Assembly (NCBI RefSeq): GCF_002162035.1
Contig: NZ_CP021138.1
Span: 124,001 to 188,000, forward strand
Source: Sulfuriferula sp. AH1
Lineage (GTDB): Bacteria; Pseudomonadota; Gammaproteobacteria; Burkholderiales; Sulfuriferulaceae
Reading direction: 5' to 3'
DNA: 64,000 nt
Below the pieces are notes generated by a model. The model was not told the origin of the DNA. It saw only the letters and a list, made by a program, of their open reading frames with translations, and searched no databases. A program made the translations under genes and the position numbers. Below, one piece after another: positions 1-64,000 of the stretch. How positions within the stretch are numbered: the first letter of the stretch is position 1; every line of letters begins with the position of its first letter.

Positions 1-1077
1 TCTGTAAAAGTGTTTGGTCCCGATCTGGAAATCCTGCAGGACAAAGCCGACCAGATAGCCTCCATACTGGCCGAAACACCCGGCGCCACTGACGTTGCCG
101 CAATCCAGGTCAGCGGTCAGACCGAACTCAATATCGTCCTCGACCGCGCCAAAATGGGGCGGCTCGGCATCAATGTCGCCGATACCAATAGCGTGATCCA
201 GACGGCGCTTGGGGGGCAGGTGATCAATAATTTCTACGAAGGCGAACGCCGCTTCGACGTCACCCTGCGTCTGGACAAGCGTTATCGGGATGCCGTGGAT
301 GACGTGGCCAATTTGCAGGTAGCGCTGCCCAATGGAGCCGGTACCATTGCATTGGGCGATATTGCCCGCATCTCGGTAAAACAGGGTGCTTCGCGCATCA
401 GTCGCGAAGGCGGCGGCCGCAACGTGTCGGTCAAGTCCAACCTGCTCGGGCGCGATCAGGGCAGCTTCGTTGCTGAAGCGCAGCAGCGGGTGAAGGAGCA
501 GGTCAAACTGCCGCCCGGTTACCATATTACCTGGGGCGGGCAATTCGAAAATCAGCAGCGGGCAATGAAACGCCTGAAGATCATCGTGCCTATCAGTTTA
601 TTCATGATTTTTTCGTTATTGTTCTGGGCGTTCCGCTCGGTGCGCCTCGCCGGTCTGGTGCTGATGATGGTGCCGTTCACGCTGATCGGCGGTATCGCAG
701 GATTAGGTCTGGCTGGCCTGCATCTCTCGGTGTCCGCGGCAGTGGGCTTTATAGCTGTCGCTGGTATTTCGGTGCAGAATGGCGTCATCATGATGGAACA
801 AATCATCGATTTGCTGCGCAACGGCTCTGACATGAGCACTGCGGTGCTGGAAGGCGCAGTACAGCGCCTGCGCCCCATACTGATGACTGCATTGATGGCC
901 GGGCTGGGCTTGTTGCCGGCGGCGTTATCCCATGGCATCGGCTCCGAAACCCAGCGTCCATTCGCAGTGGTTATTGTAGGCGGTATCGTATCCGCGACCC
1001 TGTTTACGCTGTTGCTGTTGCCGCTCGCTTTCCAGCGCGCGGCCATCCCGAAACCTGCAGATAACATTCCTGAGTGA
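1..1077 (+). CDS. RND heavy-metal efflux pump inner-membrane subunit, CusA/CzcA-like (5' truncated)
   Basis: This is the C-terminal part of a proton-driven RND transporter that moves metal cations or related substrates across the inner membrane into a tripartite pump. The reading frame is open from the first base, so the gene starts before the window. About 358 of the roughly 1,030 residues usual for the family are present. The first half is periplasmic porter and docking sequence. The second half carries a run of hydrophobic helices, including the conserved stretch around RPILMTALMAGLGLLPAA and the ETQRPFA motif typical of the CusA/CzcA (HME) group. It ends 7 bp before a response regulator, which suggests one transcript with the two-component system. 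The transported metal cannot be read from this fragment. Confidence 0.9.
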   Translation, partial: SVKVFGPDLEILQDKADQIASILAETPGATDVAAIQVSGQTELNIVLDRAKMGRLGINVADTNSVIQTALGGQVINNFYEGERRFDVTLRLDKRYRDAVDDVANLQVALPNGAGTIALGDIARISVKQGASRISREGGGRNVSVKSNLLGRDQGSFVAEAQQRVKEQVKLPPGYHITWGGQFENQQRAMKRLKIIVPISLFMIFSLLFWAFRSVRLAGLVLMMVPFTLIGGIAGLGLAGLHLSVSAAVGFIAVAGISVQNGVIMMEQIIDLLRNGSDMSTAVLEGAVQRLRPILMTALMAGLGLLPAALSHGIGSETQRPFAVVIVGGIVSATLFTLLLLPLAFQRAAIPKPADNIPE

Positions 1078-1084
1078 GGTGTAA

Positions 1085-1774
1085 ATGCGTGTTCTAATTG
1101 TTGAAGATGACGATCTTTTGGCGGCTGGTCTGGTGCGGGCACTCGATCAGACCGGGTATGCAGTCGATCAGGTAAACAGCGGCGAGCGCGCCGATCTGGC
1201 GCTCAGTTCAGAATCCTACGATCTGGTGGTGCTGGACATCGGTTTGCCCGGTATCGATGGTTTCAGTGTACTCAAGCGCTTGCGCGCCCGCGGCCAGCTA
1301 TGCCCGGTGCTGATACTGACGGCCCGCGATGCCGTTACCGACCGGGTACGCGGTCTGGATCTGGGTGCCGACGACTACATGATCAAGCCTTTCGCATTAA
1401 GCGAATTCGAAGCCAGACTGCGCGCTCTGGTCCGGCGCGGCGCGCAGCTCAATAGCGCGCAGCTGGTTTGCGGCAACCTGATTCTGGATACGCTGGCCCA
1501 TCGGGCCTGGCTGAATCAGACTCCACTGAATTTGACCGCACGCGAGTGGGGCGTGCTCGAATATCTGCTGATGCGGCAAGGTCAGGTATTGAGCAAGGAT
1601 AAAATCCTGCAGGCCGTATGCAGCTGGGATGAAACCATCAGTCCGAATGCCATCGAGGTATACATGTCGCGGCTGCGCAACAAGCTGGAGCCGGCTGGCG
1701 TCAATATCCGCACCATACGCGGATTCGGCTATTTGCTCGAGGCTGACGATGTCCCGCAGCATAGCCCAGTCTAG
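1085..1774 (+). CDS. OmpR/PhoB-family response regulator
   Basis: This is a DNA-binding response regulator of 229 residues. Residues 1-115 form the receiver: acidic pocket EDDD at 7-10, phosphoacceptor Asp51 in the VVLDIGLPG stretch, switch Thr in LILTA, and conserved Lys in MIKPF. Residues 125-220 form a winged-helix output domain ending in IRTIRGFGYLLE. It resembles the QseB/PmrA/TctD group. It follows the RND pump gene and overlaps the start of the sensor kinase by 26 bp, so it probably controls the pump operon in response to a metal or envelope signal. The signal itself is not visible. Confidence 0.93.
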   Translation: MRVLIVEDDDLLAAGLVRALDQTGYAVDQVNSGERADLALSSESYDLVVLDIGLPGIDGFSVLKRLRARGQLCPVLILTARDAVTDRVRGLDLGADDYMIKPFALSEFEARLRALVRRGAQLNSAQLVCGNLILDTLAHRAWLNQTPLNLTAREWGVLEYLLMRQGQVLSKDKILQAVCSWDETISPNAIEVYMSRLRNKLEPAGVNIRTIRGFGYLLEADDVPQHSPV

Positions 1775-3125
1775 TCTGAAGCGATTACTGCTGAGCTGGC
1801 TGCTCGGCCCGTTGCTGGGGTTGCTGGCTGTTGCGTCGGTGGGCGCTTTTTACATTGCCAGAACCTCTGCAACCGATGCCTATGACAGGGCGCTGCTCGA
1901 TCCGATGCAGGCCCTGAGTCAGCACATCGAAACGGTCAATAACCAGCCGATATTGAAAATGTCGCCGGAATCGCTGCATTCGCTGTTCACCGATGCCTAT
2001 GACAGTCTGTATTATCAGCTCGCTACCGATAACGGCCACATCTTTGCGGGCAGCCTGCGCCTTCCTGTCCCGCCGCGCCTGTCTACCAAGCCTCTGTTTT
2101 ATAATGCAATTGTAAATGGACGAAATGTCCGGGTTGCCGCATTGCGCATCCAGCTGGACGACAGCCCGAATTATGTGGTGATCCAGATTGCCGAAACCCT
2201 GACCAAGCGCGATCATAATCTGTATGAAATACTGGCAATCATGATCGCACCGGCGCTGCTGATGGTATTGGCCGCCGTGATTCTGGTATGGTTTGGCATT
2301 AATCGCGGCCTTACGCCGTTACAGAAACTGCAAGCCGATATCGCTGCACGTTCGCTGCGCGATTTGCGCCCTGTGCCGGAAAATCATGCGCCTGAAGAAG
2401 TACGCCCGGTCATTGTTTCCCTTAATACGCTGTTAAATAAGCTGGCTGCCGCGATAGACGGGCAACAGCGGTTTCTCGCCAATGCCGCCCATCAGCTGCG
2501 CACACCGTTGGCCGGACTGCAAACCCAGGTCGAGGTAGCATTGCGTAGCGACATGTCGGATGACTTGCGTGCGACATTTAAGCAGCTGCTGGTTGCAACT
2601 CAGCGCGCCGCTCATCTGGCCAATCAATTGCTCACTTTAGCCCGTGCCGAACCCGGTGCGCTGCATCTGATGTCAATGCAGCATCTGGACCTGGCCAATC
2701 TGATAGAAGATGTTATCGGTCAATGGCTGGGCCGTGCCAATACCAAGCATATCGATCTCGGTTTTGAAATCGCATCAGCGAAATTGTGGGGAGATCCCTT
2801 GCTGGTTGGGGAGCTGATCGCCAATCTGATCGATAATGCTATCCGATATACGCGTGAAGGCGGCTATGTCACCATACGCTGCTATCAGGATACCGGTGCT
2901 GTGCTGGAGGTCGAGGACAACGGAATTGGCATCCCTGAATCCCAGCGGGAAAAGGTGCTGGAACGCTTTTATCGTGTCGACGGCAGCCCTGGCAATGGCT
3001 GCGGACTCGGCCTTGCCATTGTCCAGGAAATCGCCAAACTGCATGAGGCCGAACTTGTCATTACCACTCCGGAACATGGTCGCGGCACCAGAATAATCGT
3101 ACACTTTCCTCAGCAAACAGCCTGA
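1749..3125 (+). CDS. Two-component sensor histidine kinase (QseC/TctE-like)
   Basis: This is a membrane-bound sensor kinase of 458 residues, partner of the overlapping response regulator. The start at 1749 was chosen because it gives a short N-terminus followed directly by a hydrophobic helix (about residues 12-36). A longer frame running back into the regulator gene is unlikely. A second membrane helix lies at about 160-185. The H-box has His248 in NAAHQLRTPLAG. It is followed by the N-box (LIDNAIRYT), the G1 box (EDNGIGIP) and the G2 box (GCGLGLAIV). The N-terminal periplasmic part of about 120 residues looks like the 2CSK_N sensor type. Its ligand is not evident. Confidence 0.92.
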   Translation: MSRSIAQSSLKRLLLSWLLGPLLGLLAVASVGAFYIARTSATDAYDRALLDPMQALSQHIETVNNQPILKMSPESLHSLFTDAYDSLYYQLATDNGHIFAGSLRLPVPPRLSTKPLFYNAIVNGRNVRVAALRIQLDDSPNYVVIQIAETLTKRDHNLYEILAIMIAPALLMVLAAVILVWFGINRGLTPLQKLQADIAARSLRDLRPVPENHAPEEVRPVIVSLNTLLNKLAAAIDGQQRFLANAAHQLRTPLAGLQTQVEVALRSDMSDDLRATFKQLLVATQRAAHLANQLLTLARAEPGALHLMSMQHLDLANLIEDVIGQWLGRANTKHIDLGFEIASAKLWGDPLLVGELIANLIDNAIRYTREGGYVTIRCYQDTGAVLEVEDNGIGIPESQREKVLERFYRVDGSPGNGCGLGLAIVQEIAKLHEAELVITTPEHGRGTRIIVHFPQQTA

Positions 3126-3396
3126 TTCCGGGTTATAAACGCGATAATTTTGCTGTCTTCATGCTTGGTAGTTAATGGCTGCGCATTGAATCCCGCCTAA
3201 CCGGTATGGTATTGTCCGTTTCAGTTAAACTGCCAAATCTCCTTGAAATTCAAGTCTTATGAGCTACCATGAAAGCTCAATTATCAGCACTTACTCCCCA
3301 TTCTCTTTCTATAACGCAATGAACCCGTAAGGGAAGGATCCTTTCCAAGGAGAGAATACCCGCTCAATATTCAGCGTGCTTAAACAGGAGGATCAA

Positions 3397-3699
3397 ATGT
3401 ACAAAATAATTTTTACCGCATTGGTCACGGTGTTTCTTCTTAATGGATGTATCGTCGTTCCTGCGCATCACGATTCGGGCGTGGTAGTTGCACCGGCCTT
3501 GCCGGTGGTAGTAGAGCTGGGTGTCGAGCCATATTACTATTTCAGCGGATATTATTACTATTACCATAACAATCGCTGGAGTTATGCAAATACCCGATCT
3601 GGCCCCTGGCTGGATTTGCCGCCTAATCGATATCCCAAGGAAATCCGTTATAGAGGTCGTGACGATGATCGAGGCAATCGGGGCCATGATCGGGATTAA
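3397..3699 (+). CDS. Small Tyr-rich lipoprotein, function unknown
   Basis: This is a 100-residue predicted lipoprotein. The ATG at 3397 is preceded by a good ribosome-binding site (AGGAGG, six bases upstream), which is better than the GTG at 3376. The signal peptide ends in a lipobox-like LLNGC. The mature part has a run of tyrosines (YYYFSGYYYYYHN) and ends in a charged Arg/Asp-rich tail. Similar short proteins with Tyr-rich centres are found in the envelope of many proteobacteria, with no established role. It precedes a glycine-zipper lipoprotein by 54 bp and may be cotranscribed with it. Confidence 0.7.
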   Translation: MYKIIFTALVTVFLLNGCIVVPAHHDSGVVVAPALPVVVELGVEPYYYFSGYYYYYHNNRWSYANTRSGPWLDLPPNRYPKEIRYRGRDDDRGNRGHDRD

Positions 3700-3753
3700 G
3701 ATGCGGCTTGCCGCGTAGACAACACCCATCCATACAACAAGAGGAGATTTACC

Positions 3754-4197
3754 ATGTCATCGATAACCAAATTGAAAATATTACTCGTGCTATCCATTAC
3801 TTTTGCTTTATCAGCGTGTGACACGACCGGCACACGTTCGGATACTGCCCGTTCTGGTAACGGAGTTATACAGTCTATCGAATTGGTTCAGCAGGGGGGC
3901 GGTATTGCGGGTAGCGGTTACGGCCTGGGGACGGTAGCCGGTGGCGTCGTTGGCGGCATTCTTGGCAATCAGGTTGGCGGTGGTACCGGGAAAACAGTGG
4001 CTACGGTTGGCGGAGCTGCCGCCGGTGCTTATGTGGGGCATCAGCTGGAGAAAGGCAAAACCGGCACGGGCAATGCCTATAAATTTACCATTTATATGAA
4101 TGATGGTTCCTATCAAACATTGACTCGGTCTACATCTGGTAATTTTAAAGTGGGGGATAAGGTACGCATTGAAAATGGTGCACTCTATCGGCAATAG
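3754..4197 (+). CDS. Glycine-zipper 2TM outer-membrane lipoprotein (SlyB/17-kDa antigen-like)
   Basis: This is a 147-residue lipoprotein. The signal peptide ends at a lipobox-like ALSAC. The mature protein has the double glycine zipper GGVVGGILGNQVGGGTG...GAAAGAYVGHQLE (about residues 70-108), characteristic of Rick_17kDa_Anti/SlyB-like proteins that sit in or span the outer membrane. The C-terminal 35 residues form a small beta-domain containing MNDGSYQTLTR. A GAGGAG ribosome-binding site lies eight bases before the start. A strong terminator follows 5 bp after the stop. The family contributes to envelope integrity. The precise role here is unknown. Confidence 0.85.
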   Translation: MSSITKLKILLVLSITFALSACDTTGTRSDTARSGNGVIQSIELVQQGGGIAGSGYGLGTVAGGVVGGILGNQVGGGTGKTVATVGGAAAGAYVGHQLEKGKTGTGNAYKFTIYMNDGSYQTLTRSTSGNFKVGDKVRIENGALYRQ

Positions 4198-4202
4198 CTG
4201 TA

Positions 4203-4238
4203 AAAGCAAAACCCGGAAATAAATCCGGGTTTTGCTTT
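4203..4238. terminator. Rho-independent-type terminator hairpin
   Basis: There is a perfect 15-bp stem (4203-4217 with 4224-4238) and a 6-base loop. Its A-rich and T-rich flanks let it work on both strands. It ends the lipoprotein unit and faces the convergent CsgG operon. Confidence 0.9.
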
Positions 4239-4377
4239 ACGTAATTTTTGATAAATACGTTTTTATAGGTTCTCATCAGGGTCTAGATATCGGTAACGTG
4301 AAATCATATAATTTCTAATTACGATGAACAATTGCTAGTCAGGTTTTTCTCATTTTTTCAGATTTTCCTACATTACC

Positions 4378-5013
4378 TTATGGCATCTTCTTCACCAAAT
4401 AAGGTCCATCTGGGATCGCATTCTGACCAAGCACAAAAACTTGTTGATTAGCTTGTTCCGTAAGCGGCATATAATTTGGAGCCGCGCGAGTAGCCGCAGC
4501 ATTAATCGCAGCCACAATCAGCATCGCCAGAGGCGATCCTGAGTTACTATTTTGCGGGGAATACTGCATGGTTTTATGCTCTTTCCAGATTTCCGTTCCA
4601 TCTTTGCTAACCATTCGGTAATCGAAATCAACAGTCACAGTGGCCGCAATAAATGCATACTGTGCATCCCATCGATTGATGGTTACATAGAGTACAGCGT
4701 CAGCACCAAACAACTTAGCAAGAGACGGGGTTGGCATCATACGAATGCGGTCAGCTTCGTACAAACCTTCTTGTTCCAATACGTATTTAGTCGTGTTAAC
4801 AGGAAACACGTAATAACCTTTTTCTGCAAGCGGTTCTGGCAATGTCGACAGCACATAGTTTGGCGCATCTACATCAAGAGATTTGTTGACCATAGGGACA
4901 ACTAAAATTGATCGCGGTGCCGCGGCATGAAATGCACTCATATCGTACTTGACGGGTTGCGCGACACAACCTGTTAATGATAAGGCCGCGAGTGCTGTAA
5001 TTATTTTTTTCAT
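4378..5013 (-). CDS. DUF799 (GNA1162-like) lipoprotein
   Basis: This is a 211-residue predicted outer-membrane lipoprotein with a lipobox at LTGC (Cys16). The fold region from about residue 34 (ILVVPMVNKSLDVDAP) resembles the DUF799 family, whose best known member is the neisserial surface lipoprotein GNA1162. The sequence alternates strand and helix and ends in a proline/glycine-rich tail. It is the last gene of a four-gene operon and its start overlaps the DUF4810 stop by 4 bp. The grouping with CsgG and DUF4810 is recurrent in proteobacteria. The function is not established, but a role in an outer-membrane lipoprotein assembly is likely. Confidence 0.85.
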   Translation of the reverse strand: MKKIITALAALSLTGCVAQPVKYDMSAFHAAAPRSILVVPMVNKSLDVDAPNYVLSTLPEPLAEKGYYVFPVNTTKYVLEQEGLYEADRIRMMPTPSLAKLFGADAVLYVTINRWDAQYAFIAATVTVDFDYRMVSKDGTEIWKEHKTMQYSPQNSNSGSPLAMLIVAAINAAATRAAPNYMPLTEQANQQVFVLGQNAIPDGPYLVKKMP

Positions 5014-5372
5014 TGAGCAACCTCCGCGCTTGCCTGTTTGCGCCGCTCTAGATTCTTAATCATAGCGTCCATTAACCCTTTGCTTTCTGGCCATGTATCC
5101 CGCTCACGGGTATACATAGCGACTGCCTTATCCGATGAGCCTGACTGTAGATAAAGCGTACCCAACTCAGCAAGCAATCCCGGTGCAATTTTTTGACCGG
5201 TTTTGTCCATTGCTGCAATGTGCTTCTCGAGCCCTACCTTCATTTCTTCCATTTTTGCGGGGTCTTTATATCCTTTGTAGAGCATGGATTCATAACCACC
5301 CCAATTGTACATAGGCTGGGCGGCACACCCACCCAAAACAAGAACCGCAAATGCTAACGCCACAAATCGCAT
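5010..5372 (-). CDS. DUF4810 small lipoprotein
   Basis: This is a 120-residue lipoprotein with a lipobox at LGGC (Cys16). The early mature segment YNWGGYESMLY is characteristic of DUF4810. The rest is helical and resembles a single TPR-like unit (LAELGTLYLQSGSSDKAVAMY). It overlaps the downstream DUF799 gene by 4 bp and lies 10 bp after the PEGA-like gene. This tight packing fits a single lipoprotein complex made with the CsgG-like protein. No catalytic residues are visible, so a structural or assembly role is inferred. Confidence 0.85.
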   Translation of the reverse strand: MRFVALAFAVLVLGGCAAQPMYNWGGYESMLYKGYKDPAKMEEMKVGLEKHIAAMDKTGQKIAPGLLAELGTLYLQSGSSDKAVAMYTRERDTWPESKGLMDAMIKNLERRKQASAEVAQ

Positions 5373-5382
5373 CTTACTTCCT

Positions 5383-5715
5383 TTACTTAACTATAAAAGA
5401 ACGACTCACGCCGTCGCCAAGATATACTTTTTCAGTGAGTAAGACGCCAGTATCTGAAATCACACTAACTATATGAGTGCCTGGCAAAACACGAACTGCC
5501 GATTTTCCATCAATAAAATCTGAAACCACGCCCATATCAAGTCCATCTACAATAACACGTGAACTCTGGGCACGATTTCCATCAGCTTTAAATGAAATTT
5601 GAGGACGCATATCAGACACGCTCTGTTTCTCTGTAGGCATCTGGGTACAACCTTCAGTAAGCATAGAACCGATGAATGCCCCTGTTACCAATAGTAGAGT
5701 TACGCCTTTATTCAT
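5383..5715 (-). CDS. Putative lipoprotein with PEGA-like beta domain
   Basis: This is a 110-residue exported protein. The N-terminal hydrophobic segment ends near TEGC (Cys23), an atypical lipobox with Glu before Gly-Cys, so lipidation is possible but not certain. The C-terminal half (VIVDGLDMGVVSDF, then VRVLPGTHIVSV) has the strand pattern of PEGA-type beta-sandwich domains. Its start overlaps the CsgG-like gene's stop by one base. I do not recognise a family with certainty. Its position between CsgG and DUF4810 suggests that it belongs to the same complex. Confidence 0.7.
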   Translation of the reverse strand: MNKGVTLLLVTGAFIGSMLTEGCTQMPTEKQSVSDMRPQISFKADGNRAQSSRVIVDGLDMGVVSDFIDGKSAVRVLPGTHIVSVISDTGVLLTEKVYLGDGVSRSFIVK

Positions 5716-6713
5716 TATTTACCCCCCTCAGAACGTACCACTAATTGTTCAGGTTTGTATCCGCTAAATGATCCTGAGATCAAAGTTGCTGTTGATCCTT
5801 CATTGAGGTCGTTATCCCCGAAGTTAGAATCAATCCGAATTTTTGCAACCTGACGTCCTGGCAATGTAATCTCTGTTCCTGTTTGAGGAGATTTTATTTT
5901 CTCACCTTGTGTCTGTACGGAGAACGTCATACCTGGTTTAATCCCTTGGCTCTTACCTCCGCCTATATAAACCATTCCGGCATCAGCTTTAAGAATATAA
6001 GTTTGCCAAGGAGTGGCGCTCATTTCTGTCACAAGGCGATTAACTGCCTCAGACACAGCTTGTCGAATTGCCGAATCGTTGAGTGTGCCATCGTAAGCAG
6101 CTTGTGACCCGAATCCGAAAGTAGATGCAGTCTCAGTCGACGACTCACCAGCTCCAGATGTTGCGAAGAAAACATGTCCGGTATTGACATCAACTACACG
6201 TACATCAACTTTGGCAAATGCAACCTGACGTTTGCTCGACGACACGAAACCGGTCTCACCAACAGTTTTACGTCCAAATTCAGTTAAAGAGCCGATGACT
6301 AAAGCATTCACTCCCACCAAATTAAGTTTCGTATCTGTCAATCGGCTTTCTGCCTGCAAACGACCAATATCTGGTCGCTCAAAAACTAAAAACTCCCCCG
6401 ATTCTGTAAGCGCCTTGCTCATCAGATCAGTCACCTGTTTACCTAGCGGATCGTCATGGTTATCATGCAGAAGAGATTGGCCATAATTAGTTTCATTTGT
6501 AATTCGGCCGAGGGCTATCTTACGTTTTAGCTTAGGAACAACCGGTGCTTGTGATATCACAGCCTGCTGTGCCGCTTTCTGACTAGATATTGACTGTGGG
6601 GCTTCTTTTTGTGTCACAGTCGGGGTTTGAATTGCGCAGCCAGAAATTAATACCAAACCTAGCAAGGCCAAAAGTGGGCGTGCAAAATCCGAAGAAAAGC
6701 TATTGGGAAGCAT
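5715..6713 (-). CDS. CsgG/HfaB-family outer-membrane lipoprotein
   Basis: This is a 332-residue lipoprotein with lipobox LISGC (Cys26). The core from about residue 63 (KRKIALGRITNETNYGQ) matches the CsgG/HfaB/curli-assembly family, including the segments GQSLLHD, FVFERPDIGRL and NALVIGSLTEFG. CsgG itself is an oligomeric secretion pore for curli, but no curli subunit genes (csgA, csgB, csgE or csgF) lie nearby. With PEGA-like, DUF4810 and DUF799 partners this is the separate, poorly understood CsgG-type cluster also known from Neisseria. It heads the operon. The 117 bp upstream must hold the promoter, but no clear element stands out. Confidence 0.87.
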   Translation of the reverse strand: MLPNSFSSDFARPLLALLGLVLISGCAIQTPTVTQKEAPQSISSQKAAQQAVISQAPVVPKLKRKIALGRITNETNYGQSLLHDNHDDPLGKQVTDLMSKALTESGEFLVFERPDIGRLQAESRLTDTKLNLVGVNALVIGSLTEFGRKTVGETGFVSSSKRQVAFAKVDVRVVDVNTGHVFFATSGAGESSTETASTFGFGSQAAYDGTLNDSAIRQAVSEAVNRLVTEMSATPWQTYILKADAGMVYIGGGKSQGIKPGMTFSVQTQGEKIKSPQTGTEITLPGRQVAKIRIDSNFGDNDLNEGSTATLISGSFSGYKPEQLVVRSEGGK

Positions 6714-6830
6714 TCAAATTCCTTATGGTTATTGATATTAGCCACTGTGGGGTGATTCGGATAATACATTATTAACTGTAACCACGTCACCGAGTAATAT
6801 ACTTTACCACTCACCCCTCTCATCGAAATC

Positions 6831-6965
6831 TGGACTTCACCCGCTTCAGTAGACACATTATGATGTAGAAACTGAACAGGAGAGAAGCCAATGAGTAGCG
6901 CAAGATATACCGCCGAATTCAAGGCAGAAGCAGTCAAACAAGTCACCGAGCGCGGGCATGGTGTG
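6831..6965 (+). mobile_element. Remnant of the left end of an IS3-family insertion sequence
   Basis: The sequence TGGACTTCACCC at 6831 looks like an IS3-family terminal inverted repeat. It is followed 60 bp later by the first codons of a typical IS3-family OrfA. Similarity stops inside orfA at about 6965. No right end, orfB or target duplication can be found, so this is a deletion relic and not a working element. It fills most of the 344-bp gap between the CsgG operon and the SagB gene. Confidence 0.7.
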
Positions 6966-7073
6966 GTTGTGGATGGTGGCTTGAGATTGTCTGCCGGAAA
7001 GCCTTGTGCTGCCAGCCATGAGGTGAGTGTGGGCAATAGGATCATGGCCGGGTCTTTTCAGGTGCGGGGATAG
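6891..7073 (+). pseudogene. IS3-family transposase OrfA fragment
   Basis: The first 23 or so codons (beginning MSSARYTAEFKAEAVKQV, then TERGHG) are the N-terminus of an IS3-family OrfA helix-turn-helix protein. After about 6965 the frame stays open for another 36 codons but no longer resembles a transposase, and it runs into the end of the opposite-strand SagB gene. A ribosome-binding site (GGAGAG) remains upstream. The fragment cannot encode a functional recombinase. Confidence 0.75.
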
Positions 7074-8692
7074 GGCGGCAGGTTGGCGATGCGCTCGTCA
7101 GTGAGCGGGTAGCCGACGGTAAAGTGGTACATCGACTGGAATGTGGTGTCCTGCAGGCCCAGCAGTTCGTGGCAGGTATCGTCGAAGTAGCAGCCGATGC
7201 CGGTGCCGCGCAGGCTGGCGGCCTCGGCTTGCAGGTACAGCACTTGGCCGAACAGGCCAGCTTCCCAGTACAGTTGCCGGTAGCGCCAGGGGGCGTTGTG
7301 CAGGGCTGTGTCGAATTCAGCCAGAATGGCCAGGGTGAAGGTGCTGTCGGCGGCGATGGCCTGATGGCAGCTGATGGTTCTCAGCGCTTTGCCCAGATTG
7401 GCTTTGGCGAGCAGGTATAACGGCAGTGGTTCGGGGCAGCCGTCGGGCTTGCGCCAGAGGAAATCTGTGCGCATGGTGGCCTGCATTCGCGCTTGGGCGT
7501 CGGCGCTGCGCGGCAGCGCGTAGATGCCGGGCGCGAGGCCGTCGATGCGGTGGACGAACAGTACCGGATGCACGCGCGGTACTTCGTTCCATACATCCCA
7601 GGGCGTACCGGAGTCGGGTAGCAGCGCTGTGAGCATGGTGTAGAAACTGTCGGCATCCTGCGTGAAGCGGGCGTCGAAACGCTGGGCGCTGCGACGCTGG
7701 CGGATCAGGGTGGCTGCCGCCATGCTACAGGTTGATGCCAAGGCGGACGTTTCCGGGCGGTACATTGCAGGCTGCGTTGCCGGTTTGCGGCTGGCGGCGG
7801 CTATGTCGTCTATGATAGGCCAGCGGTACATGGGGTGGGCGTCGAGTATGTTGGCTTGCCCGCGCCAGTCGGTTTGTGTTGAGTTGCGCAGCCAGGATGC
7901 GGTTGTATCCGCGTCCGGTGCAATGGTGATTTCCAGCAGCAGCTCGGCTTCCTCGCGCTCGGCGCGGGGAAAGTTGGCGTCTCTGTCCAGCCCCAGCCAT
8001 TCTGCCAGTTGTTGCTGGCTGACAGCATCGGCGATGCGTACATGCCAGCCCAATACAGCGGCAGCATAGCGCAATGCGCCGATGGCGTGGCCGGTATCGA
8101 GCTGGCAGTAGCGGAATGCGCGTTCGCCGTACTTCCATGCTTCGCGCCAGGTGATCGACGAAATGCCGACCAGCAGGCCGGGCTGTGCGGCAGGTGCGGC
8201 TGCGGTAATGCGGCAGCGCCGTTCCAGCGCATGGTCGCGGCTCAGGTAGTGGTAAACGCCGTCTTCCAGCTCGGAGATATCGCGGCTGATGACATAGGCT
8301 TCGGTCGGGTGCAGGTTGCCGCTGGACGGGTTGCAGCGCACGGCCCAGCGATCGGGGCCGTATTCCTTCCACGCGGACAGGCCGAATGCCAGCTCCAGCA
8401 TGGCGGCGACGTGATCGAGCGTGAGCGGCTGCGCTGCCACAGCGCCGGGTGTATGCAATGCGGCGAAGCTGGCGGTTAATCGATCTGCGATCATCGGCAG
8501 GCGGATGCGCGGTGCGCCGCTGAATTCGCGAAACGGGTTGGGCTGTGCGCTCCAGTCCAGGGTTTCCGGGCCGGCGGCGTAGCGTTCCAGACGGTGTTTG
8601 CTACGCTGGTGATAAGCAACAATCTTGGTCAATGACGAATCCGCACCCGCTGCAGGCTGGGTGCGGCCGATGTCGTCAGGTGTGGCTGTCAT
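7058..8692 (-). CDS. SagB/ThcOx-family (double nitroreductase-fold) oxidoreductase
   Basis: This is a 544-residue flavin-dependent oxidoreductase of the SagB/ThcOx type, with two tandem nitroreductase-like halves (about residues 60-290 and 330-535). Recognisable segments are the early RSKHRLERYA, the FMN-site-like RCNPSSGNLHPTEAYV, and the C-terminal GTGIGCYFDDTCHELLGL. SagB-type enzymes oxidise azolines during peptide toxin maturation, but no YcaO cyclodehydratase or precursor peptide is visible here, so the substrate is unknown. The start at 8692 was chosen because it lies 16 bp after the preceding gene; an upstream Ser/Lys/Arg-rich extension would overlap it. It is the last gene of the three-gene operon facing nifH. 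Confidence 0.8.
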   Translation of the reverse strand: MTATPDDIGRTQPAAGADSSLTKIVAYHQRSKHRLERYAAGPETLDWSAQPNPFREFSGAPRIRLPMIADRLTASFAALHTPGAVAAQPLTLDHVAAMLELAFGLSAWKEYGPDRWAVRCNPSSGNLHPTEAYVISRDISELEDGVYHYLSRDHALERRCRITAAAPAAQPGLLVGISSITWREAWKYGERAFRYCQLDTGHAIGALRYAAAVLGWHVRIADAVSQQQLAEWLGLDRDANFPRAEREEAELLLEITIAPDADTTASWLRNSTQTDWRGQANILDAHPMYRWPIIDDIAAASRKPATQPAMYRPETSALASTCSMAAATLIRQRRSAQRFDARFTQDADSFYTMLTALLPDSGTPWDVWNEVPRVHPVLFVHRIDGLAPGIYALPRSADAQARMQATMRTDFLWRKPDGCPEPLPLYLLAKANLGKALRTISCHQAIAADSTFTLAILAEFDTALHNAPWRYRQLYWEAGLFGQVLYLQAEAASLRGTGIGCYFDDTCHELLGLQDTTFQSMYHFTVGYPLTDERIANLPPYPRT

Positions 8693-8708
8693 GCCTGATG
8701 CACGGCGA

Positions 8709-9296
8709 TCAGACCGGGCGGTTTTCGCGGATCTTGATCGGGCCCATGATCTTGAGGCCTTCTTCGAAGCTGATTTCTTTCCATTTGGCGGAGAAGAATG
8801 CCGCTTTGTCGACGATGGCATCGAGTTTGCCGGCTGTGTCGAATTTTTTCAAGTCGCTTTTTTCTATGCGGAGCATGTCCAATAGCTCATTGTATACCGT
8901 TGCTTCGTCCAGCGGCATGACCCAGAAGGTCGCGCCGCCGTATGGTATCTGGTACTTTTCGGAGATGTCGAGGTTGCCGGCAAAGAAGAAGTATTTGCCC
9001 ATCGGTGACAATTTGTCGCCAACCTGTTCGCATAACAACTTCAGGTGAGCGAGTGATGGCGCGAAACCGGCGAGGAACGGAATGGTGGTTTCCCCGGCGG
9101 AAGCAACCATCATGACCTGATCGAGCTTGATTTCGGGCGGGCGTTTTTCGTCGGCCATGGATTCCTGGAATGCCAGTGCAATTTCACCGCGGAAGCCGAA
9201 ACGGCCGGGTTTGGTGGTTGCGCCTTTGAATACGGGGCTGAGCAACAGGCCTTGCGCGTCCAGCTCGGCAAATGGGGTTTCGGTGATGAGGGTCAT
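8709..9296 (-). CDS. Uncharacterised 195-residue protein of the nifH-divergent operon
   Basis: I do not recognise this family. It is a soluble-looking protein of 195 residues with no signal peptide or membrane helix, many acidic residues, aromatic clusters such as GKYFFFAGNL, and one cysteine (in LKLLCEQ). The N-terminal 75 residues look strand-rich (LLLSPVFKGATTKPGRFGFRGE) and the C-terminal half looks helical. A clear AAGGAG ribosome-binding site precedes the start. It lies between a degenerate receiver gene (56 bp) and the SagB/ThcOx oxidoreductase (16 bp). It may therefore be a partner or substrate-handling protein of that enzyme in a nitrogen-fixation setting. This is inference from position only. 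Confidence 0.75.
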   Translation of the reverse strand: MTLITETPFAELDAQGLLLSPVFKGATTKPGRFGFRGEIALAFQESMADEKRPPEIKLDQVMMVASAGETTIPFLAGFAPSLAHLKLLCEQVGDKLSPMGKYFFFAGNLDISEKYQIPYGGATFWVMPLDEATVYNELLDMLRIEKSDLKKFDTAGKLDAIVDKAAFFSAKWKEISFEEGLKIMGPIKIRENRPV

Positions 9297-9352
9297 GGGA
9301 TACTCCTTGGGTTGTGCAGAACATCTGCGGTTTAATTAAATTTAACTGTGTG

Positions 9353-9778
9353 TCAGCTTCGCACTACCGGGATGCTGATCGGCACCGCCCGTCCAAGCGC
9401 GGAATCTACCTTGCGGCGTACGGTTTCTATCCTTAGCGGTGTCAACAATGTGCCATCGGCTCCTTGCGCCAGCGCTGCCTTGACGGCGCTATCGTCGGCA
9501 CTGTCGCAGACCAGCAGTATCCTGACGTTGTTCATGGCGGCTTTTATCAGATTGATGAGCGTCGCGCCTTCGCTGCGTATCAGCCCGATCCCCAGCAATA
9601 CCAGATGCGGCGGCCATGCCTGCGATTTGTCGATAGCGGCGGAGACGCTCGACAGCACATGAGTTTCGTTTTCATCGGCCAGCATGAATTGCAGCCCCAT
9701 GCTGTTGATCTCGTCGCTTTCCACTACAAATACGCGCTTGTTTTCTATCGAGCGCTGACTATCTACTCCGATCTGCAT
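9353..9778 (-). CDS. Degenerate receiver-domain (pseudo-receiver) protein
   Basis: This is a 141-residue protein with the fold pattern of a CheY-type receiver and no output domain. The start at 9778 was chosen for its AGGAGA ribosome-binding site. The key residues are missing. The phosphoacceptor position reads LVLLGIG with Gly63 instead of Asp. The switch Thr is replaced by Cys91 in ILLVCDS. The conserved Lys is replaced by Thr113 in GADGTLLTPL. It cannot be phosphorylated in the normal way and probably works by protein-protein contact. It is the first gene of the leftward operon facing nifH and lies just downstream of a sigma-54-like candidate promoter. Confidence 0.8.
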   Translation of the reverse strand: MQIGVDSQRSIENKRVFVVESDEINSMGLQFMLADENETHVLSSVSAAIDKSQAWPPHLVLLGIGLIRSEGATLINLIKAAMNNVRILLVCDSADDSAVKAALAQGADGTLLTPLRIETVRRKVDSALGRAVPISIPVVRS

Positions 9779-9833
9779 TGCAGTCTCCTGATTACATTTA
9801 GCAGGCACCTAAGCCATGCGACTTTACTACCTA

Positions 9834-9849
9834 AGCAAGCTTCATTCCC
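9834..9849 (-). promoter_or_regulatory. Candidate sigma-54 -24/-12 promoter facing the pseudo-receiver gene
   Basis: On the minus strand the sequence reads GGGAATGAAGCTTGCT. It has the invariant GG and GC at the correct spacing and a perfect TTGCT at -12. The -24 half is only partly consensus (GGGAAT for TGGCAC). It lies 55 bp before the start codon of the pseudo-receiver gene and about 100-150 bp from the two NifA-type sites. Confidence 0.45.
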
Positions 9850-9853
9850 GCTA

Positions 9854-9866
9854 TTTCAATTAATTG
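9854..9866 (+). promoter_or_regulatory. Near-match IHF site on the pseudo-receiver side
   Basis: TTTCAATTAATTG matches the IHF consensus WATCAANNNNTTR with one mismatch. It lies between the candidate minus-strand -24 element and the NifA-type sites. This mirrors the arrangement on the nifH side. Confidence 0.35.
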
Positions 9867-9951
9867 TTAGTCAACGCTGGGCACCCGTCTGAATGGGGTG
9901 TACAGGGAAAAATGCAAAGAATATGCAGCGTTGGTCGCATTCAGGCGGACT

Positions 9952-9967
9952 TGTATCGTTTGCTACA
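9952..9967. promoter_or_regulatory. NifA upstream activator sequence 1 (TGT-N10-ACA)
   Basis: TGTATCGTTTGCTACA fits the NifA-binding consensus exactly. It lies 110 bp upstream of the nifH -24 element, within the normal range for NifA acting through DNA looping. Confidence 0.85.
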
Positions 9968-9981
9968 GAGACAGGGCATTT

Positions 9982-9997
9982 TGTGGGTTTTGCAACA
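9982..9997. promoter_or_regulatory. NifA upstream activator sequence 2 (TGT-N10-ACA)
   Basis: TGTGGGTTTTGCAACA is a second exact match to TGT-N10-ACA, 30 bp from the first (about three helical turns, same DNA face). It lies 80 bp upstream of the nifH -24 element. Confidence 0.85.
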
Positions 9998-10046
9998 GCC
10001 GGTTTGCAGCGTAAAAAGTACGGATATTGAAAATATTATTTAATAT

Positions 10047-10059
10047 AATCAATGTTTTG
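10047..10059 (+). promoter_or_regulatory. IHF binding site of the nifH promoter
   Basis: AATCAATGTTTTG matches WATCAANNNNTTR at every defined position. It lies between the NifA sites and the -24 element in an A+T-rich stretch, where IHF bends DNA to bring NifA to the polymerase. Confidence 0.75.
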
Positions 10060-10076
10060 TGTGTTTATTTTGCGAC

Positions 10077-10092
10077 TGGCACGGCAGTTGCT
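10077..10092 (+). promoter_or_regulatory. Sigma-54 (-24/-12) promoter of nifH
   Basis: TGGCACGGCAGTTGCT is a perfect -24/-12 element (TGGCAC, five bases, TTGCT). Transcription should begin near 10103, which gives a leader of about 146 nt before nifH. Confidence 0.93.
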
Positions 10093-10171
10093 ATTACTGG
10101 GCTGCACCTAAAATGTTTTGCCGAACGAGTGACTTGAGACGAAGAATTATTAAGAGTATTCGGAGGGCGTC

Positions 10172-10222
10172 ATGTCGGTCGCATGTTATCCGGAAAGTTG
10201 CCGGATTTTCAACTTGAACTGA
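10172..10222 (+). CDS. Putative 16-codon upstream ORF in the nifH leader
   Basis: This short frame encodes MSVACYPESCRIFNLN. It is preceded by a strong GGAGGG ribosome-binding site five bases upstream, as strong as that of nifH. A hairpin with a 6-bp stem (10188-10193 with 10201-10206) lies within it. It ends 26 bp before nifH. Translation of this frame could open the hairpin and affect the mRNA or nifH initiation. Whether it is translated is unknown, and chance is possible at this length. Confidence 0.4.
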   Translation: MSVACYPESCRIFNLN

Positions 10223-10236
10223 ACTTGTTTTTGTAA

Positions 10237-11145
<909 letters not shown>

Positions 11146-11160
11146 TAGAACCGCAAGTCT

Positions 11161-11189
11161 GGCGCTGTCTGGTTGTGCAGAACAGCGCC
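11161..11189 (+). other. Hairpin between nifH and nifD
   Basis: The stem GGCGCTGT/ACAGCGCC (11161-11168 with 11182-11189) is extended inward by CTG/CAG with one bulge. It lies 15 bp after the nifH stop and no T-run follows. It could stabilise the 3' end of nifH mRNA or partly stop transcription, giving more NifH than NifDK. Confidence 0.5.
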
Positions 11190-11329
11190 GGGCGAGCGGC
11201 AGTACCGGGAGATCTCTGTAAATGGCTGCAGGCTTGTAGCCAAAGTCGGGAGCCATTTGCAGAGCGCTTTCGGAAGTACGGATGTTCTCAATGCAACGTT
11301 TTTTGATTTTTTAATGGCAGGAGGGCGAA

Positions 11330-12784
11330 ATGAGCCTCACAGTAGAAGAAACCAAAGTACGCAACAAAGAGCTGATTGACGAAGTTCTCAAGGCTTATCC
11401 CGAGAAGAGTGCAAAACGGCGTGCCAAACACCTCAGTGTTCATGAGGAAGGCAAGTCCGATTGCGATGTCAAGTCGAATATCAAATCGCTGCCGGGCGTC
11501 ATGACCATACGCGGCTGTGCCTACGCCGGTTCCAAAGGCGTGGTGTGGGGTCCGATCAAGGACATGATCCATATCAGCCACGGCCCGGTCGGTTGCGGTC
11601 AGTACTCCTGGGCTTCGCGCCGTAACTACTACATCGGCACCACCGGGATCGATTCCTTCGGCACCATGCAATTCACTTCCGATTTCCAGGAAAAGGACAT
11701 TGTGTTCGGCGGCGACAAGAAGCTGGAAAAGATCATGGACGAGATTCAGGTGCTGTTCCCCCTCAACAAGGGCATCACCGTGCAATCGGAGTGCCCTATC
11801 GGCCTGATCGGCGACGATATCGAAGCAGTATCCAAGAAGAAATCCAAGGAATACGGCGGCAAGACCATCGTGCCGGTGCGCTGCGAAGGTTTCCGCGGCG
11901 TATCCCAGTCGCTGGGCCACCATATCGCCAATGACGCGGTTCGCGACTGGGTGTTTGAAAAAGCCGATCCGGACAAGAACAAGTTTGAAGCCACGCCTTA
12001 TGACGTTGCCATCATCGGCGACTACAACATTGGCGGCGACGCATGGTCTTCACGCATCCTGCTGGAAGAAATGGGGCTGCGCGTGATCGCCCAGTGGTCC
12101 GGCGATGGCACCATTGCCGAGCTGGAAAACACCCCGAAAGCCAAGCTTAACGTGCTGCACTGCTACCGTTCGATGAACTACATCTCGCGCTACATGGAAG
12201 AGAAATACAACATTCCCTGGGTCGAGTACAACTTCTTCGGGCCGTCGAAAATTGAAGCCAGTTTGCGTGAAATCGCCAGCCACTTCGACGACAAGATCAA
12301 GGAAGGCGCAGAACGTGTGATCGCCAAGTACAAGGCGCTGACCGATGCCGTGATCGCCAAGTATCGTCCACGCCTGGAGGGCAAAACCGTGATGCTGTTC
12401 GTGGGCGGTCTGCGTCCTCGCCATGTGATCGGCGCGTATGAAGATCTGGGCATGAATGTGGTAGGTACCGGTTATGAATTCGGTCACAACGACGATTATC
12501 AGCGTACTACCCACTACGTCAAGGACGGCACGCTGATCTATGACGACGTCACCGGCTACGAGTTCGAGAAGTTTGTCGAAAAGATCCAGCCTGACCTGGT
12601 TGGCTCCGGCATCAAGGAAAAGTACGTGTTCCAGAAGATGGGCGTGCCGTTCCGTCAGATGCACTCGTGGGATTACTCCGGCCCGTATCACGGCTACGAC
12701 GGCTTTGCCATCTTCGCCCGTGATATGGATATGGCGATCAATAGTCCTGTGTGGGCGCTGACCAAGGCGCCATGGAAGAAGTAA
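11330..12784 (+). CDS. nifD: Nitrogenase molybdenum-iron protein alpha chain NifD
   Basis: This is the alpha subunit of the MoFe protein, 484 residues, which holds the FeMo-cofactor where N2 is reduced. P-cluster ligands are visible as Cys63 (RGCAYAG), Cys89 ([10 protein letters not shown]) and Cys155 (SECPIG). The FeMo-cofactor ligands are Cys278 ([11 protein letters not shown]) and His445 ([13 protein letters not shown]). There is an AGGAGG ribosome-binding site. It lies 184 bp after nifH and 102 bp before nifK. The gap to nifK is filled by an inverted repeat, which is unusual because nifD and nifK are normally close together. Confidence 0.98.
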
Positions 12785-12793
12785 GGCAGTAAA

Positions 12794-12869
12794 TGTAGGG
12801 TGGGTTGAGCGACGCATGACCCACCACCGAATTGGCGGGTTACGGGATCAAAACCTAACCCACCCTACA
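12794..12869. repeat. REP-like palindromic repeat between nifD and nifK
   Basis: Perfect 13-bp arms, TGTAGGGTGGGTT at 12794-12806 and its complement at 12857-12869, enclose 50 bp with further GGGT/ACCC-rich sequence. The motif resembles the GTAGGGTGGGTT-type palindromes scattered in many proteobacterial genomes. No second copy was noticed in this window. It can fold in the nifDK mRNA and may alter the NifD:NifK ratio. Confidence 0.75.
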
Positions 12870-12886
12870 GCTTAAGGAGATTTGAA

Positions 12887-14425
12887 ATGAGTCAAAACGC
12901 TGAAAAAGTCATCGACCACGAAATGCTGTTCCGCGAGCCGGAATATGTGGAAATGTTCAAGAACAAGAAGGAAAACTTCGAGTTCGCATTCCCCGTGTCG
13001 AAAATGGAAGAGATCCGTGACTGGACCAAAACCAAGGAATATCAGGACCTGAACTTCGCTCGCGAAGGGCTGACGGTCAATCCGGCCAAGGCCTGCCAGC
13101 CGCTGGGCGCAGTGTTCGCTGCCGTCGGCTTTGCCAAGACCCTGCCTTTCGTGCACGGTTCGCAAGGTTGCGTCGCTTACTACCGCTCGCACTTTTCGCG
13201 CCACTTCAAGGAGCCTACCTCCTGCGTATCTTCTTCGATGACTGAAGATGCCGCAGTGTTCGGCGGTCTGAACAATATGGTGGACGGTCTGGCTAACGCA
13301 TTTAACATGTACAAGCCTGACATGATCGCGGTCAGCACCACCTGCATGGCCGAAGTGATCGGCGACGATCTGGGTTCCTTCATCCGCACCTCCAAGCAAA
13401 AAGGCAGCGTGGCTGAAGAATACGATGTGCCCTACGCCCATACCCCGGCTTTTGTCGGCAGCCATATCACCGGTTACGACAATGCCCTCAAAGGCGTGCT
13501 CACCCACTTCTGGGACGGCAAGGAGCGCACTCCGAATGAATCGATAAATTTTATTGGCGGTTTCGACGGCAACGTCGTCGGCAACATGCCTGAAATCCGT
13601 CGCATCCTCAACCTGTTCGGTGCTGAATACACCGTGGTATGCGATCCTTCCGATGTCTGGAACACGCCTACCGATGGCGAATTCCGCATGTACGACGGCG
13701 GCACCACCAAGGATGAAGTGAAGCAGGCGCTGAATGCGAAAGCGACATTGTCGTTCCAGGGTTTTTCTACCGAGAAAACTGCCAAGTACATCGCCGAAAA
13801 AGGCCAGGAAGTTGTCTCTCTGTATCACCCTATGGGTGTGGCGGGTACCGACCAGTTGCTGATGGAAATCTCGCGGCTGACCGGCAAGCCTATTCCTGAA
13901 GCACTGGAAAGGGAACGCGGTTGTCTGATGGACGCCATCGCCGACTCCAGCGCGCACATCCACGGCAAGAAGTTCGCGCTGTACGGCGACCCCGACCTGA
14001 TGCTGGGCATGACTGCATTCCTGCTGGAGCTGGGTGCCGAGCCGGTACACGTACTCTCTACCAACGGCGGCGAAGACTGGGCGGAAAAAGTGCAAGCCCT
14101 GTTCGACGCTTCTCCGTTCGGTGCCGGCTGCCATGTTTATCCGAAGAAGGATCTTTGGCACATGCGTTCGCTGCTGTTCACCGAACCAGTCGACTTGCTG
14201 ATCGGCAACACCTACGGCAAGTACCTGGAGCGCGACTGCGGTGTCCCGCTGGTGCGCATGGGCTTCCCGATTTTCGACCGTCACCATCACCATCGTTTCC
14301 CGATCTGGGGTTACGAAGGTTCATTGAGAGTCATGGTTGCGATTCTAGACGAGATTTTCGAAGCGCTCGATGCCAACACTATCGACACCGCGAAAACCGA
14401 CTACAGCTACGACATTATCCGTTAA
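12887..14425 (+). CDS. nifK: Nitrogenase molybdenum-iron protein beta chain NifK
   Basis: This is the beta subunit of the MoFe protein, 512 residues, which shares the P-cluster with NifD. The P-cluster ligands Cys70 ([11 protein letters not shown]), Cys95 ([11 protein letters not shown]) and Cys153 ([12 protein letters not shown]) are all present. The C-terminal region contains the [18 protein letters not shown] stretch typical of NifK. A GGAG-type ribosome-binding site follows the upstream repeat. Twin hairpins follow the stop. nifT and nifY, which often come next, are absent; two FeSII-like ferredoxin genes occupy that position. Confidence 0.98.
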
Positions 14426-14428
14426 TCG

Positions 14429-14458
14429 GCTTAAGGGCTCGTTAGCGAGCCCTTAAGC
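14429..14458 (+). terminator. Strong hairpin after nifK
   Basis: There is a perfect 13-bp stem (14429-14441 with 14446-14458) with a TTAG loop, 3 bp after the nifK stop. No T-run follows, so it may act as a partial terminator or as a 3'-end stabiliser separating nifHDK from the downstream genes. Confidence 0.65.
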
Positions 14459-14474
14459 AGCGGGCGGCCCCGCT
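14459..14474 (+). other. Second GC-rich hairpin after nifK
   Basis: AGCGGG (14459-14464) pairs with CCCGCT (14469-14474) across a 4-base loop. It directly abuts the first hairpin and lies 31 bp before the first ferredoxin gene. The pair resembles a tandem attenuator or processing site. Confidence 0.45.
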
Positions 14475-14505
14475 GTTCACTGATTGAACGAAGAGGAAAT
14501 GCAAA

Positions 14506-14880
14506 ATGGCCACAATTTGTTTCAGTTCACCGCTGCTGGAAAAGGATATCACGGTGTATGCCGTTGCCGGCGACACCCATAGCGTGCTCAAGCTCGCGAA
14601 GAAAAACAGGATACCGTTGCCGTTCGAATGCGAAGACGGCGAATGCGGTTCTTGCGTCATCAAGGTGACCTCGCTGGAAGAGAAGCCGCGCATGGCACAG
14701 GCGTTGACTGAAAAGGAACGCCACACGCTGGTGGCAGAAGGTCTGATTACCAGACAGGAATTGAAAGATGCCGAAGTCAACGACATGCCGCCGGCATACC
14801 GTCTGGCATGTCAGTTCATTCCGCGTGACGAAGATATTCTGGTGCGCTTCAGCGGCGAGCCGGGTATCGGCATCAAGTAA
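14506..14880 (+). CDS. Shethna FeSII-like [2Fe-2S] ferredoxin
   Basis: This is a 124-residue plant-type [2Fe-2S] ferredoxin. Cluster ligands are Cys42, Cys47 and Cys50 in CEDGECGSC, and Cys102 in YRLACQF. The start (MATICFSSPL) and end (FSGEPG) and the overall length match the Azotobacter Shethna protein II, which binds oxidised nitrogenase and shields it from oxygen. Its position directly after nifK supports that role. Electron transfer to nitrogenase or assembly factors is the alternative. There is a GAGGA ribosome-binding site. It is followed 25 bp later by a paralogue. Confidence 0.87.
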   Translation: MATICFSSPLLEKDITVYAVAGDTHSVLKLAKKNRIPLPFECEDGECGSCVIKVTSLEEKPRMAQALTEKERHTLVAEGLITRQELKDAEVNDMPPAYRLACQFIPRDEDILVRFSGEPGIGIK

Positions 14881-14905
14881 CAACGGGATGTGCGAGGTGT
14901 TCGCC

Positions 14906-15250
14906 ATGGGAAACGTAAGCTTTGTAGGCATGAAGTTACCTGATCGGATACAGGTGGATGTAGATCACGATGCGGGCGGTAGCCTGCTCGATCTGGCGAG
15001 AGAACATCGCATTCCGCTGCCGTGTGATTGCATGCGCGGCAATTGCGGCGCGTGTGCCGTCAAGGTGGCGCCGCTACGCTGCGAGACAAGCATGATCCGG
15101 CTCAGCGCCAGGGAACGTTATCTGTTGCTGACCGCGGGCAAGATTTCCAAGGTGCAGTATCACGCCGATTCGCTGCCGGATCACCCGCCATTGTGGCGGC
15201 TGGCCTGCGAATATCAGGTGGCGGACGAGAAAATCATGGTGGCTTTTTAG
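14906..15250 (+). CDS. Second FeSII-like [2Fe-2S] ferredoxin
   Basis: This is a 114-residue [2Fe-2S] ferredoxin paralogous to the preceding one. Ligands are Cys42, Cys47 and Cys50 in CMRGNCGAC, and Cys101 in RLACEY. Two extra cysteines (Cys40 and Cys59) are near the cluster. The start at 14906 was chosen because a GAGG ribosome-binding site lies nine bases upstream; an ATG at 14888 would add six residues. The two genes probably arose by duplication and then diverged. One may protect nitrogenase while the other donates electrons. It lies 17 bp before nifE, so it is likely in one transcript. Confidence 0.82.
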   Translation: MGNVSFVGMKLPDRIQVDVDHDAGGSLLDLAREHRIPLPCDCMRGNCGACAVKVAPLRCETSMIRLSARERYLLLTAGKISKVQYHADSLPDHPPLWRLACEYQVADEKIMVAF

Positions 15251-15267
15251 TTGGGATGGGATAGAAA

Positions 15268-16653
15268 ATGTCGGCTAAACTTGCGGTAAAAGTACAGGAA
15301 GTGCTCAACGAACCCGGTTGCGATGTCAATCAGGGCAAATCCGAAAAGGATCGCAAGAAAGGCTGTACCAAGCAGCTGGTTCCCGGTGCGGCGGCTGGCG
15401 GTTGCGCGTTCGACGGCGCCAAGATCGCCCTGCAGCCGCTCACGGATGTGGCGCATCTGGTACATGGCCCGATTGCCTGTGAAGGCAATTCCTGGGACAA
15501 CCGCAGCGCCAATTCGTCCGGTTCCAAACTCTACCGCACCGGCTTCACCACCGACATCGGCGAACTCGACGTCATCTACGGCGGCGAAAAACGCTTGTAT
15601 CGTTCCATCAAGGAAATCATCGAGAAATACGACCCGCCGGCGATATTCGTGTATCAGACCTGCGTCACTGCGCTGATCGGCGACGACATCGAGGCGGTGT
15701 GCAAGGCCGCTGCGCAGAAATTCGGCAAGCCCGTTATTCCGGTGGATGCGCCGGGATTTGTCGGCAACAAGAATCTCGGCAACAAGCTCGGTGGCGAAGC
15801 GCTGCTGGATTATGTGATTGGTACCGCCGAGCCGGAATACACCACGCCCTATGACATCAATATCATCGGCGAGTACAACCTTTCCGGCGAGCTGTGGCAG
15901 ATCAAGCCGCTGCTGGACGAGCTCGGCATCCGTTTGCTGGCATGCATCAGCGGTGACGCCAAATATAAGGAAGTCGCTTATTCGCATCGTGCCAGGGCGG
16001 CGATGATGGTGTGCTCGAAAGCGATGATCAACATCGCCCGCAAGATGGAAGAACGTTATGCTATCCCTTACTTCGAAGGTTCGTTCTATGGCGTTTCCGA
16101 TATGTCGGATTCGTTGCGTCAGATCGCCGGTTTGCTGGTGCGCCAGGGCGCGCCGGACGAGCTGCTGGAGCGCACCGAAGCACTGATCCAGCGCGAGGAA
16201 GCGCGTGCCTGGGAGCGCATGAAAGCCTATGCGCCGCGCTTGCAGGACAAACGCGTACTGCTGATCACCGGCGGAGTGAAATCCTGGTCGGTGGTCGCTG
16301 CCTTGCAGGAAGTGGGCATGGATGTGGTCGGCACCAGTACCAAGAAATCCACGGCGGAAGACAAGGAAAAAATCAAGGGCATGATGGCTGACGATGCCCA
16401 TGCCGTCGACGACATGACGCCGCGGCAGATTTACAAGATGCTCAAGGATGCGCGCGCCGACATTATGCTCTCCGGCGGGCGCTCCCAGTTTATTGCCCTC
16501 AAGGCGAAAATGCCCTGGCTCGACATCAATCAGGAACGTCATTATGCCTATGCCGGTTACGAAGGCATGGTCGAGCTGGTCAAGCAGATCGACAAGGCGC
16601 TGTATAACCCGGTGTGGCAGCAAGTGCGCATCCCTGCGCCGTGGGAGGTGTGA
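15268..16653 (+). CDS. nifE: FeMo-cofactor scaffold protein NifE
   Basis: This is the NifE subunit of the NifEN scaffold, 461 residues, on which the NifB-derived Fe-S core receives molybdenum and homocitrate to become FeMo-cofactor. It is a paralogue of NifD. It contains the Cys-rich N-terminus (KGCTKQLVPGAAAGGCAFDG), HGPIACEGNSWDNR, and [17 protein letters not shown], which supply ligands of the NifEN cluster. The nifN start codon follows one base after its stop, so the two are translationally coupled. No nifB is present in the window. Confidence 0.97.
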   Translation: MSAKLAVKVQEVLNEPGCDVNQGKSEKDRKKGCTKQLVPGAAAGGCAFDGAKIALQPLTDVAHLVHGPIACEGNSWDNRSANSSGSKLYRTGFTTDIGELDVIYGGEKRLYRSIKEIIEKYDPPAIFVYQTCVTALIGDDIEAVCKAAAQKFGKPVIPVDAPGFVGNKNLGNKLGGEALLDYVIGTAEPEYTTPYDINIIGEYNLSGELWQIKPLLDELGIRLLACISGDAKYKEVAYSHRARAAMMVCSKAMINIARKMEERYAIPYFEGSFYGVSDMSDSLRQIAGLLVRQGAPDELLERTEALIQREEARAWERMKAYAPRLQDKRVLLITGGVKSWSVVAALQEVGMDVVGTSTKKSTAEDKEKIKGMMADDAHAVDDMTPRQIYKMLKDARADIMLSGGRSQFIALKAKMPWLDINQERHYAYAGYEGMVELVKQIDKALYNPVWQQVRIPAPWEV

Positions 16654-16654
16654 C

Positions 16655-18043
16655 ATGGCAAACGTTGTCGAACTGAAAAAATCCTGTGCGGTGAATCCGC
16701 TGAAGATGAGCCAGCCGCTGGGCGCCAGCTATGCCTACATGGGCATGAACAACTGCATGCCGATGATGCACGGCTCGCAAGGCTGCACCGGGTTCGGCCT
16801 GGTGTTGCTGGTGCGGCATTTCCGCGAAGCCATCCCGTTGCAGACCACGGCCATGAATGAGGCCACTACCATTCTGGGCGGCATGGACAACATCGAGAAA
16901 GCCATCGTCAATATCAAGACTCGCGCCAATCCCGATCTGATCGGTATCTGTTCGACCGGGCTGACCGAAACCAAGGGCGAAGACGTGAGTGGCGACCTCA
17001 GGCTCATTCGCGCCAGACATCCTGAACTGGGCGATACCGAGGTGGTGTATGTCTCGACTCCCGATTATACCGGGGCGTTTCAGGACGGTTGGGCAAAGGC
17101 GGTACTGGCGCTGATAGAGGCGCTGGCAGTGCCGGTGCCGGAGCGCAAGGACAAGCAGATCAACGTGCTGGCCGGATGCCATCTGACGCCGGGGGACATC
17201 GAGGAATTACGCGAAATTATCGAAGCCTTCGGCCTCAGTGCGGTGATTATGCCGGATATTTCCGGCTCGCTGGACGGCCATATCCCCGACGATTTCAGCC
17301 CCAGTACTCTGGGCGGCACCACGCTGACCGAAGTGCGCAGTATGGGCGCGTCGGCCATAACCCTCGCCGTCGGTGAGCAGATGCGCAGTTGTGCAGAGGC
17401 GCTGCAAACGATTACCGGTGTCGGTTTTGAGCTGTTCGACCGCCTGACCGGACTGGAACCGAACGACCGCCTGCTGATGACGCTGTCGCGCGTTTCCGGG
17501 CAGCCGGTACCAGTGAAATATCGCCGTCAGCGCAGCCAGCTGCTGGACGCAATGCTGGATGGCCACTTCTTTTTCGGCGGCAAGAAAATCGCCATCGGCG
17601 CCGAGCCGGATCTGCTGTGGGCGACGGCCAGCTGGCTGGTGGAAATGGGCTGCGAGCTGACCGCGCTGGTGACGACCACCAGATCGCCGCTGCTCAGCGA
17701 GTTGCCTGCGGTGGAAGTGCTCATCGGCGATCTGGAAGACCTCGAGCAACGCGCCAGGGGCTGCGATTTGCTGATTACGCATTCGCACGGCCGCCAGGCT
17801 GCCGAGCGGCTGGCCATACCGTTTTTGCGCATGGGCATACCGATGTTCGATCGGCTGGGCAGTGCGCATTGCTTGTCGATAGGCTATCGCGGCACACGCG
17901 GGCTGGTGTTCGAACTGGGCAATATGTTTCTGGCTGCAGAGCATGAGAATCACCCGGACAGCTGGCCGTTGCCGCCTGCTGCAACGGCAAGTGCGTCGGC
18001 TTCCGTGGTCATTACCGAACCTGTCGCTGAACGGGTTCATTGA
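16655..18043 (+). CDS. nifN: FeMo-cofactor scaffold protein NifN
   Basis: This is the NifN subunit of the NifEN scaffold, 462 residues, and a paralogue of NifK. Recognisable parts are NPLKMSQPLGASYAYMG, HGSQGCTGFGLVLLVRHF and GICSTGLTETKGEDV. The start at 16655 is one base after the nifE stop, with a GGGAGG ribosome-binding site inside nifE. A frame reaching back into nifE is open but would overlap it. The C-terminal 30 residues are Ala/Ser/Pro-rich and probably flexible. nifX follows 27 bp later. Confidence 0.97.
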   Translation: MANVVELKKSCAVNPLKMSQPLGASYAYMGMNNCMPMMHGSQGCTGFGLVLLVRHFREAIPLQTTAMNEATTILGGMDNIEKAIVNIKTRANPDLIGICSTGLTETKGEDVSGDLRLIRARHPELGDTEVVYVSTPDYTGAFQDGWAKAVLALIEALAVPVPERKDKQINVLAGCHLTPGDIEELREIIEAFGLSAVIMPDISGSLDGHIPDDFSPSTLGGTTLTEVRSMGASAITLAVGEQMRSCAEALQTITGVGFELFDRLTGLEPNDRLLMTLSRVSGQPVPVKYRRQRSQLLDAMLDGHFFFGGKKIAIGAEPDLLWATASWLVEMGCELTALVTTTRSPLLSELPAVEVLIGDLEDLEQRARGCDLLITHSHGRQAAERLAIPFLRMGIPMFDRLGSAHCLSIGYRGTRGLVFELGNMFLAAEHENHPDSWPLPPAATASASASVVITEPVAERVH

Positions 18044-18070
18044 TTCATCTACATCGAAAAGGAGTCATCC

Positions 18071-18481
18071 ATGAAAGTCGCATTTGCCACACAAGACATG
18101 CAGCGTGTCGATGCCCACTTCGGCTGGGCCAAGAATATCGCGGTCTACGATGTCAGGGCTGACGGCTATGATTTTATCGAAGCGTTTACCTTTGAGGGCG
18201 ACCTGAAAGAAGACGGCGACGAGGACAAGCTGGCCCCGAAGATAGCGGCGATCATGGATTGCGCGATTCTTTACGTTGCCGCTATCGGTGGTTCGGGCGC
18301 GGCGCGCGTGGTCGCCAGCAAGATCCATCCGATCAAGGTGCCGCAGCCGGAAGCCATCATGGACATACTCGACAAGCTGCAGGACGTCGTAAAAGGGACG
18401 CCGCCGCCATGGCTGCGCAAGGCCCTGCTCAAGGATCAGGAGCGGGTAATGGATTTTGAAGACGAGGTGGAAAATGACTGA
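18071..18481 (+). CDS. nifX: FeMo-cofactor carrier NifX
   Basis: This is a 136-residue member of the NifX/NafY/NifB-C-terminal family. It transiently binds NifB-co or FeMo-cofactor precursors and exchanges them with NifEN. Typical segments are [21 protein letters not shown] at the N-terminus, [14 protein letters not shown] in the middle, and a [11 protein letters not shown] tail. The order nifE-nifN-nifX is the common one. The downstream DUF269 gene overlaps its end by 8 bp. Confidence 0.96.
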
Positions 18482-18947
18482 AGCTGCATTGATGGAACCC
18501 GTAGTGTCGCCGATGGAAACATTGTTTATTAAAGAGCTGATCAAGCAGTGGCGGGCGCAGGATACCCACGGTACCTGGGAAGGCAAATCCGACGAGATGC
18601 TGCTCGCACCGTACATCATCACCAAGGAGCAGCGACGCGAGATGCCGATCATCGGCGACCCTGATCCCGAGACCTTGTGGCGGCTGGAGCTGTTCTTCAA
18701 CGCTGTCGGGCTGTCCATAGAGCGCAGCACCGGCGTCATGGTGTCGCCGATGATGAAAATGTCGCATGAAGGATTTGGCCGGCAGGTGCTGATCGCAGGT
18801 CGCCTGATCGTGGTCAACAAGCAGTTGCGCGACGTGCATCGCTTTGGTTTCGTCAGCATGGAAAGCCTGGCGGAAGAAGGCGGGAAATACGTGGCTGCCG
18901 GTGTGGACATGATCACCCGGTTCCCGGAAGTGGCGAAATACGGTTAG
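18474..18947 (+). CDS. NifX-associated nitrogen fixation protein (DUF269)
   Basis: This is a 157-residue DUF269 protein found almost only in nif clusters, directly after nifX. Its biochemical role is not established. Characteristic parts are [35 protein letters not shown] and a C-terminal RFPEVAKYG. The start at 18474 overlaps nifX by 8 bp, which implies translational coupling. An in-frame ATG 18 bp earlier is possible but deeper inside nifX. It contains no cysteine pattern suggestive of a metal cluster. Confidence 0.93.
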
Positions 18948-18956
18948 GAGGATGCT

Positions 18957-19154
18957 ATGGAAGACCTTGACATCATTAAAGCTAAGGTCAAGAAGCTCAA
19001 TCAGCAGGCGACGGCGCTGAAAATGGACCTGCACGATCTGTCGGAAGACTTGCCGACCGGCTGGGAGCGCATCATGGAAGTCGCGCAGAAGGCTTATGAC
19101 GCTCACGCTGCGCTGACAGAAGCGCGCAAGGCGTTAAGCGCGGCTGGCGGTTGA
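18957..19154 (+). CDS. CCE_0567-family small nif protein (DUF683)
   Basis: This is a 65-residue, mainly helical protein of the DUF683/CCE_0567 family, a usual companion of nifX and DUF269. Members form helical dimers, and some have been reported to bind metal. The sequence is a helix-turn-helix hairpin with the conserved LPTGWERI turn. It starts 9 bp after the DUF269 stop with a TAGGAGG ribosome-binding site overlapping that stop. The exact function is unknown. Confidence 0.93.
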   Translation: MEDLDIIKAKVKKLNQQATALKMDLHDLSEDLPTGWERIMEVAQKAYDAHAALTEARKALSAAGG

Positions 19155-19173
19155 TTCCAGGGAGAAAATAATC

Positions 19174-19485
19174 ATGGCCTCATTTAGTATTACCCTGCCT
19201 AGCGGCGAGATATGGACGCCGAATTTCGTGGCCGATCTCAATCAGGAAAAGTGCATCGGCTGTGGTCGTTGTTTCAAGGTCTGTTCGCGCGACGTGCTGC
19301 AACTGGTGGGCATCGACGAGGACGGCGAAGTGATCGCGCTGGCGTCCGGCGATGACGATGATGACGAGGAATATGAGAAAAAGGTGATGACCATCGCCCA
19401 TCAGGAAAACTGTATCGGTTGCGAGGCTTGTTCCAGGATTTGCCCGAAAAAATGTTACACCCATAGCCCGTTGCCGGCCGAGTAA
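19174..19485 (+). CDS. fdxB: nif-specific 2[4Fe-4S] ferredoxin III (FdxB)
   Basis: This is a 103-residue ferredoxin of the nif-specific ferredoxin III type. It carries two cysteine motifs: CIGCGRCFKVC at about residues 27-37, and CIGCEACSRICPKKC at about 82-96. The insert between them holds a very acidic run (DDDDDEEYE), typical of this group. It probably donates electrons to nitrogenase or to cofactor assembly. It sits between DUF683 and nifQ, with a GGGAG ribosome-binding site. Confidence 0.94.
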   Translation: MASFSITLPSGEIWTPNFVADLNQEKCIGCGRCFKVCSRDVLQLVGIDEDGEVIALASGDDDDDEEYEKKVMTIAHQENCIGCEACSRICPKKCYTHSPLPAE

Positions 19486-19501
19486 TTTTCAGGAGATAAG
19501 C

Positions 19502-20125
19502 ATGAACGCGATCATACACGCTGTGAGTTACGATTGGCTGTTAGCCCGTGCCAGCAACCCCGATGATGGGTTGACCAAGGCCTTTGCCGGGGTCATCCAG
19601 TCCGCCGGCAAAGGCGAGATACAGCCACCCAATCTGGGCATGGGGCTGTCGCTGGATCGGTTTGTGGAATTGCTGGACCGTTATTTTCCCGGCGCTAGTC
19701 GTGAAATGTGCGATGTAAGCAATAAAACGCAGAGTGCGGATTGCCAGTCTTTCCGGTTGGATGAGTTTCAGGACCTGGTCGAGTTGTTGCTGGAACATCG
19801 CAGCGATGATGCCGAGCACACCGAATGGCTGGCCTATGCCTTTGCCAGCGGCTGCATGGGCAAGGATCATCTCTATGTGGACATGGGGCTACCTAATCGT
19901 GCCGGGGTTTCCGGATTGCTGGAACGCCATTTCAATACGCTGTTTGTGAAGAACGAAGGCGCTAAAATGCGCTGGAAGAAATTCCTGTACAAGCAGCTTT
20001 GTGACCGCGCCGAGGTGAAGGCCTGTCCGGCACCGAGTTGCAGTGTGTGCGATGAGTATCGGAATTGTTTCAGTATCGAAGAAAGTGCGGCGGGGCAGAC
20101 GGCAATAGCAGGTCTGGCGGATTAG
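19502..20125 (+). CDS. nifQ: Molybdenum donor protein NifQ
   Basis: This is a 207-residue NifQ, an iron-sulfur protein that supplies molybdenum to NifEN during FeMo-cofactor synthesis. The conserved C-terminal motif Cys-X4-Cys-X2-Cys-X5-Cys is intact in CPAPSCSVCDEYRNCF. The stretch FASGCMGKDHLYVDMGL is also typical. It closes the nif run and lies upstream of the modEABC molybdate genes, so molybdenum uptake and delivery are physically linked. A sigma-54-like sequence overlaps its stop codon. Confidence 0.95.
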   Translation: MNAIIHAVSYDWLLARASNPDDGLTKAFAGVIQSAGKGEIQPPNLGMGLSLDRFVELLDRYFPGASREMCDVSNKTQSADCQSFRLDEFQDLVELLLEHRSDDAEHTEWLAYAFASGCMGKDHLYVDMGLPNRAGVSGLLERHFNTLFVKNEGAKMRWKKFLYKQLCDRAEVKACPAPSCSVCDEYRNCFSIEESAAGQTAIAGLAD

Positions 20126-20130
20126 TTGCG
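20115..20130 (+). promoter_or_regulatory. Candidate sigma-54 promoter upstream of the Rrf2 gene
   Basis: TGGCGGATTAGTTGCG has TGGC at -24 and TTGC at -12 with the same spacing as the nifH promoter. It overlaps the nifQ stop and lies about 110 bp before the Rrf2 start. No TGT-N10-ACA site was found in the preceding 150 bp, so NifA control is uncertain. Confidence 0.4.
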
Positions 20131-20240
20131 GCAATGACCCAGAATTTTACAGTGGTATGGGTAACGGATGCGCTACGGTGAGCAGGCGCCGGGTTGGTTG
20201 CACATTCGATCAGCACTCAACCACCGCTACGTCGTGGATC

Positions 20241-20726
20241 ATGTCGCGCACCAGCCAGTATGCGATACAGGCGCTGGTGTATCTGGCGATCCAGCCGTGC
20301 GGGATGAGGGTGACAGTGCGCGATATCGCGTATCAGCTCAATGTGCCGGCGGCTTATCTGGCGAAGATCATGCAGACGCTGAACAAGGACATGTTTCTGT
20401 CAGCGCGGCGCGGTCGTCTGGGTGGCGTTTATCTGGCAGCAGGAGCGGAAGCAGCCGGGCTGCTGGAAATTCTGGCGCATACTGAACGCGGCTTGCTGGT
20501 GCATGAATGTCTGCTGGGACTCAAGACCTGCAGCGATGAGGCTGCGTGTCCCATGCATGGTGCGTGGCAACCGATCAAGCAGACTATTATCGAGTTGCTG
20601 CAGGAGTGTACTTTGCAGCGTCTGGCCGAAGATGTCAGGAGCGGGTGTTATCAGCTGGCTGATTTGCCGCAGGCGGCAGTTAGTCAGGCGTGGTCGCAAC
20701 ATACGTTACAGGGCCGGCAGGTGTGA
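20241..20726 (+). CDS. Rrf2-family transcriptional regulator with cysteine triad
   Basis: This is a 161-residue Rrf2-type regulator. The N-terminal winged helix (MSRTSQYAIQALVYLAIQ, then AYLAKIMQTL) is followed by three cysteines in HECLLGLKTCSDEAACPMH. That pattern fits an Fe-S cluster, as in IscR and NsrR. It may therefore sense Fe-S status, NO, oxygen or iron. The start at 20241 gives the canonical N-terminus; an upstream extension in the same frame lacks similarity. Position between nifQ and modE suggests control of nif or mod genes. The target is not known. Confidence 0.85.
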   Translation: MSRTSQYAIQALVYLAIQPCGMRVTVRDIAYQLNVPAAYLAKIMQTLNKDMFLSARRGRLGGVYLAAGAEAAGLLEILAHTERGLLVHECLLGLKTCSDEAACPMHGAWQPIKQTIIELLQECTLQRLAEDVRSGCYQLADLPQAAVSQAWSQHTLQGRQV

Positions 20727-20767
20727 GTGCGGGAGATGTGCCGACGGGATTGTGTTTGTCCGGCAGT

Positions 20768-20792
20768 CGTTATATATTTAAAAGTGATAACG
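20768..20792. promoter_or_regulatory. ModE box upstream of modE
   Basis: The inverted repeat CGTTAT-N13-ATAACG, with the A+T-rich half TATAT after the left arm, matches the layout of molybdate-responsive ModE operators. It lies 86 bp before modE, so it probably mediates autoregulation and repression of modEABC by molybdate. Confidence 0.75.
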
Positions 20793-20877
20793 GTAAATGC
20801 AGCAGACAGCCATGGTGGCATCGTCTTTATGAGGTGCGGCAGCCGGCCGGGATGATGTCGGCAAGAAAGGATAAAGC

Positions 20878-21684
20878 ATGACCAAATCAACCCGATTACC
20901 CAACCCGATATTGCGCCTGATCGCAGATGAAGGCGGTCGTCAGCGCGGCAAAGGCCGGGTCGAACTGTTGGAAAAAATAGGCGAGCTGGGCTCGATTTCG
21001 GCGGCGGCCAAAGCCTTGGGACTGAGTTACAAGGCAGCATGGGAAGCGGTGGAGGGCATGAACAATCTGTCCGACGAGCCGTTGATCATCCGGGTTGCGG
21101 GCGGTAAATACGGCGGCGGGTCGGCACTGACCGCTTTCGGTTTGCAGGCATTGTCCGCCTTTCGGCGGCTGGAGCATGAGTATCAGCAGTTTCTGACCGC
21201 GCTGCGGGGGCGAGAGGATTTCGAAACGTTTTTTCAACTGATGAGGAAACTGGATATGAAGACCAGTGCGCGCAATGAGTTTCTAGGGCGGGTCAAGGTG
21301 CTGAACCGTGGCTCGGTGAATGCGGAAGTCATTCTGGATATTGGCGGCGGCAACGAGCTGGTTGCCATCATTACGCTGGAGAGCGTCGATAATCTGGGGC
21401 TGGAAATCGGCAAGGAGGCTTATGCACTGATCAAGGCACCCTGGGTGATAGTTACATCGGCAGACAGCCAGCTCAGAACCAGTGCCCGCAATAAATTGTG
21501 CGGCGTGGTAAGCCGCTGTCAGGAAGGCGCGGTGAATGGCGAGGTGGTCATAGCACTGGATGCAGGCAAGAGTGTCGCCGCCATTATCACCAACGAAAGC
21601 ATCAAATCCCTCGGGCTCAAGGAAGGCGAGCCTGCCTGTGCGCTGATCAAGGCCTCTCATATTATTCTGGCAGTCACCGCCTGA
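20878..21684 (+). CDS. modE: Molybdate-responsive regulator ModE
   Basis: This is a 268-residue ModE. The N-terminal LysR-like winged helix (about residues 15-115) includes GSISAAAKALGLSYKAAWEAVEGMN. The C-terminal half has two molybdate-binding TOBE (Mop-like) domains starting at TSARNEFLGRV and TSARNKLCGVV. With molybdate bound it represses mod genes and can activate molybdoenzyme genes. A matching operator lies upstream of its own gene. The start at 20878 has an AAAGGA ribosome-binding site. modA follows 22 bp later. Confidence 0.95.
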   Translation: MTKSTRLPNPILRLIADEGGRQRGKGRVELLEKIGELGSISAAAKALGLSYKAAWEAVEGMNNLSDEPLIIRVAGGKYGGGSALTAFGLQALSAFRRLEHEYQQFLTALRGREDFETFFQLMRKLDMKTSARNEFLGRVKVLNRGSVNAEVILDIGGGNELVAIITLESVDNLGLEIGKEAYALIKAPWVIVTSADSQLRTSARNKLCGVVSRCQEGAVNGEVVIALDAGKSVAAIITNESIKSLGLKEGEPACALIKASHIILAVTA

Positions 21685-21691
21685 TTCTTAG

Positions 21692-22468
<777 letters not shown>

Positions 22469-22485
22469 AACCTTGAGCGGCTATT

Positions 22486-22608
22486 TTGTCCACGAAAAAC
22501 ACGAAAAGCACGAAAGAAATCAATGTTTCAAACTGCTTGGAGCTCATCCATACTGAATAATTATTTACAACTCGGGCCGAGTAATATTTTCGTGTTTTTC
22601 GTGGACAA
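22486..22608. repeat. Long inverted repeat between modA and modB
   Basis: Perfect 22-bp arms enclose 79 bp: 22486-22507 (TTGTCCACGAAAAACACGAA and two more A) and its complement at 22587-22608. The arm sequence resembles a dispersed noncoding repeat seen in many proteobacterial genomes. It may be a small non-autonomous element inserted in the mod operon. It can fold into a large stem in the mRNA. Confidence 0.8.
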
Positions 22609-22632
22609 TTTTTATCCATAACGGAGCATCTG

Positions 22633-23307
22633 ATGCCCAGTGATTCCGATCTCGGCGCGATCTGGCTAACCCTCAGACTGGCGACAGTTACCACGCTATT
22701 ATTGCTGCTGATAGGCACGCCCATCGCATGGTGGCTGGCGCGCACCCGCTCGTGGGCGAAAGGGGTGGTCGGTGCGCTCGTGGCGCTGCCTATCGTGTTG
22801 CCGCCGTCGGTGATCGGTTTTTATCTGTTGCTGGCGATGGGGCCGAATGGGCCGATCGGCCATTTCACCCAGGCGCTGGGGCTGGGCATGCTGCCATTCA
22901 CGTTCTGGGGGCTGGTAGTGGGGTCGATCTTTTATTCGATGCCGTTCGTGGTGCAGCCGATACAGAATGCATTCGAAGCCATCGGCGAGCGCCCGCTGGA
23001 AGTGGCGGCGACCTTGCGCGCTTCGCCCTTCGACACTTTTCTCAGCGTGGTGTTGCCCTTGGCAAAGCCCGGGTTTCTCACCGCGACCGTACTCGGATTC
23101 GCCCATACCGTTGGTGAATTCGGCGTGGTGCTGATGATAGGCGGCAATATCCCGGACACTACCCGGGTGGTGTCGGTGCAGATCTACGACCATGTCGAAG
23201 CGCTGGAATACACCGAGGCGCACTGGCTGGCGGCGATCATGGTGGCGTTTTCGTTCGCGGTGCTGCTGTTGCTGTACCTGTTCAACCCCACGGGCAGACG
23301 CAAATGA
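22633..23307 (+). CDS. modB: Molybdate ABC transporter permease ModB
   Basis: This is the membrane subunit of the molybdate importer, 224 residues, with about five or six hydrophobic helices. The cytoplasmic coupling loop with the EAA-type motif is visible around [25 protein letters not shown]. The stretch [18 protein letters not shown] is typical of ModB. Its stop overlaps the modC start (ATGA), so the two are translated together. The start follows the modA-modB repeat with a GGAG ribosome-binding site. Confidence 0.95.
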
Positions 23308-24386
23308 CGGCTGCTATCCATGCGCGCTTCAAGCTTGATTACCCCGGTTTTATGCTGGATGTCGACCTCGATTTGCCCGGCCATGGCGTGACTGCGCTGT
23401 TCGGCCATTCCGGTTCCGGCAAAACCACGCTGTTGCGTGCGATTGCCGGCCTGGAGCGCGTGCCGGGTGGTTATCTGGCGGTGAATGGCAGCGTGTGGCA
23501 GGATGAGGCGCAGGGCATTTTCCAGCCGACGCATCAGCGTCCGCTGGGTTATGTGTTTCAGGAAGCCAGCCTGTTCGCGCACCTGAATATCCGCCGTAAT
23601 CTGGAATTCGGCCTTAAACGTGTGCCGTCATCGCAGCGACGCGTATCGCTGGATCAGGCGATAGACCTGCTCGGCATCGGCCACCTGCTGACACGCATGC
23701 CGGCCATGCTCTCCGGCGGTGAGCGCCAGCGCGTCGGTATTGCCCGTGCGCTGGCGGTGAGCCCGCAACTGCTGCTGATGGACGAGCCGCTGGCTGCGCT
23801 CGACCTGAAACTCAAGGGCGAGATCCTGCCTTACCTAGAGCGCCTGCATGACGAGCTGGATATCCCGTTGCTCTATGTCAGCCATGCGCCGGATGAAGTG
23901 GCTCGGCTGGCTGATCATCTGGTGCTGCTGGAGAATGGCCGGGTGCGCGCCAGCGGTGAGCTGACCGAAACGCTGGCGCAGCTGGATCTGCCGATCCAGC
24001 TGCATGAAGATGCCGGCGTGGTGCTCGAGGGCACCGTTAGCGCCCGCGATGCGCAATGGCATTTGAGCTGCGTGGAGTTTGCCGGCGGCAAGCTGTGGGT
24101 GCGCGACAGTGGCGCGCCGTTAGGGCAAAAGCTGCGCTTGCGCATTCTGGCACGGGATATCAGCCTGACTCTGACGCCGCATACGGACAGCAGCATCCTC
24201 AATGTCGTGCCTGCCGTGGTGACCGAACTTGGCGACGACTATCATCCTGCACTGACACTGGTGCGGCTGGATGCTGGCGGCGCACCGCTGCTGGCACGGC
24301 TTACCCGGCGTTCCGCCGCTACGCTCGATCTGCGTCCCGGCCGGGCGGTATGGACGCAGATCAAGTCGGTGGCGCTGATCGGCTAA
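23304..24386 (+). CDS. modC: Molybdate ABC transporter ATP-binding protein ModC
   Basis: This is the ATPase of the molybdate importer, 360 residues. Walker A is GHSGSGKTT at about residue 31, the signature is [15 protein letters not shown], and Walker B is [12 protein letters not shown]. The C-terminal 80 residues form the regulatory molybdate-binding TOBE/Mop domain found in ModC. It overlaps modB by 4 bp and is the last gene of modEABC. A GC-rich hairpin follows 16 bp after the stop. Confidence 0.95.
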
Positions 24387-24402
24387 GGATAGCCCGCTTC
24401 AG

Positions 24403-24425
24403 GCGCTGGGCGAGTCACCCAGCGC
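24403..24425. terminator. Weak terminator-like hairpin after modC
   Basis: The 8-bp stem GCGCTGGG/CCCAGCGC (24403-24410 with 24418-24425) has a 7-base loop. No proper T-run follows on the plus strand. Confidence 0.45.
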
Positions 24426-24787
24426 GTGTTGTGCGTCCTGCAACGGCAAAGCCCGATAGCGCCTGCCTCATCGTCATGCGCCAATGCGGTCAGCGTATCG
24501 GTTACCTGCCGGAAGCGACCAGTACTGTTTGCTGATATTGCACTAGTGCGGCCTGATAAGCGTGCCCGTCAGTCCGGTTGCAAGCGACCAGGCATTGTTC
24601 GTCGCGTTGAATAGCCCGGCGGGTTGTCAACGCTTCCTGGTACCTGAGCGTTTCGCTCGTCCCGGCGCAAATGATACTCGCATCGATGTTGCACGAGCCA
24701 ATCGTAACGTTCCGTTTCCCGTAACGCTGGATATTTTTTGCGGGTCGGGTGCGGTAGTTCACCTTGTTCATCCCATGTTTTTGAGTC
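24426..24787. other. Gene-poor gap between modC and regA
   Basis: This stretch of about 360 bp lies between two convergent genes. Short frames exist on both strands, for example an 89-codon frame on the minus strand from 24771 to 24502. None has a good ribosome-binding site or a recognisable protein. I see no RNA gene or repeat in it. It may be decayed coding sequence. Confidence 0.4.
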
Positions 24788-25327
24788 TCAATTCCGTACC
24801 GGATGCTTGAACAGCTTGCGCTGCAAGGTGCGGCGGTGCATGTTGAGCGCGCGGGCGGTGGCGGAGATGTTGCCGTCGTGCTCGTTGAGCACGCGCTGGA
24901 TATGTTCCCACTCCAGACGTTCGACCGAGGGCGGACGGATATCGGCGGCGATGTTGGCATCGCCGGTGTCCTTGTGCAATGCGGCGACGATTTCATCGAC
25001 TTCGGCGGGCTTGGCGAGGTAGTGCGTCGCGCCGAGCTTGATGGCTTCGATCGCGGTGGTGATGCTGGCGTAGCCGGTGAGCATGACGATGCGGGCGAGC
25101 GGATCGAGCTGCCGGAGGCGCGCGATCAGGCGCAAGCCGGTTTCGCCGGGCAGTTTCAGGTCAATGACGGCGTATGCGGGCGGATGCTGTTCGGCGTATT
25201 CCAGCGCAGTGGCGACATCGTGCGCGGTATGGACGGCGTAGCCGCGTTTGCCCAGTGCACGCGCCAGCACCGTGCAGAAAGTCACATCGTCGTCGACCAG
25301 CAGCAGTTGGGGTGCAGGGGTATTCAT
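24788..25327 (-). CDS. regA: Redox response regulator RegA (PrrA/ActR family)
   Basis: This is a 179-residue response regulator of the RegA/PrrA/ActR/RegR family. The receiver has the acidic pocket VDDD at 11-14 and phosphoacceptor Asp56 (VIDLKLPGE). A proline-containing linker (IRPPSVERLEWEHIQRVL) leads to a C-terminal Fis-type helix-turn-helix (NISATARALNMHRRTLQRKL). In other proteobacteria the pair controls photosynthesis, CO2 fixation, respiration and nitrogen fixation according to redox state. It overlaps the regB stop by 4 bp. Its place beside nif and mod genes fits a role in their redox control. Confidence 0.92.
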   Translation of the reverse strand: MNTPAPQLLLVDDDVTFCTVLARALGKRGYAVHTAHDVATALEYAEQHPPAYAVIDLKLPGETGLRLIARLRQLDPLARIVMLTGYASITTAIEAIKLGATHYLAKPAEVDEIVAALHKDTGDANIAADIRPPSVERLEWEHIQRVLNEHDGNISATARALNMHRRTLQRKLFKHPVRN

Positions 25328-26592
25328 GCCGGCAACTTGCCCAGTAATGGCAGGCGTACGGCGACATGTGCCCCGCCGCCTTCCCGGCTGAGCAGCGCGA
25401 CGCTGCCGCCGTGGCGTTCTATGCTGGCGTTGGCCAGGAACAGGCCGATACCGAAACCGCCCTGCTCGCGTTTGGTGGTAAAGAATACGGCGCCGCTCAA
25501 GGCGTCTTCGCTGAACCCGGTGCCGCGATCGAGGATGTCGATTTGCAGCGCCTGCTCATCCCAGTCGACTTCGATTTCCACCTGATTGCTGCCAGCATCG
25601 GCGGCGTTGTTGCACAGGTTGAGCAGCGCCTGATTCAGGCTGTCTTCAGCCATGACGGCGGGTGTCGGCGATTTGCCCGGCCAGCGTGCGGTTACCTGTA
25701 CCTGCGGGCGCATCAGCTGCCATTGTTCCAGTAGCTTGCCCAGCCAGAGATCGACGCTCACGGCCGAGCCGCTTTCGGTGCGTCCGCTTTCGCCGACGCT
25801 GGTGAGCCGGGTGAGGATGGTTTTGCAGGCCGCCACCTGGTTACGCAGAATCTGCAGCGATTGGGTGAGCTCGGCATCGTCCGGATAGTCATGCTGCAAT
25901 TCGCTGGCGACGATGTTCATTGTCGCCAGCGGCGTCGATAATTCATGCGCGGCGCCTGCGGCCAGACTGCCGAGCGCCACGATCTGTTCGTCATGCAGGC
26001 GGGTTTCGCGGATACGGGCCAAAGCCAGGTCGCGCTGGCGGATCGAATTGGCCATCCTGCCGATGAAATACGCGATCAGCAGTGCGCTGACGATGAAGTT
26101 GAGCCACATGCCCGCCAGATGCAGGGAGAATTCGACGGCGCCCGGCGGCAGGCTCAGAGGCACAAACAACTGCGTGAGCAGCGAGTAGGCGCTGATGCTG
26201 AGTACGGTCATCGCCCAGGCGAAGGCCACAGGCAGCGTGGTGGCGGCAATGATGATAGGCAGCAGGTACAGCGACACGAATGGGTTGCTGGCGCCGCCGC
26301 TGTAATACAGCAACAGGGTAAGTGCCGCCATGTCAGCCACCAGCTGGATGAAAAACTCCAGTGCGGTCACCGGCCATGGCTGCGCCAGCCGCAGCCAGGT
26401 CGCGATGTTGAGTAGCGTCAGCATGCCGATTACCGTGAGCATGGCGGTAATCGGCAGCGCGATATCAAGGCCGTAATACACCACTGCCAATGCCAGTAAT
26501 TGCCCGGCAATGGCATACAGGCGCAACATGAACAGATTGCGCAACATGCCTTCTACAGGCACGGTGGACAGGCTTTGAGCGGGGATGATCAT
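25324..26592 (-). CDS. regB: Redox sensor histidine kinase RegB (PrrB/ActS family)
   Basis: This is a 422-residue membrane kinase with about six transmembrane helices in the first 180 residues. The quinone-sensing motif GGASNPF (residues 99-105) is intact. The H-box has His216 (GAAHELSTPLA), and the redox-active cysteine of the family is probably Cys256 (NQVAACKTIL). N and G boxes follow (NLCNNAADAG, and GFGIGLFLA). It phosphorylates RegA under reducing conditions. A perfect palindrome resembling a RegA box lies 40 bp upstream, which suggests autoregulation. Confidence 0.93.
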   Translation of the reverse strand: MIIPAQSLSTVPVEGMLRNLFMLRLYAIAGQLLALAVVYYGLDIALPITAMLTVIGMLTLLNIATWLRLAQPWPVTALEFFIQLVADMAALTLLLYYSGGASNPFVSLYLLPIIIAATTLPVAFAWAMTVLSISAYSLLTQLFVPLSLPPGAVEFSLHLAGMWLNFIVSALLIAYFIGRMANSIRQRDLALARIRETRLHDEQIVALGSLAAGAAHELSTPLATMNIVASELQHDYPDDAELTQSLQILRNQVAACKTILTRLTSVGESGRTESGSAVSVDLWLGKLLEQWQLMRPQVQVTARWPGKSPTPAVMAEDSLNQALLNLCNNAADAGSNQVEIEVDWDEQALQIDILDRGTGFSEDALSGAVFFTTKREQGGFGIGLFLANASIERHGGSVALLSREGGGAHVAVRLPLLGKLPA

Positions 26593-26631
26593 GCTGATAT
26601 TCTACCTGCGTTCATCGGTTTAACGTCAAAG

Positions 26632-26648
26632 TGCGACAATTTGTCGCA
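26632..26648. promoter_or_regulatory. Putative RegA box in the regB/PCuAC intergenic region
   Basis: The 17-bp perfect palindrome TGCGACAA-T-TTGTCGCA fits the GCGNC-N5-GNCGC pattern reported for RegA/PrrA/RegR binding. It lies between divergent regB and the copper chaperone gene, about 40 and 60 bp from their starts. Confidence 0.6.
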
Positions 26649-26708
26649 TTCCCTTTGCGCGCTTGGGGCGCAACAATACTGTTTTGTATCCTGTTTTGAG
26701 GAGCGGTG

Positions 26709-27140
26709 ATGAAATATCTGGTGATTTTGGTAGGGATGCTGTGTACGCAAATTGCATTGGCAGCTGATGTGAAGGTTGAGCATGCGTGGATGCGGGCGAC
26801 GGCGCCGGGACAGGAAGTGGCAGGCGCCTTCATGGACATTACCAGTGCCGCTGATGCCAGACTGGTGGGGGTGAGCACCCCGGCTGCCGGTACTGCGCAA
26901 TTGCATACCATGAGCATGAATGGCGGTGTGATGGAAATGCGCGAAATGAAAGAGATTGCACTGCCCGGGCATAAAACGGTGAAGCTGTCGCCGGGCGGGC
27001 TGCATATCATGCTGTTCGATCTCAAGCAGGCGATGAAGCCAGGTGACGTGATCCCGGTCACGCTGGATATCGCCACCTCCCCCCGGCACCATGAAAAGGT
27101 TGAAGTAAAAGTCGAAGTGCGTGATCTGGGGGGCCATTAA
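26709..27140 (+). CDS. Periplasmic copper chaperone PCu(A)C
   Basis: This is a 143-residue exported protein of the PCu(A)C (DUF461) family, which carries Cu(I) to cytochrome oxidase assembly factors. A signal peptide ends at ALAAD. The copper motif is present: HTMSMNGGVMEMREM supplies the first His and Met ligands, and GLHIML supplies the second His-X-Met. The start at 26709 was preferred over a GTG three bases earlier because of the GAGGAG site upstream. It faces regB across a shared putative RegA site. Confidence 0.92.
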   Translation: MKYLVILVGMLCTQIALAADVKVEHAWMRATAPGQEVAGAFMDITSAADARLVGVSTPAAGTAQLHTMSMNGGVMEMREMKEIALPGHKTVKLSPGGLHIMLFDLKQAMKPGDVIPVTLDIATSPRHHEKVEVKVEVRDLGGH

Positions 27141-27216
27141 AACCGGCTTGACGAATTGCTCTGTCACAGATTAGGCGTAATATCGGGTTTCTGCCTTGTA
27201 ATGTGATTGGAGCCGC

Positions 27217-27771
27217 ATGCTGAATGTGCCGAACACGATCAGTCTGTTTCGCCTGTTATTGGTACCGCTGGTCGTTTATCTGCTTGGGCGATCGGCTTAC
27301 GCTTATGCGCTGGCGGTGTTCCTGTTGGCAAGCCTGAGCGATGGCATCGATGGCTGGATCGCCCGGCACTATGATCTGCGTACGCCATTCGGCGCGCTGA
27401 TCGACCCGGTGGCGGACAAGCTGATTATCTTGTCCTGCTTGCTGATGCTGACCTGGCTGGCGTTGATTCCGCTGTGGCTGACCGCAGCCATGCTGGCACG
27501 GGATATGGTCATCGTGTCCGGTGCGTTCGCGTACCGGCACCTGATCGGGCATATAGAAATCACGCCGACCTTGCTGGGCAAGACGCATATCGCCCTGGAA
27601 TTCGGGCTGCTATGCCTGGTGCTGGCCAATGCAGCGACGGTCATCGCCATTGCAGAATGGCTGCCCGGACTGTTCATGCTGGTGTTTGCGACCGCCGTGT
27701 TGTCAGGCGTGCAATACGTCTGGATCTGGGGCCGCAAAACGGCGCGGTTTCTGGCTGACAAGCCGCATTGA
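27217..27771 (+). CDS. CDP-alcohol phosphatidyltransferase (PgsA-like)
   Basis: This is a 184-residue integral membrane enzyme with four to six helices. The family signature D-X2-D-G-X2-A-R-X8-G-X3-D-X3-D is complete in SDGIDGWIARHYDLRTPFGA followed by LIDPVADK. The best guess is phosphatidylglycerophosphate synthase, which makes the precursor of phosphatidylglycerol. Cardiolipin-type members with the same motif cannot be excluded. The N-terminus NVPNTISLFRLLLVP is typical of PgsA. It stands alone between the copper chaperone and a convergent cNMP-domain gene. Confidence 0.85.
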   Translation: MLNVPNTISLFRLLLVPLVVYLLGRSAYAYALAVFLLASLSDGIDGWIARHYDLRTPFGALIDPVADKLIILSCLLMLTWLALIPLWLTAAMLARDMVIVSGAFAYRHLIGHIEITPTLLGKTHIALEFGLLCLVLANAATVIAIAEWLPGLFMLVFATAVLSGVQYVWIWGRKTARFLADKPH

Positions 27772-27783
27772 CAGCGTTTGAAT

Positions 27784-28149
27784 TTAAAGCAGCTTGTTGG
27801 CGTTGCGCAGCCGCGTTGCAATGACGCGCATGACGTGAACCGCGAAATTGGGCGTATTCTGAATCAGGAAATGAAAGCGTTTGGCATCGATAGGTGCGAG
27901 TTTGCACTCAGTTGTCGTGGTGACGCTGGCCGAACGCGGTGCGGCATCTTCAACCAGCGACATTTCGCCGAGCAGCGCGCCGGTCTGGGCTTGCTCGACT
28001 ATTTTGCCACGCACCGAGATGTCCGCTGTGCCGGATACCAGCACGTACATCACATCGCCCTGCTCGCCTTCGGTAAACAGCGTATGGCCTGCCGGGACGC
28101 AGAGTAAATCGGTTTCATGATGAAACAGGTTTGCGGGTTCGAATTTCAT
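27784..28149 (-). CDS. Stand-alone cyclic-nucleotide-binding-domain protein
   Basis: This is a 121-residue protein made up of one cNMP-binding (CAP_ED) domain: the entry strand PAGHTLFTEGEQGDVMYVLVSG, then the phosphate-binding-cassette region GALLGEMSLVEDAAPRSASVTT with Glu and Arg in the expected places. There is no DNA-binding or enzymatic domain. It may bind cAMP or cGMP and act on a partner, or be a structural relic. Divergent transcription from the CHRD gene shares about 200 bp of control DNA, which contains an FNR-like sequence. Confidence 0.85.
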   Translation of the reverse strand: MKFEPANLFHHETDLLCVPAGHTLFTEGEQGDVMYVLVSGTADISVRGKIVEQAQTGALLGEMSLVEDAAPRSASVTTTTECKLAPIDAKRFHFLIQNTPNFAVHVMRVIATRLRNANKLL

Positions 28150-28260
28150 GGCGGGCCTGATGTATTTTAATTAATGCGTTGATTATATAGCCCCTGTTCG
28201 CATCAGGGCAACTTGCCGTCTGTTTGTTAGCGCACAGACGAAATTCGACAAGAGTGTAAT

Positions 28261-28274
28261 TTGATAAGACTCAA
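28261..28274. promoter_or_regulatory. FNR/CRP-like palindrome upstream of the CHRD gene
   Basis: TTGATAAGACTCAA matches the FNR consensus TTGAT-N4-ATCAA at nine of ten positions. It lies 76 bp before the CHRD start and about 110 bp from the divergent cNMP gene. A small hairpin (28274-28290) adjoins it. Confidence 0.4.
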
Positions 28275-28349
28275 TGAGGAGTCCCCTCATGAGGTGCGGA
28301 TGCAATTCGCGCAGACTTGGCTGATGGATTAACTAATGGAGGTAATCAA

Positions 28350-28787
28350 ATGAATCTAATATTTCGTAACCCTCGTACCGTTTTCGCCGCTGCAGTCATG
28401 GTAGCCGGCATGCTGGCTGGCAGTGCCAATGCGGCTGATGCCGGTGCAACCATGGTTAAATTAAGCGGTAGTCAGGAGGTGCCTGCGGTGGAAACGGCTG
28501 CATCGGGCAGCGGCAAGATCACAGTGGGCGCGGACAAATCGGTCAGCGGCAGCGTGACTACTTACGGCATCGTCGGCACCATGGCGCACATTCATCAGGC
28601 AGCCCCTGGCCATAATGGCTCGGTGATCATCCCGCTGCAGCAGGCCGCGGCCAATGTCTGGTCGGTGCCTGCCGGTGCGAAACTTACCGATGAACAGTAC
28701 AAGAGCTATAAAGCAGGCGATCTTTACGTCAATGTGCATAGCAAGATACACCCTGACGGCGAGATCCGCGGCCAGTTGAAACCCTAG
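28350..28787 (+). CDS. CHRD-domain exported protein
   Basis: This is a 145-residue protein with a Sec signal peptide ending near GSANAADAG and one CHRD domain (SGSQEVPAVETAASGSG, then AHIHQAAPGHNG and VNVHSKIHPDGEIRGQL). CHRD domains are immunoglobulin-like and were first described in chordin. The bacterial exported versions have no agreed function. His-rich loops suggest possible metal binding, which would suit the copper-related neighbours. The start has a GGAGG ribosome-binding site. A strong hairpin follows 8 bp after the stop. Confidence 0.85.
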   Translation: MNLIFRNPRTVFAAAVMVAGMLAGSANAADAGATMVKLSGSQEVPAVETAASGSGKITVGADKSVSGSVTTYGIVGTMAHIHQAAPGHNGSVIIPLQQAAANVWSVPAGAKLTDEQYKSYKAGDLYVNVHSKIHPDGEIRGQLKP

Positions 28788-28795
28788 CGGTTCCC

Positions 28796-28831
28796 GCCCT
28801 GCTCCCGGTTGTTCGCAGCCGGGAGCAGGGC
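28796..28831. terminator. Bidirectional hairpin with TTCG tetraloop
   Basis: A 16-bp stem (28796-28811 with 28816-28831, one T.G pair) is closed by a TTCG loop. It sits between the convergent CHRD and TonB-receptor genes. There is no clear T-run, but the stem is very stable. Confidence 0.75.
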
Positions 28832-28839
28832 GTTGAAAG

Positions 28840-30879
28840 CTACCAGGTGTAATCCACGCTCAGGTAGGCGGAACGACCCATGCCCGGCAGTTGCCCGCCT
28901 ACGGCGATGACGCTGTTGGCGACGCGGTTGATGCCGCCCAAGTGGTCGTAATAGAGTTTGTCGAACACGTTCTCGATACCTGCGGCAAAGCGCCACGCCT
29001 TATTGGCTTGCCAGCGCGTACGCAGATTGACGATACCGTAGCCGCTGGTGGGCAGTTCACCGTTATAGGCGGCGACGTCATTCTGGCGCTGGGCGAGATT
29101 CCATTCGATGCGATTCAGCCATTTGCCAGCCTGATAGTCTCCATAAAGGCGAGCGCTGAGCGGGGCGATACGGTAAAGATTGTCGCCGTTGCCGGTGTTC
29201 CTGCCGCGTACGTAACTGAGCGTGCCGCCCAGATTCAGCCTGGCGCTTACCCGGTATGCGGCGGCCAGATCGATGCCATAGAGTTCGGCATCGATGTTCT
29301 GATATTGCAATACCGGTTTGCCGCCGATGATCACGCCGGTCGATGTGCCCTGGATGTAATCGGTGACGCGGTTGTAATAAACCAGCGGCTTGATTTGCCA
29401 GACATCGGTTTTCCATTCCGTCGCTGCGGTGAGCTGGTGCGATACTTCCGGCTTGAGATCGATGTTGCCCAGATAGTTGTAACCGTCGGCTTGCCCTGCG
29501 CTGGATTGTCCGGATGACCACAGATAGCGTTCCAGTATGCTCGGCGAGCGGGTTTTGCGCGCCAGTCCGAATTCGTAGCTATGTGCGGCTCCGGCGCGGT
29601 ATCGGGCAAGCAAGGTGGCGTCCATGTTGTAATCTGTGCGCTGATGGTCAATGGCGTTGAAGTTGGTCTGCACCAGCTGGCTGGCCGAGCTGGTGGCGCT
29701 ATAGCCATATACGATGTCGTCGGTGTTCATGCTCACCATGTCGCCGCGCGCACCGGCCAGCAGCTTCCATTGCGGGGCGATCGCGCCCTGCCATTCGCCA
29801 TAGGCGCCGAAGCGGTTGCGGCTGCTGTTATTGAACATGTCCTTGCGGCTGGCTGCATTGCCCAACGCCTGTGAATAAGCATTGAATTCGTTGGTGAGGT
29901 ATTCCACGCCGTATTTGAAATTGCCTGTTTTGCTGCCCAGCGTCACGCCGATATTGCGGCTGGTGGCCGGCGCGAACATTTTCATGCCGCTATTGGGGCG
30001 CAGGCTGTAGTTGTCCATCATGTGGTCGATATTGTGGCTGTAGATGCGTGCTTCGACTGCGCCCAGCGCGGTGTTGCCGCGGTAGCTTAATGCCGCCTTG
30101 CTGGCGTCGTCGCTGACCATGTCCATCGGCAGTGCGGGGGTGCCGGCGTCACGCGTGTGATGCCGGCCGACATCCAGGCGCAATTCGCCCGATTCGACCT
30201 TCCGTGCCCAGTAAAGGTCATGGCGCGTCGTGTTGAAGCCGGTATCGCTGACCGTGCCGCGCGGAGTCGTGTAATTGTGAGCGATGATCTGCTCGCCGCG
30301 GTAACCCAGGCTGGTATCCTGATTAGCCGTGCCCAGACTGGCGCCGATGTTGGTCGCATCGTTAGCGCTGCTGTAGCCGCCGTGCACTCTGGCTTGCGGA
30401 ACGAATGCAGGCCCCTGGGCGAATACTGCCGGGGCGGTATTCGCGATCACCGTCCCGGCGATGCTGTCGCCACCCAACGAAACCGGAGTGATTCCGGCAA
30501 TGACATCCAGTTGCGTCAGGCTGTCCAGAGGTGCGTAATGCAGCGGCGGGTCCATGTGGTTAGGGCAGGCTGGCGTGATCTCCATGCCATCTACCATGAT
30601 CTTGACGCGTTCGTTGTAGAGTCCATGCAATTGCACGATGCCGGTTTGCTGGCCGTTTCGCACTACCGCAGCACCCGGCGCCTGCTGCAGCCAGTTGGCG
30701 ACGTCCTGCCCGTTATCGGCCCCGAGTGCGCCGGTGTCGATGCGGCTGGTGTTGAGCGTGCTGGATGCAGAGGGGGCGGTCACCGTGACATCCGGCAGCC
30801 GGTAGGCGTCATCCGCCATCGCCAGACCGGGTAACGCCAGACTGAGCGCGGCCCATAGCGCGCGAGGTTGGAATTCCAT
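28840..30879 (-). CDS. TonB-dependent copper receptor (OprC/NosA-like)
   Basis: This is a 679-residue outer-membrane receptor. The signal peptide ends at GLAMADD. The plug domain spans about residues 30-160 and a 22-strand barrel follows, ending in the aromatic residue W. The plug contains CPNHMDPPLHY with the Cys105-X3-Met109 pair, which in Pseudomonas OprC binds copper, and the plug motif resembles NosA. It probably imports copper or is needed for copper-enzyme maturation. A RegA-like palindrome lies 55 bp upstream. PCu(A)C 2 kb away fits a copper-supply set. Confidence 0.88.
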   Translation of the reverse strand: MEFQPRALWAALSLALPGLAMADDAYRLPDVTVTAPSASSTLNTSRIDTGALGADNGQDVANWLQQAPGAAVVRNGQQTGIVQLHGLYNERVKIMVDGMEITPACPNHMDPPLHYAPLDSLTQLDVIAGITPVSLGGDSIAGTVIANTAPAVFAQGPAFVPQARVHGGYSSANDATNIGASLGTANQDTSLGYRGEQIIAHNYTTPRGTVSDTGFNTTRHDLYWARKVESGELRLDVGRHHTRDAGTPALPMDMVSDDASKAALSYRGNTALGAVEARIYSHNIDHMMDNYSLRPNSGMKMFAPATSRNIGVTLGSKTGNFKYGVEYLTNEFNAYSQALGNAASRKDMFNNSSRNRFGAYGEWQGAIAPQWKLLAGARGDMVSMNTDDIVYGYSATSSASQLVQTNFNAIDHQRTDYNMDATLLARYRAGAAHSYEFGLARKTRSPSILERYLWSSGQSSAGQADGYNYLGNIDLKPEVSHQLTAATEWKTDVWQIKPLVYYNRVTDYIQGTSTGVIIGGKPVLQYQNIDAELYGIDLAAAYRVSARLNLGGTLSYVRGRNTGNGDNLYRIAPLSARLYGDYQAGKWLNRIEWNLAQRQNDVAAYNGELPTSGYGIVNLRTRWQANKAWRFAAGIENVFDKLYYDHLGGINRVANSVIAVGGQLPGMGRSAYLSVDYTW

Positions 30880-30934
30880 GGCTCATCCTTCAGGTAAAGC
30901 CATGCATGGTAATGACAGCGAGTCTATCGGGGAA

Positions 30935-30951
30935 TGTGACAAATTGCCGCA
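30935..30951. promoter_or_regulatory. Second putative RegA box, before the copper receptor
   Basis: TGTGACAAATTGCCGCA reads on the minus strand as TGCGGCAATTTGTCACA. It fits GCGNC-N5-GNCGC with one mismatch and shares the AATTTGTC core with the site at 26632. It lies between the divergent copper receptor and rhodanese genes. Confidence 0.5.
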
Positions 30952-31026
30952 TTGGACGCATGGCTTGACCCGGCGTTATATTTAAAACAATATATCGTTT
31001 TTGGCATTCACGGAAAGTGAGCGATC

Positions 31027-31452
31027 ATGTCTGGCCCCAAAGAGTCGGCTGTCAACGACAGTCTGGAAATTTCAGTTCCAACTGCGCTGGAACTGGTGCG
31101 ATTAAACCTGGCATGTCTGCTAGATATCCGCCAGCCGTTCGAGCTGGAGTCCGAGGGCGAGATCGCATCGGCAGTCGCGTTGCCGCTGTTCCAGTTCAAG
31201 AAATCGCTGGGCCACGCACTGAATGAAGAGGAACAGGAACTGCTCGATGCCGACCTGCCCAGCCAGCAGGACACTCAGCATTTCTTCAACCTGATTAACG
31301 GGCTGCATTACGACAAGGATTACATCCTGATCTGCGTGTGCAACAGCGGACGGCGAAGCCTGCATGCCGCGCAATTGCTCCGGGCGTTGGGATACCGGCG
31401 CGGATTTTCCTTGCGCGGCGGCTTTCGGGCGCTGCAAGAACCGGCCGGATAA
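31027..31452 (+). CDS. Rhodanese-domain protein
   Basis: This is a 141-residue single-domain rhodanese (sulfurtransferase). The active-site loop is CNSGRRS with catalytic Cys105; a further cysteine (Cys103) precedes it. The N-terminal part LVRLNLACLLDIRQPFEL fits the conserved LIDVR-type strand. An insert of about 40 residues between the two (LNEEEQELLDADLPS) is longer than usual. It may transfer sulfane sulfur or reduce a metalloid. It is divergent from the copper receptor. Confidence 0.88.
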   Translation: MSGPKESAVNDSLEISVPTALELVRLNLACLLDIRQPFELESEGEIASAVALPLFQFKKSLGHALNEEEQELLDADLPSQQDTQHFFNLINGLHYDKDYILICVCNSGRRSLHAAQLLRALGYRRGFSLRGGFRALQEPAG

Positions 31453-31477
31453 GCAGGTGCCACCCAGCCAGTCGGGG

Positions 31478-31972
31478 TTACAGGCCCAGTTCGCTTAATC
31501 CGGGATGGTCGTCCGGTCGCCGCCCTTGCGGCCAGTGAAATTTGCGCTCGGATGCGGCAATGGCCAAGTCGTTGATGCTGGCATAACGGCGCTGCATCAG
31601 GCCGTGTACGTCGAATTCCCAGTTTTCGTTGCCGTAAGCGCGGAACCAGTTATTGTCGGCATCGCGCCATTCATAGGCAAAGCGGACCGCGATGCGGTTG
31701 CCGTCGAACGCCCATAATTCCTTGATAAGCCGGTAGTCCAATTCGCGTTGCCACTTGCGGGTGAGGAAGGCAACGATCTGTTCGCGGCCCTGCGGAAACT
31801 CGCTGCGGTTGCGCCATTGGCTGTCAACGGTATAGGCCATTGCAACGCGCAGCGGGTCACGGCTGTTCCAGCCGTCTTCGGCCATGCGCACTTTCTGGAT
31901 GGCGGTTTCCCGCGTAAAGGGCGGGCATGGTGGGCGGGTTGCGCTGGTGGTATGGAGAGTTGCTGCGTTCAT
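31478..31972 (-). CDS. DUF1348 (NTF2-like) protein
   Basis: This is a 164-residue NTF2-like protein of the DUF1348 family. Characteristic text is [18 protein letters not shown], then [24 protein letters not shown], and [20 protein letters not shown]. The family is often found with oxidoreductases, and its function is unsettled. The start at 31972 avoids a long unconserved extension into the GST gene. It follows GST by 23 bp, so the two are probably cotranscribed. Confidence 0.88.
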
Positions 31973-31995
31973 GGGTGTCCTCGTCAGGTATGCAA

Positions 31996-32610
31996 TCAGG
32001 CTGTTGCCGCGGGTGCCCACATGCCGGGCATACCCACATAATGTTCGAGTGACTGAATCCGGCCCAGCCAGCCGGTAATGGCCGGGTACGGCTGCACATC
32101 GAGCCTGGCTTCGGGCGCCAGCGCAAGGTAGGGGTACACGGCGATATCCGCAATACTGATCTGGTCGCCTGCCAGCCATTGCTGGCGGGCCAGTTGCGCT
32201 TGCAGGATGCCAAGCAGATTTGCTGAGGTCTGTTGCGCTTCGGCCAGATTGATATCGCGTCCGAATTTGTGATGCATGCGTAACAAGCCCGGCCCGCGTG
32301 CGACTTCGTTGGCGGCGGTGGAGAGCCATGCCATCACCTGCGCCATGGCTGCGGGTGCCAGCGGCAGCCAGTGCTCGGCGCCGTATTGACGGGCCAGGTA
32401 GACCAGTACGGCCTGACTGTCGCGAATGACGATATCGCCGTCTTCCAGCACCGGCACCTGCCCGAACGGGTTTTTTGCCAGGAAAGCTGCGGATTTGTGC
32501 TCGCCCTCCTGTCCGTTCAGTGCCACGCTTTCATATTTCAGGCCGAGCAAGGACAGCATCAGTCTGGCTTTGTGGCTCTGTCCGGAGCGCGGGAATTCAT
32601 AAAGTTTCAT
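31996..32610 (-). CDS. Glutathione S-transferase family protein
   Basis: This is a 204-residue GST-fold protein. The thioredoxin-like N-terminal half ([42 protein letters not shown]) contains the glutathione-binding VPVLED/DSQA motif. The C-terminal half is all-helical and has the N-capping motif [12 protein letters not shown]. It probably conjugates glutathione to electrophiles or reduces peroxides; the substrate is unknown. It belongs to the three-gene leftward set facing a LysR regulator. Confidence 0.92.
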
Positions 32611-32656
32611 ACTGTTTTCTCCTGTTTACTGGCTTGGGCTGAGGGGGTGTCTGCGT

Positions 32657-33247
32657 TCAATTATCATGCAATTCGCTGTCAGCCGGTGGCACGAGCTGCA
32701 TATGCGGGATTCTGGATTTGCAGTTGCCATATACCTGCTCTGTGGTGACGCGGACATAGCGTTGCGCGAGCGGCCAGATGTCGGCATATGCCGATTGCGT
32801 TTCCACGATCTCCGCCTGCCCGTTCAGGCGCACGCGTGTGCTCGACTGGAAATCGATGAACAGCATGCCGATGTGGCCATTAACGATAATGTTGCCCAGC
32901 GAGTTGTATAGCCTGTTGCCGCGATAATCCGGAAATATCAGTGTTTTGCTATCCAGCACTTTGGTCAGCGGGTAGGGCTGTCCGGCAATATTGTGTTCGC
33001 GCCCGCGAAAGCTGCAATCGCATTCGCCTGCGGTATTTGCGGTGGCGATGAAAAAGAATGGCAGGTTTTCGATAAATTCGACGAGGCTGGATGGAATGTT
33101 GTTATGGAACATGCTGTTAAGCCTGTGCGCATCCCAGACGCCTTCAGCGCCAAAACGTAGTTGTGCCGCCAGTTCGCCATCGTGCAGCAAAGTGCTGACT
33201 GGATGTGGGGCAGGTGTGGGTTGCCGGTTTTCCGTGGGCTGGGTCAT
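32657..33247 (-). CDS. Pyridoxamine 5'-phosphate oxidase-family flavoprotein
   Basis: This is a 196-residue split-barrel flavin-binding protein. Typical parts are FIENLPFFFIATANTAGECDCSFRG and IFPDYRGNRLYNSLGNI, and GHIGMLFIDF follows. It is not the classical PdxH but the broader FMN-binding family that includes heme- and F420-related proteins and general reductases. The C-terminal CKSRIPHMQLVPP is common to this subgroup. It is the first gene of the leftward set facing the LysR regulator, 176 bp apart. Confidence 0.88.
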   Translation of the reverse strand: MTQPTENRQPTPAPHPVSTLLHDGELAAQLRFGAEGVWDAHRLNSMFHNNIPSSLVEFIENLPFFFIATANTAGECDCSFRGREHNIAGQPYPLTKVLDSKTLIFPDYRGNRLYNSLGNIIVNGHIGMLFIDFQSSTRVRLNGQAEIVETQSAYADIWPLAQRYVRVTTEQVYGNCKSRIPHMQLVPPADSELHDN

Positions 33248-33423
33248 GGTTAAGTTCCTTGTAGGCTTTGACGCTAACTTTGCCTGAATTCAGCTGCAGG
33301 CAGAATAGTCAGTACCAGCAATTTACTATTGCATAAATCGGAATAATTCTTGAGGATGTTTGGCATGGATTTATCATTGCCGGCAATAATCATCGGGTAA
33401 TTGTCGCGCTTCAGGAGCCGTGT

Positions 33424-34323
33424 ATGGATAAGCTGCATTTGATGACGGTATATGTAGCCGTGGCCGAGAGCCGGAGTTTTGCTGCGGGTGCACGCCGGTT
33501 AGGCATGTCGCCGCCAGCAGTGACGCGTGCTGTTGCCCTGCTCGAACATGAGTTGGGTGTCAAGTTGTTAACTCGTACCACGCGTCATGTGCGGGTAACG
33601 GATGCGGGACAGCGTTATCTTGACGATGTGCGTCGTATTCTGGGTGAAGTGGCTGAGGCAGATGAAGCGGCTGCAGGTATCAATGCCGAGCCGCGCGGGC
33701 ATTTGACGGTGACTGCGCCCAGCCTGTTTGGCAGGATGTTCGTATTGCCCGGCATAGTCGAGTTTCTGCAGCGCCATCCGGCGATGGAAGTGTCGGCGCT
33801 GTTGCTGGACCGGGTAGTGAACATGCTGGAAGAAGGCGTCAATGTGGCAGTGCGTATCGGCGAGCTGCCGGATTCAAGCATGACGGCGATTCGCGTCGGT
33901 CAGGTGCGCCGGGTAGCGTGTGCTGCGCCGCAGTATCTTGCTGCGCATGGCACGCCACTTACTCCGGCTGCGCTGGCGCAGTACTGCATCATCAATACCA
34001 ATAATATGGGTGCGGGATGTGAATGGAAATTCGGCCATGCCGCTACGGCAACGACGGTACATGTCAGGCCGCGATTGTCGGTTACCACCAATGACGCCGC
34101 CATAGAGGCTGCCATGCAGGGTTTTGGCATCGCGCGCATCCTGTCGTATCAGGTTGCGGCCCTGTTCGAGACAGGTGCATTGGTGCCGATACTGAGCGAT
34201 TACGAGCCGCCGGCGATGCCTATTCATGTGATTTACCGGGAGGGGCGCCATGCGTCGGCGAAAGTACGCTCCTTTGTCGATATGATGGTGCAGCATTTGC
34301 AAGGCGACTGCACGTTACGCTGA
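33424..34323 (+). CDS. LysR-family transcriptional regulator
   Basis: This is a 299-residue LysR regulator. The N-terminal winged helix MDKLHLMTVYVAVAESRSFA (residues 1-20), continuing to GMSPPAVTRAVALLEHELGV, is followed by a periplasmic-binding-protein-like effector domain (about 90-290). It is divergent from the PNPOx-like gene and probably controls the PNPOx-GST-DUF1348 genes. The inducer is not evident. It resembles the common AaeR/DsdC-like subgroup with the end VIYREGRHASAKVRSFVD. Confidence 0.9.
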   Translation: MDKLHLMTVYVAVAESRSFAAGARRLGMSPPAVTRAVALLEHELGVKLLTRTTRHVRVTDAGQRYLDDVRRILGEVAEADEAAAGINAEPRGHLTVTAPSLFGRMFVLPGIVEFLQRHPAMEVSALLLDRVVNMLEEGVNVAVRIGELPDSSMTAIRVGQVRRVACAAPQYLAAHGTPLTPAALAQYCIINTNNMGAGCEWKFGHAATATTVHVRPRLSVTTNDAAIEAAMQGFGIARILSYQVAALFETGALVPILSDYEPPAMPIHVIYREGRHASAKVRSFVDMMVQHLQGDCTLR

Positions 34324-34370
34324 GTCGTGCCAGCGGCGCATAGCCTGTTCGCCGATGCTGCGTAAAAATG

Positions 34371-34403
34371 CTAAAATGCAAGGTGTTAAATTCTGCATTT
34401 TAG
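34371..34403. other. Inverted repeat before miaB
   Basis: CTAAAATGCA (34371-34380) pairs with TGCATTTTAG (34394-34403) across 13 bases. It is 22 bp before the miaB start and may be an operator, a weak terminator for the LysR gene, or a leader hairpin. Confidence 0.4.
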
Positions 34404-34425
34404 TGTTCGCTGTACGGCGCATATT

Positions 34426-35751
34426 GTGAAAAAAATCTATATCAAGACGTTTGGCTGCCAGATGAACGAGTACGACTCGGACAAGATGGCGGATGTGATG
34501 CGCGCGGCCGAAGGCATGACGCCGACCAATGATCCGGCAGAAGCCGATGTGATTTTGTTCAATACCTGTTCGGTGCGTGAGAAGGCGCAGGAGAAGGTGT
34601 TTTCCGACCTCGGGCGCGTGCGCGAGCTGAAGGTCGCCAAGCCCGGGCTGATTATCGGCGTCGGGGGCTGTGTGGCCAGCCAGGAAGGCGCCACGATCAT
34701 TTCGCGGGCACCCTATGTCGATGTCGTGTTCGGCCCGCAAACCCTGCACCGTCTGCCTGATCTGATAGCGAAACGCCGCAGCAGCGGGCGTCCGCAACTG
34801 GATATTTCATTCCCTGAAATCGAGAAATTCGATCATCTGCCTGCGGCCAGTGTCGATGGTGCGGCGGCTTTTGTGTCGATCATGGAAGGCTGTTCCAAGT
34901 ATTGTTCGTTTTGTGTCGTGCCCTATACGCGCGGCGAGGAAGTGTCGCGGCCGTTTGACGATATTCTGGCCGAGATTGCGGGATTGACTGCGCAAGGCGT
35001 AAAAGAAGTCAATCTGCTCGGGCAGAACGTCAACGCCTATCGCGGCCAGATGGCGGATGGCGAAACGGCGGATTTCGCGCTGCTGCTTGAATATGTGCAC
35101 GAGATTCCGGGTATCGAGCGCTTGCGCTATACCACCAGCCACCCGCGCGAATTCACTCCTCGCCTGATCGAGGCTTATACACGACTGCCCAAGCTGGTGT
35201 CGCTGCTGCATCTGCCGGTGCAGTCGGGATCGGACCGCATCCTGGCGGCGATGAAGCGCGGTTATACCGCTCTGGAATATAAATCGATTATCCGGCGTTT
35301 GCGTGAAGCGCGTCCCGATATTGTGATATCGTCGGATTTTATTATCGGATTTCCGGGTGAGACTGATGCCGATTTCGAGGCAACCATGCAACTGATAGAA
35401 GCGGTAGGTTTCGATACTTCATACAGCTTCATTTACAGCAAGCGGCCTGGCACGCCGGCAGCGGATCTGCCGGACGATGTGCCGCATGCGGTGAAACAGG
35501 CGCGTCTGGCGCGGGTGCAGGCAGCCATAGATGCCAATACCCATGCGATCAGCCAGGGCATGGTCGGCACCCTGCAGCGCGTGCTGGTGACCGGGCAGGC
35601 AAAAAAGGACAGCAATGATCTGAGCGGGCGTACCGATAATAATCGCGGCGTGCATTTCCCCGGCCATCCGCGCCTGATCGGTGAAATTGTCACGGTTAGA
35701 ATTACTCGGGCCCAGACTTACAGCCTGCGCGGCGAAGTAGTGGTGCAGTGA
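34426..35751 (+). CDS. miaB: tRNA-2-methylthio-N6-dimethylallyladenosine synthase MiaB
   Basis: This is a radical-SAM methylthiotransferase of 441 residues that modifies A37 of tRNAs. The N-terminal UPF0004 domain has the auxiliary-cluster cysteines ([26 protein letters not shown]). The radical SAM motif is [19 protein letters not shown]-terminal TRAM domain ends at LRGEVVVQ. It begins with GTG. Its stop overlaps the phoH start by one base. The order miaB-phoH-ybeY-corC is a conserved proteobacterial group. Confidence 0.96.
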
Positions 35752-36686
35752 TGGAAGTGACATTCGCACCGGTCGACAATACCAAACTGGCGAATTTATG
35801 CGGGGTGCTGGAAGAGAACCTGCGTCAGATCGAAATCGCACTGGATGTCAGCATCACGCGGCGTGGCGAGCATTTTCATATTACCGGCAAAACCGTGCCC
35901 ATGCGTCGCGCGGCGAATCTGCTGGAGAGCTTTTATCAGAAAGCCGCGCTGCCGGTGAATGTGGAAGAGATTCAGTTGGCCCTGATCGAAGTGGCGCATG
36001 AGGCTATGCCTGGCAGCGACAGCGCACCCGTGCTGCTGACCCGTCGCAGCGATCTGCGCGGCCGCACGCCGCGGCAAAATACCTACCTCGCACAGATACA
36101 GGCTCATGACATTACTTTCGGCGTGGGTCCGGCCGGCACCGGCAAGACTTTTCTCGCGGTCGCCAGTGCGGTGGATGCGCTGGAGCGTGATCTGGTAAAA
36201 CGCATCATCCTGACCCGGCCCGCAGTGGAGGCCGGCGAGCGTCTGGGCTTCCTGCCCGGCGATCTGGCGCAGAAGATCGACCCGTATCTGCGCCCATTGT
36301 ACGATGCGTTGTACGACCTGATGGGCTCCGATAAAATGGGCAAACTGTTTGAGCGCGGCACCATAGAGATCGCGCCGCTGGCTTATATGCGCGGTCGCAC
36401 GCTGAATCAGGCGTTCATTATTCTGGACGAAGCGCAGAATACCACGCCGGAACAGATGAAGATGTTCCTGACCCGCATCGGCTTCGGCTCCAAAGCAGTG
36501 ATTACCGGAGACGTTACCCAGGTCGATCTGGCGCGCCATCAAAAAAGCGGACTGGTCGATGCCGGCGAAGTGCTGCACGATGTTCGCGGTATCGCTTTTA
36601 CCCATTTCCAATCCGAAGATGTGGTGCGCCACCCGCTGGTAGCCCGTATCGTTAATGCTTATGAAAAACGTGATCAAGCCCTCTGA
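35751..36686 (+). CDS. phoH: PhoH-family ATPase (YbeZ)
   Basis: This is a 311-residue cytoplasmic ATPase of the YbeZ/PhoH-like group, implicated in RNA metabolism with YbeY. The ATPase core is at about residues 110-310, with Walker [12 protein letters not shown] and Walker [20 protein letters not shown]. The N-terminal KH-like part ([20 protein letters not shown]) suggests RNA contact. The start at 35751 overlaps the miaB stop; a GTG three bases earlier is also in frame. Its tail overlaps ybeY by about 30 bp. Confidence 0.93.
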
Positions 36687-37155
36687 ACCCTCCCCCCGAA
36701 GTCGTGTCCCGCAGCCGCGCTTGAGCCTTTCGGTCCAGCGCGCGATGCGGGCCACCGATGCACCCAGCCGTACCCAGATCATCCAGTTCGCTCGCGCTGC
36801 ACTCGAACGTGATGCCGAAATCACCATCCGTATCGTCAACGAGGCGGAAGGCCGTCAGCTCAATCGCGACTATCGCCACAAGGATTACGCCACCAATGTG
36901 CTATCGTTCGTTTACGAAACGGCACCTGTCGTGCTGGGCGATCTGGTGCTGTGCGCCCCGGTAGTGACGCGCGAAGCGCTGGAACAGGATAAATCCGCCA
37001 TAGCCCATTATGCGCATCTGATCGTGCATGGCGTCTTGCACTTGCAGGGCTACGATCATGAAAATGATGCGGATGCCGCAGTAATGGAAGCACGGGAAAT
37101 AGAAATTGTTACCGGGTTGGGATTCGCCAATCCTTATCTTGAACGGAGTCGCTGA
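36655..37155 (+). CDS. ybeY: Endoribonuclease YbeY
   Basis: This is a 166-residue YbeY, a zinc-dependent endoribonuclease that acts in 16S rRNA 3'-end maturation and ribosome quality control. The metal motif H-X3-H-X5-H is intact in [11 protein letters not shown]. The conserved NVLSFVYE strand precedes it. The start is ambiguous between ATG 36655 and ATG 36661; both overlap the phoH end. It is followed 3 bp later by the CorC gene. Confidence 0.94.
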
Positions 37156-37158
37156 ATC

Positions 37159-37992
37159 ATGGAAGAGCCATCTAAACCGAGCTGGTTTGAACGCCTGGGC
37201 GCATTGCTGACCCACGAACCGGAGACGCGTGACGAATTGCTGGATATCCTGCAAGGGGCGTACCAGCACAATTTGCTTGATTCCGACGCGCTGGCAATGA
37301 TCGAAGGTGTGCTGCAAGTCTCGGAAATCCAGGTGCGCGACATCATGATTCCGCGCGCGCAGATGGATGTGATCGATATCAATGCCCCCCCTGCTGCTTT
37401 TATCCCGGGCATCATAGAAACTGCGCACTCGCGTTTCCCTGTGTTCGACAGGAACAAGGACGATATCATCGGCATTCTGCTGGCGAAGGATTTGCTGCGC
37501 TATTACGCCGAATCCGGTTTTCATGTGCGCGAAATGTTGCGTCCTGCCGTGTTCATCCCCGAATCCAAGCGCCTGAATGTATTGTTGAAGGAGTTCCGCG
37601 CGAGCCGTAACCATATGGCGATCGTGGTGGACGAGTACGGCGGCGTTGCCGGGCTGGTGACGATAGAAGATGTGCTGGAACAGATAGTCGGTGATATCGA
37701 GGACGAATACGATTTCGATGAAACCGAAGACAATATCATCCAGGATAAGGGCGGCCGCTATCGCGTCAAGGCAATGACCGAGATCGCGGATTTCAACGAA
37801 GTGATGGGTACGGAACTGGACGATGCGGATTACGATACCATTGCCGGACTGGTGGTGAATCGCTTCGGGCATATGCCAAAACGCGGTGAGACCATCGTGT
37901 TTGACGGGCTTAAATTCGAAGTGCTGCGCGCCGATACACGCCGTGTGCATACTTTGCTGGTGGAAAAGAAAATGCAATCTGCACCCGTCTGA
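37159..37992 (+). CDS. corC: CorC/HlyC-family CBS-domain protein
   Basis: This is a 277-residue protein with two CBS domains (about residues 65-195; typical IMIPRAQMDVIDI and VVDEYGGVAGLVTIEDVLEQIVGDIEDEYD) and a C-terminal CorC_HlyC transporter-associated domain. It is related to E. coli CorC/YbeX, which is linked to Mg/Co efflux and ribosome maturation. It lacks the membrane DUF21 domain. It is the last gene of the miaB operon and a strong terminator follows. Confidence 0.92.
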   Translation: MEEPSKPSWFERLGALLTHEPETRDELLDILQGAYQHNLLDSDALAMIEGVLQVSEIQVRDIMIPRAQMDVIDINAPPAAFIPGIIETAHSRFPVFDRNKDDIIGILLAKDLLRYYAESGFHVREMLRPAVFIPESKRLNVLLKEFRASRNHMAIVVDEYGGVAGLVTIEDVLEQIVGDIEDEYDFDETEDNIIQDKGGRYRVKAMTEIADFNEVMGTELDDADYDTIAGLVVNRFGHMPKRGETIVFDGLKFEVLRADTRRVHTLLVEKKMQSAPV

Positions 37993-38004
37993 CCGTTTGT
38001 CGTA

Positions 38005-38044
38005 CCCAATAAAAAAGGCAGCCGAAGCTGCCTTTTTTATTGGG
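38005..38044. terminator. Bidirectional Rho-independent terminator
   Basis: There is a perfect 18-bp stem with a CGAA loop (38005-38022 with 38027-38044). It includes A-run and T-run segments, so it terminates both corC and the convergent fba gene. Confidence 0.95.
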
Positions 38045-38054
38045 TGGGACCGGA

Positions 38055-39119
38055 TTACTTGATAATCGCAGCCAATTCGCCTTTAGCGTATTTGGCAGCC
38101 ATTTTTTCCAGGTCAACCGGCTTGATCTTGCTGGCCTGGCCTGCAGAACCGAATGCTTCATAACGCAGTTTGCAGATTTCCTGCATGGCTTTGGTGGAAG
38201 CGAGCAGGAATTTGCGCGGGTCGAATTCAGAACGGTTTTCAGCCAGGAATTTACGCACTGCACCGGTCGAAGCCATGCGCAAGTCGGTATCAATGTTGAC
38301 TTTACGCACGCCGTGCTTGATGCCTTCAACGATCTCTTCGACTGGCACGCCGTAGGTTTCGCCCATGTCGCCGCCGAAATCATTGATGATTTTCAGCCAT
38401 TCCTGTGGCACTGAAGAAGAACCGTGCATGACCAGGTGGGTGTTAGGGATGCGTGCGTGAATTTCCTTGATGCGGCTGATCGCCAGGATGTCGCCTGTAG
38501 GCGGACGGGTGAATTTGTATGCGCCATGCGAGGTGCCGATCGCGATGGCCAGAGCGTCAACACCCGTTTTCTTGACGAAATCGGCAGCTTCTTCCGGGTC
38601 GGTCAGCAGTTGCGAGTGGTCCAGTACGCCTTCAGCGCCAACGCCGTCTTCTTCGCCAGCCATGCCGGTTTCCAGGGAACCCAGACAGCCCAATTCGCCT
38701 TCAACGGATACGCCGACAGCGTGAGCGATATCAACTACTTTACGAGTGATTTCGACGTTGTATTCGTAGGTTGCAGGTGTCTTGCCGTCTTCTTTCAGCG
38801 AGCCGTCCATCATCACCGATGAGAAGCCGTCAGCGATCGAACGTACGCAGACCGGCATGCTCGCGCCGTGATCCTGATGCATGACCACCGGAATGTGCGG
38901 ATAGGCTTCAACCGCTGCAGTGATCAGATGGCGCAGGAAGCTGGCACCTGCATATTTGCGGGCGCCGGCAGAAGCTTGCATGATAACCGGGCTGCCGCAG
39001 GCATCCGCGGCTTGCATGATGGCATGCACCTGCTCGAGGTTGTTAACGTTGAAAGCCGGCAAACCGTAGCCGTTTTCAGCGGCATGATCCAGTAATTGAC
39101 GTAATGAAACGAGTGCCAT
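38055..39119 (-). CDS. fba: Class II fructose-bisphosphate aldolase
   Basis: This is a zinc-dependent class II aldolase of 354 residues that interconverts fructose 1,6-bisphosphate with DHAP and G3P; in autotrophs it also handles sedoheptulose bisphosphate. Zinc ligands and active-site sequence are in [20 protein letters not shown] and HGSSSVP. The family-typical insert [20 protein letters not shown] is present. It is the last gene of tkt-gap-pgk-pyk-fba, 30 bp after pyk. The group can serve glycolysis and the Calvin cycle; no RubisCO gene lies in the window. Confidence 0.96.
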
Positions 39120-39149
39120 GGTGATCTCCTTGGTAAGTAAATAAAATAA

Positions 39150-40592
39150 TTAGTTGGTACGGTGTTTGTATTCGCCCACTTTGACAATCTTCATGGTGTT
39201 CGTGCCGCCGGCCTCGCCGATAGGCTCGCCGATGGTGAGCACGATGAGGTCGCCTTCACGCACGGCGCCACGGCGGCGCAGCTCTTCCTCTGCCTCAATC
39301 AGCAAGGCATCACGGTCTTTGGAATCCACTTTGAAATTGATAGGATACACGCCGCGATACAAGGTTACTTTACGGCGGGTGGAAACTTCGGGGGTGAGTG
39401 CGTAGATCGGTACCGCGGTACTGATACGCGACATCCATAAGCAGGTGGAACCGGACTGGGTCAGCGCGGCAATCGCCCGTACGTTCTCCAGATGCGTTGC
39501 AGTGAAAATCGCAGCCAGTGCCACCGATTCATCAACACGGGCGACTTCCTTGTCCAGCTTGTTGCTGCTGAATTCCTGTTCCTGTTCTTTTTCCGCTTCC
39601 ATGCAAACCCGGTGCATCGCGGCAATGGCCTCGACCGGATAAGATCCCGCGGCTGTCTCGGCGGAAAGCATCACTGCGTCAGTGCCGTCGAGCACGGCAT
39701 TGGCGACGTCGGATACTTCGGCGCGAGTCGGAATCGGGTTCTGGATCATCGATTCCATCATTTGCGTAGCGGTGATAACCGGTCTGTTGTGCTTGCGTGC
39801 GATGCGGATCATTTTTTTCTGCAGTGCAGGGACGGCAGCGTCGCCGACTTCCACGCCCAGGTCGCCGCGCGCTACCATGATCGCATCTGACGCCAGCACG
39901 ATTTCTTCCAGCGCTTCGATGGCTTCCGCTCGCTCGATTTTGGCGACCAGCATGCCGTGACCGCCAGCTTCCTTGAGCAGGCGCCGCGCCAGATGCATGT
40001 CATCGGCAGAGCGCGGGAACGAGATGGCGATGTAGTCAGCCTGCAATGCGGCAGCTGTTTTCAGGTCTTCCATGTCCTTGTCGGTCAATGCCGCCGCAGA
40101 CAGGCCGCCGCCTTTGCGGTTGATGCCCTTGTTGTTGGAGAGCACGCCGCCCTGGATGACTTTGCAGATGATCTCCGCACCCTTGACCTCTTCTACCCAC
40201 ATTTCGATGCGGCCGTCGTCGAGCAGCAAGGTCGCGCCGCGTTCCAGGTCTTTAGGCAGGTCCTTGTAGTCCAGGCCCACGCGTTCCTGATTGCCGAGCT
40301 TGCAATCGGCATCAAGAATGAACTGGTCGCCTGCGGCCAGGGTGATTTTGCTGTCGGCGAATTTGCCTACGCGGATTTTAGGACCTTGCAAGTCAGCCAA
40401 TACGCCAATAGCACGGCCACGGGCGCGTGCTAACGAACGTACCAGTTCGGCGCGGTCAATGTGGTCTTGCGCTGTACCATGAGAGAAGTTAAGGCGGACT
40501 ACGTCCAGGCCGGCTTCCATCATTTTGTCTAATACTTTTGCGTCGTTTGATGCTGGGCCTAATGTGGCGACGATTTTGGTTCTGCGTATCAT
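39150..40592 (-). CDS. pyk: Pyruvate kinase
   Basis: This is pyruvate kinase, 480 residues, which converts phosphoenolpyruvate and ADP to pyruvate and ATP. The N-terminal MIRRTKIVATLGPASND, the active-site MVARGDLGVEVG, and the substrate Lys region VAKIERAEAIE are all present. So is the effector C-terminal domain ending in TMKIVKVGEYKHRTN. It lies between pgk and fba. A GC-rich hairpin of the pgk-pyk gap precedes it. Confidence 0.96.
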   Translation of the reverse strand: MIRRTKIVATLGPASNDAKVLDKMMEAGLDVVRLNFSHGTAQDHIDRAELVRSLARARGRAIGVLADLQGPKIRVGKFADSKITLAAGDQFILDADCKLGNQERVGLDYKDLPKDLERGATLLLDDGRIEMWVEEVKGAEIICKVIQGGVLSNNKGINRKGGGLSAAALTDKDMEDLKTAAALQADYIAISFPRSADDMHLARRLLKEAGGHGMLVAKIERAEAIEALEEIVLASDAIMVARGDLGVEVGDAAVPALQKKMIRIARKHNRPVITATQMMESMIQNPIPTRAEVSDVANAVLDGTDAVMLSAETAAGSYPVEAIAAMHRVCMEAEKEQEQEFSSNKLDKEVARVDESVALAAIFTATHLENVRAIAALTQSGSTCLWMSRISTAVPIYALTPEVSTRRKVTLYRGVYPINFKVDSKDRDALLIEAEEELRRRGAVREGDLIVLTIGEPIGEAGGTNTMKIVKVGEYKHRTN

Positions 40593-40623
40593 TTAAGTTT
40601 ACCAGTTCGTGACTCGACTTAAA

Positions 40624-40646
40624 GCGGGTGCCGGTCTGGCACCCGC
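40624..40646 (-). terminator. Hairpin between pgk and pyk
   Basis: The 9-bp stem GCGGGTGCC/GGCACCCGC (40624-40632 with 40638-40646) has a 5-base loop. On the minus strand TTTAAGT follows. It may act as a weak terminator or as an RNA stabiliser within the operon. Confidence 0.5.
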
Positions 40647-40655
40647 CAATTCTAC

Positions 40656-41840
40656 TTATTTTGCTGCAGCGCGCTGTTCCAGGATTTCTACGGCAGGCAG
40701 TTTCTTTCCTTCGAGGAATTCGAGGAACGCACCGCCAGCGGTGGAAATATAAGACACTTTGTCGTAAATGTCATACTTCTGGATAGCGGCAATCGTATCG
40801 CCGCCGCCAGCCAGGGTAAATGCGCTGGTTTTGGCAATCGCATCGGCGATGGTTTTGGTGCCTGCGCCGAATTGATCGAATTCGAACACGCCTACCGGGC
40901 CGTTCCATACAACGGTACCCGCTTTCATGATGATGTCGGCAAGTTCCTGGGCAGATTTCGGACCGATGTCGAAAATCATGTCATCGTCGGCAACATCGCT
41001 CGCATCTTTCAGTACGGCTGGTTCATTGGCATCGAATTTCTTGCCGCAGACGACATCAACCGCGACCGGTATGGTCGCGCCGCGAGCTGTCATTTTGGTC
41101 ATCAGCGCTTGCGCTACCGGCACCAGATCATCTTCGCACAATGATTTGCCGACGTTTTTGCCGGTGGCTTTGATGAAGGTGTTGGCAATGCCGCCGCCCA
41201 CCACCATTTGATCCACTTTTTCGGACAGGGCTTCGAGCACGGTGAGCTTGGTTGAAACCTTGGAGCCGCCGACGATCGCAACCATAGGACGTGCCGGGCT
41301 TAACAGCGCCTTGGTCAAAGCTTCCAGTTCTTCGGTGAGCAGGATGCCGGCTGCGGCGACAGGCGCGAACTTGGCAACGCCATGCGTGGAAGCTTCAGCG
41401 CGGTGAGCGGTACCGAATGCATCCATGACGAATACGTCGCACAATGCGGCGTACTTCTGGGCAGTCTCGTCCAGGTTTTTCTTTTCGCCCTTGTTAAAGC
41501 GCACGTTTTCCAGCAGTACCAGTTCGCCTGCGGCCACTTCAAAACCGCCATTGATCCAGTCCCTGATCAGGCGTACCGGTTTTCCCAGCTTGGCTGCCAA
41601 TACATCGGCAACCGGTTTGAGCGAATTCTCTTCCGAATATTCGCCTTCGGTCGGACGGCCCAGATGGGACGTTACCATGACCTTCGCGCCAGCTTTGAGG
41701 CAGTGCTCGATGGTGCGCATGGATGCGGTGATGCGGGCGTCGGAAGTGACTTTGCCGTCTTTGACCGGTACGTTCATGTCGGCACGGATAAAAACGCGTT
41801 TGCCCTTGAGGTCAAGATCGGTAACTCGGATGAAAGCCAT
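40656..41840 (-). CDS. pgk: Phosphoglycerate kinase
   Basis: This is phosphoglycerate kinase, 394 residues, catalysing the reversible transfer between 1,3-bisphosphoglycerate and ATP. Typical parts are [38 protein letters not shown] and the nucleotide-binding [15 protein letters not shown]. The start at 41840 was chosen because a GGAGAA site lies nearby and the longer alternative adds an unconserved extension. The 122-bp gap to gap holds two hairpins. Confidence 0.96.
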
Positions 41841-41888
41841 GATGTTCTCCAGATTAAAGTAAGGTTTAAGGGTTGGCGCCAGCCAGTC

Positions 41889-41908
41889 CTTAAAGCTCAC
41901 GCTTTAAG
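41889..41908 (-). other. Hairpin with GTGA tetraloop upstream of pgk
   Basis: CTTAAAGC/GCTTTAAG form an 8-bp stem. On the transcribed (minus) strand the loop is GTGA, a GNRA-type tetraloop. It lies 48 bp before the pgk start. Confidence 0.5.
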
Positions 41909-41909
41909 T

Positions 41910-41952
41910 GCCGAACACTGGATCAGGCCTGAGACCTGATCCAGTGTTCGGC
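41910..41952 (-). other. 18-bp hairpin between gap and pgk
   Basis: The perfect 18-bp stem (41910-41927 with 41935-41952, loop 7) lies 10 bp after the gap stop. No T-run follows in the direction of transcription, so processing or mRNA stabilisation is more likely than full termination. Confidence 0.65.
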
Positions 41953-41962
41953 GACATGCCAG

Positions 41963-42964
<1,002 letters not shown>

Positions 42965-43054
42965 TTACTACTCCTTAGCGATAAAAAAAACGGTAGCTGC
43001 CGCGATCGCAGCGCATTGGCGCATGCGATGGCGGTAAATCATGCGGAATTAGAA

Positions 43055-45040
43055 TTACAAGACACCCTTGACGGTGTTCACCACGTTATCAACGGTGAAA
43101 CCAAAGTGCTTGAACAATTCTGGAGCTGGAGCAGATTCGCCGAAGGTATCCATGCCGACGACAGCGCCTTCCAGACCGACATATTTGCGCCAGAAATCGG
43201 ATACGCCGGCTTCGATGGCAACACGTACGACGCCTTTTGGCAGCACGCTGGCTTTATACGCGGCATCCTGACGATCGAATACGTTGGTGGATGGCATGGA
43301 GACGACGCGAGCAGCAATGCCTTGCTCTGCCAGTGCTGCCTGTGCATTTACTGCCAGTTCGATTTCAGAACCGGTGGCGATCAGCACCACTTTTGGATTG
43401 GCCGCATCCTTGAGCACATAACCGCCGCGAGCAACGTTGGCGATAGTCGCTTCGTCACGGGTCATGAACGGCAGATTCTGGCGGCTCAGGATCAGGCTGG
43501 TCGGGCCGGTGGTGCGGCTGACTCCCTGGCCCCAGGCAACGATGGTTTCCAGCGTGTCGCACGGACGCCATACATCCATGTTCGGGATCATGCGCAGGGT
43601 AGCGGTCTGCTCGACTGGCTGATGGGTCGGGCCGTCTTCGCCCAGACCGATCGAGTCGTGGGTGAACACGTAGATCACGCGTTTTTTCATCAGTGCCGAC
43701 ATGCGCAGGGCATTACGGGCATATTCCGAGAACATCAGGAAGGTGCCGCCGAACGGCAGCAGGCCGCCATGCAGTGACATGCCGTTCATGATGTGGCTCA
43801 TGCCGAATTCGCGTACGCCGTAGGAAATGTAGTTGCCGCCCTTTTTGCCGTGCACGTGATGGCAGCCTGTCCAGTTGGTCAGGTTGGAGCCGGTCAGGTC
43901 GGCGGAGCCGCCGAGGAATTCGGGCAACGCGGGAGCCAGTGCATTGATGGCGATTTGCGAAGCTTTGCGGGTCGCAACGGTTTCTGCTTTGGCGTTGATG
44001 GCGGCAATGGCCTTGGTCAGGAATTCGTTCCAGTTGGCTGGCAAGTCGCCTGCCATGCGGCGTTTGAATTCGGCAGCCTCAGCTGGATAGGCTTTGGCGT
44101 ATTCTGCAAATTTGTTGTTCCACAGGCTTTCCAGTCCGGCGCCTTTGGTTTTGGCATCCCAGCCTTCGTAAATATCGGCAGGGATTTCAAACGGAGCGTG
44201 GTCCCAGCCCAGATTCTTGCGCGTATCGGCGATTTCTTGGGCGCCCAATGCGGCGCCGTGGACGTCGTGGGTACCTTCCTTGTTGGGGGAGCCTTTGCCG
44301 ATGATGGTTTTGCAGCAAATCAGGGTTGGCTTGTCGGTAACCGCTTTACCGGCCTGCACGGCAGCTTCGATGGCAGCCGCGTTGTGGCCGTCAACGCCGG
44401 CGATAACATGCCAACCGTAGGATTCGAAGCGTTTGGGCGTGTCGTCGGTAAACCAGCCTTCAACATGGCCGTCGATGGAAATGCCGTTGTCATCCCAGAA
44501 TGCAATCAGCTTGCCCAGACCCCATGTGCCTGCCAGTGCGCAAGCTTCGTGCGAGATGCCTTCCATCAGGCAGCCGTCGCCCATGAATACATAGGTGTGG
44601 TGATTTACGATTTCGTGATCCGGCTTGTTGAATTCGGCAGCCAGCAGCTTCTCTGCCATCGCCATGCCTACCGCATTGGTAATGCCCTGGCCTAACGGGC
44701 CAGTGGTGGTTTCCACGCCGGGGGTATAGCCAAGTTCCGGGTGACCCGGGGTTTTGGAATGCAATTGGCGGAAGTTTTTCAGTTCTTCGATTGGCAAATC
44801 ATAGCCGGTCAGGTGCAGCAATGCATAAATCAGCATCGAGCCATGGCCATTGGACAGCACGAAACGGTCGCGGTCGGCCCATAACGGGTTGACCGGATTG
44901 TGGCGCAGGTGGTGGTTCCACACTACTTCTGCGATTTCGGCCATGCCCATGGGGGCGCCCGGATGGCCGGATTTGGCCTTTTCCACGGCATCCATAGCTA
45001 GCGCGCGGATGGCGTTTGCGAGTTCGGTACGAGTTGCCAT
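43055..45040 (-). CDS. tkt: Transketolase
   Basis: This is transketolase, 661 residues, a thiamine-diphosphate enzyme that moves two-carbon units in the pentose phosphate and Calvin cycles. The ThDP motif begins at [18 protein letters not shown]. The early [16 protein letters not shown], the central [16 protein letters not shown] and the C-terminal [17 protein letters not shown] are typical. It is the first gene of tkt-gap-pgk-pyk-fba. The 135 bp upstream must contain the operon promoter, but none is obvious. Confidence 0.97.
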
Positions 45041-45175
45041 TGCTTTTTCCTTAGAAAATAAATAATAGGGTGGCGCTGATAAGCTGAAAGTTCCCGATTA
45101 TCGCCGACATGGCGGATTTCGGCAAGTCTGGCAAGCGGTTAAATGCGTCGGCGTCGGGGAAAATAGTGTGCTAAT

Positions 45176-45979
45176 TCAAACATTAGGCGCGGGTTTCTGG
45201 TTGGCGGCCTGTATCCATGCGCGCCATTCATCGAACAGGTCATTGCCCAGCGTGGCAATGACCGCGCGCTGCCAAGGGCTGTCGGCCCAGAAATCGTCGT
45301 GAGTAAGTGTGCTGCAATATCCGCCTGCCTCTTCCAGAATCAGGCAGCCGGCGGCGTAGTCCCATAATTTCTGGCCGCCGTGCAGGTATACGTCGAAACG
45401 GCCTGCGGCAACATAGCACCAGTCCAGCGTGCTCGCGCCGAAATTGCGTTGCGAGCTGTAAGGCGGATGCAGCGCGATTTGTGCCGTGATATTGTCGTTG
45501 ATGCGTTTCAGTTCGACGGCTGCCAGGCTGTGACGCAGATCCGGTGCGCGCGTTCTGATGGGCAGGCTTTCCCCGTCGAGAAACGCGCCACGGCCGCGTT
45601 CGGCATAGAACATTTCGTCTGCCACCGGGTCGTAGATCACGCCAAGTATGCTTTTGCCGTTTTTCATCAACGCAACCGAAATGGCGAAATAAGGAATGCC
45701 GTTGACGAAATTGGAGGTGCCGTCGATCGGGTCTATGCACCACAAACCTTCTGTACCTGCAGCCCATTGCCGGGTTTGTTCTTCCTCGGTCATTTCTTCA
45801 CCCAGTACCGGGTACGGGGCGATCTCGCGCAGGCCTGCGGTGAGCGCGTGCTGGCAGGCCACGTCGGCTTCAGTGCACATGCTGCCGTCGGATTTGTGGC
45901 TGTGCGCTACCTTGAGATAGCGCGGCATGACTTCATCCCGGGCAACCTGCCGGACGAGGGCGATAACTTGATTGAGCAT
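45176..45979 (-). CDS. Inositol monophosphatase-family phosphatase
   Basis: This is a 267-residue Mg-dependent phosphatase of the IMPase/SuhB/CysQ/HisN superfamily. The metal motifs are LGEEMTEEE, CIDPIDGTSNF and, late in the protein, LWDYAAGCLILEEAGG. The substrate could be inositol phosphate, histidinol phosphate or PAP, and the sequence alone does not decide. It lies 20 bp after a thioredoxin-fold gene on the same strand. Confidence 0.9.
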   Translation of the reverse strand: MLNQVIALVRQVARDEVMPRYLKVAHSHKSDGSMCTEADVACQHALTAGLREIAPYPVLGEEMTEEEQTRQWAAGTEGLWCIDPIDGTSNFVNGIPYFAISVALMKNGKSILGVIYDPVADEMFYAERGRGAFLDGESLPIRTRAPDLRHSLAAVELKRINDNITAQIALHPPYSSQRNFGASTLDWCYVAAGRFDVYLHGGQKLWDYAAGCLILEEAGGYCSTLTHDDFWADSPWQRAVIATLGNDLFDEWRAWIQAANQKPAPNV

Positions 45980-45999
45980 AATTTAGCGAGGGGTCGGGG

Positions 46000-46557
46000 T
46001 CAGGTTTTCCATTTGATCGAACAGCCCATGCTGGGGATTTGTTCAAGCGGACCTTTTTGGGTGGTGGCAACCAGTTTCATCGCCTCGAACAAATCGCGGC
46101 GTACGCCTTCCGGCGCGGTCTCCTTGCGCGAGGCGTCAAAGCGTCCGCGATATTGCAATTCGCCGGCACGGTTGAAGCCGAAAAAATCCGGTGTGCAAAC
46201 GGCATCGTAGCTGCGTGCAACGGTTTGTGTTTCATCGAAAACATAAGGGAACGGGAAGTCGAATTCGGCGGCGACCTTGATCATGTTGTCGAAGGAGTCT
46301 TCGGCATAATCGGCCGGGTCGTTGGACATGATGGCAATGCTGTTAATGCCGTATTGGTCGCGTAATTCGCGGCAGTCGCGGACCAGGCGCGGCCGGATCG
46401 ACTGCACATACGGACAGTGATTGCAGATGAACATCACCAGCAGGCCGTTTTTGCCCATCGCCGAAGATAATGAGTAACGGTTGCCGTCGATGCCGGGTAA
46501 ATCGAAATCTGGGGCTTGCCAGCCGAATTGGCAAACCGGGGTTTGTAAACTGACCAT
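46000..46557 (-). CDS. Thioredoxin-fold (AhpC/TSA-like) protein
   Basis: This is a 185-residue cytoplasmic thioredoxin-fold protein. The active site is CNHCPYV (Cys-X2-Cys). The family-typical segments APDFDLPGIDGNRYSLSS and SNDPADYAEDSFDNM, then YDAVCTPDFFGFN, are present. It resembles the DUF899/redoxin-like group often annotated as thioredoxin family or peroxiredoxin-like. It probably reduces a thiol or peroxide. It is probably cotranscribed with the IMPase gene. Confidence 0.88.
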   Translation of the reverse strand: MVSLQTPVCQFGWQAPDFDLPGIDGNRYSLSSAMGKNGLLVMFICNHCPYVQSIRPRLVRDCRELRDQYGINSIAIMSNDPADYAEDSFDNMIKVAAEFDFPFPYVFDETQTVARSYDAVCTPDFFGFNRAGELQYRGRFDASRKETAPEGVRRDLFEAMKLVATTQKGPLEQIPSMGCSIKWKT

Positions 46558-46629
46558 TTCTGCTCCGATGAAAAATCACGTAGATTACGGGTTATCATAC
46601 CATGTAAGCCCTTTCTTGATTAGCCAGAT

Positions 46630-47355
46630 ATGCCGCGTTTTTATATTCCCCATACCCCCCTGACCCATGCATTATTGAAGTTACCGGACGCCGCCGCGCA
46701 TCATGCCGCACGCGTGCTGCGGCTAAGTGTGGGCGATCGCGTCACGTTATTTGACGGTTCAGGCCAGGAGTGGCTGGCGAGCATCCATTACATCGATAAG
46801 CGCGATGTGGAAGTCGGCGTGGAAGCATGCCTGAGCGTCAGTCGCGAATCGCCGCTGGCGGTGACGCTGGTGCAGGGGATTTCCAGCGGCGACCGTATGG
46901 ATTACACCTTGCAGAAGGCGGTTGAATTGGGCGTCGCGCGTATCCAGCCGCTGGCATGCGCCCGCAGCGTGGTGAAGCTCGCCGGTGAGCGCGCCGACAA
47001 GCGCCGCAGCCATTGGCAAAATCTGGTGATCGCCGCATGCGAACAATGCGGGCGCAACGTGGTGCCTGAAGTTGCCGCAGTCAACACCTTGCCGGGCTGG
47101 CTAGCAGGTCCGCCTGCTCAGCCGTTACGCATCATGTTCGCCCCCGACGCTGCCGCTACTCTGCATACGCTCGCCAAACCTGAAGCGGGCGTGGAGATAC
47201 TGGCCGGCCCGGAGGGCGGTTTTAATGCGGATGAATATCGTTTGGCTGGTGAAGCCGGGTTTATCCCGGTGCGTCTGGGGCCGCGGGTATTGCGCACGGA
47301 GACCGCCGCAGTGGCGGCGCTGAGTGCGATGCAGGTGTTGTGGGGGGATTTCTAA
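46630..47355 (+). CDS. rsmE: 16S rRNA (uracil-1498-N3)-methyltransferase RsmE
   Basis: This is a 241-residue SPOUT-class methyltransferase that modifies U1498 of 16S rRNA. The N-terminal PUA-like domain starts MPRFYIP. The C-terminal knot has ILAGPEGGFNADEY and LGPRVLRTETA, the SAM-binding elements of RsmE. Its 241 residues are usual for the family. It is divergent from the thioredoxin-fold gene and lies 55 bp before argA. Confidence 0.94.
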   Translation: MPRFYIPHTPLTHALLKLPDAAAHHAARVLRLSVGDRVTLFDGSGQEWLASIHYIDKRDVEVGVEACLSVSRESPLAVTLVQGISSGDRMDYTLQKAVELGVARIQPLACARSVVKLAGERADKRRSHWQNLVIAACEQCGRNVVPEVAAVNTLPGWLAGPPAQPLRIMFAPDAAATLHTLAKPEAGVEILAGPEGGFNADEYRLAGEAGFIPVRLGPRVLRTETAAVAALSAMQVLWGDF

Positions 47356-47381
47356 CTCGTTTTATTTTTGGTATACACTGT

Positions 47382-47401
47382 AAACTTTCCCGGGAAAGTT
47401 T
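47382..47401. promoter_or_regulatory. Perfect 20-bp palindrome before argA
   Basis: AAACTTTCCCGGGAAAGTTT is perfectly symmetrical with no loop and ends 9 bp before the argA ATG. It may be an operator, or an RNA hairpin that hides the start region. argA has no clear ribosome-binding site. Confidence 0.55.
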
Positions 47402-47410
47402 CTAATAATA

Positions 47411-48730
47411 ATGCCTACCATGCCGCCTACTTCCTTCGTTGACTGGTTTCGTGCCGCTACGCCTTACATCCATGCCTTTCGCGGCAAGACCTTTGTGCTG
47501 GCGTTCGGCGGCGAAGTTCTGACTGACGGCCAGTTCACAAGGCTGGCGCATGATCTGAATCTGCTGAACAGCCTCGGCGTGCGCCTGGTGCTGGTACATG
47601 GCGTGCGTCCCCAGGTCGAGGCGCATTTGACGGAACGGCAGGCAGCGATTCGCTATGTGGACGGTTTGCGCGTGACCGATGCCGATGCGCTGGCGTGCGT
47701 GAAAGAGGCGGTAGGCGAAGTGCGGGTCGAGATCGAGGCGCTGTTGTCGATGGGGCTGCCCAATAGCCCGATGGCGAATGCCGACATTCGCGTTGCTTCG
47801 GGCAATTTCGTCACTGCCAGGCCTTTGGGCGTGCGTCAGGGAGTGGATTTGCTGCATACCGGCGCAGTGCGCAAAATCAATGCGGCTGCGATACGGCAGC
47901 GGCTGGACGATAACGACATCGTGCTGCTGTCGCCTTTGGGCTATTCGCCGACGGGCGAGATTTTCAATCTGTCGCTGGAGGATGTGGCCACGGCGGCGGC
48001 GCAGGCGCTGGCTGCGGACAAGCTGATATTTTTAATGGAAACGGACGGCGTGCAAACCGACGCGGGAGATTTGCTGCGTATCCTGACCGTGCCCGAGGCG
48101 CAGCAGATACTTGCGCAACACAGGGCGCTGACCGGCGACGTGGGCTATTACCTGCCCTGCGCGATTGCCGCATGCCAGCAGGGCGTGCGCCGCGTACATA
48201 TGATCAGCCGGCATGTGGATGGCGCGCTGCTCACCGAGCTGTTTACCCATGAAGGCGTGGGTACGATGCTGACACCGGCGCGGCTGGAAACCCTGCGGCC
48301 GGCGACGATAGACGATGTCGGCGGAATATTGCAGCTGATTCATCCGCTGGAAGAAGAAGGCATGCTGGTACGGCGCTCGCGCGAACGGCTGGAAATGGAG
48401 ATCGAGCGCTTCATCGTCCTTGAACACGACGGCATGCTGATCGGGTGTGCCGCGCTGTACCCGTTTGTTGAGGAGCGGGTGGGCGAGCTGGCCTGTCTGG
48501 CGGTACATCCGGATTATCGCGGCAATGCCCGCGGCGATGCCTTGCTGGAGGCGGTGGAAAAAGCCGCGCGCAAGGCGAAATTCGAGCGCTTGTTTGTCCT
48601 GACTACGCATACTGCACATTGGTTTGTAGAACGCGGTTTTGTCAATGCCGGTGTGGGCGAACTGCCTATGCAGAAACAGACCCTTTACAATTATCAGCGC
48701 CGTTCAAAAGTGTTCGTCAAGGCTTTATGA
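47411..48730 (+). CDS. argA: N-acetylglutamate synthase ArgA
   Basis: This is the classical bifunctional-type N-acetylglutamate synthase, 439 residues: an amino-acid-kinase-like domain (about 20-280; FVLAFGGEVLTDGQF, VLVHGVRPQVE) that binds arginine, followed by a GNAT acetyltransferase domain (about 295-435; LACLAVHPDYRGNARGDALL). It makes the first step of arginine synthesis. It begins with ATG, preceded by an unusual palindrome. Its stop overlaps the next gene (ATGA), which is not an arginine gene. Confidence 0.95.
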   Translation: MPTMPPTSFVDWFRAATPYIHAFRGKTFVLAFGGEVLTDGQFTRLAHDLNLLNSLGVRLVLVHGVRPQVEAHLTERQAAIRYVDGLRVTDADALACVKEAVGEVRVEIEALLSMGLPNSPMANADIRVASGNFVTARPLGVRQGVDLLHTGAVRKINAAAIRQRLDDNDIVLLSPLGYSPTGEIFNLSLEDVATAAAQALAADKLIFLMETDGVQTDAGDLLRILTVPEAQQILAQHRALTGDVGYYLPCAIAACQQGVRRVHMISRHVDGALLTELFTHEGVGTMLTPARLETLRPATIDDVGGILQLIHPLEEEGMLVRRSRERLEMEIERFIVLEHDGMLIGCAALYPFVEERVGELACLAVHPDYRGNARGDALLEAVEKAARKAKFERLFVLTTHTAHWFVERGFVNAGVGELPMQKQTLYNYQRRSKVFVKAL

Positions 48731-49572
48731 ATTTAACCCGCCGTCGCTTATGTGCAGCGCTTGCGCTGACGGGTTTGCCGGCTGCAGCGCGAGCCGAGCC
48801 GGCGACTTTGACGTTGGGGTTGTTCCCCAACCTGCCGGCGCATAAATTAATCGAGCTGTATCGGCCGTTGGCTGATTATCTAGAGCAGCAGCTGAATTGC
48901 AAGGTGAATCTGTTTTCCGCCAAGGATTTTCGCGCCTTTTACCGTGCAACGCGCAAGAACCAGTTCGATATATTAGTGACGGCGCCGCATCTGGCCTGGC
49001 TGGCAATGGTCGAGTCGGATTATCGGCCATTGGCTACGTTTACCAGTCCGGTGACCGGCGTGGTTATCGCCAGGCGCGATGCCGATGTCCGCACCGCAGT
49101 TGACTGCCGTGGCAGAACCGTGGCAATGGTCGATCCGCTGTCGATAGTGAGTCAGTTGGGATTGAACTATTTCAAGACTCTCGGGCTGACACCCAATGTG
49201 GATTACCGGTTGGCAATTTATAACAACCACGCCAATGCTGCACTTGCAGTCATGATAGAGAAAGCGGATTGTGCGGTAGTAGGCAATTTGCCGTTTCAGC
49301 AAATGGCGGGCGAAGTGCAATCGCAATTACGCGTTGTCGCGGAAACGGCGGCAGTGCCCAGCCAGTTTGTCATGACGAATGCCCGTTTGCCCCCGGCTTT
49401 ATGTGAACGTGTTCGCAGCGCGCTGTTGGCTTTTAGCCGCACGCCGTCAGGTAGCGTTTTTATAAAAACTTTTCATGTCGGCACCATCGTTGCTGCCGAA
49501 CCAAGTGCACTTGAGCCTATCGAGCTTTATGCCCTGATTACCAAGGCGATGTTGAATCGGACAAACGAATGA
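48727..49572 (+). CDS. PhnD-like periplasmic phosphate/phosphonate-type binding protein
   Basis: This is a 281-residue exported protein of the PhnD/type-2 periplasmic binding fold. The N-terminus TRRRLCAALALTGLP has a twin-arginine look and cleavage near ARAEPA. The mature part has GLFPNLPAHKLIELYRPLADYL and FDILVTAPHLAWLA. It lacks ABC transporter partners nearby. It overlaps both argA and the GGDEF/EAL gene by 4 bp, so it more likely feeds a signal to that membrane enzyme than serves uptake. The ligand is unknown. Confidence 0.85.
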   Translation: MNLTRRRLCAALALTGLPAAARAEPATLTLGLFPNLPAHKLIELYRPLADYLEQQLNCKVNLFSAKDFRAFYRATRKNQFDILVTAPHLAWLAMVESDYRPLATFTSPVTGVVIARRDADVRTAVDCRGRTVAMVDPLSIVSQLGLNYFKTLGLTPNVDYRLAIYNNHANAALAVMIEKADCAVVGNLPFQQMAGEVQSQLRVVAETAAVPSQFVMTNARLPPALCERVRSALLAFSRTPSGSVFIKTFHVGTIVAAEPSALEPIELYALITKAMLNRTNE

Positions 49573-51989
49573 AACTCAACGTGCGTTTTCCGTTGTGGCT
49601 TAAAATCCTGGCAGCTGCGCTGATCGTGCAACTGCTGGTTTTGTTTGCCCTGGGTTACAGCACCGTTACCTTGTTCAATCGTACATTATCCAAGCAGAAT
49701 CAGGTACGGGTGAACGAATTGCGCCCCCTGCTCAATGCCAATCTGTCCAATGCGTTATTTCAGCGTGATCTTGCAGGCATTCATACGTTGCTCAGCAATG
49801 TGCAACGGGACGAAGGCATCAGTTATTTATGGCTGGTGGATGAAGACGGCAAATTCGTTGCTTCGGCAGGCGATGTCCCCGCTGAAATCAAGGCGGGTCA
49901 GCATCGCGCTCGGGCAGATATCGCTTTGTCCGAGGTTATGGACAATATGCTGCCAATAGAAATCGACGGCACCCGTTATGGCACCTTGCACTTCGGGTTA
50001 TCTACCAAACTGGCTGAGCGGGCGCAGCGATATTTGCTCGAACAGGGGTTTCTGGTGGCGAGCATAACCGAGCTGGTTGCCTTTCTGCTGCTGCTGGTAA
50101 TGAGTATCTGGCTGACGCGGCATCTGCGTCAGTTGGCTACGGCCAGCCAGAGTCTGGCTGCGGGCGATTTGCATATCAAATTGCCGGTAGATACCGAAGA
50201 TGAGGTAGGTCAGCTCAATGCCGCATTCAATGCCATGGCAGAAAGTTTGCAGCAGCGTATCGGCGACTTGCAGGATGCAGAAGTCAGACAACGCGACGCG
50301 TTGGCGTATGTACGCGAAGAGGAGGCGCGGCTGGTGGCTTTGCTGTCGGCGATGACCATGGGGATCGTGTTCGTGGACAATGCAGGACGCGTGATTTACT
50401 GCAACCCGGCATTTGAGCAAATCTGGCAGATCCAGGACCGGGAACAGATCATTGGCCAGTCCGCGATGAGTTTACTGGAAGATTCCAACGCTGCGCTGGT
50501 CAATCCCGCGCATTTTTCCGAGCATGTCGCGCGTACGATGCGGCCTGGTAGCGGGATGACCGAATTTGAAATCGAGATGGCGGATGGCCGGCTGGTCACC
50601 CATGCGACGCGTTCGGTCTTGGCGGATGACGGTCAGGTAATGGGGTCGTTATGGATTTTTGAGGACGTGACCCGCGAGCGCCAGACCGCAGCACAATTGG
50701 TCTATCTGGCGGAGCGCGACGCACTGACCGGATTGTATAACCGTCGCAGCTTCGAGAATGCGCTGGTCCAGATATTCAGCAAGGCGCGACATGAGCAGCA
50801 GGGCGCGCTGCTGTTTATCGATCTGGATGGCTTCAAGTACATTAATGACACTTTCGGGCACAGGGCCGGCGATGCTATTCTGATCCGTGTGTCCGGTGTT
50901 ATCAGCGCTTTGGTCAGGCAGGGTGAGGTTTTGTATCGGCTCGGCGGCGATGAATTCGCGATTTTATTGCCGAATGTGAGCGATGTCGATGCGCAAGTGC
51001 TCGCTGCGCGGATCGTCAACGCCGTCGCGCAGATTCCGTTTCGCTTCGAAGAGCGCGATCTGCGCCTGACTTCCAGTGTCGGCATTGCGCTTTATCCGGC
51101 CCACGCAAATGATTCCGATCAGCTGGTGGCGCGGGCGGATGCGGCGATGTATCAGGCCAAACAGGCAGGCAAGAACAGCTGGCGCAGTTATCAGGCGGAT
51201 CTGGATAGCTCGCGGGAGATGGTGTTGCGCATGGAGTGGAATCAGCGCATCGATCGGGCTCTGGAAGAGCATCTGTTTGAATTGCATTTTCAGGGAGTCT
51301 ATATCGTTGCAACCGGAAAGCTGTCGCACTGTGAAGTCCTGATCAGGATGCGCGACAGACCGGATTCGACCGAATATATCATGCCCAGTCATTTTATCGG
51401 GGTGGCTGAGCAATCCGGTCAGATATTAGCAATAGACCGCTGGGTGTTGACACAAAGTCTGAAAATGCTGGCCGAGCGTCCTGAACTTCCGGCGCTGGCA
51501 GTGAACCTGTCCGGACGCTCGCTGGATGACCCGGGGCTGATCGGTTTTATCGCGGAGCAGCTTGAGTTGTCTCAGGTCGATCATCACCGCCTGATGTTCG
51601 AAATCACGGAAACCGCGGCATTGTCGGATTTGCAGGATGCACAGCGTTTTATCGAGGCATTGCGGGAAATGGGTTGCGGCGTGAGTCTGGATGATTTCGG
51701 CAATGGCTTCTCATCGTTCGCGTATCTGAAATATTTGAATGCCAACATGCTCAAGATCGATGGTTTGTTCATCCAGAACATTTGTAATGAACTGGATAAT
51801 CAGCTTTTCGTTAAAGCCATCGTCGATGTGGCGCGAGGCCTGGGAAAAACCACGGTAGCCGAGTGCGTGGAAAACCGCGATGTGTTTGATATGGTTAAAA
51901 AACTGGGGGTGGATATGGTGCAGGGATACTATTTCGACCAGCCCGGTACAGACATAGGCTCCTCGTCTAAACCCCTGCGTTCGGTGTAG
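49569..51989 (+). CDS. Membrane HAMP-PAS-GGDEF-EAL cyclic-di-GMP enzyme
   Basis: This is an 806-residue signalling protein. TM helices lie near 12-32 and 157-182, with a periplasmic domain between them. HAMP (about 183-235), PAS (about 255-365), GGDEF (about 385-545) and EAL (about 565-795) follow. The cyclase motif GGDEF is intact (LGGDEFAILL). In the EAL domain the motif is EVL, and the catalytic residues in NLSG, EITE, DDFGNG, KIDG and AECVEN are present, so phosphodiesterase activity is plausible. Translational overlap with the PhnD-like gene suggests a paired sensor. Confidence 0.93.
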   Translation: MKLNVRFPLWLKILAAALIVQLLVLFALGYSTVTLFNRTLSKQNQVRVNELRPLLNANLSNALFQRDLAGIHTLLSNVQRDEGISYLWLVDEDGKFVASAGDVPAEIKAGQHRARADIALSEVMDNMLPIEIDGTRYGTLHFGLSTKLAERAQRYLLEQGFLVASITELVAFLLLLVMSIWLTRHLRQLATASQSLAAGDLHIKLPVDTEDEVGQLNAAFNAMAESLQQRIGDLQDAEVRQRDALAYVREEEARLVALLSAMTMGIVFVDNAGRVIYCNPAFEQIWQIQDREQIIGQSAMSLLEDSNAALVNPAHFSEHVARTMRPGSGMTEFEIEMADGRLVTHATRSVLADDGQVMGSLWIFEDVTRERQTAAQLVYLAERDALTGLYNRRSFENALVQIFSKARHEQQGALLFIDLDGFKYINDTFGHRAGDAILIRVSGVISALVRQGEVLYRLGGDEFAILLPNVSDVDAQVLAARIVNAVAQIPFRFEERDLRLTSSVGIALYPAHANDSDQLVARADAAMYQAKQAGKNSWRSYQADLDSSREMVLRMEWNQRIDRALEEHLFELHFQGVYIVATGKLSHCEVLIRMRDRPDSTEYIMPSHFIGVAEQSGQILAIDRWVLTQSLKMLAERPELPALAVNLSGRSLDDPGLIGFIAEQLELSQVDHHRLMFEITETAALSDLQDAQRFIEALREMGCGVSLDDFGNGFSSFAYLKYLNANMLKIDGLFIQNICNELDNQLFVKAIVDVARGLGKTTVAECVENRDVFDMVKKLGVDMVQGYYFDQPGTDIGSSSKPLRSV

Positions 51990-52023
51990 AATAGTGCGTT
52001 CTTAAGTTTGTTAGGTTGTTATC

Positions 52024-53619
52024 GTGATTGCTACTCAAAATCTCACCATTCAGTTTGGGGCCAAGCCCCTGTTCGAAAACGTTACGGTTAAATTCGGCGA
52101 CGGTAACCGTTATGGTCTGATCGGCGCGAATGGCAGTGGCAAATCCACTTTCATGAAGATACTGGCCGGCCAGCTGGCCCCTACTTCCGGGCATGTCGCG
52201 CTGGATACCGGTGATAAACTCGGCTGGCTGCGTCAGGACCAGTTTGGCTATGAAGATCAGATCGTGCTGGATGTGGTGATGCAGGGCGATGCCGATTTGT
52301 GGGCCGTCAAGCATGAAAAAGACGCGATTTATGCCAATCCCGAGGCTACCGAAGACGATTACATGCGCGCTGCCGATCTGGAAGGCAAATTCGCCGAGCT
52401 GGACGGTTATTCCGCCGAAGCCCGCGCCGGCGAGCTGCTGCTGGGGCTAGGCATCCCCAGCGCCCAGCACAATGGGCCGATGAAGGAAGTGGCGCCGGGC
52501 TGGAAACTGCGCGTATTGCTGGCGCAGGCCCTGTTCGGCAACCCGGATATCCTGCTGCTCGACGAACCTACCAACAACCTCGACATCAATGCGATACGCT
52601 GGCTGGAGAATATCCTCGACCAGCGTTCCTGCACCATGATCATCATTTCCCACGATCGCCATTTCCTCAATTCGATCTGTACGCATATGGCAGATCTGGA
52701 TTACGGCAAGATCCAGTTGTTCCCGGGCAACTATGACGAGTACATGACGGCTGCAGCGCAAGCTCGGGAAGGGCTGCAGGCGGCCAATGCCCGTGCCAAG
52801 GAAAAGATTGCCGAGCTGCAAACCTTCGTATCGCGCTTCTCTGCGAATGCGTCCAAGGCGCGGCAGGCAACTTCACGGGTCAAACAGATCGACAAGCTCA
52901 AGCAGGATATGGGCGTGATCAAGCCTTCCTCGCGCCAGTATCCGTACATCCGTTTCGAGCAGGAAAAACCCTTGCACCGTAATGTGGTGGAAGTCACCGA
53001 TCTGGCTATCGGCTACGACAAGCCGCTGTTCTCCAAATTGGGTTTTATCGTTGAAGCCGGGGAGCGCATTGCGATTATTGGTGAGAACGGCGTCGGTAAA
53101 TCGACGCTGGTTAAAACCCTGATCGGTGAAATGGCGGCGCTGGCAGGCGGCATGAAATGGTCGGAAAATGCCAAAATCGGCTACTACGCGCAGGATCACG
53201 CTGCTGATTTCGACAGCGATCTCAATCTGTTCGACTGGATGAAGCAATGGGCGATATCCGGGGAAGACGATCAGGCCATCCGCAGCGTATTGGGCAAATT
53301 GCTGTTTTCCGGCGACGACGTGAAAAAATCCGTCCGCGTCCTGTCCGGCGGCGAGCAGGGGCGCATGATGTTTGGCAAGCTGATGCTGAGCAAGGCCAAT
53401 GTGCTGGTGCTGGACGAACCGACCAATCACCTCGACATGGAATCCATCGAATCCATCAATACCGCGGTCGAGCTGTACAAAGGCACCGTGATCTTCGTTT
53501 CGCATGACCGTTCGTTCGTATCGTCCCTGGCAACGCGCCTGATTGAGATTCGCGATCAGAAAGCGGAAATCTTCAACGGCAATTACGAGGAGTATCTCGC
53601 CAGCCGCGGACTTGCCTGA
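52024..53619 (+). CDS. ybiT: ABC-F ATPase YbiT-like
   Basis: This is a 531-residue soluble ABC-F protein with two ATPase domains that acts on ribosomes. The sequence follows E. coli YbiT closely: [14 protein letters not shown] and [18 protein letters not shown] in the first half, then [14 protein letters not shown] and [15 protein letters not shown] in the second. A linker of about 80 residues lies between ([21 protein letters not shown]). It starts GTG at 52024 in a short intergenic stretch. Its stop overlaps the purN start by one base. Confidence 0.94.
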
Positions 53620-54245
53620 TGAAACTGGTCATCCTCATTTCCGGCCGGGGCTCCAATCTGCAGGCGATACTGGACGCGGATTTGCCTGCCGAAGTGGCGG
53701 CGGTGCTGAGCAACCGCGAGGACGCAAAAGGGTTGCAGCTGGCACGGGATAGGGGTATTCCCGCTCACGGGCTCGCACACACCGGTTTTGCAAACCGGGC
53801 CGAATTCGATCAGGCGATGATGCAGTTGATCGACCGCCATACTCCCGATCTGGTGGTGCTGGCCGGCTATATGCGGATATTGACCGATGAGTTCGTGCAG
53901 CATTACGCCGGCCGGCTGATGAATATCCATCCGTCCTTGCTGCCGAGCTATCCGGGCTTGCATACCCATGCCCGCGCCTTGGCAGATGGCGTCAAGATTC
54001 ACGGCTGCACCGTACATCTGGTTACGCCCACGCTGGATCACGGTCCGGTGATCGTGCAGGCGGCTGTCGCAGTGCGCAGCGACGACAGCGCAGAAACGCT
54101 GGGTGCCCGGGTACTGGTCGCGGAACATCAGATTTATCCGCTTGCGGTGCGCTGGTTCGTTGAACGGCGGCTGGTAGTGAGCAATGACGGTAAGGTAAAC
54201 TTGTTAGGCGACAAAGGATCTGAACAGTCAGTCTTCTACACTTAG
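53619..54245 (+). CDS. purN: Phosphoribosylglycinamide formyltransferase PurN
   Basis: This is a 208-residue PurN, the folate-dependent GAR transformylase of purine synthesis. The N-terminal ILISGRGSNLQAI loop, LAGYMRILTDEFVQHYAGR and the catalytic stretch NIHPSLLPSYPGLHTHARA with HxxxGCTVHLV are all present. The start overlaps the ybiT stop by one base. It is followed 8 bp later by a DUF3108 gene. Confidence 0.95.
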   Translation: MKLVILISGRGSNLQAILDADLPAEVAAVLSNREDAKGLQLARDRGIPAHGLAHTGFANRAEFDQAMMQLIDRHTPDLVVLAGYMRILTDEFVQHYAGRLMNIHPSLLPSYPGLHTHARALADGVKIHGCTVHLVTPTLDHGPVIVQAAVAVRSDDSAETLGARVLVAEHQIYPLAVRWFVERRLVVSNDGKVNLLGDKGSEQSVFYT

Positions 54246-54253
54246 GGGCGTAA

Positions 54254-55273
54254 ATGCAACGGCGTGCCAAGCGCATTTTCATTATTGCGTTGCTGATTTC
54301 GTTGTTGATGCACACGGTTTTGCTGACCGGCGTGAGGTTTGCATTGCCTGTCAATGACGAGCCGGACGCTACCGTAATCGAAGCGCGTCTGTTACCCCTG
54401 CCCGTTCCTGCACCCAAGCCCGTCAAAATCAAAGTCGCGCCCAAGCCGATTCATCATTCCAAACCCCGCTCTCGTCCTGCAACGCCGCCCCCGCCTATAG
54501 TGACGGCACCTGTCAGCGAGTCACCGCCGATCGAGCCGGAGCAAACTCAGACCGCATCGGATACGCCGAGCGACACCTCCCCGGCCACGGACAATACGCC
54601 GGTCGCCGATACGCCTGCATTGAATGCCCTGCCCGGAAAAATCGAGATCCAGTACAAGGTAGTCAAGGGCACTGATGGCTTTGCTATCGGCAGGGCCAGT
54701 TATATCTGGGTGGCCGAGGCAGGTCGTTATACGCTGACCAGTATTACGGAAGGCACGGGTATTTTCTCGTTGTTCCTGCCGGGCAAGCTGGTTCAGATCA
54801 GCCGCGGAAAAATTACTCCGTTCGGTTTGGCGCCGGACGATTTCTGGATACAGCGCGGGCGCGCTACGCCGGATAAAACCACCGCGGCACATTTCGATTA
54901 CGCGCGCAAGACAGTGACGATCACCAAAAACAATCAGGCATTCTCGGTACCTTTGCAGGATAACGCCCAGGATGTGCTCAGCGTGATTTTTCAGCTGGCC
55001 GTACGCTCGCCGTTCCCGGACGCAATGTTGCTGCATGTCACCACCGGCAAAAGCCTGAAGCCCTATCATGCGCTGGTGGTGGGTGAGGAAATCATGAATA
55101 CCGCGCTGGGCGAGCTGAATGTCCTGCATCTCTCCCGTCCTGCCGAGGAGGACGAAGACGCAATGGATGTCTGGCTGGCTGAGGATTACAATTTCGTCCC
55201 CGTTAAAATCCGGATCAATCACAGCAAATATGGCGTGATCGAACAGGTGATAACGGGGATGCGGAATAACTGA
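54254..55273 (+). CDS. DUF3108-domain protein with TonB-like N-terminus
   Basis: This is a 339-residue protein. An N-terminal signal-anchor helix (about residues 8-28) is followed by a Pro/Lys-rich TonB-like linker (PVPAPKPVKIKVAPKPIHH and a Pro/Thr stretch to about 130). A DUF3108 beta-domain follows (about 135-335). DUF3108 proteins are periplasmic with no settled function and often sit next to purN in betaproteobacteria. Its stop abuts the convergent purK stop with no space between. Confidence 0.88.
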   Translation: MQRRAKRIFIIALLISLLMHTVLLTGVRFALPVNDEPDATVIEARLLPLPVPAPKPVKIKVAPKPIHHSKPRSRPATPPPPIVTAPVSESPPIEPEQTQTASDTPSDTSPATDNTPVADTPALNALPGKIEIQYKVVKGTDGFAIGRASYIWVAEAGRYTLTSITEGTGIFSLFLPGKLVQISRGKITPFGLAPDDFWIQRGRATPDKTTAAHFDYARKTVTITKNNQAFSVPLQDNAQDVLSVIFQLAVRSPFPDAMLLHVTTGKSLKPYHALVVGEEIMNTALGELNVLHLSRPAEEDEDAMDVWLAEDYNFVPVKIRINHSKYGVIEQVITGMRNN

Positions 55274-56422
55274 CTATAACGCCGCGCGTATCTGTTTCGC
55301 CAGCGCCAGCGCAGCTTCCAGGGACGGATCCACGCAGGTGTAATGCCCCATTTTGCGCCCGGGTCGCGCGCTTTGCTTGCCGTAAAGATGCAATTTGGCT
55401 TGCGGGTACCGCAGCAATGCCGCCCAGTTGGGCTGGCTGTCGCCCCATACGTCGCCGAGCAGATTGACCATGACGGCCGGCGTATGTTGCGCAGTGGCGC
55501 CTAATGGCAGATTGCACAGCGTGCGCACCTGCATTTCGAACTGGCTGGATAAGCAGGCATCGAGCGTGTAATGCCCGCTGTTGTGCGGGCGCGGAGCGAT
55601 TTCGTTGACCGTGAGCTGGCCGCCGTTGACCACGAAGAACTCCACGGCCATGACGCCGCAGTAATCGAGCCGGTGCGCAATCGCCAGCGCGGTTTCCCGC
55701 GCCTGCGCCGCCAGCGCATCCGTTACCCGTGCAGGGACGATACTGATATCCAGTATGCCGGCTTCGTGGATGTTTTCCGATACCGGATACAGCGCGGCTT
55801 CGCCGCTTTCATTGCGTCCAAGTACGACCGAGAGTTCGCATTCCAGCGTCAGCATTTTTTCCAGGACGCACACCTCGCCGCCCATGCCGGCGAAGGCGGC
55901 TTGCGCATGGGCCAGATCGGCGACACGGGCCTGACCTTTGCCATCGTAGCCAAAGCGCGATACCTTGAGCACGGCAGGGAATCCGACTGCAGCGCTGGCG
56001 TCAACCAGATCATCAGCGTTGCTGATGACTGCGAACGGAGCAGTGGCAAAGCCATGCTGGCGTAGCCAGGATTTTTCCGCGACACGATTCTGGGCGATTT
56101 CGACAGCTTCTGCGCTGGGTTTGACCGGGCAGTGCGCGGCCAGATTGCGCAGTGTGTTGGCGGGCACGTTTTCGAATTCGGTCGTTATCGCAGCGCAAGT
56201 CTGTGCCATTTGCGCCAGGGCTTGCGTATCCTGATAGTCGGCACACAGGTGGGTGTCGGCAAACTGTCCGGCGGGACTCAGCGGATCCGGGTCCAGCACC
56301 ATGACGCGATAGCCCATGGTGCGCGCGGCGACAGTGAACATGCGTCCCAGCTGGCCGCCACCGAGCATGCCCAGAGTTGCGCCGGGAAGTATCATCTTGC
56401 TCATATCGAACTCTGCAGTCAT
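55274..56422 (-). CDS. purK: N5-carboxyaminoimidazole ribonucleotide synthetase PurK
   Basis: This is a 382-residue ATP-grasp enzyme that makes N5-CAIR from AIR in purine synthesis. Typical parts are [21 protein letters not shown] and the ATP-grasp region [20 protein letters not shown], with [14 protein letters not shown] near the C-terminus. It is translationally coupled to purE with a 4-bp overlap (purE is upstream on this strand). Confidence 0.95.
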
Positions 56423-56910
56423 GCTTCGGGTAAGCTCATGTTGAGCACGGTGTCGGACTGGCTGGTGCGGAAGGCGGCGAGTTTCGCTGCCAGTGCGGTA
56501 TCTTCGCCTGCCAGCATGGCCGCGGCAAACAGTGCGGCATTGGCTGCCCCGGCTTCGCCAATGGCGAAAGTGGCGACCGGGATGCCTTTGGGCATCTGCA
56601 CGATCGACAGCAGCGAATCCATGCCTTTGAGGTATTTGGACGGTACGGGTACGCCGAGTACCGGCACCGTGGTTTTCGCCGCCAGCATGCCCGGCAGGTG
56701 AGCTGCCCCGCCGGCACCGGCAATGATTGCGCGCAAGCCGCGCGCCTGTGCGCTGGCTGCGTATTCAAATAACAAATCGGGCGTGCGGTGGGCTGATACC
56801 ACGCGCGTTTCGAATGCCACGCCGAATGACTTCAGCATCAGTGCCGCATGCTGCATCACTTCCCAATCGCTGTTGCTGCCCATGACGATGCCGATTTGTG
56901 GTGTGCTCAT
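56419..56910 (-). CDS. purE: N5-CAIR mutase PurE
   Basis: This is a 163-residue class I PurE that converts N5-CAIR to CAIR. It has the N-terminal [16 protein letters not shown], the active-site stretch [15 protein letters not shown] and [14 protein letters not shown]. The length is normal for the family. It is the first gene of the purEK pair. Confidence 0.96.
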
Positions 56911-56981
56911 GTTGATCAGTGGTAAGTAAGCGAAAGCGCTATTTTAGCTGATTTTTGTAAAAACCCGGCAACACTGAGTAA

Positions 56982-57920
<939 letters not shown>

Positions 57921-57936
57921 GCTGGCCGGTCTTCGG

Positions 57937-57980
57937 CGGACAATAAAAAACCCGCTAAGCAGCGGGTTTTTTATTGTCCG
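57937..57980. terminator. Bidirectional Rho-independent terminator
   Basis: The perfect 20-bp stem (57937-57956 with 57961-57980) has an AAGC loop and A/T runs in its arms. It ends argB and the convergent rpmB-rpmG transcript. Confidence 0.95.
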
Positions 57981-58004
57981 GTCAACAGACCCGGTGCAGC
58001 TGGA

Positions 58005-58172
58005 TTACTTCAGCTTGATTTCCTTGTACAGCACGTGCTTGCGGGCTTTTGGATCGAACTTCATGAATTCCAGTTTTTCAGGCGTGGTGCGCTTGTTTTT
58101 GCTGGTGGTGTAGAAGTGACCAGTACCTGCAGTAGATTCCAGTTTGATTTTTTCACGGATTTTGCTAGCCAT
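58005..58172 (-). CDS. rpmG: Large-subunit ribosomal protein bL33
   Basis: This is a 55-residue L33, a small basic protein of the 50S subunit. The translation begins [20 protein letters not shown] and ends YKEIKLK. It lacks the zinc-binding Cys pairs, so it is the Cys-minus type. It lies 10 bp after rpmB and shares its transcript. Confidence 0.95.
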
Positions 58173-58182
58173 GTCTTACTCC

Positions 58183-58419
58183 TCAGATCTTCTCGCCATT
58201 GGCGAGCATTTTTTCCAACACAGCTTCAATGCCGTTTTTATCGATAGTGCGCAGTGCCGCGGTGCTCACACGCAAACGGATAAAGCGGTTCTCTTCTTCT
58301 AACCAGAAACGGCGAGATTGCAGGTTAGGCAAAAAACGACGTTTGGTTTTGTTGTTGGCGTGGGAAACATTGTTCCCAGACATTGGCGATTTGCCAGTAA
58401 TTTGACATACACGGGCCAT
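58183..58419 (-). CDS. rpmB: Large-subunit ribosomal protein bL28
   Basis: This is a 78-residue L28, with [20 protein letters not shown] at the start, then [17 protein letters not shown] and a C-terminal [12 protein letters not shown]. It is the first gene of rpmB-rpmG, a highly conserved pair. Confidence 0.96.
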
Positions 58420-58477
58420 AGCGACCTCCCACGGAATTCGGAAAAACGCGATTTATACCATGTTTTTATAGTAGAAG

Positions 58478-59152
58478 TCAAAGCAAACCGCGTTCGGAAA
58501 AAGAAATTGCTTCGCCGCAACCGACAATGAAGTGATCCAGAACGCGCACGTCCACCAGCGCCAGCGCGGTTTTCAGCGCCTGCGTCAGGGCTTCGTCGGC
58601 CCGGCTGGGCTCGGCAACGCCGGAAGGGTGATTGTGCGCCAGGATCAATGCGGCGGCATTATGCGCCAGCGCGCGCTTGACCACTTCGCGTGGATAGACG
58701 CTGGCCTGATTCAGGGTGCCGCGAAACAGTTCTTCGACTGCGAGCACACGGTTCTGGCTGTCCAGGAATACCGCGCAGAAGACTTCATGCGCCTTGCCGC
58801 CCAGCGCCAGGCGCAGATAATCGCGTACTGCGGCCGGGGAGTTGAGGGCGTCGGTCTGGCGCATTTCTTCGGACAGCGCACGCCGCGCCATTTCCAGCAC
58901 GGCTTGCAATTGCGCGTATTTGGCATCGCCGAGTCCGGGGAAGGCGCAAAATTCCTGATGGCTGGCGGCAAACAGCCGGGTCAGGTTCCTGAATTCGCCG
59001 ATGAGTTCTCTTGCCATATCCACTGCGCTTTTGCCGGGTATGCCGGTACGCAGGAAAATCGCCAGTAATTCGGCGTCGCTCAGCGCTGCGGCCCCGCGTA
59101 ACAGCAGTTTCTCGCGCGGACGTTCATCCTCCGGCCAGTCGGTAATCGCCAT
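58478..59152 (-). CDS. radC: RadC-family JAB1/MPN-domain protein
   Basis: This is a 224-residue RadC. It has a UPF0758 N-terminal helix-hairpin-helix region ([27 protein letters not shown]), then the JAB metalloprotease-like domain with the metal motif HNHPSG preceded by [11 protein letters not shown]. The biochemical role is not established despite the name. It is commonly next to rpmB and coaBC in proteobacteria, as here. Confidence 0.94.
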
Positions 59153-59240
59153 GCATTTCCCCCTTCATTGTTTTTATGCGTAAATTCTGCGTATTGATTT
59201 TATAAGGTAAAATGCGCTTTTTACGCGCACGGTCATAATC

Positions 59241-60434
59241 ATGCCGGAATTGCACAATAAACGCATCCTGTTAGGGGTCACTGGCGGCATTGCCGCTTAT
59301 AAAGCTGCCGAATTGACGCGCCGTCTGGTCAAGGCGGGCGCGCGGGTGCAGGTGGCGATGACGGCAGCGGCAACGCATTTCGTGACCGCCAAGACTTTTC
59401 AGGCGCTATCCGGGCTGCCGGTGATTACCGATCTGTGGGATGACACCAGCAGCAACGGCATGGCGCATATCCAGCTCACCCGCGACAGCGATCTGGTCGT
59501 GGTGGCGCCGGCGACGGCGGATTTCATCGCCAGGCTGGCGCATGGTCTGGCGGGCGATGTGCTGTCCGCGTTATGCCTGGCACGCACCTGCCCGCTTATG
59601 CTCGCCCCGGCGATGAACCGGCAGATGTGGGCGCATCCGGCTACCCGACGCAATGTGCGCCAGCTGGCTGAAGACGGCGTGATGCTGCTGGGGCCGGCCG
59701 CCGGTGAGCAGGCCTGTGGTGAAGTCGGCGAAGGGCGCATGCTGGAGCCGGCCGATTTATACGATGCCATCGTTGCCCGGTTCATCCCGCCCTTGCTGGC
59801 GAACAAGCGCGTGCTGATCACCGCCGGGCCGACGCTGGAAAAGCTCGATCCGGTGCGGGCGCTGACCAATTTGAGTTCGGGCAAGATGGGATATGCCGTT
59901 GCCCGTGCGGCGCTGGAATCCGGCGCCCGCGTTACGCTGATCAGCGGCCCGACCTGCCTTACTCCGCCGCCAGCGGCGCACGTCATTCATGTTGAAAGTG
60001 CCGCGGAGATGTTGCAGGCGGTGAGTCAGCATGTCGCCGATGCCGATATTTTCATCAGCGTTGCCGCTGTCGCCGATTATCGTCCGCAGCAATCCCATGT
60101 CAACAAACTGAAAAAAACCGATGCTACGCTGACGCTGACATTGGTGCCCAATGACGATATTCTGGGTCAGGTAGCGCAGCTGCCGAATCCACCTTTCTGC
60201 GTGGGTTTTGCTGCTGAAACCGAGCAGTTGCTGGAGCACGGCGAAGCCAAGCGCCAGCGCAAACATCTGCCGCTGCTTGCGGTGAATCGCGCCCAGGATG
60301 CGCTCGGCAGCGACGATAACGAGCTGATCCTGCTTGACGACCGGGGCGCACATCACTTGGTTAAAGCCGACAAGCTTACGCTGGCGCGGCAGCTGATCGC
60401 TCATCTTGCCGATTTATACACTCGTTCACGTTAG
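59241..60434 (+). CDS. coaBC: Coenzyme A biosynthesis bifunctional protein CoaBC
   Basis: This is a 397-residue fusion of phosphopantothenoylcysteine decarboxylase (CoaC, about residues 1-180; [25 protein letters not shown]) and phosphopantothenate-cysteine ligase (CoaB, about 185-395; [20 protein letters not shown] and [13 protein letters not shown]). It works in two consecutive steps of coenzyme A synthesis. It is divergent from radC. dut follows 8 bp later, as in E. coli. Confidence 0.95.
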
Positions 60435-60442
60435 GAAAAACC

Positions 60443-60892
60443 ATGGCCCGTACCATAGATGTGAAAATTCTCGATGCCCGTCTGCATGACCACCCGCCCA
60501 GCTACGCTACTCCGGGTGCGGCAGGCATCGATTTGCGTGCCTGTATCGACGCGCTGATAGACTTGGCGCCGGCGCAGACCCTGTTGATTCCTACCGGCAT
60601 GGCGATCCATATCGGTACCCCTGATCTGGCGGCTGTCATTTTGCCGCGTTCGGGACTCGGACATAAGCATGGCATCGTGCTAGGCAATCTGGTTGGTCTG
60701 ATCGATTCGGATTATCAGGGCCAGCTGTTTGTTTCCATGTGGAATCGCGGACATACCAGCTTTACCATCAACCCGCTGGAGCGCATAGCCCAGCTGGTGA
60801 TGGTGCCGGTAGTGCAGGTGCAGTTCAACGTGGTTGAGGATTTTACTGCTTCGGAACGCGGCGAAGGCGGTTTCGGCAGCACCGGACGTTAA
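60443..60892 (+). CDS. dut: dUTP diphosphatase Dut
   Basis: This is a 149-residue trimeric dUTPase that hydrolyses dUTP to dUMP. The five motifs are present: [45 protein letters not shown] and a C-terminal [10 protein letters not shown]. It is in an operon with coaBC. Its stop is 5 bp from the convergent lnt stop. Confidence 0.96.
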
Positions 60893-60897
60893 ACGTC

Positions 60898-62364
60898 TTA
60901 TCGTCCTTTTTGCGCATAAACCAGCGCGCTGGTCAGCATCCCCGCGGCAATCAGCAAAGCCAGATGGTTGCCCCAGCGCGCAAACGGCGTCAACCCCTGA
61001 TAACCCTGGGCCGTGGCGGTGAGTGTTGCGCGGGTGAATAGCGGTAGCACTTGCTGCACTACGCCATCGATGCCGATGACGGCTGTCGCCCCGGTATTGG
61101 TAGCGCGCAGCATCTGCCGGCCGCTTTCCAGAGCGCGCATTTGCGAGATCTGCAGGTGTTGCCAGGGCGCAATGCTGTCGCCGAACCAGGCGTCGTTGGT
61201 GACGTTGACCAGGATGCTGGCGGCAGGGAGCGGGCGGATGATCTCGTTGCCGAATACGTCTTCATAGCAAACATTGGCGGCGACCCGCTGACCGGCAACT
61301 TTGAACGGCGCCTGTGTCAGTGCGCCGCGAGAGAAGTCGGACAGCGGTATGTGCAGCACTTCGGTGATGCGCCCGAATATCGGCTTCAGCGGGATATATT
61401 CGCCGAACGGCACGAGATGGGATTTGCGGTAGAACTGGGTGGCCGCCGTGCCTACACTCATGACACTGTTGTAATAGCGGCCATCCGCCGAGCGTTCGGG
61501 GATGCCCAGCAAGAGGTCGCCGCCATTGATGCGGGCGTAGGTGGCAAGATCGTCGAGATAGATTTTGGGGACTTCGTCATAGAATAGCGGTATCGCTGTT
61601 TCGGGCAATACGGTCAAGCGCGCATGGCTGTTGGCGACCATGTCGCGGTATTCGCGCATGGTGGTCAGCACTTGTTCCGGTTGCCATTTGATTGACTGGC
61701 TGATGTTGCCCTGTATCAGACTGACGCTGAACGCAGCCCCTTGCGGTTGTGTCCAGGCGATGAATTTGAGCCCTGCACCAGCGACCCAGATCAGCACCAC
61801 TAACCAGCCGTAGCGCCGCGGTTGCCATGCCAATACTGCCGCCGACCATGCCAGAATCAGCGACAGGCCGAAGACGCCGATAATGGGCGCATATCCGGCC
61901 AGCGGACTGGCCGGTGCTTGCGAATAGCCGACGGCGAGCCAGGGGAAGCCGGTGAATATCCAGCCGCGTACCCATTCCGACAGCATCCATGCAGCAGGTA
62001 CGCTCAACATGGCGGCACCGCGCCAGCGCTGGTACAGATAGCCGACAGCAGCCGGGAACAAGGCCAGGAAGGCCGCAAACAGCAGGGTCGCCAACACCGC
62101 CAGCGTCCAGGGCATCTCGCCATAGGTATGCAGGCTGGTATAAATCCACGACACTCCGGCGCCGAAATAGCCCAGGCCGAACACGAATCCGAGCCTTGCG
62201 CTGGCGGATGGCTGGCGTTGCCATAGCCAGAACAGCCCCGCGAGTGTGAATAACGGCAGCGGGAACCAGTCGAACGGCGCAAATCCGAGTACGCTGATCG
62301 CCCCCAGAGTGAGGGCGGCCAGTGCCAGTCCGGCCTGACGGAGCCGGTCAGTGCTGCGCGGCAA
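60898..62364 (-). CDS. lnt: Apolipoprotein N-acyltransferase Lnt
   Basis: This is an integral membrane enzyme of about 488 residues that adds the third acyl chain to lipoproteins. Several N-terminal helices (to about residue 185) are followed by the nitrilase-like domain with the catalytic triad Glu (VLPETAIPL), Lys ([12 protein letters not shown]) and Cys ([10 protein letters not shown]). The start is uncertain. A TTG at 62364 gives a usual N-terminus with a GGA site nine bases upstream and overlaps nadA by 17 bp. The first ATG at 62430 would overlap nadA by 83 bp. It supports the many lipoproteins seen elsewhere in the window. Confidence 0.9.
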
Positions 62365-63391
62365 AATCAAGCATCCGCTGTATCGACAATACCGCGCGTT
62401 CGCGGACAGCCTCGCTAATGTGAATTTCATTGGCGCCGGTTTCCAGCACCTGCAGCAGATTGCGTAATCCGTTCATGGCCATCCACGGGCAATGCGCGCA
62501 ACTTTTACAGGTCGCGCCGGCGCCGGCGGTCGGGGCTTCGAGGAATATCTTGCCGGGCGCCGCAGTATGCATCTTGTGGAAGATGCCGTTATCCGTGGCG
62601 ACGATGAATTCCGGATTGGGCAGGGTTTGCGCGGCACGAATAATCTGGGTGGTGGACCCGACCACATCGGCCAGCGCGATGACTTCTTCCGGCGACTCGG
62701 GGTGAACCAGCACGGCAGCATCCGGGTGCGCCAGTTTCATCGCGGCGAGCTCCTTCGCCTTGAAGGCTTCATGGACGACGCAAGAGCCTTGCCATAACAG
62801 CATATCGGCGCCGGTGGTGGTGCGCACATACTCGCCAAGGTGCTTGTCGGGCGCCCACAGTATCTTTTTACCTTGTTTGTGCAGGTGCTCGATGATTTTA
62901 ACGGCAGTGCCGGAGGTGACCACCCAGTCGGCGCGGGCTTTGACGGCTGCCGAGGTATTGGCATAGACCACGATGACGCGGTCCGGATGCTGGTCGCAGA
63001 ATGCGGTAAATGCGTCGGCCGGGCATGCCATGTCCAGCGAGCAATTGGCGTCCAGGTCGGGCATCAATACGCGTTTTTCCGGATTGAGGATTTTGGCGGT
63101 CTCGCCCATGAATTTGACGCCGGCCACAATGATGGTGCTGGCCGCATGGGCATGGCCGAAGCGCGCCATCTCCAGTGAATCCGAGACGCAGCCGCCGGTT
63201 TCTTCGGCCAGATCCTGCAAATCGGCCGAGGTGTAATAGTGCGCGACCAGCACGGCGTTCTGTTGCGCCATCAGGGTTTTGATGCGGGCAACCAGCGTCG
63301 CGCGCTCGCTATCGGATAAGGTTTCTTCGACCATCGGCGGAGCGATGATTTTGGGCATGGCCGGCATGTTCAGCACGGATTGGATAGTCAT
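62348..63391 (-). CDS. nadA: Quinolinate synthase NadA
   Basis: This is a [4Fe-4S] quinolinate synthase of 347 residues that condenses iminoaspartate with DHAP in de novo NAD synthesis. Cluster cysteines and active-site elements are in [20 protein letters not shown] and [10 protein letters not shown]. The opening [21 protein letters not shown] is typical. It is the partner of an NrtR-like Nudix regulator 11 bp upstream. nadB and nadC are not in the window. Confidence 0.95.
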
Positions 63392-63402
63392 GGATATCCT
63401 CG

Positions 63403-64000
63403 CTATCGAATGTAATACACCGCGCCGGGATGGGCAACGCGATACAGCTTGGCCGGGCGATGATTGCCGACACGCCGGCTTGCGCCGGTTTCAGCCAGTA
63501 TGCCCAGCGCCAGGATGTGTTTGCGAAAATTGCGTTTGTCCAAGGCCTCGCCACGTATGGTTTCATAGACCTTCTGCAATTCTCCCAGCGTGAATGTTTC
63601 AGCCATCAGGCCGAACGCCACCGTCGAATAGTCGAGCTTTGCGCGCAGGCGCTGCTGTGCCAGATGGATAATGTCCTGATGGTCGAATGCCAGTGCCGGT
63701 AACGCATCGAGATTGAACCAGGCTACTTCGGCCGCATCGGATCCGGCAACCGGGGACAGTACTTCGCATGGCGCCAGCGCATAATAGGCCACGCTGATAA
63801 TGCGTTCGCGCGGGTCGCGGTCCGGCTTGCCAAACGTATACAACTGCTCAAGATATACGCCGGTGATGCCGGTTTCCTCGGCCAGTTCGCGCAATGCGCA
63901 ATCTTCCAGACATTCGTCCGGATCAACAAAGCCGCCGGGCAATGCCCAGCAGCCCTGAAACGGCTCGGCACGACGCCGGATCAGCAAAATGGCCAGTTTC
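63403..64000 (-). CDS. Nudix-domain protein, probable NrtR-type NAD regulator (5' end beyond window)
   Basis: The frame is open to the window end, so the N-terminus (about 25 residues) is missing. The visible part begins [20 protein letters not shown]. The Nudix box is intact: [21 protein letters not shown] followed by TGI. After it comes a winged-helix-like tail ([27 protein letters not shown]). The Nudix plus winged-helix layout is that of NrtR regulators, which bind ADP-ribose and control NAD genes. The tight link to nadA supports this. A plain hydrolase is the alternative. Confidence 0.83.

Follow-up and report, generated by a model that had tools for sequence, protein, structure and literature searches.

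Accessory genes comparable to those of the locus analyzed here have been described in two diazotrophs. For Pseudomonas stutzeri A1501, the available part of the published study reports PnfA-like proteins in diazotrophs only and a PnfA mutant with 23% nitrogenase activity (PMC2820453). In Azoarcus BH72, two genes located behind draT, azo0536 and dcrH1, were induced under N2 fixation, draT itself was not, and the double-nitroreductase gene azo2278 was upregulated 490-fold on N2, according to the available sections of that work (PMC8467165). Neither azo2278 nor azo0536 was named in the available main text of the Azoarcus Tn-seq study (PMC9769520). The accessible portions of two earlier studies of P. 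phymatum did not name Bphy_7752 (PMC5979394, PMC5748707), and those of two other papers contained nothing on the operon genes considered below (PMC7341956, PMC8951365). In the openly licensed PMC literature, we found no report tying SagB to nifH and nitrogen fixation, none tying ThcOx to nifH, and, for SagB with nitrogenase, only one apparently unrelated paper. The same literature gave no report of a truncated hemoglobin divergent from nifH with nitrogen fixation, nor of a hemoglobin in an operon with draT, nifHDK, and a hypothetical gene.

We analyzed a 64,000-nucleotide stretch of the genome of Sulfuriferula sp. AH1 (the window; contig NZ_CP021138.1). Three leftward genes encoding a stand-alone pseudo-receiver (REC), a 195-residue protein (P195), and a SagB-like oxidoreductase were found there to diverge from nifH. 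These genes probably constitute a NifA/sigma54-controlled accessory nif operon that leads away from nifH, would guard or tune nitrogenase, and represents a reduced form of an operon widespread in proteobacteria. Assignment to the nif system is supported by the conserved nif linkage, the control sites, and the NifA dependence of P195 orthologues.

Gene layout and control region

The three are real genes. An earlier note on this DNA had described them as tightly packed, with gaps of 56 and 16 bp, and as diverging from nifH with common control DNA. The coordinates and gaps were reproduced, and sigma54 and NifA-type sites were located between the operon and the nifH start at 10249 on the forward strand (Table 1). 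The start of the SagB-like gene was set at the ATG at 8692, because the start in a relative (L025) agrees and the 16 bp gap results; the mechanical ORF begins at 8821, within the P195 gene.

Table 1. Features of the operon and its control region in Sulfuriferula sp. AH1 (positions within the window)
Feature	Position	Strand	Characteristics
Likely 5' stub of ankyrin-repeat gene	7045 to about 6957	-	by eye, against L025 and L026
SagB-like double nitroreductase-domain oxidoreductase	7058..8692	-	544 aa; TIGR03605, PF00881; 3eo7; tree
P195	8709..9296	-	195 aa; without Pfam/NCBIfam match
REC, stand-alone pseudo-receiver	9353..9778	-	141 aa, ATG at 9778; PF00072
Sigma54 -24/-12-like site, faces operon	9834..9849	-	GGGAATGAAGCTTGCT, 3 mismatches
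NifA-type site TGT-N10-ACA, first	9952..9967	.	motif match
NifA-type site TGT-N10-ACA, second	9982..9997	.	motif match
Sigma54 promoter of nifH	10077..10092	+	0 mismatches
nifH, divergent neighbour, control region in common	10249..11145	+	TIGR01287 450.3 bits, cut-off 394.35

Two NifA-type sites were found in the nifH–REC intergenic region of Sulfuriferula sp. AH1. The operon promoter of this strain was weak, its 3 mismatches being a level met by about a quarter of shuffled regions; in L025 and L026, operon sigma54 sites with 1–2 mismatches were present at the corresponding place. Among 65 intergenic regions (5 of the 70 unique ones, those of at least 700 bases, were left out beforehand), a sigma54 site facing the operon with at most 2 mismatches was found in 57 (shuffled mean 4.5), and all 65 contained at least one NifA-type TGT-N10-ACA site (shuffled mean 4.7). 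The NifA/sigma54 control region of the operon is thus conserved.

The ankyrin stub behind the SagB-like gene was absent from the earlier note. By eye, a transposase-like remnant seems to cut the gene short; with PF01527, the transposase-like ORF at 6891 scored 20.1 bits, under the cut-off of 24.1. The stub, a fragment too short for such a search, gave no tblastn match at 1e-5. In close relatives (L025 and L026 were compared), ankyrin is an intact fourth gene of the operon, and the counterpart protein of L025 is an ankyrin according to Pfam. Of 27 nif-linked loci, 21 had an ankyrin gene adjoining SagB (19 of 25 when each genome is counted once), versus 0 of 14 nifH-negative loci and only 1 of 10 nifH-positive loci labelled unlinked in the tree.

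Products of the operon

REC, previously noted as a degenerate receiver protein, was indeed of this kind: it matched PF00072 with 37.6 bits (cut-off 30.2), consistent with the receiver fold, and carried Gly in place of the phospho-acceptor Asp. All 21 aligned rows had Gly or Ser at this position. REC may serve as an adaptor independent of phosphorylation.

P195, which the earlier note had not recognised, had no match with E ≤ 1 in either Pfam or NCBIfam. In the structure prediction proposed there, the model reached a pLDDT of 92.4; a PDB search with it returned no match at E ≤ 0.001, and the fold was not interpretable. No invariant Cys or His was present in the alignment, and the conserved C-terminus was formed by an ENRPV tail. 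Two P195 copies, Bphy_7752 and Bphy_7807, 51% identical to each other, were encoded by P. phymatum STM815. P195 was also found in 10 of 72,556 plasmid records: eight of rhizobia, one of a methanotroph, and one of P. aromaticivorans with nifH alongside.

The SagB-like enzyme belonged to the SagB-type nitroreductase domain family (TIGR03605, 108.8 bits, cut-off 78.4; PF00881, 53.4 bits, cut-off 23.5) and would by family be an FMN-type oxidoreductase. It matched 3eo7, a putative nitroreductase from Anabaena, with E = 4e-26 across the N-terminal half and the far end of the C-terminal half. Lys187-Tyr188, corresponding to the catalytic pair of SagB azoline dehydrogenases, was present in 51 of 51 aligned rows. 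The absence of YcaO beside this gene, pointed out earlier, holds for the locus; the single YcaO match in the genome was located on the same contig about 1.57 Mb away and exceeded the cut-off for NF040716, ribosomal protein S12 accessory factor.

In the SagB tree, a 24-row clade (support 98/96) consisted exclusively of nif-linked or nifH-positive rows, and four nif-linked rows (L131, L135, L138, and L142) fell outside it. Most nif-linked forms thus group as a diazotroph clade of their own. Given its nif neighbours, G210 was labelled "unlinked" in the tree too strictly, and the same may apply to G073, with NifV-/NifA-like matches some 4–6 kb away. In none of 9 nifH-positive loci labelled unlinked was a sigma54 site with at most 1 mismatch found within 700 bases upstream of SagB.

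Linkage to nif genes and competing explanations

Our class sample comprised 369 evenly drawn genomes, 32 of them with nifH. P195 was encoded in 11 genomes, all nifH-positive (Fisher p 3.5e-13), and was absent from 21 of the 32 nifH-positive genomes. REC (E ≤ 1e-14) was restricted to nifH-positive genomes as well: it was found in six, adjoining nifH in each. SagB (E ≤ 1e-40) was detected in 41 genomes, of which 20 were nifH-positive, compared with 12 of the 328 genomes lacking SagB (odds ratio 25).

The co-occurrence check suggested in the earlier note demonstrated conserved linkage: with related genomes counting as non-independent data points, nif genes were present in 75 of 80 named P195 loci, and a divergent nifH lay within 3.5 kb in 65. 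The figure of 75 did not draw on NifS/NifU matches; the corresponding queries (from L032) are IscS/IscU by NCBIfam, so such matches are merely IscS/IscU-like. The identity of the NifA, NifB, NifV, DraG, and DraT queries was confirmed. Fuller operons elsewhere had the order REC, group II truncated haemoglobin, P195, (DraT-DraG), ArsC/Spx-like, SagB, ankyrin, with Methylococcus sp. EFPC2 as the annotated archetype. Since the SagB match of L052 was only a 41-residue remnant, L048, L049, and L190 were taken as archetypes. In 20 of the 80 named loci, P195 had no other operon gene in the same orientation within 6 kb.

Published expression data strongly support the NifA dependence of P195 orthologues. 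In nodules of a P. phymatum nifA mutant, the two P195 copies changed by log2FC -11.11 and -11.54, the largest numeric NifA dependence on their plasmid; the decrease was smaller for nifD (-10.05) and nifH (-7.40), and behind one P195 copy, expression of the ankyrin gene (-7.11) and the zinc-ribbon gene (-7.72) also dropped (PMC8305402).

P195 could assist, as an accessory factor, the DraT/DraG system that switches nitrogenase off, the operon regulating NifH ADP-ribosylation. DraT and DraG were indeed encoded on the same strand within 6 kb of P195 in 35 of 80 named loci (queries confirmed by PF07357 and TIGR02662). However, DraT gave no match in Sulfuriferula sp. AH1 or six P195-bearing close relatives, although the same query was positive in 12 of 22 genomes searched; the occurrence of P195 in DraT-less strains argues against an obligate link. 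The share of DraT was also similar in P195-positive (6/11) and P195-negative (10/21) nifH-positive genomes of the class sample, counted by hand, which indicates no P195–DraT association, and we regard this explanation as improbable. Little probability is likewise given to P195 being a protein matured by SagB, i.e., to SagB modifying a peptide or protein of the operon, for example by dehydrogenating a residue or the C-terminal tail of P195. TIGR03605 membership, the conserved Lys-Tyr pair, gene adjacency, and the presence of SagB in 10 of 11 P195-positive class-sample genomes favour it. Against it, P195 often occurs without SagB nearby (only 15 of 80 named loci have a match in the same orientation within 6 kb, including one remnant and one cut by a contig end), its tail is retained both with and without SagB close by, and, apart from the distant genomic copy itself, no YcaO was found in 175 fetched loci (84 with SagB; some flanks only 1.5 kb).

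SagB-like enzymes of the same architecture were found in 21 of 337 class-sample genomes without a nifH match, with varied neighbours where inspected; the enzyme type is therefore not nif-specific. This would suit a general nitro- or quinone reductase detoxifying reactive nitrogen or xenobiotics without a specific nitrogenase tie, but most nif-linked forms make up a separate clade with its own ankyrin partner, and such a role is rather unlikely. It is highly improbable that the three genes are unrelated neighbours with merely a common divergent promoter region: gene content is variable and P195 and SagB are sometimes apart, yet the grouping recurs, with several different gene orders, among both beta- and gammaproteobacteria, the co-occurrence statistics oppose it, and SagB was present in 6 of 6 REC-positive genomes.

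The accessory nif operon thus remains the preferred reading. The lack of an invariant Cys or His in P195, its absence from 21 of the 32 nifH-positive genomes, and the weak operon promoter of Sulfuriferula sp. AH1 weigh against it. The earlier proposal is supported in part, namely in the nif linkage, the conserved sigma54/NifA region, and the NifA dependence of P195 orthologues; a role in redox/oxygen protection would be the likeliest one. The products would guard or tune nitrogenase at low oxygen rather than build it. P195 would most likely be a partner protein without catalytic activity, associated perhaps with the Fe protein and produced along with nitrogenase; together with its ankyrin partner, SagB may act as an FMN oxidoreductase on a small molecule or thiol, and the globin, where present, may handle O2 or NO. 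More tentatively, P195 might be a new nitrogenase-guarding protein of undescribed fold, a NifA-controlled partner of the Fe protein, forming with the pseudo-receiver, globin, and SagB-ankyrin flavoenzyme a DraT/DraG-independent oxygen/redox switch common to beta-rhizobia, methanotrophs, and free-living betaproteobacteria. P195 marks an evident gap in the inventory of nif genes, being uncharacterised, confined to nifH-positive genomes in our sample, located opposite nifH in very different diazotrophs, and numerically the most NifA-dependent on the plasmid of a legume symbiont. Should P195 protect or tune nitrogenase, it would be relevant for the transfer of nitrogen fixation to other hosts, which is hindered mainly by oxygen and control.

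Comparison with described systems

The enzyme of Sulfuriferula sp. AH1 shares the TIGR03605 domain family and the catalytic Lys-Tyr pair with the SagB/ThcOx (TOMM) azoline dehydrogenases. Unlike them, it has two nitroreductase halves per chain, no adjoining YcaO, and a nif-linked context. The O2-binding globin of the fuller operons may be likened to dcrH1 of Azoarcus BH72, a hemerythrin-type name. The draT-azo0536-dcrH1 transcript resembles the operon in comprising accessory genes within a nif cluster, and REC, P195, and SagB are not described in the available part of that account (PMC8467165); unlike that locus, the genome of Sulfuriferula sp. AH1 lacks DraT. The azo2278-azo2279-azo2280 genes likewise include one whose product has two nitroreductase domains and whose induction on N2 was strong (PMC8467165); azo2278 may be orthologous to the SagB-like gene. 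PnfA of P. stutzeri A1501, a protein of 31.7 kDa, is also divergent from nifH and NifA-sigma54-dependent (PMC2820453). Its size shows that it is not P195, and PnfA may correspond to the SIR2-like protein observed near nif in this analysis.

Organization and control region of the operon

The operon comprises three leftward genes divergent from nifH: a stand-alone pseudo-receiver (REC), a 195-residue protein (P195) and a double-nitroreductase SagB-like enzyme (SagB). Re-measured gaps of 56 bases between REC and P195 and of 16 bases between P195 and SagB confirm the tight packing described in the earlier note. The position that we take, from the receiver family, to be the phospho-acceptor site of REC was Gly or Ser in 21/21 aligned rows. 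P195 had no match in Pfam, NCBIfam or PADLOC models and was 94% identical to P195 of a Sulfuriferula MAG, which marks the genome as Sulfuriferula-like. The sole match of SagB among solved structures was 3eo7. The first residues of the stub behind SagB resemble, by eye, those of the protein following SagB in the close relatives L025 and L026, which is an ankyrin by Pfam; the stub appears to meet a transposase-like remnant near 6957.

Features of the operon and its control region (window coordinates)
Feature	Position	Strand	Basis or remark
REC	9778-9353	-	PF00072, receiver domain alone
P195	9296-8709	-	no family model
SagB-like enzyme	8692-7058	-	TIGR03605 + PF00881
Ankyrin stub (apparent fourth gene)	starts 7045, ends near 6957	-	by eye
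Transposase-like ORF start	6891-6958	+	PF01527, 20.1 bits (under cut-off); seemingly interrupts the ankyrin stub
nifH promoter, sigma54	10077	+	zero mismatches
TGT-N10-ACA sites, NifA-type	9952 and 9982		pattern match
sigma54 site facing the operon	9849-9834	-	3 mismatches, poor

At the place corresponding to the operon-facing sigma54 site, L025 and L026 had 2 mismatches and 1 mismatch, respectively. Among 65 unique intergenic regions of <700 bases, the window's own included, this site was found in 26 at ≤1 mismatch (shuffled mean 0.6), in 57 at ≤2 (4.5) and in all 65 at ≤3 (17.9), and NifA-type sites were present in 65/65 versus a shuffled mean of 4.7. Over the whole window, neither the sigma54 nor the NifA-type pattern occurred above chance; thus, the promoter argument rests on position and conservation.

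Published expression data agree with NifA/sigma54 control of the operon. In nodules formed by a nifA mutant of P. phymatum, log2 changes of its two P195 genes, Bphy_7807 and Bphy_7752, were -11.11 and -11.54. The plasmid table ranks 142 genes by value, and no other numeric change in it is as large; approximately 10 genes with zero mutant reads are given as NA (PMC8305402). In that table, P195 is labelled only "hypothetical protein". Bphy_7752 is followed by an ankyrin gene and a zinc-ribbon gene, with changes of -7.11 and -7.72 (PMC8305402). Each of the two P195 copies was 51% identical to the window's protein, and they diverge from two nifH copies. In Azoarcus BH72, azo2278, encoding two nitroreductase domains, was induced 490-fold under N2 fixation (PMC8467165); we infer that it belongs to the same clade as nif-linked SagB.

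Occurrence and linkage to nif genes

P195 was present in 14/61 genomes (the strain's own and its relatives). In an even class sample it was encoded in 11/369 genomes, all 11 being among the 32 with a nifH match (E ≤ 1e-100); Fisher p was 3.5e-13, or 4.0e-12 with the own genome removed, these and the following p values being indicative only because the sampled genomes are related, and a genome lacking a nifH match could be incomplete. REC was found in six genomes (E ≤ 1e-14), all nifH-positive, adjoining and divergent from nifH each time. SagB-type proteins were found in 41 genomes (E ≤ 1e-40), 20 of them nifH-positive (odds ratio 25, p 5.6e-14); among nifH-positive genomes, SagB was present in 10/11 with P195 versus 10/21 without it (p 0.023).

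A scan of named species by the P195 alignment yielded 164 relatives, the best 80 of which, some on short contigs, were analyzed. A nif gene was found at 75 of these 80 loci and a divergent nifH within 3.5 kb of P195 at 65; the linkage of P195 to nif is conserved in other diazotrophs. Five of the 80 loci (L056, L069, L076, L099 and L116) had no nif gene; L076 and L116 had IscS- or IscU-like neighbours. Among 72,556 plasmids, 10 carried P195 (5 of Paraburkholderia, 2 of Cupriavidus taiwanensis, 2 of Bradyrhizobium and 1 of Methylococcus), and it lay amid nif genes in 5 of the 6 plasmid regions inspected; a 16.6 kb stretch of C. taiwanensis with P195 contained nod and no listed nif genes, its gene table being incomplete.

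At seven loci (L072, L098, L105, L107, L110, L112 and L114) of Thiobacillus-, Hydrogenophilales- and Sulfuriferula multivorans-type genomes, a more distant P195 (52-54%) adjoins iscS-iscU-hscA-type genes, not nifH, with nifV further on. In Methyloversatilis-type genomes (L070, L090, L092 and L095, near 250-1540), a pseudo-receiver is located several kb from nifK, apart from P195, and in three of these four it is near nifE.

The SagB-like enzyme and P195

The 77 loci with a SagB match gave 73 open frames of at least 480 aa and 50 different proteins; many nif-linked rows were found via P195, and therefore the set is biased. In the SagB tree, most nif-linked proteins grouped together: the nif-linked label required 6 changes versus a shuffled mean of 16.9 (0/500 as low). 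A 24-row clade (98/96) contained only 21 nif-linked and 3 other nifH-positive rows, and all 15 nifH-negative rows fell outside it, as did the nif-linked L131, L135, L138 and L142, placed amid nifH-negative rows. L169 adjoins the clade. In its genome, G301, SagB lies beside IscU/IscS-like and NifV-like genes, with no nifH at E ≤ 1e-100; possibly, the genome is incomplete or its nifH divergent.

The diazotroph clade tends to have its own ankyrin partner, since an ankyrin gene in the same orientation as SagB was found no more than 3 kb away at 21/27 nif-linked loci (19/25 with two doubly held genomes counted once; the window's stub scored as a miss) versus 0/14 nifH-negative loci; the value was 1/10 for nifH-positive loci mostly labelled unlinked, and L171 had no such gene within this distance. 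A Lys-Tyr pair, presumably catalytic, was present in 51/51 SagB rows (the window protein entered twice). No YcaO adjoined SagB in the fetched loci, in line with the absence of this partner reported in the earlier note.

Structure prediction for P195, also proposed there, gave a confident AlphaFold2 model from 61 sequences (mean pLDDT 92.4, pTM 0.88; only residues 191-195 forming a stretch under 50), but neither Foldseek nor VIA-align 2 found a clear PDB relative. Conserved residues lie in the FGFRGE, ERPP and EATVYNEL segments and in the ENRPV end, which is disordered yet conserved and looks like a docking tail. No Cys or His was invariant in the alignment, which speaks against P195 carrying a metal centre or a redox centre.

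Fuller versions of the operon and its proposed working

The operon of the window is a reduced form of a larger one, because the same position elsewhere holds more genes. In Methylococcus sp. EFPC2 the order away from nifH is response regulator, group II truncated haemoglobin, P195, Rieske protein, small protein, ArsC/Spx-like protein, nitroreductase (SagB), GlpE, small protein and ankyrin; the operons of Methyloglobulus morosus (L048) and Rugosibacter (L049) additionally contain DraT-DraG. Neighbours were sought with protein queries belonging to PF01152 (globin) and the nitrogenase-associated TIGR01616 (ArsC-like), with DraT, DraG, NifA, NifB and NifV queries confirmed by family, and with IscS and IscU queries. 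On the P195 strand within 6 kb, the best 80 of 164 loci had globin in 45, DraT in 35, DraG in 35, ArsC-like in 28, SagB in 15 (including the L052 remnant and an L089 contig-end fragment) and REC in 11; none of these six was found at 20/80 loci. A second P195 branch, 24-29% identical to the window's protein, likewise occurs in nif regions, with the order REC, SagB, rhodanese/ankyrin, P195 in L041; its member L042 had no nif gene within 18 kb. In L172, a hemerythrin-domain protein (PF01814, 8813-9259) lies near nifH between a SIR2-like protein and SagB, in the slot that globin has elsewhere.

Beyond the genes, their linkage, the control region and the specificity within the sample, which are shown above, we propose that NifA activation would cause P195 to be made in step with nitrogenase, and that P195 may touch nitrogenase or its Fe protein. 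Globin, if present, would take up O2 or NO, SagB with ankyrin may perform a flavin-dependent step, and REC would work without phosphorylation. Neither the genome of the window nor any of six close relatives with P195 had a DraT match; thus, P195 is retained without DraT. Searches of the openly licensed literature gave no account of the operon or of a role for P195.

A SIR2-type protein of approximately 274-287 aa recurs in nif regions (SIR2_2 in L031:9055-9879 and L036:16531-17391; annotated SIR2 family in L194:4812-5675 and L197:5927-6769). In size, it is compatible with PnfA of P. stutzeri, a 31.7 kDa protein whose mutant had 23% activity (PMC2820453). In its proposed working, the operon resembles other NifA-controlled accessory nif genes.
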